The position numbers and the translations under genes were made by a program. Shown in pieces: positions 1-22,718 of a stretch of DNA of 22,718 nt. The notes below the pieces were generated by a model. That model did no database searches. It saw nothing but the letters and a program-made list of their open reading frames with translations, and was not told where the DNA came from. The DNA is from a virus: positions 1-22,718 of the IMG/VR virus record IMGVR_UViG_3300037232_000032; one strand, given 5' to 3'. The first letter of the stretch is position 1; each line of letters starts with the position of its first letter.

Positions 1-1447
1 CTTCACTGCCCATAGCCAACCCGCTTCCCACAAGCCAGTCGTCTATGGAGCGGTTTACGATTCGGTCAAGAGCGGCATTATCAAACTTCTCCCCCTTGCC
101 GATGGTTTCCCCGGTTTCTGCTGCTGCACCATACCCGGCAAACCCAAGCCCCGCCCCGAGGATGCGGTTAAAGGCGGTCCCGATTCCTGCCGGCACGGCC
201 AAGTCAGCAAGGCCAACCCCTGCCGTGGTGAGGCGGGTCAATGGCAAAAGCATCCCGGCATATCCCCCGGCAGTCCTCATAATTTGGCCGGTGCGGTTAT
301 CGGGGGCCGGGAATTGCAAGAGGCCCAAACTGGCCTTGTTGGCAGCGCCCCGGAAAAACTCAGTGTTGTCTTTTTCTGCCGCCTTGACTTCTTCTGGTGT
401 CATATCTTCTGCGCCGAAGTCGTAATCGGCATAAGGACGGTGGGCAGTCAGTTTCCCCAGCACCTGGGTAACAGCATCCGCTCCCTGAGTAAGCCCGTGA
501 CTAACCGCTTGAGCATCTTTGAGGGCGTTCCAAGTAGATTCATCCCTTGGCGGGAACTCAGGCATTGCTCCGCCCGTTGTCGCTAATTGGGCGGGGGTGA
601 GGCCCACTGCCGGTTGTACACCGGGTTGGGCTGGGGCCGCCCCTTCCTCTGCCCCCGCTCCTGGCGGTCCCAGCGGGCCTCCTGGAAGATTCGGATGCTC
701 CCGTGCGGCAAACCTCTTGGCCCGAGCCGTGAGTAGTTCAGGGGGCGTAGCTCCTGTAACTGCCGGTTGTGTACCTGGCGGGCCTGCTGCGGCACCGGGA
801 GCGGGTTGGGCCTGTGCCCCCGGTTGTCCTGTCCCCCCAAAGGCGGCACCCGCAAGGTCTGGTACGGCACCTGGGGGGCCTTCGGGGGTTACTGCTCCGG
901 GAGCGAGTTGAGGGGTGGCCTGGGTGCCCCTGCGCCTTGTCAACTCTGCCTGCAATTCGCCAGGGGTATAATCAGGAGCCCTCCTTCTCGCTAATTCCGC
1001 TTGTAATTCAGCAAGTGGGTAATCATGCTCACCCCCAACATTAACCGAAGATTCCCGTTTCCCCACGGCGTTTACAAGCCTCATAGTGGGTATCCGGGAA
1101 ATAGGCGTGTCATCTGAAATACCGCCTAACATCTTGGCAACGTCAGCTTTCCAAGTGGGGTTCTTATCCCTTGGTGCATATTTCTCCGCAAATTCTCCAA
1201 AAGATAACTTCCGGCCTTGATCCAACTTAATTTGGCTAATCCCGGCTTGGACTCCGGCTTCAGGCGTGCGATATATGGCGAAATCGTCCTTGCCCACGCC
1301 AATAGCCCCCCAATAGTTACCCTTGAGATTAAAGGGATTATTTTGGCGCACAGAAATAACCTTAGCCGGTTCGCCGGGGATCGTCATGGGAGACTGCCGC
1401 CGCCCCTGTTCTGCTGTTAACTCCGCTAAGGAGAAATCATCGGGCAT
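1..1447 (-). CDS. Ejection-type virion protein with peptidoglycan-hydrolase-like N-terminus (3' end outside window)
   Basis: The frame stays open from the ATG at 1447 to the window edge (482 codons), so the C-terminus is missing. Residues 34-110 carry a pattern I know from phage structural proteins with a muralytic domain (PRD1 P5-like annotation): Q-N-N-P-F-N-L-K-G, then W-G, F-A-I-Y-R-T-P-E-A-G-V-Q-A and a K-Y-A-P-x-x-x-N-P-T-W segment. A long Pro/Gly/Ala/Gln-rich linker follows (about 170-280), then a Gly/Ala-rich region that may be membrane-active (about 375-430). A short motif occurs three times (residues 4-17, 142-156, 159-173), of the form D-x-x-x-x-E-L-x-A-E with a following Arg cluster. 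Its position at the end of the tail cluster matches P22 gp16. I infer a protein ejected with the DNA that helps cross the cell wall. The catalytic residue is not identified. Confidence 0.75.
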   Translation of the reverse strand, partial: MPDDFSLAELTAEQGRRQSPMTIPGEPAKVISVRQNNPFNLKGNYWGAIGVGKDDFAIYRTPEAGVQAGISQIKLDQGRKLSFGEFAEKYAPRDKNPTWKADVAKMLGGISDDTPISRIPTMRLVNAVGKRESSVNVGGEHDYPLAELQAELARRRAPDYTPGELQAELTRRRGTQATPQLAPGAVTPEGPPGAVPDLAGAAFGGTGQPGAQAQPAPGAAAGPPGTQPAVTGATPPELLTARAKRFAAREHPNLPGGPLGPPGAGAEEGAAPAQPGVQPAVGLTPAQLATTGGAMPEFPPRDESTWNALKDAQAVSHGLTQGADAVTQVLGKLTAHRPYADYDFGAEDMTPEEVKAAEKDNTEFFRGAANKASLGLLQFPAPDNRTGQIMRTAGGYAGMLLPLTRLTTAGVGLADLAVPAGIGTAFNRILGAGLGFAGYGAAAETGETIGKGEKFDNAALDRIVNRSIDDWLVGSGLAMGSE

Positions 1448-2527
1448 TTATTGTCCTGCCTGTTTTCCATCAATTAGGGCCTGAAGTTCTGCATCACTCA
1501 ATTCGCTAAGGGGCTTTTTAGGAGGCGGATTACCTGCACCGGGGACCCCACCACCAAATCTCGGCCTCAATCTGGCAATTTCCTGGTCAAGCAACTTTTC
1601 TCGAAGCGGATCATCGGGATTAAGGTCTTTATATGCCTGACCCTTATCATTCACTTTGCCTTCATTCTTATTAAGATTGGTGAGGGCTTGCTTGGCAAGG
1701 GTGATATCTGTTTTGGCCCCCAAATCCAGACCCGATTTACCGAACTCATCATGCAGGGTCTTTAGGTCAGATTCCGTGGGTTCCTGTCCTGGACGAAGTT
1801 GCTCATAGAATCTGGTCAACTGAGCATAGGGGCCGGTCTGGTTTTCCTTGTCTTTGTCTATCGCAAGTTTGCCCCAGCCCTGGTCTATGCGGGCTTGACT
1901 TAGACCTACGCTGGCTAAATTCTTGGCGATTGTTGAACGTCCTACCGCAGTAGGGGGCAATTCCTGGGGAGGCTGTCCAGCCTGAAGTAGATAGCCACCC
2001 TGAACCTTGGGAGCCTCAGTCATCTGCTTCAACTGCGCCGCCAAAAACGCTGCATGGTTGGCCCACATATCCAACTGCTGATCCGTGGCGTTAGGCGGTG
2101 GCAAGGCCGATTCCGGCACATTCGGGTAATTTTTAAGAAGCTGCGGACGCAAGGCACCCCAAGATTTACTGTTGAGCATGGGCGCTATGGTGGGCAGGCT
2201 CTCCGTCAAGCGTCCGATATCTTTCTGAACCGGGTCGGATTGGGTTTTATACCAATCCTGGACTTTCCCCACCTCTCTTGCCATCTGCGGGTTGATCCCC
2301 ATAAGGGCTTTCACATCCCCGGTTTGCATGGCCTGTTTGAGAGCCGTCTGTTCCTGCTGCTTGCGCTGTATCTCCTGTGTGCCGTAGTTCATCAGGGCAT
2401 TGTTGTAAGGGATGGCCTTGATGTCCTGGCCCAACCCTAAACCCTTCTCCATTCCGGTGATAATACCAGGAGTCGGTGCTTCCCTCCGGGCCGCCAGTAA
2501 TTCGCCGAGATAGTTTCCGTCACCCAT
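1448..2527 (-). CDS. Putative internal/ejection virion protein (P22 gp20 position)
   Basis: This 359-residue protein is mostly hydrophilic and probably helical, rich in Gln, Lys and Leu, with no signal peptide. Residues 1-50 are Gly-rich and the middle part (60-300) looks alpha-helical. The C-terminus is Pro/Gly-rich and ends in a P-L-S-E-L-S-D-A-E-L-Q-A-L-I motif. That motif resembles the E-L-Q-A-E-L repeats in the next gene, which begins directly after this stop codon. A GGAG site lies a few bases before the ATG. I do not recognise a catalytic family. Gene order (after the fibre, before the wall-penetrating protein) suggests an ejection protein like P22 gp20, which is an inference from position and composition. 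Confidence 0.65.
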   Translation of the reverse strand: MGDGNYLGELLAARREAPTPGIITGMEKGLGLGQDIKAIPYNNALMNYGTQEIQRKQQEQTALKQAMQTGDVKALMGINPQMAREVGKVQDWYKTQSDPVQKDIGRLTESLPTIAPMLNSKSWGALRPQLLKNYPNVPESALPPPNATDQQLDMWANHAAFLAAQLKQMTEAPKVQGGYLLQAGQPPQELPPTAVGRSTIAKNLASVGLSQARIDQGWGKLAIDKDKENQTGPYAQLTRFYEQLRPGQEPTESDLKTLHDEFGKSGLDLGAKTDITLAKQALTNLNKNEGKVNDKGQAYKDLNPDDPLREKLLDQEIARLRPRFGGGVPGAGNPPPKKPLSELSDAELQALIDGKQAGQ

Positions 2528-2560
2528 AGCAACGCTCCATTATGTAAATACCCTACTTTC

Positions 2561-4288
2561 TTATAGATTGTCTTCCCACCCTATGGCGAGTAATTCACTG
2601 CCTCCACCGTTCCCGGCGTAATAAATATTGGAACCTTCCAAAATCATTTCCACTTGATAACTCGCCACACTGTAGGCATTACAGCAAGGAGGATTAAAAC
2701 TGGATGATGCACCGCCATAAGTACTATTGGGTGCAACTATTAAAGACCCACTGGGTCCAGCATTGACGAGTACCCTAATAGTGCCTGCCGTAGGCGGCAC
2801 GAATCCACTTGTCGCGACCGGAATCCAGGTCGGAGTCGAAATGCTTCCTACCGCCCCGTATATCATCATGGGCAAGTTTAGGTTTGGGGCAAATGTCCCG
2901 GTATTTCCGCTCTGCACCACATATTGAGCGTGCTGACCCCGTTGAATCGTGTAATACAAGGCCGGGCTCGATGATGTCGTATTAGCGGAAAAAGCTATAG
3001 TGCCTGCTCCTGTCCCCGCTACCAGGGTCAGGGTTCCGCTTGAGGGGGGAGCAACAACTCCATAAGCCGAAAGACTCGTTTGGCTGGATATGGTAGCGGT
3101 AGCGACGAAATAAACTCCGCTGCCTGTCGTATAGAGCGCCCCCGCGGTAACGCTCGATGATGCGATGGTAAAGCTGTAGGTGTGGGGAATGGTCTGGACG
3201 GCCCCGATGCGGATAAAATAATTATTGTATCCACCAGGAGCCGTTGGGGTTGTGGAGCTAAGGGACAAGAGGCCGCAAGTGCCCGATGAGCCGTTACAGA
3301 CATATACATAATACCAGGTGCCGGCCACCGGCGAACCCGTATCCAGGCCATTGGCCCCCGTGGTCCCTGCATTGAGGCTTAATGATAAGCCCCCGCCCGC
3401 AAAGGGATTGTTGGCTGCTGTGATGGTCAGTGTGCTGCTTCCTGTAACCGTGATTACAGTATTGTGAAACATCGCCGCAGTCAGAGGGATAAAGGGATAT
3501 TTAGGATTCACCAAAATCCAATCGCCCAGGGTGGCGTTATATTCCAATTCGATCACGGCATTCGCCCCTGGAATGTCACCAGGGATCAGGGCAGCACCCG
3601 CACCCTTCACTATGGTTTTAGCGGTCATGCCGTTGGGCGAAAAGGTTGGGGTGGCAGTAGTGTTCGCTGCCGATGCCCAAACCCAGACCAGCGTCTTATC
3701 CACGAAAGAGGTAATAGCAGGAGTAAAGGTAGCGGTGATGGTATCGCCGGTGCCCCCGCCTGCCGCTGCATTAAAACTCTGTTGCTGAATGGCCTGGGCT
3801 GTGGCGGGTGAAGCCACTGCCCCCGTGGAGTCAATGATATACAAGGTTGTGCCACTGCAATAAAGGGACAGTTGCCCGCTCGCAGGCGTGGGGGGGGCAA
3901 CCGAACCAACCGTAACATAGGAGTTATAGGGGTCAACTTCGTACAGGTCAAAAGTAAACAAGACCGTGCCGTGAGTCTGACCGCTGGGAGGGGGGCCTTC
4001 AATCACGAATTTGGTAGGCTGATTGGCGTAAATGATACAGTTGCCGTCGCTGTCCAGCACTATCGGGAAGGCATTGGCCTGGCTAAACCCGGTGTCCTTA
4101 TAAGTCGCAGACTGAGTGCTGGTCCCCGCCTGGTAGGTCCAGACCAGACCGCCCACTTCGGGCATCCCGGTTGAGGGATCGGTAACATGGAAGAAGGGGA
4201 AAGTAGCTGGCGTGATGGCCTGCGCCTGCAAGGGCAAGAACAACGCCAGGATAAACAGGAGTGTGCTTAGTCTTTTCGCGGGTTTCAT
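2561..4288 (-). CDS. Tail fibre/appendage protein with N-terminal signal peptide
   Basis: The protein has 575 residues. Residues 1-24 look like a classical Sec signal peptide: K-P-A-K-R at the start, a hydrophobic core L-L-F-I-L-A-L-F-L-P-L, and an A-Q-A cleavage site. Residues 26-125 match the N-terminal fibre/spike module known from many phages: a G-G-L-V-W-T-Y-Q-A-G-T-S-T core, A-T-Y-K-D-T-G, P-I-V-L-D-S-D-G-N, and a closing T-F-D-L-Y. The rest is Gly/Ser/Thr-rich beta-type sequence with repeated T-x-T/S-x-x strands and many Asn and Pro residues, as in fibres. An AAGGA site precedes the ATG. A signal peptide is odd for a virion protein, which normally assembles in the cytoplasm. The hydrophobic segment could instead be an anchor, or the protein could be displayed outside the cell. 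The fibre assignment is good; export is only predicted. Confidence 0.75.
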   Translation of the reverse strand: MKPAKRLSTLLFILALFLPLQAQAITPATFPFFHVTDPSTGMPEVGGLVWTYQAGTSTQSATYKDTGFSQANAFPIVLDSDGNCIIYANQPTKFVIEGPPPSGQTHGTVLFTFDLYEVDPYNSYVTVGSVAPPTPASGQLSLYCSGTTLYIIDSTGAVASPATAQAIQQQSFNAAAGGGTGDTITATFTPAITSFVDKTLVWVWASAANTTATPTFSPNGMTAKTIVKGAGAALIPGDIPGANAVIELEYNATLGDWILVNPKYPFIPLTAAMFHNTVITVTGSSTLTITAANNPFAGGGLSLSLNAGTTGANGLDTGSPVAGTWYYVYVCNGSSGTCGLLSLSSTTPTAPGGYNNYFIRIGAVQTIPHTYSFTIASSSVTAGALYTTGSGVYFVATATISSQTSLSAYGVVAPPSSGTLTLVAGTGAGTIAFSANTTSSSPALYYTIQRGQHAQYVVQSGNTGTFAPNLNLPMMIYGAVGSISTPTWIPVATSGFVPPTAGTIRVLVNAGPSGSLIVAPNSTYGGASSSFNPPCCNAYSVASYQVEMILEGSNIYYAGNGGGSELLAIGWEDNL

Positions 4289-4306
4289 AGCTTAATTCCT
4301 TGATTA

Positions 4307-5143
4307 TTAGAAGGGGTTCTGCAATCCACCACCTATGTTATAGCCGCCACCTCCCCCACCACCACCACCACCAAACATAGACCCGAGCATACCCATCCCG
4401 GAACCCAAGAGGCTCATACCCCCCCCACCACCACCACCACCCCCGGTCATGGGTGCAGCCAATAATGACCCAGCCAACCCGATCATACTCCCAAGCCCCT
4501 GGCCCTGCATCTGCTGATTCTGCAAATTCAACCCCGCCATGGTGTTCATGGCACCCTGGGATTGCTGTCCAATTCCCAAGTCGATAGGAACCTGTTGGGA
4601 TGCTGTGTTCTGGTTCCATTGCCCCAACTGCGTCCCGGCGTTTTGACCCATAGTCCCCAGGCCGCTTAACTGCTGCATCAGGGTATTGTAATACTGGTTC
4701 CCGTAATTCTGGCCGTACTGCACATCGGCCTGTCTCTGGGGACCGGAACCATACATTCCTGCCGCATTGGTGGAAGCATTTAGGGCGTTAAGCCCCTGCT
4801 GTTGGCCCCACTGATACCCAGGGACGTTGTTAAGATACTGCTGAGGATTATAGGTCTGCGAAGCCCCAGGTATCCCCAGCAACCCCGCATAGGCTTGCAT
4901 CCCGCTTGTGCCGGCCTGGTAGTATGGGTTCATGTATCCGGTAGCGGTGTTCAGCCCCTGAGTTAAGTCTTGCTTTGCTTGATCGGCGTAATGAATATAC
5001 TGCGTCAAGCCTTGCGAAACATCGGATTGGGCACCGCTGGTATTGGTTCCAAAGATGTCCCAGGCGAAGTGCCTCTGCGGTATCAGAGAGAGATATGCGG
5101 CCTCCCGCGGGCTGTCGTCATAGTCCATTTCAAATCTGTTCAT
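4307..5143 (-). CDS. Gln/Gly-rich DNA-transfer (pilot)-type virion protein, P22 gp7 position
   Basis: This 278-residue protein is rich in Gln, Asn, Gly, Tyr and Met. Residues 40-165 follow a pattern I associate with phage pilot or DNA-transfer proteins: a Y-M-N-P-Y-Y-Q-A-G segment, G-L-L-G-I-P-G, P-G-Y-Q-W-G-Q-Q-Q-G-L-N-A-L-N and a Y-G-Q-N-Y-G-N-Q-Y-Y-N repeat. The C-terminal third has two runs of 9-10 glycines around hydrophobic Met/Leu stretches (S-M-I-G-L-A-G-S-L-L-A-A), which may insert in membranes. It overlaps the upstream gene by 4 nt (ATGA). The poly-Gly runs are coded by CCA/CCC-rich tracts that are prone to in-frame slippage. Position and composition suggest an injected protein; the family call is moderate. 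Confidence 0.65.
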   Translation of the reverse strand: MNRFEMDYDDSPREAAYLSLIPQRHFAWDIFGTNTSGAQSDVSQGLTQYIHYADQAKQDLTQGLNTATGYMNPYYQAGTSGMQAYAGLLGIPGASQTYNPQQYLNNVPGYQWGQQQGLNALNASTNAAGMYGSGPQRQADVQYGQNYGNQYYNTLMQQLSGLGTMGQNAGTQLGQWNQNTASQQVPIDLGIGQQSQGAMNTMAGLNLQNQQMQGQGLGSMIGLAGSLLAAPMTGGGGGGGGGMSLLGSGMGMLGSMFGGGGGGGGGGYNIGGGLQNPF

Positions 5144-5583
5144 GCCGGGGCCTCCGCTCGGTAAACTGAGTAATGAAAATTAAGAATGTTCTTTAAAATC
5201 CGTTCCCATCCCCTGCGCCTTGACAGGATTTCCAGTGCCATGGGAAACTCCCCTTGGCACCATGAAACAATGGCTGCCATGATGACCTTCAATTCCTCTA
5301 TCCCCCTGCGACTCTCAGGGAAAAGCCCCCCGAGCCAGATTTGCAGGGTCGGCTTGGCGCTCAATTCATGCCTCACGATTCTGTATATTATGTAGCCTAT
5401 GTTCTGGCCTTCCTGGTAAATGAGGGCCAACCTGGAACGACCCTGAACAAGTTGGAGCATTACATCCTCTGGCTTCCAATCCAGTGTGGCCGGGGGGCGT
5501 GCCTGGATTTCTTTCCATAGCCCTTGCATCAGGGGCCAAAGCGACTCGACGCGCTCAATGGGGACTTCCTTAAAACTCACCAT
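5140..5583 (-). CDS. GNAT-fold-like phage protein of tail cluster
   Basis: I place the start at the ATG at 5583, which overlaps the upstream stop codon (ATGGTGA). An earlier ATG at 5604 lies deeper inside the upstream gene. The 147-residue product has the layout of small phage GNAT-like proteins found beside ejection genes: a helical L-W-P-L-M-Q-G-L-W start, central strands (L-A-L-I-Y-Q-E-G-Q-N-I-G-Y-I-I-Y), L-Q-I-W-L-G-G-L-F, and an A-L-E-I-L-S-R-R-R-G-W-E-R-I-L end. The usual acetyl-CoA loop (Q/R-x-x-G-x-G/A) is not obvious, so it may not be an active acetyltransferase. Its place just before the gp7-like gene recalls P22 gp14, a factor needed for DNA-ejection proteins; that comparison is positional only. 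Confidence 0.6.
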   Translation of the reverse strand: MVSFKEVPIERVESLWPLMQGLWKEIQARPPATLDWKPEDVMLQLVQGRSRLALIYQEGQNIGYIIYRIVRHELSAKPTLQIWLGGLFPESRRGIEELKVIMAAIVSWCQGEFPMALEILSRRRGWERILKNILNFHYSVYRAEAPA

Positions 5584-5867
5584 TTTTGCATCCACGTGGC
5601 CCATTGGCTGTTCAATTTATTATTTACATCCGCGAAAGGTTGGGCCGTGGGGGCCTCGGTAATGCCTATCTTAGTCTGTGCCTGTTGCCAAAAATTACTC
5701 CAAGGGTCCGACATCGCACCGCTTTCCAGATACATGGTCTGCACAAATGGCGGCGCCTGGATGCCATGCTGTGTGCTTTTGGCCCCGATGAAAAGCTGGG
5801 TAGATTGCTGAAGATGTCCGCTGTCTAAAAAAACATCGTCGTTCGGGTTAATTTGCACAGAGACCAT
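5577..5867 (-). CDS. Conserved-context tail protein, unknown function
   Basis: The ATG at 5867 lies 2 nt after the gp10-type stop codon with a GGAAT site at good distance, so I prefer it to starts inside the upstream gene. The product has 96 residues. Residues 1-30 look like beta strands with polar ends (V-S-V-Q-I-N-P-N-D-D-V-F-L-D-S-G-H), and the C-terminal half is Trp- and Gln-rich and probably helical (W-S-N-F-W-Q-Q, W-A-T-W-M-Q-K-W). I do not recognise the family. It is not an obvious trimeric coiled-coil needle like P22 gp26, although it holds that gene's place. Confidence 0.55.
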   Translation of the reverse strand: MVSVQINPNDDVFLDSGHLQQSTQLFIGAKSTQHGIQAPPFVQTMYLESGAMSDPWSNFWQQAQTKIGITEAPTAQPFADVNNKLNSQWATWMQKW

Positions 5868-5869
5868 AT

Positions 5870-7438
5870 TTATTCCAACCATGAACACTCAAGGATGTCT
5901 CTGTTGATCGGATCGGTGATCTCAAGCTCAAAAATCCGGTTGTAGTCCGCCCCATTCTGCCGGAAAATAGTCCTCTTGGTAGTCTCCCCGATCTTCCCCA
6001 TAGAAGCCGTGCGCTGAAACCCGAAATTGCTCCCGCCATCTCGGGATGATCTCAGCATGGCTTGAGGGTTAAGTCCCGTGACCGCATCGCCGGATTCAAA
6101 CAGAAATTGCAAATCCGGGAAGGGAATCAGTTTGCCAGCAATCCGGTATTCCCTGGATTGAACCTTGGCCTGCAAGGGCTGGTTATTATCGGTGTAAACC
6201 TTCGGGTCCATCTTGTAGATATTGCCGCTGGCGAAATCCCCTACTAGGTGATTCCCATTGAAATAGCAGTAACAGTTGGCCCGATGCCGGCTGCCGTCCA
6301 GGAAACTGCTTCGCACATGCCACATGGGAGGATGCACGGAAATGTCACAGACCAAGGTTCGGTTGGCGGTCGGTAAGATCAGCCAATAGAAGCTGTGCCC
6401 TCTCTGAATCTGGAAGAACCCGAGAGCATCGCTAACTGTGGCAAACCCTTCAAGCATCCTGTCGATCTTGTCCGTGGAGATGCGCTTGGGCTGGAATCCC
6501 ACGGCCATCTGCACCTGCCGGTAATTATCCAGCCACATTAGAGTATTGTCCCCGAGAGTGGCGGACATGGGTGCGCCCAAGCCTTTTTCGATCAGGGTGC
6601 CCACCAGTTTGGTGAAGGGAAAGGGTGTGCCGCCTGCGTCGTACCAAACCTCATCGGTCTTATCCCCCATGAGCCAGATGTTTAAATGGCTACTCAGGAT
6701 TGCCAGAATAATGCCGTCGCCTTTGAGGGCCTGGGCCATGGAGTCATAGGTGGTGCAATCCCCCAGTTTGCTTACACCCCATTGATTGCCGTTTGGCTGG
6801 GCATAAACGATGTAGTTATCCTGCAAGACCGCAGGGCCACCACCCAGAAAGTTAGGGTCGGTAATCTGGGTAAAATAGGGTATCCCCGGTATGCAGGCCC
6901 AGGTGACACCACCATCCGTGACCGTATCCCCAACCGTAGTGGGCCAGGCAGGGGGACTCGTGCTGGACATGCCACCATTCCCGGTCACTTGGTAATAAAG
7001 CAGGGTGGGCGGGTTAGGCTGCACCACAACCCCTGGCAGGTAGGTGGTGCTTTGCGTCCAGAACTTCGGAAATGTGTCATAGTAATAGCCGTTGACGCCA
7101 TCACTTATGAAAAGCTGCATTTGGTTCGCCATCGGCACCATGTAAAGCGGGCCGGTCCCTGTGGCGAGGCTGCCGATCAGGATGGCATTGCCATACATGT
7201 CCACCTGATAGACGTTGCAGGTAGTCACCGTATTCTGGCCCACCACATACAAATAATTCCCCATGACCGCCATGCCGCGCACCTGCATGAGGCCGGCGGC
7301 AACAGTGGTCCAGATGGAACAGCCCGGAGCGCCCAACAGGATGGGGCCTTTTTCTTGATCGGACGCAAAAAAGAGATTTTGGGGCAAATTTCCCCTGACT
7401 CGATCTTGCCCTGTTGGGAAAAAAGCGGGAAAGGCCAA
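5870..7438 (-). CDS. P22 gp10-like head-completion / tail hub protein
   Basis: The 522-residue protein resembles the packaged-DNA stabilisation protein gp10 of P22 (472 residues), which forms the hexameric tail hub below the portal and adaptor. It has a repeated beta-propeller-like texture: V-R-G-M-A-V-M-G-N-Y-L-Y-V-V-G near residue 53, L-F-I-S-D-G-V-N-G-Y-Y-Y-D near 108, and N-I-W-L-M-G-D-K-T-D-E-V-W-Y-D-A-G near 252, with A-N-R-T-L-V-C-D and G-N-I-Y-K-M-D-P further on. The start is a TTG; an AGGGGG site lies 8 nt upstream, just after the previous stop codon, and no ATG fits. It follows the gp4-type adaptor after two small genes, as expected for tail-hub assembly. Confidence 0.82.
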   Translation of the reverse strand: MAFPAFFPTGQDRVRGNLPQNLFFASDQEKGPILLGAPGCSIWTTVAAGLMQVRGMAVMGNYLYVVGQNTVTTCNVYQVDMYGNAILIGSLATGTGPLYMVPMANQMQLFISDGVNGYYYDTFPKFWTQSTTYLPGVVVQPNPPTLLYYQVTGNGGMSSTSPPAWPTTVGDTVTDGGVTWACIPGIPYFTQITDPNFLGGGPAVLQDNYIVYAQPNGNQWGVSKLGDCTTYDSMAQALKGDGIILAILSSHLNIWLMGDKTDEVWYDAGGTPFPFTKLVGTLIEKGLGAPMSATLGDNTLMWLDNYRQVQMAVGFQPKRISTDKIDRMLEGFATVSDALGFFQIQRGHSFYWLILPTANRTLVCDISVHPPMWHVRSSFLDGSRHRANCYCYFNGNHLVGDFASGNIYKMDPKVYTDNNQPLQAKVQSREYRIAGKLIPFPDLQFLFESGDAVTGLNPQAMLRSSRDGGSNFGFQRTASMGKIGETTKRTIFRQNGADYNRIFELEITDPINRDILECSWLE

Positions 7439-7449
7439 TTTATTACCCC

Positions 7450-7677
7450 CTACTTCTCATACAGCCCCTTGGGTCTGGTGGGTTTCTTCTGCTTGGGCTT
7501 TTTAGAGCCTTTATGCTTGGCAGTCCCGGCTACCACGGCATTAGCCGCCTTGATAGCCGACCCTTCACTTTCGCCGCGATCAAGCATACTGTCGGCCACG
7601 TGCGAAAATTGCCGCTTCTTCTTGGGCGTCTTAGCCTTTTTGGTAAATCTCGTTGCGTCCTTCGGTTCCCAAGGCAT
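7450..7677 (-). CDS. Small basic conserved phage protein
   Basis: The start at 7677 is preferred because AGGAG lies 8 nt before it; the ATG at 7683 is only 2 nt from that site. The product (75 residues) begins M-P-W-E-P-K-D-A-x-x-F-T-K-K-A and continues with R-Q-F-S-H-V-A-D-S-M-L and A-I-K-A-A-N-A-V-V. I recall this pattern from many small conserved phage proteins of unknown role. The C-terminus is very rich in Lys and Pro, so nucleic-acid binding is possible. It overlaps the upstream zinc-ribbon gene by about 47 nt in another frame. Confidence 0.6.
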   Translation of the reverse strand: MPWEPKDATRFTKKAKTPKKKRQFSHVADSMLDRGESEGSAIKAANAVVAGTAKHKGSKKPKQKKPTRPKGLYEK

Positions 7678-7816
7678 TTTCATCTCTCCTTATGTCTCTG
7701 TAATGTTCTTCAGTGGGTAACGGACACCCGCATTGGGCGAATCGCCATCGCTCCGGGTTAGTGGCCACCAGAGAAAATTCGGTATTCTCACGACCGCAGT
7801 AAGGGCATCTCACCAT
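7631..7816 (-). CDS. Small zinc-ribbon protein
   Basis: This 61-residue protein has cysteines at 4, 7, 29 and 31 (C-P-Y-C near the start, C-G-C later), a probable zinc-ribbon knuckle, followed by a charged tail. The ATG is 2 nt after the gp4-type stop codon. The Shine-Dalgarno site is weak, so translational coupling is likely. The overlap with the next basic-protein gene lowers confidence a little, but the Cys pairs at the very N-terminus support a real gene. Function unknown. Confidence 0.55.
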   Translation of the reverse strand: MVRCPYCGRENTEFSLVATNPERWRFAQCGCPLPTEEHYRDIRRDENALGTEGRNEIYQKG

Positions 7817-7818
7817 TT

Positions 7819-8676
7819 TTAGTACGTCCGACCAGAATTGAAAGGTCCGCGCCAGTCCTGCGCTCCTCTTTGGGGCATCGGTATATCCATCGAGGCTTCT
7901 TCAACCCTATTCGCCGCATTAATCCTCTGAATCATCCCCATAGACCGCCTTGCCATAGGCAGCACCACCCGAAGATAATTCGGGGCCGCCGTCATCCCCT
8001 GATAATCCGAGGCCAGCACCTTGGCCGTATTCCATTTCAGGAACGACTTGAACTCAGGCGGCAGGCTGATTTGTGTGTTTAGCGCGGTGATTTCCGAGAG
8101 GTTCTTTACGCTGACACAATGGAAAGTGTACGCCTTGTCGGGGATGTAATAAAAGGTGATGATCCCCAAAGGATATTGCGGGTCATACATGAAGTTTTCC
8201 GGGGTGCTCTGGACGTTCTTGACATCTATGGAATTGTAAGCCGCCTGGCCGATCAACTGGACTGGGTAATCAACATAGTTAGCGAGATAGGTGTCCCTGA
8301 CATAGCATTGATCCATAATGGCGATGGGTCGAATGGTATTGAAATCCCCGCCTATGCCGATGTTGTAAGCCGCTTGCCCCGGAACCAATGGGAAGTCTTC
8401 GCTGACGAGGGCAAAGAATATCGAACTACTCAATTCATCGAGCATGTAGTTCATGGCATCCATCGCCCCTTCAATCTGAGGAGACGAGGGCATTTCTCCT
8501 TCCTGCAATACTCCGATGGCCCGCAGAGAACTTACTAAGATATCTCGCAAGTACGCGGGCGTAGGTATGGGAGGCGGCGTTGGACCAGGAGGCGCGCCAA
8601 AGACTGCATGGACAGCACCATCCGGGTCAACAACTAAACTGATCCCACTGGGGCTTTGTAGTATAGTGATTCCCAT
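7819..8676 (-). CDS. P22 gp4-like head-tail adaptor
   Basis: Residues 40-285 follow the gp4 adaptor pattern: a helix with L-V-S-S-L-R-A-I-G-V-L, S-P-Q-I-E-G-A-M-D-A-M-N-Y-M-L-D-E-L, then F-P-L-V-P-G-Q-A-A-Y-N-I-G, and later G-I-I-T-F-Y-Y-I-P and L-P-P-E-F-K-S-F-L-K-W-N-T-A. In P22 this protein binds the portal ring and receives gp10. The protein has 285 residues, against 166 for P22 gp4. Residues 1-40 form an extra beta/Pro-rich segment (S-G-I-S-L-V-V-D-P-D-G-A-V-H, then a P-P-x-P run) not needed for the core fold. A GGGAG site precedes the ATG. It follows the glycan cassette, which splits it from the coat gene. Confidence 0.78.
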   Translation of the reverse strand: MGITILQSPSGISLVVDPDGAVHAVFGAPPGPTPPPIPTPAYLRDILVSSLRAIGVLQEGEMPSSPQIEGAMDAMNYMLDELSSSIFFALVSEDFPLVPGQAAYNIGIGGDFNTIRPIAIMDQCYVRDTYLANYVDYPVQLIGQAAYNSIDVKNVQSTPENFMYDPQYPLGIITFYYIPDKAYTFHCVSVKNLSEITALNTQISLPPEFKSFLKWNTAKVLASDYQGMTAAPNYLRVVLPMARRSMGMIQRINAANRVEEASMDIPMPQRGAQDWRGPFNSGRTY

Positions 8677-8699
8677 GATGTCTCCCTAAAACCAGCTTT

Positions 8700-9410
8700 T
8701 TATTGAGTCACCCACTCCGAGGAAATCAGGTCTTTGGGGGAACCGCTTGCAAACCACTTCTGGGGGGCCACCACGATCTTATTGAGCCGGGGGTTCAGAT
8801 ATGCCGCCCACCATGAGAAACTGCTGTTAGCGATGATCTGGTGGCGGCAAGAGGCCATGGCAAGAAGTTCCTCTTGGTCCGTTCTCCCGTTCCCCGAGAC
8901 CAACTCCCCCGGTAAATTGTCCTTGGCCCACTGGGGGTCGTCTGAGAATAGATAGAAGTGGCAGGGGCCAATCCTCCCCTTCACAAATTCTATGCTCTTC
9001 CGGTAATACTCCGCGGGGCATAACCCATGAAACTGATTATGGACGGGATCGGTAACGTAATCCCCCCGCCTGACGTGTATCCCCACGGACATAGTAGTCG
9101 GGTCTATGGTTTCTTTACCATTGGTTTTCAAAGTGAAGTCTTGCCTAATCTGCCTGGCATAATCGGCGAAGTATTTCTCAGATTGAAAATAGCCATTTAG
9201 ATAAACCATGTCTTTCGCAACAGCTCCCATCACTTCATCTTCAGACACGATATTAAAAGCATCCAACTGGTAATGCCTTTTGGTATTCGCAAGGGCCAAG
9301 TCATCCTTAACCAAGACGAGGCCAGTGTTATAGCGCAGGGACATGGCACGGCCAGCCGCATAAATAAACATTTGATTGCCTAATCCCCCACGAAGATTAG
9401 CCACTATCAC
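8700..9410 (-). CDS. GT11 family alpha-1,2-fucosyltransferase-like protein
   Basis: All three GT11 signatures are present: G-G-L-G-N-Q-M-F at 8-15, H-V-R-R-G-D-Y-V at 112-119 (the GDP-fucose-binding Arg region) and N-S-S-F-S-W-W at 195-201. Family enzymes transfer L-fucose from GDP-fucose to galactose-containing acceptors. At 236 residues it is shorter than the roughly 290 usual for bacterial members, but N- and C-terminal motifs are both kept, so it looks complete. It overlaps the upstream glycosyltransferase gene by ATGA, so the two are probably co-translated. The cytoplasmic acceptor could be a virion protein or a host polysaccharide. The family is secure; the donor sugar is inferred. Confidence 0.85.
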   Translation of the reverse strand: MIVANLRGGLGNQMFIYAAGRAMSLRYNTGLVLVKDDLALANTKRHYQLDAFNIVSEDEVMGAVAKDMVYLNGYFQSEKYFADYARQIRQDFTLKTNGKETIDPTTMSVGIHVRRGDYVTDPVHNQFHGLCPAEYYRKSIEFVKGRIGPCHFYLFSDDPQWAKDNLPGELVSGNGRTDQEELLAMASCRHQIIANSSFSWWAAYLNPRLNKIVVAPQKWFASGSPKDLISSEWVTQ

Positions 9411-11287
9411 TGGAATGTCACCCTTAAAATATCGTCTTTGTTTTCAATCTTCGCTTCGCCAAAAGACATAATGTGTTCAGTTAATTCAGACAATGAAAAC
9501 CCCCGCATATCGTCTATCAGAATAGTATGGTCTTTTACCGGATGCTCCCTAATGGCCTTAATCTCATCCCAAATGGGTATGTCCACTTCAGCCCCACAAG
9601 TATCTCCCGCAGAATGGTGAGCATCAAGCCAGAAGATACAGGGCGATGTAATGTTCTTTAATAGTTCCGGCAAGACTTCTGCGCTGTTGCCGTGAAACAA
9701 ATTAATATGTGCGTCGCCTTCGTACTTCTTCTTACACATACTATATAAATCATCTCCTATTTCTATAGAATAGATTCGATCAAAATAGTCTTTTACCCGG
9801 TCTATTGTGTCCCCATGCCAGGTTCCGGTTTCGATGAAGGTGCGATGACCATTTCCAGCCGCATATTCTTTGATAACCGCAGCCTTATCGTCCGGGTGCA
9901 AGATACCATTTTCCAATGTTATTCCATGCTTGGCTGACATATAGGCCAATAATTCATGGGATTTGGCGTTGGCCCCATCTATCATGGAAAGACCATGTTT
10001 GCGGTAATAGAATAAATATTCCTGCACCGCTGCTATCTTAAAGCCTTCCTTTGCGGCCCTCCACCACAGGTCGTAGTCTTCAAATCCACCCCGCATCTTT
10101 TCATCAAAACCACCAGTAACTTCCCAAACCCTCTTTTTGAACAATGCCGAACAGTTGACGCAGTTTCTTTTGAAGAAATCTTTATACTGCACAGTGGCCG
10201 GACAAAGCCAAGTGCCGTTGCTATCTCCGATCATTTGGGTTCCCGCACCTACAATGTCTGCATCCACTTCCATGCAATGGTCGATGTAGTCAGGGTGCAG
10301 CATGTCATCCGCATCCAGACACATGACCCATTCGCCATGTGATTCCCTGATCCCCCGATTGCGGGCAGCCGAGACCCCTTGGTTTTCCTGTTCGATCAGT
10401 GTCACTCCATATTTCCGGGCCACCTCTGAGGTGTTGTCCGTAGAGCCATCGTTGACCACGATAATTTCCACGTTGCCATACGACTGTTTCAAGACACTCT
10501 CAATAGCTTCTCCGATGAAATGCCCGTAGTTGAAGCAGGGGATAACCACGCTGACAAAGGGTTTGCCATTGGGACGGGGCTTTACCCACTCAGAACCCCC
10601 GCGCTGCTGGCAGAGAAACTTGAAATAATTTCCGATATGCGGTTCTATCCCATAATGGGAAATGGTGATGTTAGGTTCGATCCAGAGTTTGACCCCGGCC
10701 CGGCCACATCGGATACAAAAAGAAATATCTTCCCCTTGCATTGTATTGTTTTCGTGAATATGGTTGAAGAACCCATGAACTTTGGAATCACCTTCCCAAT
10801 AATAATTTTCCGGCTCGTGGGCTATGATTTGTTCAAATGCCCTACGGCTGATTTTCATAAAGCCGGTAGGTATAGTATCCGCTTCGATGAGTCCGGTTTT
10901 AGGGTCAACCTTGGGGGTTCTTAATTTATCTTCATTAGTAAAATGCCGGACCCCCCAATTATCCCACATATTGTTACAGGGGTAAGCCGCTCCCACCACG
11001 TCACCGGGGGCCTTTAGGAGATTAGAAAATCCCATGACATCCCAGCCATGATCGGAGTCAATAAAGATAAGATGCTTCGCCTTAGAATTAAGAAAAAGAT
11101 CAGCGAAATGATTGCGCGCATGCCATACGTAGCTGTCGCCCATGAGCGGCCAGAACTCGGCGGCTATTCCTGCCTCCCAGCAAAGGCGAAGGGATACGGC
11201 CAGGGAAGCGGTATGGGGTGCCCACGCCTCCACGTTTCTGAATGGACTACATATGACTAAATCAACTCTTGACAACATGTCAGACAT
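9407..11287 (-). CDS. Three-domain glycosyltransferase / methyltransferase-like fusion protein
   Basis: The 626-residue protein has three parts. Residues 8-225 form a GT-A-like domain with an L-I-F-I-D-S-D-H-G-W metal-site motif (D77, D79) and E186-D187. Residues 243-430 are a family 2 glycosyltransferase: V-S-V-V-I-P-C-F-N-Y, V-V-N-D-G-S-T-D-N, A-A-R-N-R-G-I and the catalytic L-D-A-D-D (D325, D327), then G-G-F-D-E and E-D-Y-D-L-W-W-R. Residues 480-626 resemble a class I SAM-dependent methyltransferase group with F-I-E-T-G-T-W-H-G-D-T, Y-S-I-E-I, G-N-S-A-E-V-L-P and F-W-L-D-A-H-H-S-A-G. I see no clear Shine-Dalgarno site before the ATG, and hairpins lie upstream, so expression may be low. Two 60-base lines at its 3' end are near 40% G+C by hand count, against about 58% for one large-terminase line, which suggests recent transfer. 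Confidence 0.82.
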   Translation of the reverse strand: MSDMLSRVDLVICSPFRNVEAWAPHTASLAVSLRLCWEAGIAAEFWPLMGDSYVWHARNHFADLFLNSKAKHLIFIDSDHGWDVMGFSNLLKAPGDVVGAAYPCNNMWDNWGVRHFTNEDKLRTPKVDPKTGLIEADTIPTGFMKISRRAFEQIIAHEPENYYWEGDSKVHGFFNHIHENNTMQGEDISFCIRCGRAGVKLWIEPNITISHYGIEPHIGNYFKFLCQQRGGSEWVKPRPNGKPFVSVVIPCFNYGHFIGEAIESVLKQSYGNVEIIVVNDGSTDNTSEVARKYGVTLIEQENQGVSAARNRGIRESHGEWVMCLDADDMLHPDYIDHCMEVDADIVGAGTQMIGDSNGTWLCPATVQYKDFFKRNCVNCSALFKKRVWEVTGGFDEKMRGGFEDYDLWWRAAKEGFKIAAVQEYLFYYRKHGLSMIDGANAKSHELLAYMSAKHGITLENGILHPDDKAAVIKEYAAGNGHRTFIETGTWHGDTIDRVKDYFDRIYSIEIGDDLYSMCKKKYEGDAHINLFHGNSAEVLPELLKNITSPCIFWLDAHHSAGDTCGAEVDIPIWDEIKAIREHPVKDHTILIDDMRGFSLSELTEHIMSFGEAKIENKDDILRVTFQ

Positions 11288-11326
11288 ATAATCGCCACTT
11301 TGCCAAGTCAGGCAAAATACGGAAGT

Positions 11327-11352
11327 AACGGGGAGAGTTGCCCCTCCCCGTT
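11327..11352 (-). terminator. Hairpin after the capsid module
   Basis: On the minus strand a perfect 9-bp stem (AACGGGGAG / CTCCCCGTT) with an 8-nt loop lies just after the stop codon of the decoration-like gene. A TATTTT tract follows about 7 nt later, so the U-run is imperfect. A second small hairpin (TTTGCC / GGCAAA, 11298-11316) stands between it and the glycosyltransferase start. It probably reduces read-through from capsid genes into the glycan cassette. Confidence 0.6.
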
Positions 11353-11359
11353 AGGGTTG

Positions 11360-11647
11360 TTAAGAGCAAAGTCCAAGGTTTCTGAGAGCCGTCACAACCG
11401 CCGCCATCTGATTCATAAAGGCGATGGTCTGGGTTGAACCAGTGAACAGCGTGGTGGATTGGCCGCTAGTCGTAAGACTCGTTGGTGCACCGATCACTTG
11501 CTGCACCACCGGAGTGGCTCCGAAGAAACTGTCTTTGTCCGTGGCGCTGCGACCCATGCACTGACCATCCGGGCCACCGTCGCCAAGATAGTCAATCATC
11601 GCAGTGGATGAACTTGATTGTTCAGTACCCGTACCAATTTGTGCCAT
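11360..11647 (-). CDS. Head decoration/fibre-like small protein
   Basis: This 95-residue protein follows the coat gene. It contains D-G-Q-C-M-G-R-S-A-T-D-K-D-S-F-F-G-A-T-P-V-V-Q-Q and ends with A-A-V-V-T-A-L-R-N-L-G-L. I know this pattern from small phage proteins next to coat genes that are thought to be head fibres or decoration proteins. It is rich in Ser and Thr (S-S-S-S-T near residue 12; T-S-L-T-T-S-G-Q-S-T-T at 56-66). AAGGAG lies 8 nt before the ATG. A structural role is inferred from position and motif; it may also be a substrate of the neighbouring glycan enzymes, which is speculation. Confidence 0.6.
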   Translation of the reverse strand: MAQIGTGTEQSSSSTAMIDYLGDGGPDGQCMGRSATDKDSFFGATPVVQQVIGAPTSLTTSGQSTTLFTGSTQTIAFMNQMAAVVTALRNLGLCS

Positions 11648-11723
11648 AATTGAATCTCCTTAAACTTTATGCCCATCGCCTTAAAGATTAGATGGGGAAA
11701 AATCCAATAAAATCAGCTACTTA

Positions 11724-12968
11724 TCACTTTGTCCAGCGACATGCTAATTGGGGCCGCAAGGTTTGGTATCCGTATAAAACATCAATTCTCGTATTCTCCA
11801 TATCGTTCACGCCGTCCACAAACTTCCAGATACGCATGGAGAGTTTGTCGATGGTCTTGCGGGCCATGAAGGGCTGCCCGTCAAACACCGGCAGATCGGC
11901 GGTCACGAAGGCGAAGGCGTCTTTGTGGAAGGCCAAAAGCTGCTGGTAGGACGCGGAGGCCGTGCCGCTGCCCCCAACCGCGGGCGGAGTACCGACCGCG
12001 AAGCTAATGTTGTTTGTGCCAGACACCGGCTGCGTGCTGACGTTCTGATACCCATCCTGGTTAAAGTTGATGGGCGGAGAGATACTGACCGCGCCGCTAG
12101 CCCCGACGGTCGTGGTTGCCGTCACCACGAACTGTTGCAGGTAGTTGTAGGCCGTCTTGGTTTCGGGATGCACCGCATAAACACCGCTAAAGGTGAAGAC
12201 TTCACCCACATTGATGGTGGCACCCCCCGCAAACCCGATCATAGTGACGGAAGTGGCCCCCTGGGCTATGGCGCTATAGGTCGGCGTGGTGGCGGCGTTC
12301 CGAGTCCCATTGGCGATGTAGGGCAGCAGGTCGTTCTCCATGAAGGTGAACCCCTGTCCCCTGGTCAGATACCCTTCCAGGTAGGCGTGTTCCAGTTCCC
12401 GGCGGTCATTGAACAGGACCTTGAGGCCTTCAGCCAGGGCCGCAGAGGTGTCGGAGTCCATCAGGACTACCCGCTTGCCGGCGTCCGGGGCCAGGTTCTT
12501 GTTGAGCATGGCCCGCATCTGGCCGAAGGCATACATCGTGGTGGGTGCGCCGCCGCCGCCTGCACCGTTCATGTTGTAAATGGAACCGATCATGCTGAGC
12601 GCATCGGCTTCCATGGCGGTCGCCAGGACGCTCATGGCAGGTTGGAGGTGACGTTCCTCGAAATCCTCGTCCTTGAGGGCGAGGTCGGCGCTGGTCAGTT
12701 TCAGGCCCACGTGTTTCTGCGTAGCCACAGTCAGCACTACATCGTTCTGCGCGATGGCCTGCGGCACGAAGGTCGCGCCGGTGGTTACAGTGTATTGCTC
12801 CGGGAGCCTGATTCGGAGCGTAGCCCCGATTTTGCCCCCATCGCCTATAGAACTGGCGAACTGAGGATCATAGTCGCGATGGATAGATCCGATAAAGTTC
12901 AATTTTGCGTGAAGGATAGCAATCGCCTTCCGCAAAATTTTATCGGTAGTTTGGTAGCTATTAGCCAT
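11724..12968 (-). CDS. P22-type major capsid (coat) protein
   Basis: The 414-residue protein is close in length to P22 coat (430). Its pattern fits the P22 coat family with an HK97-like fold: a helical N-arm (K-I-L-R-K-A-I-A-I-L-H), R-I-R-L-P-E-Q-Y-T-V-T-T-G-A-T near residue 52, K-H-V-G-L-K-L-T-S-A-D-L-A-L near 85, and a spine helix around 105-125 (P-A-M-S-V-L-A-T-A-M-E-A-D-A-L). Residues about 215-330 form a beta-rich inserted segment, probably the I-domain. It ends with R-I-D-V-L-Y-G-Y-Q-T-L-R-P, as P22-type coats do. An AAGGAG site precedes the ATG and the scaffold gene ends 13 nt upstream, so the two are co-expressed. Confidence 0.87.
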   Translation of the reverse strand: MANSYQTTDKILRKAIAILHAKLNFIGSIHRDYDPQFASSIGDGGKIGATLRIRLPEQYTVTTGATFVPQAIAQNDVVLTVATQKHVGLKLTSADLALKDEDFEERHLQPAMSVLATAMEADALSMIGSIYNMNGAGGGGAPTTMYAFGQMRAMLNKNLAPDAGKRVVLMDSDTSAALAEGLKVLFNDRRELEHAYLEGYLTRGQGFTFMENDLLPYIANGTRNAATTPTYSAIAQGATSVTMIGFAGGATINVGEVFTFSGVYAVHPETKTAYNYLQQFVVTATTTVGASGAVSISPPINFNQDGYQNVSTQPVSGTNNISFAVGTPPAVGGSGTASASYQQLLAFHKDAFAFVTADLPVFDGQPFMARKTIDKLSMRIWKFVDGVNDMENTRIDVLYGYQTLRPQLACRWTK

Positions 12969-12981
12969 GGTTCAAAACTCC

Positions 12982-13929
12982 TTACGGACTTAGCCCCTGT
13001 TTCCGCCTAATTTCCTCGGCTCTAACTCTGGCATACCATTCATCGTCATTTTTGATGTCGTCAAGGCTGGCGATGATGGTATCAGCGCCGCCCAAGGGAA
13101 TGATAGGGCCAGGGGCGTTAGTGGTTTTTTTGGATTCAGGTTTCTTGAGTTTGCCTTCCAATGCGATCACTTCTCGCATGGCACTGTTGGTATCGAGGGT
13201 CATTAAACGCCGCATTTCGGCAGGGTTGTCGGCCAGGTAAACGATGAGTTCGTAATTCTGAGGGCTTTTGCTGATGAACCCAGTGACCGGACCTGCCCAT
13301 TCTACGGGCATCTGGCTCAGAATGGGGGCCAGCCGTGACTTCACCTTGTTTACGAACCCCGGATATTTAGCCTCGCCCTGTTGTTCAAAAGACACCTGGT
13401 CCTGCGTGAGCTTCTGCTGGGCGGTTTTGGCCTTCTCCTGCTCCTGCTTATGATCCCTTTCGATGAACTTACAATCCGCCCGCCAGTCGGCCAGGAGTTC
13501 GACCTTCTTCTCCTCGTCAACGTAGCCTTCATCGTCCGTCCATAACTTCGGGTCCGGGCGGGGCGGCAGTTGCGGGGCGGGAACCTGGAGGGCGGGAGTT
13601 GCAACCGGAATATCCGGCGGCTTGGCCCCGAACTGTTCCAGGGTTTCCCGGCGTCCCTTTTCTTCGGCCAGTTGAAGTTCAAGCGCCCGACTTTTTTCCT
13701 CCGCTTCTTTGCGGGCTTTGCGAATTTTAGCAAAGGCCTTATTGCGCCGACCTTCAGCTTCCACTCGCTCTGTGTCGTTGGTTGCTTGATCTACCTTGGC
13801 TTGTAAGCCAGCAAGTTCATCGTCTTCTTCCGTGGTGGCCGGAACCACTTCTTGAATCTCGGCCAGTTCGGGTGATTCGACCTCACCCGTGGGGCTTTCT
13901 ACTACTTGACCTTCGATTTCTTCTGGCAT
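12982..13929 (-). CDS. P22 gp8-like capsid scaffolding protein
   Basis: The 315-residue protein is highly charged and almost wholly helical, with long Glu/Lys/Arg/Ala coiled-coil segments (about 40-100 and 130-185) and a Pro-rich hinge (107-128: P-A-P-Q-L-P-P-R-P). The C-terminus is a short basic amphipathic helix (E-W-Y-A-R-V-R-A-E-E-I-R-R-K-Q), the type of coat-binding end known for P22 scaffold. P22 gp8 has 303 residues. It lies directly upstream of the coat gene, the standard arrangement. GGAGCGAGAG precedes the ATG. The role is to guide procapsid assembly and leave before DNA fills the head. Confidence 0.82.
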   Translation of the reverse strand: MPEEIEGQVVESPTGEVESPELAEIQEVVPATTEEDDELAGLQAKVDQATNDTERVEAEGRRNKAFAKIRKARKEAEEKSRALELQLAEEKGRRETLEQFGAKPPDIPVATPALQVPAPQLPPRPDPKLWTDDEGYVDEEKKVELLADWRADCKFIERDHKQEQEKAKTAQQKLTQDQVSFEQQGEAKYPGFVNKVKSRLAPILSQMPVEWAGPVTGFISKSPQNYELIVYLADNPAEMRRLMTLDTNSAMREVIALEGKLKKPESKKTTNAPGPIIPLGGADTIIASLDDIKNDDEWYARVRAEEIRRKQGLSP

Positions 13930-13992
13930 AACTCTCGCTCCTAAGCGGATTTAATCTCTGGATTCTGAGGCCCCAGGAAGCCTTGATTTGCA

Positions 13993-14385
13993 TTAGGCAT
14001 GGGCATAACTATAAAAACCGGGCATCAGCAATATGGTAGTGGCCGAGATGGCTACCCCCATGGCCTGAATTATGTGTCCACTCGTGCTGGGCGGGGTCTG
14101 CGTCATCGCCCCTGCCGTGGCATCGCTGACATAAACCAGTCTGCCGGGAGTCCAAGCCCAGTCGTGTTTAGTGACCAGCCCCCCATACGCCACTCGCTGA
14201 TGGCCCAGGAAAATTGCCACTGCGGGAAGTGTGCCTGTGGAATCAGACTTGGCCTGGAAAAACTGCCCGCTGGAATTGATGTAACAACAGTCCCCGTAAT
14301 TCAACCCTGACAAATACATGGCTTTAAATCGTGACGGGTCTTCCATACTGCGACACGCATCTTCTGTTTGGTCATGCTCTTGCAT
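13993..14385 (-). CDS. Capsid decoration-like protein upstream of scaffold
   Basis: The 130-residue protein contains a pattern common in small phage head proteins: G-R-L-V-Y-V-S-D-A-T-A-G-A-M-T-Q-T-P-P-S-T-S-G-H near residues 81-104, then a V-A-I-S-A-T-T-I-L end. I associate this beta-barrel type with capsid cement or decoration proteins, though I cannot name a family with certainty. It has an excellent ribosome site (AAGGAG, 6 nt spacing), and this site starts only about 10 nt after the T-run of a strong terminator. Its place before scaffold and coat makes it the first gene of the capsid module. Confidence 0.6.
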   Translation of the reverse strand: MQEHDQTEDACRSMEDPSRFKAMYLSGLNYGDCCYINSSGQFFQAKSDSTGTLPAVAIFLGHQRVAYGGLVTKHDWAWTPGRLVYVSDATAGAMTQTPPSTSGHIIQAMGVAISATTILLMPGFYSYAHA

Positions 14386-14405
14386 GGGTAACTCCTTGGT
14401 TTGAA

Positions 14406-14446
14406 ATAAAAAAGGGCCACACCCGGATTTCTCCGAAGTATGGCCC
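14406..14446 (-). terminator. Strong intrinsic terminator before capsid module
   Basis: On the minus strand a long stem begins G-G-G-C-C-A-T-A-C-T and closes with a GAAA tetraloop. I can pair 14 positions, with two G-U wobbles and one bulged T, and the stem is followed at once by TTTTTTATTT. It separates the packaging/portal genes from the capsid genes. No promoter is evident between it and the next start codon, so capsid expression should need read-through or antitermination. Confidence 0.85.
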
Positions 14447-14513
14447 GTGGTTGACGCTTTGCCCTTATGGGCGATGCAGTGGCCGGTGGCCTATTTAATT
14501 ATCGCAAATATTC

Positions 14514-14666
14514 CTATGGCTCATCACTACCCTTTGTGCTATGGTGGGCCAGCCTATATAATGCATCAATCAGAAATATAAAAACAGGAATTAATGCAAC
14601 ATACGGGAGCACTCTCCATTGCCAAGCTATGACTATGCGGTCATTGATTAATGGCAATAATATCAT
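14514..14666 (-). CDS. 50-residue single-pass membrane peptide
   Basis: A short open frame begins 2 nt after the stop codon of the upstream small protein (TAATAATG context). It codes for 50 residues with one probable membrane segment (V-L-P-Y-V-A-L-I-P-V-F-I-F-L-I near 23-37), a polar start and a short charged tail ending in a D-E-P. Tight coupling to the upstream gene supports it. The same layout (W-V-x-x-F-L protein followed by a membrane peptide) recurs at 22312-22718. No function is recognised; membrane peptides of this size in phages include lysis and host-takeover proteins. Confidence 0.55.
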   Translation of the reverse strand: MILLPLINDRIVIAWQWRVLPYVALIPVFIFLIDALYRLAHHSTKGSDEP

Positions 14667-14668
14667 TA

Positions 14669-14926
14669 TTAACCCTTTTTCTCTTTTTTCCGAGGCTGAA
14701 AAAACGATGAAGGTTCTGGCGGTTGATTTGGCTTTTTATTGCGATCATCTTGTGAACCCTCTATTGCCTCAAGGATTGTTCCCACAATTATAACATTTTC
14801 AGGAACATCAGGAAGGTTTTCAGACCCATTGCCAGAATATATGCCTTCAAGATGCCAAAGGAAGTCCCCAACCCATTTTTCGAGGGCTTCCCTGGTTTTA
14901 GAATCCACCGGCCTGTCGAGACTCAT
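14669..14926 (-). CDS. W-V-x-x-F-L small phage protein, copy A
   Basis: This 85-residue protein is one of three paralogues in the window. Shared features are an L-x-x-W-V-x-x-F-L core (here L-E-K-W-V-G-D-F-L-W-H-L-E-G), a middle P-x-x-P-E-x-x-I-I segment, and a Pro then [FY]-F motif near the C-terminus (P-E-P-S-S-F-F). After that motif this copy has a basic tail (K-K-E-K-K-G). The first 24 bases around its start codon are identical to copy B, as given under the repeat entry. I do not recognise the family. It is small, acidic in the middle and probably helical; a regulatory or adaptor role is possible but unproven. Confidence 0.6.
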   Translation of the reverse strand: MSLDRPVDSKTREALEKWVGDFLWHLEGIYSGNGSENLPDVPENVIIVGTILEAIEGSQDDRNKKPNQPPEPSSFFQPRKKEKKG

Positions 14927-14950
14927 TTTATCAAAGACTTCCTATTCTGT
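14910..14950. repeat. Duplicated gene-start leader, copy 1
   Basis: The 24 bases at 14910-14933 are identical to 20823-20846. They cover the start codon and first six codons of small-protein copies A and B plus the bases just upstream. An 8-base block TATTCTGT follows in both copies (14943-14950 and 20855-20862) with one base difference in spacing. The degenerate Shine-Dalgarno (AGGAAG here, CGGAG in copy 2) sits between. This supports recent duplication, or shared control of the two genes. Confidence 0.8.
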
Positions 14951-14966
14951 ATGGAATAAACACGAA

Positions 14967-15155
14967 TTATGGCTGTAATTGTCTCACATATTCCGCCAAT
15001 TTGCAAACTATTTCTGCCGGAGCCTTGTTAATGAGTTCCCGCAGCTTGCGCCGCATCTTGGTTATCGGGTCAGAGTTCGCCACTACCCACCCGCAACTCC
15101 AGCAGGTATCGCCGCTAATTACCGCTCCGCAGCCATTAGGATTAGGGCAGCGCAT
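14967..15155 (-). CDS. Small zinc-ribbon protein
   Basis: I use the ATG at 15155, 2 nt after the acetyltransferase stop codon, because a longer version would lie within the upstream gene. The 62-residue product starts with cysteines at 3, 9, 18 and 21 (C-x5-C-x8-C-x2-C, ending C-W-S-C-G-W), a probable zinc ribbon, followed by a basic helix (K-M-R-R-K-L-R-E-L-I) and a helical C-terminus. Nucleic-acid or protein binding is plausible. No named family. Confidence 0.55.
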   Translation of the reverse strand: MRCPNPNGCGAVISGDTCWSCGWVVANSDPITKMRRKLRELINKAPAEIVCKLAEYVRQLQP

Positions 15156-15157
15156 CT

Positions 15158-15607
15158 TTATAACGCCAACCGCATGGGCGTCTCGTTGCACGCGGGGAAT
15201 TTTACGCAGTTGATACAATCCACCCAGGCGATGGGGGGAAGTTCGTCACGAGTGACCACCCTGAAGCCGAACCGTTTAAAATAATCGGGTATTAAACAGA
15301 GTAGGAAGACTTCTTTCAGTGCCAGAGATTCTGCCTCTCTGAGGCAGGCCCCCACTAATTGCTTTCCTATTCCGCATTTTTGCAGGTTTTCCTTGACCAC
15401 TACTGACCGGATTTCCCCAATTCCATCCCAGCAAAGATGCAAAGATGCAATCCCCTCCATGTCCCCACTTTCCCCGATATAGACAAAGTAATCCCGCCGG
15501 TGGGCATAAAGGTACGCCAAACTCCGGGGGATAACGCCGTGGGCTTCCCGGTCAGACAGGAACCTGCGAATCTCCGGGATGTCTCCATTGACCGCCTTGC
15601 GAATCAT
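15158..15607 (-). CDS. GNAT acetyltransferase resembling short N-acetylglutamate synthase
   Basis: The 149-residue protein is a complete GNAT fold. Residues 66-71 (I-R-S-V-V-V) form strand beta4 and 76-81 (Q-K-C-G-I-G) the acetyl-CoA loop; F-K-R-F-G-F occupies 110-115. The pattern closely recalls the short N-acetylglutamate synthases (first step of arginine synthesis, L-glutamate plus acetyl-CoA): an early P-R-S-L-A-Y-L-Y, a C-W-D-G-I-G-E-I-R core, and a tail V-D-C-I-N-C-V-K-F-P-A-C-N-E with three cysteines. It overlaps the upstream zinc-finger gene by ATGA, inside the portal-region operon. The GNAT call is firm; the substrate is inferred from the C-terminal motif. Confidence 0.8.
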   Translation of the reverse strand: MIRKAVNGDIPEIRRFLSDREAHGVIPRSLAYLYAHRRDYFVYIGESGDMEGIASLHLCWDGIGEIRSVVVKENLQKCGIGKQLVGACLREAESLALKEVFLLCLIPDYFKRFGFRVVTRDELPPIAWVDCINCVKFPACNETPMRLAL

Positions 15608-16260
15608 GCACTGCCCCGCTCTACCAGATCGGCCATGTCCCGCAGGGCCTTCGCCATCACGTCCGCCCTAGTGAACAAGTCCCCGTCAAACTGCACGTTG
15701 AACTCCTTGTAATTCGTCTCCATGTCAAACAGCACCTTGAAGTCCCGCCCATGTTGCCGGATTTCCTGCACCTGCGCCATGGTCACTTGGAACGCATAGG
15801 TCTTGCGGTTCCTGGCGATGTCGAACCCCATAGGGACGAAGAAGCGCAGGACGTACCAGTCGCCCACCTTGGGAAGTTCGGCGATGGAGCGGATGACTTC
15901 GATGAGTTCTTCGGGGTCTTGGGGGTCTATCTTGAAATCTGGGGGTTCTCCGACTGAAAACCCATCCCTGCCTAACTCTTTCATGTGCTTATCAAAATGG
16001 GGATTAAGATGACAAAGTTTCTTGTGCACCAACACAACCCCGCCCCTTCCGGGTTTAGCTCCGCAATGTTCACATTGTTCAGCTTCTTGACCCAGCACCT
16101 GGGGTAAATCATTCATCAATTTCGCCGTATCCCTGCCCAGCATCGGCACTTCACCAATGATTGCATCTGCTGGTTTAGGGTTCAAGGTCACTCCCTTACA
16201 TCCTTTTTTATGAAACCGCTTTTTTGCTCCGCACTGAGGGCAGGGCCATAATTCAACCAT
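15604..16260 (-). CDS. Double CCHC zinc-finger phage protein
   Basis: The 218-residue protein has two related zinc motifs: C7-x2-C10-x6-H17-x3-C21 and C63-x2-C66-x12-H79-x3-C83, each followed by basic or hydrophobic residues. The rest (about 105-218) is a mixed alpha/beta domain with W-Y-V-L-R-F-F-V-P-M-G-F-D near 134-146 and a long helix at the C-terminus. The start codon follows the preceding stop codon directly. I do not recognise the family. Zinc fingers suggest nucleic-acid or protein binding, and it sits between portal and acetyltransferase genes. Confidence 0.65.
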   Translation of the reverse strand: MVELWPCPQCGAKKRFHKKGCKGVTLNPKPADAIIGEVPMLGRDTAKLMNDLPQVLGQEAEQCEHCGAKPGRGGVVLVHKKLCHLNPHFDKHMKELGRDGFSVGEPPDFKIDPQDPEELIEVIRSIAELPKVGDWYVLRFFVPMGFDIARNRKTYAFQVTMAQVQEIRQHGRDFKVLFDMETNYKEFNVQFDGDLFTRADVMAKALRDMADLVERGSA

Positions 16261-16476
16261 TTATACCTCTGGTTTCTTGAAATAAACATCTCTCAGGTTA
16301 GTTCTCGGTTCAAAATGATCCGCTAAAAATACATACCCATCCGCTTCAAAACCATTTTTGAGTTCCATATCATACTGAGAACTGATCGGTCCCCGGTATG
16401 TCACCTTCAAACCCTTATGCGAACCTTGGGAAAAAGGACTAACATTGGCATTTTGTAAAAAAGTGGTATCTCTCAT
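16261..16476 (-). CDS. Small protein of unknown function downstream of portal
   Basis: This 71-residue protein starts 1 nt after the portal stop codon, with GAGG at suitable distance inside the portal end. It has alternating hydrophobic/polar residues (L-K-V-T-Y-R-G-P-I, D-G-Y-V-F-L-A-D-H-F) that suggest a small beta fold and no membrane segment. I do not recognise it. The overlap-free tandem arrangement supports a real gene. Confidence 0.55.
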   Translation of the reverse strand: MRDTTFLQNANVSPFSQGSHKGLKVTYRGPISSQYDMELKNGFEADGYVFLADHFEPRTNLRDVYFKKPEV

Positions 16477-16477
16477 C

Positions 16478-18586
16478 TTACTGCCTCACTGTCCCCGGCG
16501 GCATTCCCTGACCCGGCATACCGCCCTGTGGCCCACCCTGACCCGGTATCTGACTCGGCTCCTGGCCCTGCCCCATCGCTAACTGCGCCAACTCCTGCAA
16601 GGCTTCGGCCAAGGCTATGCGGGTGTCCGTCTGCAACTTCCCGGCGTTCGCCATATCTTTCATCGCCCCGGCATGGGCTTTCTCCGCCTTCGCTAAACTC
16701 TCCTCCATCTTTACCATCATCAACGGGTTCGGTTTCTGCGGGATACCCAGCAGCGGGAGACGTTGCATAACCTCTTGAATTTCTTCCGGCGGCAGCAGGT
16801 AGCTCTTCCCGGTCCTAATTAGTTCGGCTTTGATCCGGTAGGCCACAGTCTGCGCTTCGGGGATGTCCTGGTTCTTCATCAAAATATCCCCGATCAAACC
16901 CCAAACCTGCGGATTCGCTTGCACCAGAGCGGTGTAGAACACCACCGCCTCCTGCCTGGCTGTGGTGAAGCTCGGGCCGGTATCAACCGCCACTTCATAC
17001 CTGCCAGCTTTCATGTCGTTCATCAGCCGGCCTTCACTCAAGGGTTGCCCGCCCACCTCGTTCCCCGGCACATTGATCTCCACTTCCTTCGTGCTCAGTC
17101 CATCTTCCCCGAGTGTCCTAATCTTGCGCTGAGTATCGTAAATCGTCGGGAACAGATCAAGAATTATTTCCCCCACCCGGCAGAAAGCCAGGTTTAAATT
17201 ATCGGTGTACGTGTAATCCCCTACATCGGACACCTGCTGTCTGGTCCTGAGCGCCACCCCGGAAGTGTCAGCGGCGGGCGCGGCCTGGGGCGGCGTCCCC
17301 AAACTCCCTGTGGTCGTCCTGATTTCCTCCGCGGCCTGGGCCAATCCCGCCACTATCGCTGACGAGGCCTGGGGCGGGGTGATCTGCATGGGCCACTGCA
17401 CAGGTTTGGTGGGGTCTTCGTCGTCTGGGCCATTGACCAGATAATACGGGTCCATCCGGGTGTTTAGGCTGTTCCACTGGCGCTCGTGTCCAGCTATCAT
17501 CTGTGGGGTAACGAACACCTTTGCCTTCGGCGACAGCCCGTAATGCTCTGCCGCCGCAGATGCAAAGTAATTATACATCCGCTGGGAATCCATCGAGTTT
17601 TTGGTGATGCCGCGCTCGTAAGTCTTGCCGTCTACGTTGATCTGTTTCCCGCAGACCGGCACCATGCACCAGTATTTCGATGCCCATAACTGCTTCTGTT
17701 CCAATATCGAAGCCCCATCCACCTTATAGCGGTAAATCTTGTAGCTGTTTACTTCCCGCTGGTGCGGCTTGCCTGTCTCTGGGTCTAGGTCGTAGGGGCT
17801 GACTTCTGCCCCATCTTCTCCGGGTGTCATGGGCAAATCGGATTTTTCGGTAGCCTGTCCATTTTGCAGGAAATAAATGGTCTTCTTCGTAAACTCTTTG
17901 ACAAAATACTCCGCTATAATTACGTCCTCATCGCCCCGCCAGTTGAACTCCCCGTCCACAATGGACAGGTCGGTAGGTTCCGTCTTGTATTGCTCCCGGT
18001 AGGAGTCCTTACTGATCCTCTCGTACACGATGAACCAGTTCCCGTCCATCCGGTCCCAGGCTTGGGCGCTGGGGTCAAAAATAACCGATAGTTCGTTGTA
18101 AACTGGGATGATACTAACCTTCTGCTCACGAGTATCATCCCCGGCATACTCCGTAATCACCCGGATATAGCCCCTGCCGCCCTGCAACTGGTGTTCTGAT
18201 GCCTTTTTCAGGGCCATCCGGGAAGACAGTTCTGCCGTGATCTTCCGTATTTTCCCTTCCTTGATCTGCGCCCACTCCGGTTTAGCCTGCGGATCGGCTG
18301 CCCTCACCTTCAATCCGGGCATATTCATCCGCTGGGCACCTGTCACCTCATCGATAATCGGATTGATGTGGTCTATCACCAGACAGGGGCGGTTGACGCG
18401 GATAGCCTTGTCATCATCCCCCCACTGTTCCAGGTTCAGGAACTTCTTGGCCTCCCGGACATGCGCCCGGTTATGGCTGTCCCCGGTCATACCAGCAGAG
18501 GCCCGCTTACGGATCAGGGCGAGGAGTTTGTCATCCTCAGTCGGGTGCGTATCGTTCTCGGGGTTTTTGATAGCGCGTTTAGGCAT
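16478..18586 (-). CDS. P22-type portal protein
   Basis: The 702-residue protein (P22 gp1: 725) follows the P22 portal plan: a helical N-terminus with E-A-K-K-F-L-N-L-E-Q-W-G-D-D near 45-58, N-R-P-C-L-V-I-D-H-I-N-P-I-I-D-E-V near 65-81, a crown/wing region (Y-I-R-V-I-T-E-Y; Y-N-E-L-S-V-I-F-D-P), V-N-G-P-D-D-E-D-P-T-K-P-V-Q-W-P around 390-405, and a helical barrel (K-A-E-K-A-H-A-G-A-M-K-D-M-A-N-A-G) near the C-terminus. It ends in a Gly/Gln/Pro-rich tail. Portals form dodecamer rings through which DNA enters and leaves. The gene begins inside the end of a zinc-ribbon gene (8-nt overlap). Confidence 0.87.
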   Translation of the reverse strand: MPKRAIKNPENDTHPTEDDKLLALIRKRASAGMTGDSHNRAHVREAKKFLNLEQWGDDDKAIRVNRPCLVIDHINPIIDEVTGAQRMNMPGLKVRAADPQAKPEWAQIKEGKIRKITAELSSRMALKKASEHQLQGGRGYIRVITEYAGDDTREQKVSIIPVYNELSVIFDPSAQAWDRMDGNWFIVYERISKDSYREQYKTEPTDLSIVDGEFNWRGDEDVIIAEYFVKEFTKKTIYFLQNGQATEKSDLPMTPGEDGAEVSPYDLDPETGKPHQREVNSYKIYRYKVDGASILEQKQLWASKYWCMVPVCGKQINVDGKTYERGITKNSMDSQRMYNYFASAAAEHYGLSPKAKVFVTPQMIAGHERQWNSLNTRMDPYYLVNGPDDEDPTKPVQWPMQITPPQASSAIVAGLAQAAEEIRTTTGSLGTPPQAAPAADTSGVALRTRQQVSDVGDYTYTDNLNLAFCRVGEIILDLFPTIYDTQRKIRTLGEDGLSTKEVEINVPGNEVGGQPLSEGRLMNDMKAGRYEVAVDTGPSFTTARQEAVVFYTALVQANPQVWGLIGDILMKNQDIPEAQTVAYRIKAELIRTGKSYLLPPEEIQEVMQRLPLLGIPQKPNPLMMVKMEESLAKAEKAHAGAMKDMANAGKLQTDTRIALAEALQELAQLAMGQGQEPSQIPGQGGPQGGMPGQGMPPGTVRQ

Positions 18587-18755
18587 GGGTCTTCCAAAAA
18601 GTCTCTAAAATCCTTATGGTCAACAGATGCGACTCCACTCCCCTCTGCCGATTCCGTGCCAGCAGGATACACCCGCCACAGCGGTCCCCTGAGTAGAGGT
18701 AGTCCGTGGGCTGGGCGCAGGTCTTACAGGTCATTTTCTTAAATGAGACTTCCAT
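18579..18755 (-). CDS. Small zinc-ribbon protein overlapping portal
   Basis: The 58-residue frame starts in the stop codon of the upstream gene (TGATG) and ends 8 nt inside the portal gene, so all three genes are linked. Cysteines at 10, 13, 26 and 29 give C-x2-C-x12-C-x2-C, a standard zinc ribbon, followed by a basic helix (L-L-A-R-N-R-Q-R-G-V) and a hydrophobic C-terminus. The regular Cys spacing and coupling at both ends make it credible despite its size. Function unknown. Confidence 0.6.
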   Translation of the reverse strand: MEVSFKKMTCKTCAQPTDYLYSGDRCGGCILLARNRQRGVESHLLTIRILETFWKTHA

Positions 18756-18970
18756 CAATGCACCACCCCACTCTCCACCGAGAGTTTAATTAGGTACTTG
18801 GCCGCCAACCACTTGATCGCCGTGGTTAGGATATCGATCTGCACCCCCGCCGCACCTACCCGATCCTCTGCAAACTCCACGGACGGCATGACATCAATCA
18901 TATGCCACTGCCCGTCCACCTGGGCACAACGCACCCCCAAGTCCAGGATGGGGGATTTAGGGTCTGTCAT
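18755..18970 (-). CDS. Small protein of unknown function between terminase and portal
   Basis: I use the ATG at 18970, which overlaps the upstream stop codon by ATGA; a TTG at 18985 would extend it into that gene. The 71-residue product looks like a small alpha/beta protein: P-I-L-D-L-G-V-R near 7-14, H-M-I-D-V-M-P, then a helix with A-A-G-V-Q-I-D-I-L-T-T-A-I-K-W-L-A-A-K-Y-L-I. No membrane segment or known motif is seen. The chain of overlaps indicates co-translation with its neighbours. Confidence 0.5.
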   Translation of the reverse strand: MTDPKSPILDLGVRCAQVDGQWHMIDVMPSVEFAEDRVGAAGVQIDILTTAIKWLAAKYLIKLSVESGVVH

Positions 18971-19101
18971 TTCCGTAGCGCCCAATTAACTATGGCCTCA
19001 ATCACGCCATAGTGCCAACAAAGCCAAGTGGCGATGGTGGCAAACCCTAACCGAAAACCGATTATTAACAAATCCTTTCTATTCTGTTCAGTCAGCGCCA
19101 T
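18967..19101 (-). CDS. 44-residue single-pass membrane peptide after large terminase
   Basis: The frame begins about 11 nt after the large terminase stop codon. A GGGAGGGGG ribosome site fits the second of two adjacent ATGs (19101; the other is 19104). The product is basic at the start, then hydrophobic (L-L-I-I-G-F-R-L-G-F-A-T-I-A-T-W-L-C-W) with a short amphipathic end (V-I-E-A-I-V-N-W-A-L-R-K). It ends in an ATGA overlap with the next gene. Small phage membrane peptides include holins and antiholins, but no lysis gene is next to it, so I leave the role open. Confidence 0.5.
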   Translation of the reverse strand: MALTEQNRKDLLIIGFRLGFATIATWLCWHYGVIEAIVNWALRK

Positions 19102-19112
19102 CATCCCCCTCC

Positions 19113-20519
19113 CTATACGCCCATCCACGTGCCCCTGGGGTTCGTGGGGGGCACATATCCTTTAAACTTGCTCCCGCCCCTCATCGCCGGCTTCTGGTAG
19201 AACGTCAGACACACCGCATCCGCCCGGTCCGGGCTGGCCACGCCCCGCTTCCTCATGTCCGGCTTGGACTCTATCTGCATCTTCCCGGAACTGGCAAACC
19301 CATATTTAACCACCGAACTCTGCCCCACCAGCCGGTTGTCCAGGGGCAACTTACCCCTCCTGGCCTGGAGCCAGGACTTGTACCTATCCCACAGGTCAGC
19401 CCGCATGTTCAGATACCTTCCCGAACTCGGGGACTCTGCCACGTTACACCCCACCACGGGATACTTCAACTCCTTCAGCCGGTCATATACCCCAGCCCCT
19501 ATCCCTATCAGGTCCACCACGATGCTGTCTGGCTTCTGCTGGGAAGTCTCGTACTTGTCCACCACCCACCCGACCACCTGCATCGTGTCCAGGCCCCTAA
19601 CGGCTTCTAATGAGTCCACCACGTCACCCTGCCTCCTGGCCAGGGCCGTCTCACAGTCCCCCATCCAGGCCGGGTCCAGGCCCCACACTATCGGACCCTC
19701 GGCTATCACGTCCTCCCGGATGGTGGCAGACTCCAACAGGTCCAGGGCTATCAACTGGTCCGCTTCAGACGACGGAAAATCCCCTAAAACCCGCACCCTG
19801 TAAAAATTGGAGTCCGCTCCGTAGTCCGCTTCCACGTCCTTAGCATAATTCGGATCAGGAAGCGGTGAATCCAGGCAGGACCAGTGCAGCGGCATCCATC
19901 TGCCCCGGTTAGCATGGTGGGAATCATAGAAAAACCCGGATGAGCGGTTGGGGTTCCCTGCCATCAATATCCGTGCCCCGGGGTTAGAGAGCGAACTCCG
20001 TGCCACCTCAAATACTGCCTCGTCCACGCCAGGGGCCTCGTCTATCACGTAGAGGATATGCCGGGCATGGAACCCCTGCAGGGCCTCGGGGTCCGCTTTC
20101 CTGGCCGTCCGTAGCACCCCAAACTGCATCTGTGGGGCGCTCTTGATAAAAATTTTCTCCGCCTGTATCTCCACTTCGGCCTTGATCTCAGGAGGTAATT
20201 GCTCGCGCCATTTGTGCAGCTCCGGCCAGAGAACATCCCGCAACTGACTGGCCGTGGGGGCCGTGCAGGGGATCTTGCAGTCGTATCGAGTCACCAGCCA
20301 CCAGAGGATAACCCAGGCCATTTCCGTGGTCTTGCCGGTGTTGTGGCCCGACCGGATGGACACCTTTGCCCCAGGTTTAGCGATCTCCTGCAGGCCCACT
20401 ATCTGCTGCTCAGTGGGGTCGGCTCGCAGCACTTCCGTCACAAACAGGAGCGGATCATCGAAGCAGGCCCCCAGGATTATTTCCAGGGCCTCGCGTTTCG
20501 TGGCGGGGCCGGCAGTCAT
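19113..20519 (-). CDS. terL: Terminase large subunit
   Basis: The 468-residue packaging motor has the ATPase then nuclease order. The Walker A-like P-loop is S-G-H-N-T-G-K-T-T at 57-65 and the Walker B strand is I-L-Y-V-I-D-E-A-P with D160 and E161. A G-N-P coupling motif (188-190) follows. The RNase H-like nuclease domain starts at V-W-G-L-D-P-A-W (D282), continues with D-S-I-V-V-D-L (D336), and ends with S-P-D-R-A-D-A-V (D431/D434). P22 gp2 has 499 residues. The start codon overlaps the stop of a 24-codon micro-ORF (CTATGA). It cuts concatemeric DNA and drives it through the portal. Confidence 0.9.
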   Translation of the reverse strand: MTAGPATKREALEIILGACFDDPLLFVTEVLRADPTEQQIVGLQEIAKPGAKVSIRSGHNTGKTTEMAWVILWWLVTRYDCKIPCTAPTASQLRDVLWPELHKWREQLPPEIKAEVEIQAEKIFIKSAPQMQFGVLRTARKADPEALQGFHARHILYVIDEAPGVDEAVFEVARSSLSNPGARILMAGNPNRSSGFFYDSHHANRGRWMPLHWSCLDSPLPDPNYAKDVEADYGADSNFYRVRVLGDFPSSEADQLIALDLLESATIREDVIAEGPIVWGLDPAWMGDCETALARRQGDVVDSLEAVRGLDTMQVVGWVVDKYETSQQKPDSIVVDLIGIGAGVYDRLKELKYPVVGCNVAESPSSGRYLNMRADLWDRYKSWLQARRGKLPLDNRLVGQSSVVKYGFASSGKMQIESKPDMRKRGVASPDRADAVCLTFYQKPAMRGGSKFKGYVPPTNPRGTWMGV

Positions 20520-20590
20520 AGTTTACTTGCTACCTCATCAATTAAACCCATACCAGTTTGGTAATATTTTTGAGTAGTTATCAAAACCAT
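20516..20590 (-). CDS. Possible 24-residue leader peptide coupled to large terminase
   Basis: A 24-codon frame from an ATG at 20590 ends in a TGA that overlaps the terminase start (ATGA). It codes for a polar peptide ending in G-M-G-L-I-D-E-V-A-S-K-L. The large terminase itself has no good ribosome site at the normal distance (a GAGGT lies about 15 nt away), so coupling through this frame could supply ribosomes. An AGGGG site is about 13 nt before the ATG, which is long. It could equally be chance. Confidence 0.25.
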   Translation of the reverse strand: MVLITTQKYYQTGMGLIDEVASKL

Positions 20591-20593
20591 AAT

Positions 20594-20619
20594 CTAAAAA
20601 TACCCCTAAATATACCCCC
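20594..20619. repeat. Two 12-bp direct repeats upstream of large terminase
   Basis: On the plus strand CTAAAAATACCC is followed directly by CTAAATATACCC and two more C. The units differ at one base. They lie in the 107-base gap between small-protein copy B and the large terminase, the only sizeable gap in this part of the packaging operon. A protein-binding site or promoter element is possible. I see no convincing -35/-10 pair here. Confidence 0.5.
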
Positions 20620-20626
20620 AAATCGT

Positions 20627-20839
20627 TTAATCAGTATGGAAAAATGATGATGGCTTGGGCAAATGATTTATTTCTTTTTGTTCAGAGTCTTTTTCGGGAC
20701 ATAGGGAATTACAAATTTGATTGACAATGATCTCCGCCGCGGGCCAATAAAGCATACCTGTATCTTCCCAATAATTGAGAAATTTAGCAACCCAACCTAT
20801 GAGTGCATCCCTATCAATCGCTGGCCTGTCGAGACTCAT
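20627..20839 (-). CDS. W-V-x-x-F-L small phage protein, copy B
   Basis: The 70-residue paralogue of the protein at 14669-14926 shares the first six residues (M-S-L-D-R-P), the I-G-W-V-A-K-F-L core, I-I-V in the middle, and the C-terminal P-K-P-S-S-F-F motif. It lacks copy A's Lys-rich tail and has a shorter middle part. It lies between the small and large terminase genes, an unusual insertion point in a packaging operon. Its start region is the second copy of the duplicated leader (20823-20862), which overlaps the first base of the small terminase stop. Function unknown. Confidence 0.6.
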   Translation of the reverse strand: MSLDRPAIDRDALIGWVAKFLNYWEDTGMLYWPAAEIIVNQICNSLCPEKDSEQKEINHLPKPSSFFHTD

Positions 20840-20861
20840 TTTATCAGGGCTCCGTATTCTG

Positions 20862-21173
20862 TTAGGGCTGCGCCTGCCGTGACAAAATCGCCTGGGCTAT
20901 CGCTGACATGGACTCGCTAAGCTCTCCGCCCACATCCAGTTTGTCCGGGCAAATCTTGGAGAGGATAGCGCACATAACCTTTTCTTTGCCGTCCATCGCC
21001 ATTGCAACCGCTTTTTCCATTAACTCCTTCGATTTACCCTTCAAATAAGAGACCGCGTCCTTATACTCCTGATCTGATCTTCGCCCAGCAGGATTACCAG
21101 ATTTGCCAGGTTGGAAACCATTTTTGCGGTTTGCCGCGGCCTTTTTCTCCGACGTGGTGGCCTTTCGCTGCAT
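20862..21173 (-). CDS. DUF5681-type protein, terminase small subunit candidate
   Basis: Residues 18-32 hold the N-G-F-Q-P-G-K-S-G-N-P-A-G-R-R signature that I know from DUF5681 phage proteins, next to a Lys/Ala-rich N-terminus. Then come helices (A-V-S-Y-L-K-G-K-S-K-E-L-M-E-K-A-V-A-M-A-M-D-G) and a C-terminal helix. At 103 residues, beside the large terminase, it is the best candidate for the DNA-recognition subunit; that role is inferred. I use the ATG at 21173 because AAAGGA lies 8 nt before it; the ATG at 21182 touches that site. The CRISPR-type repeat ends 23 nt before 21182. Confidence 0.72.
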   Translation of the reverse strand: MQRKATTSEKKAAANRKNGFQPGKSGNPAGRRSDQEYKDAVSYLKGKSKELMEKAVAMAMDGKEKVMCAILSKICPDKLDVGGELSESMSAIAQAILSRQAQP

Positions 21174-21205
21174 ATCGCCCATCCTTTATCCATCAAAATT
21201 AACGA

Positions 21206-21234
21206 CGGTTCATCCCCACGCCTGTGGGGAACAC
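21206..21234 (-). CRISPR. Solitary type I-E CRISPR repeat (single repeat unit)
   Basis: On the minus strand the 29 bases read GTGTT, then CCCCAC, loop AGGC, GTGGGG, then ATGAACCG. That is the full layout of a type I-E repeat: 6-bp GC stem and the 8-nt 3' part that becomes the crRNA 5' handle. Against the E. coli I-E repeat as I remember it, 21 of 29 positions match, and one stem pair is changed on both sides (G-C to A-T). It lies in the 67-base gap between two genes, reading in the gene direction. I see no second repeat, leader or cas gene in the window, so it is not an array. Solitary repeats in phages are known to act as RNA anti-CRISPRs. Confidence 0.85.
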
Positions 21235-21249
21235 TAATTCTGCCCATAA

Positions 21250-21453
21250 TCAGCCCTTATGATTGCCTTGCCTGCCCTGTTTGCGTTCATCCTGGGGCAT
21301 CTCAGAGGGTTGGTTTGGGGGATAATGTTCCTCAAACCACCCTTGGGGCTTGAAAACTAGAGGGGCACGATTAGCGAACTCCGTGTCAATCAGAGCGGAC
21401 TGAGTTTGATTTACCAATGAAAATCCCTCGCGGCTGATCCTATTTTTGCCCAT
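21250..21453 (-). CDS. Small phage protein of unknown function upstream of the CRISPR repeat
   Basis: This 67-residue protein has a very strong ribosome site (AGGAGG, about 8 nt before the ATG). It begins basic (G-K-N-R-I-S-R-E-G-F), has a central F-A-N-R-A-P-L-V-F-K-P-Q-G-W-F-E-E-H-Y, and ends in a polar tail rich in Gln, Lys and Arg. I do not recognise the family. Because it lies directly upstream of the solitary repeat, it shares a transcript with it. Neighbours of RNA anti-CRISPRs are sometimes anti-CRISPR proteins, so it is a candidate worth testing, with no sequence evidence yet. Confidence 0.55.
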   Translation of the reverse strand: MGKNRISREGFSLVNQTQSALIDTEFANRAPLVFKPQGWFEEHYPPNQPSEMPQDERKQGRQGNHKG

Positions 21454-21481
21454 TTTCCCTTCCTCCTGTTTGGAATATCCC

Positions 21482-22018
21482 CTAAAAACCGATTAACGGG
21501 TTCGCCTCAGACTCAATAGCATTTACCAGCCGAATCTTGAAAGCCAAATCATCAAGGTTCTCTGGGCTGCCATTCAAGGGCGTTTCAGGGTCTAAACGAC
21601 CCTCTCGTCCTTTATTCATGCCATTGTTGCATTTTGCCCTGATGCAAGAGGGCATTTTGCCCTGACCATTACCAGAGACTAAATACATAGATTGCAGGTG
21701 TGGATAATTAACCCGATACCACTTCGTTCTGTCCCTTTGATATTCGTTAAAATGGCCTGAGATAATCAATTCGAGTTTTTCAAGGCGGGTAATGGTTCGC
21801 TTGATGGTGTCCACGGCCCAAAATGGGAATTGTTTTTGCCAGTTCTCATAAGTGTTAAAGGTCCAGTGGTGGCCGTCCTTAAAATTCCGTTCGGCCCTGC
21901 GATTTATCTCGGTCCAGTAATGAATTTGTTGAAGGATAATGGCCTCATTAAGGCCAATGCGGACGGCTAGTTCGGGGATAACTACAAGGGGTTGCGAATC
22001 AAGAAGCAGCTTGCTCAT
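21482..22018 (-). CDS. Winged-helix phage replication protein
   Basis: The N-terminal 110 residues match a phage replication/DnaD-like winged-helix pattern that I know from many phages: L-V-V-I-P-E-L-A-V-R-I-G-L-N-E-A-I-I-L-Q-Q-I-H-Y-W, then T-F-N-T-Y-E-N-W-Q-K-Q-F-P-F-W, T-I-K-R-T-I-T-R-L-E-K and R-D-R-T-K-W-Y-R-V-N-Y. The protein (178 residues) probably binds the phage origin or recruits the helicase loader. The part from 115 on is variable, with a 14-base direct repeat (GCATTTTGCCCTGA on the plus strand, near 21629 and 21652). The start codon overlaps the lipoprotein stop codon, with GGAG 3 nt away. Confidence 0.75.
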   Translation of the reverse strand: MSKLLLDSQPLVVIPELAVRIGLNEAIILQQIHYWTEINRRAERNFKDGHHWTFNTYENWQKQFPFWAVDTIKRTITRLEKLELIISGHFNEYQRDRTKWYRVNYPHLQSMYLVSGNGQGKMPSCIRAKCNNGMNKGREGRLDPETPLNGSPENLDDLAFKIRLVNAIESEANPLIGF

Positions 22019-22266
22019 TATCTCCTACCCCTGCCGTGGTATGCGCCGCGATAGGCACCGCCGCGATAAGCGCCGCGATAGCCGCGATATCCGCCGCCGC
22101 CGTAATAACCGCCGCCATAAACCCAGGGCAGGCCGATAACAGGCTCGGGGAGCAGCAGGGGTGCGACAGCGACAGGGGCGTAGATGGGATTGCCGGCGGA
22201 GTCGAAGCCCGCGATACAACCTGCGAGGGCTAGGGGGAGAAGCAGGGGAAGAATCCATTTAATCAT
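22018..22266 (-). CDS. Small glycine/tyrosine-rich lipoprotein
   Basis: I use the ATG at 22266 (AGGAT 6 nt upstream). Residues 1-17 are a lipoprotein signal: M-I-K-W, a hydrophobic L-P-L-L-L-P-L-A-L core and the lipobox A-L-A-G-C, with Cys17 as the predicted lipid-modified residue and Ile at +2. The mature protein (66 residues) has a Pro/Val-rich middle and a C-terminus of Gly, Tyr and Arg repeats (Y-R-G-Y-R-G-A-Y-R-G-G-A-Y-R-G). It therefore should sit in the envelope. It is not a clear o-spanin, since no i-spanin is nearby. Superinfection exclusion is a plausible role for phage lipoproteins, but it is only an inference. Confidence 0.7.
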   Translation of the reverse strand: MIKWILPLLLPLALAGCIAGFDSAGNPIYAPVAVAPLLLPEPVIGLPWVYGGGYYGGGGYRGYRGAYRGGAYRGAYHGRGRR

Positions 22267-22311
22267 GGCACATCCTATACCATTTCTCGGGAGGATTAGC
22301 AACTATCCTGG

Positions 22312-22479
22312 TTAAAAAGGAAACCATGACCATTTCCCATAATCCCTATAATCTTTGTAGCAAAACCAGAACCATGCTAATACAAGGGCTATTATTACTC
22401 CAATTGTATAGGAGATAAGGGTATGCAATCCTTCACAGCATTCTGCAATAGGAGGGGTTGTTTGTGCTTGGGCCAGCAT
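22312..22479 (-). CDS. 55-residue single-pass membrane peptide
   Basis: A small frame begins 8 nt after the stop codon of W-V-x-x-F-L copy C. It codes for a short polar N-terminus with two adjacent cysteines (14, 15), a hydrophobic segment at about 21-40 (L-I-S-Y-T-I-G-V-I-I-A-L-V-L-A-W-F-W-F), and an aromatic, basic tail (Y-K-D-Y-R-D-Y-G-K-W-S-W-F). AAGGAG lies 13 nt before the ATG, which is longer than usual. The gene lies between the paralogue and the lipoprotein. Function unknown. Confidence 0.55.
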   Translation of the reverse strand: MLAQAQTTPPIAECCEGLHTLISYTIGVIIALVLAWFWFCYKDYRDYGKWSWFPF

Positions 22480-22487
22480 TGTGGATA

Positions 22488-22718
22488 TTAATCTCCTTGA
22501 AAATATGTCTCTGGGTCTAATAACTCAACTGATTCAATTATTGGGTTTGGTTGTGACGATACACCTAAAGCAACAAGAATATTTTTCAAAATAATCCTTT
22601 CTGGCTCATTAGGTGCCTGTTCTGGCCCATCGCCGAGACAAACGCCTTCATAATGCCAGAGGAAACGGCGCACCCATGCTTCAAGCGATTCTTTATCAGC
22701 AATCACCCAATTTGGGGT
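22488..22718 (-). CDS. W-V-x-x-F-L small phage protein, copy C (5' end outside window)
   Basis: The frame is open through the window edge, so the true start may lie outside; a GTG at 22706 is a possible start. The visible part contains L-E-A-W-V-R-R-F-L-W-H-Y-E-G, then P-N-E-P-E-R-I-I-L-K-N-I-L, and ends D-P-E-T-Y-F-Q-G-D. The first block matches copy A at most positions, and the end matches the Pro then [FY]-F motif of copies A and B. It is followed by a membrane peptide, as copy A is. Function unknown. Confidence 0.6.
   Translation of the reverse strand, partial: TPNWVIADKESLEAWVRRFLWHYEGVCLGDGPEQAPNEPERIILKNILVALGVSSQPNPIIESVELLDPETYFQGD

Follow-up and report, generated by a model that had tools for sequence, protein, structure and literature searches.

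The question raised by this locus is what a single CRISPR repeat of type I-E is doing in the packaging operon of an uncultured phage. The stretch analysed, referred to here as the window, is the 22,718-nt IMG/VR record IMGVR_UViG_3300037232_000032, in which no cas genes were found. A preliminary description had reported a complete 29-nt I-E repeat with its stem and 8-nt handle, alone in a 67-base gap and in the direction of transcription, and had proposed it as a candidate RNA anti-CRISPR. The anatomy was confirmed: the complete repeat is present at 21206-21234, the gap spans 21183-21249, and the canonical orientation of the repeat (minus strand, 21234 to 21206) is that of the coding strand of the whole surrounding module (Table 1).

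Table 1. Features at and around the repeat, in window coordinates and in the order of transcription.
Feature	Coordinates	Strand	Remarks
DnaD-like helicase loader	21482..22018	minus	phrog_6493, E=5e-41; upstream end of swapped module
67-aa ORF, no known family	21250..21453	minus	ends 15 nt upstream of repeat
Intergenic gap with repeat	21183..21249	minus	67 bases: 15 nt before repeat, 23 nt after, including leader of next gene
Solitary type I-E CRISPR repeat (candidate Racr)	21206..21234	minus	GTGTTCCCCACAGGCGTGGGGATGAACCG, 29 nt, complete
Parts of the repeat			stem TCCCCAC/GTGGGGA, loop AGGC, 8-nt 5′ handle ATGAACCG
106-aa ORF, putative terminase small subunit	20862..21182	minus	starts 23 nt after repeat; precedes TerL
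TerL, terminase large subunit	19113..20519	minus	phrog_2, E=1e-42; up to 45% identical to phage TerL
Portal protein	16478..18586	minus	phrog_156, E=4e-100; 98% identical to sibling L134

When up to three mismatches were allowed, the repeat was matched once in the 22.7 kb and never in 100 dinucleotide shuffles of the window; a chance origin of the match is excluded. No second, degenerate copy was found on the same strand of the window, even at nine mismatches outside the loop, and the 100-nt flanks resembled the repeat no more than shuffled flanks did; with no degenerate neighbor, the repeat is thus solitary and not the remains of a visible array. No leader was recognized beside it and no array adjoins it. 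It is predicted to form a hairpin with a 7-bp stem and a 4-nt loop, both alone and in its native 141-nt context, which is the geometry of the Escherichia coli I-E repeat. No intrinsic terminator was called at the repeat, and the sole match at the hairpin in an Rfam search was a sub-threshold one to Chlorobi-1, on the opposite strand.

To place the repeat among natural ones, one genome per bacterial or archaeal species was scanned for exact copies. In total, 33 stretches were returned, most of them in real arrays, with three or more exact copies in 15 genomes, mostly at 61-nt spacing (counted by hand); arrays with the identical repeat are present in at least 15 genomes. The carriers of arrays include Desulfobacteraceae, Desulfocapsa, Geobacter, and Syntrophaceae (Desulfobacterota being among the phyla), as well as Nitrospirae, Alcanivorax, Motiliproteus, and Methylococcaceae. 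All 29 bases, loop included, are identical between the phage repeat and the array repeats of Desulfobacterota, Nitrospirae, and Gammaproteobacteria, from which the phage copy differs in lying outside any array and having no recognized leader. A Cas6e gene (PF08798) scored above the Pfam cut-off in 14 of the 24 genomes carrying the repeat, and the identity to real arrays of Cas6e-encoding genomes marks it as a natural I-E repeat. The stem difference from E. coli that had been read as compensatory, from G-C to A-U in the inner stem, is real; however, the A-U variant is standard in many bacterial arrays and thus comes with the repeat type, so it cannot be taken as a sign of compensatory changes in the phage, and no selection at the phage level follows from it.

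A matching I-E system in the host, as had been proposed, is a matter of presumption. Cas6e is encoded in genomes with the same repeat, but no host could be assigned to the phage, and 435 spacers from arrays with the same repeat matched it over 14 nt at best. When 395 genomes of one phylum and 246 of a second were searched with the portal protein, three distant relatives only (28-40%) were returned. Solitary exact copies were also found in three bacterial MAGs, none with a detected Cas6e and at least one in a non-phage setting, so solitude and identity by themselves are no proof of a role in counter-defense. These MAG loci are L035:5844-5872, L044:957-985, L032:3196-3224, and L041:642-670; at L035, which is not phage, the repeat lies upstream of a CarD-like gene, a name given from its sequence and not by search.

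Single repeats that act as RNA anti-CRISPRs are an established kind of phage element, as the preliminary description had stated, and two members of type I-E have been tested. These solitary repeat units are termed Racr and comprise RacrIF1-3, RacrIE1-2, RacrIC1, and RacrVA1-3 (Camara-Wilpert et al., 2023, PMC10651486); in the same work, 2,103 viral examples were catalogued and, in Pseudomonas aeruginosa, an I-E system was inhibited by the two I-E Racrs. In the SRUFinder procedure, a solitary repeat unit has at least 90% identity and at least 90% coverage to a known CRISPR repeat with a bit score of at least 41.1, lies outside predicted genes, and is free of any further repeat, whether full, partial, or degenerate, for 100 bp around (PMC10651486). 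The phage repeat is 100% identical over 29 nt, scores 58.0 bits (blastn-short), lies between co-directional ORFs in a gap judged by ORFs only, and stands alone within this distance, degenerate and partial copies included. A 68-aa ORF (21041-21247) crosses the gap in another frame, but it overlaps the small-terminase gene. The phage repeat is therefore a further member of the known kind of solitary repeat unit, probably a Racr, rather than a new kind. The earlier statement that no report of the element was known may hold for this copy, but the SRUFinder survey included IMG/VR3 (PMC10651486), so the copy may already be catalogued.

The likeness to the published Racrs lies in a single, intact, intergenic repeat with no partner repeat, of a type (I-E) that is among those tested. 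RacrIC1 is co-transcribed 11 nt behind AcrIC5 as a bicistronic unit (PMC10651486), and the phage repeat similarly sits a few nucleotides behind a small ORF in an operon. The candidates tested as Racr had been picked for a promoter within 250 bp (PMC10651486); the phage repeat, known here from sequence alone, departs from them in having no predicted promoter of its own and in its packaging-operon setting. There is also a likeness to the mini-CRISPR arrays that viruses use against their competitors (Medvedeva et al., 2019, PMC6858448): in both, a host-type repeat is carried by a virus with no cas genes, and in another phage contig (L001, below) the window's repeat itself makes up such a mini-array. 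A mini-array has at least two repeats around a spacer, whereas the single repeat here bounds no spacer.

On the minus strand, the gene order is helicase loader, 67-aa ORF, repeat, 106-aa ORF, 70-aa ORF, TerL, portal, scaffold, and major head protein. The 106-aa ORF has a weak DUF5681 match (Pfam PF18932, E=2.5e-4, below its cut-off), and no relatives of it were found in viral contigs or phage records. Neither the 67-aa nor the 70-aa ORF matched a known protein family, Acr families included in the case of the 67-aa ORF; by its likeness in position to AcrIC5 beside RacrIC1, however, the latter is an Acr candidate worth testing. From 21450 to the repeat, the minus strand has no predicted sigma-70-like promoter, and expression of the repeat by operon read-through is plausible.

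One near relative was recovered among viral contigs by its portal protein, IMGVR_UViG_3300037993_000263 (L134; 98% identity), and no I-E repeat was found in its 49.7-kb record. Nucleotide identity between the two is 95-98% over most of the part compared, but breaks off at window position 19157 and resumes at 22019, a stretch replaced in L134 by positions 3191-6646. There, the DnaD-like helicase loader is absent, and L134 has instead a DUF559 nuclease-like protein, a Terminase_2 small subunit, and a GpA-type large terminase, so that the type of terminase is changed. Two short pieces within the replaced stretch are common to both: the C-terminal 33 bp of the 67-aa ORF, which recur at the corresponding place in L134, and the 12-nt TCGTTAATTTTG, which directly follows the repeat in the window and directly precedes the terminase start codon in L134. 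A shared length of 12 nt was attained in 3 of 3000 shuffles, and the motif TCGTTAATTTTG(N0-2)ATGGA had 21 scattered matches in viral contigs, which by our own estimate is about chance for so large a collection. No I-E repeat at up to six mismatches was found in the nearest phage TerL relatives (L129-L133) or in 80 loci with a relative of the helicase loader. Because the helicase-loader/terminase module is replaced in a sibling lacking the repeat, the repeat is accessory and was moved, gained, or lost with the packaging module; because that sibling is also the closest relative, conservation is not demonstrable. Loss from all relatives, named beforehand as an outcome that would speak against the proposal, was thus found in part, in L134. 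Accessory status fits counter-defense cargo and, equally, a neutral passenger, and, should the repeat work as a Racr, the near-identical sibling would offer a natural control.

Exact copies of the repeat occur in three further viral contigs: one has long arrays (L002/L004), and the other two have mini-arrays, of three repeats in L003 and of two in L001. Of the three I-E-type repeats at L003:990-1147, two are exact copies of that in the window, and the third is a variant whose loop is longer. A looser I-E pattern returned at least 80 stretches in viral contigs, from which duplicates and two cases with a nearby truncated repeat, seen by eye, were left out; 16 independent solitary cases were kept, making 17 with the window. 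Eight of the 17 lie in a same-strand gap, shortly after the end of one ORF and shortly before the start of the next, versus 2.9 expected (P=0.004), the expectation being an average over random positions in the same contigs, with simple ORFs rather than gene calls and with distances chosen once. At L094:8118-8144, a solitary I-E repeat is flanked by TerL and an SU10-type portal gene, and in the L054 group one lies just before a head-morphogenesis gene, with a mini-array also nearby. Solitary I-E repeats in viruses thus tend to favor same-strand gaps, some of them in packaging or head operons; as a modest general point, they may often be expressed by read-through.

Taken together with the published systems, these observations argue for a solitary I-E repeat unit that probably acts as an RNA anti-CRISPR, a reading to which we give a probability of roughly 0.6. 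RacrIF1 is cleaved by Cas6 at its stem, after which Cas6 and Cas7, but neither Cas5 nor Cas8, assemble into a complex on the upstream product (PMC10651486). By extension from RacrIF1, RacrIE1, and RacrIE2, Cas6e of the host would bind and cut the repeat RNA and would remain on the upstream cleavage product, where Cas7 subunits may line the RNA further upstream; Cas proteins would thereby be drawn into incomplete complexes, so that host crRNAs would be starved of them by titration, to the presumed benefit of the phage. What is shown directly is an exact, solitary repeat in sense orientation, with an intact hairpin and with identity to real I-E array repeats. The Racr reading is supported by the match of this anatomy (solitary, sense in an operon, array-identical) to published candidates, by the tendency of other solitary viral I-E repeats to lie in the same kind of gap, and, by analogy, by the inhibition of CRISPR that such repeats, two of I-E type among them, exert in tests. 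Against it, the missing promoter prediction is the main departure from the tested Racrs, though the co-transcription of RacrIC1 shows that an operon setting can work; a transcript of the packaging operon may also be made too late to counter a CRISPR attack that comes early, the repeat is absent from the closest relative, and solitary exact copies exist in the MAGs with no detected Cas6e. Of the preliminary proposal, the solitary, sense, array-identical repeat in an operon stands, while its argument from selection is unsupported and the match of phage to host is presumed. As a Racr, the repeat would be one more I-E example, located in a packaging module and with no predicted promoter of its own.

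The MAG copies also speak for the best-surviving alternative, rather unlikely but worth weighing, that the repeat is a passive relic, gained by recombination with a host array or mini-array and carried neutrally in a tolerant intergenic gap. Its position in a module wholly replaced in a sibling with a 98% identical portal is in keeping with this, as are the mini-arrays of the same repeat in other phages, from which the loss of one copy would leave a single repeat. However, there is no trace of a second repeat or of an array, all 29 bases are intact, including the loop, and the repeat lies in sense and between genes, as it does in other phages more often than expected.

The position of the repeat also suggests a cis-acting processing site, at which host Cas6e would cut the polycistronic mRNA just before the small-terminase gene and alter the stability or translation of the packaging-gene mRNA. 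The cut would fall in the leader of the 106-aa gene, as the repeat ends 23 nt before its start codon; such a site would work only in hosts with Cas6e, and the terminase genes of L134 have no repeat, so this is improbable. Slightly less probable still is a DNA-level decoy or entry site for Cas1-Cas2, by which spacer integration would be diverted into phage DNA or insertion into a host array enabled. Spacer integration in type I-E is leader-dependent, and here no leader was recognized and no array adjoins; orientation with transcription would also be unnecessary for such a role. The repeat is nevertheless complete as DNA, and the Racr paper mentions viral sequences that resemble repeats and through which integration into arrays takes place (PMC10651486). 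Least credible is a one-repeat crRNA, in which, after the Cas6e cut, the handle ATGAACCG followed by TCGTTAATTTTG... would direct Cascade against sibling phages without the repeat, an idea based on the 12 nt being preceded by AAG before the L134 terminase start codon, with CCG, the repeat end, replacing this PAM in the window; a match of only 12 nt makes binding, priming, or repression more plausible than cutting. AAG is the classical I-E PAM in E. coli, and such a crRNA would amount to competition between phages by means of a single repeat.

Three observations were made in passing. In phage contig IMGVR_UViG_3300002220_006424, the mini-array L001:2024-2113 on the minus strand, with two I-E repeats around a single 32-nt spacer, is flanked by a probable portal gene and a Cpn10-like (GroES) gene; compared with the Cpn10 gene of the phage itself, the spacer has six differences, all silent (both read DGKQYRLMND), as if it had been taken from the homolog of a competitor. 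In the window, a protein at 2561-4288 has a weak match to the second domain of Mtd (PF21916, E=2e-5), which is a domain found in receptor-binding proteins of the variable kind, and two glycosyltransferase genes (families 11 and 2) lie within the structural region at 8700-11287.
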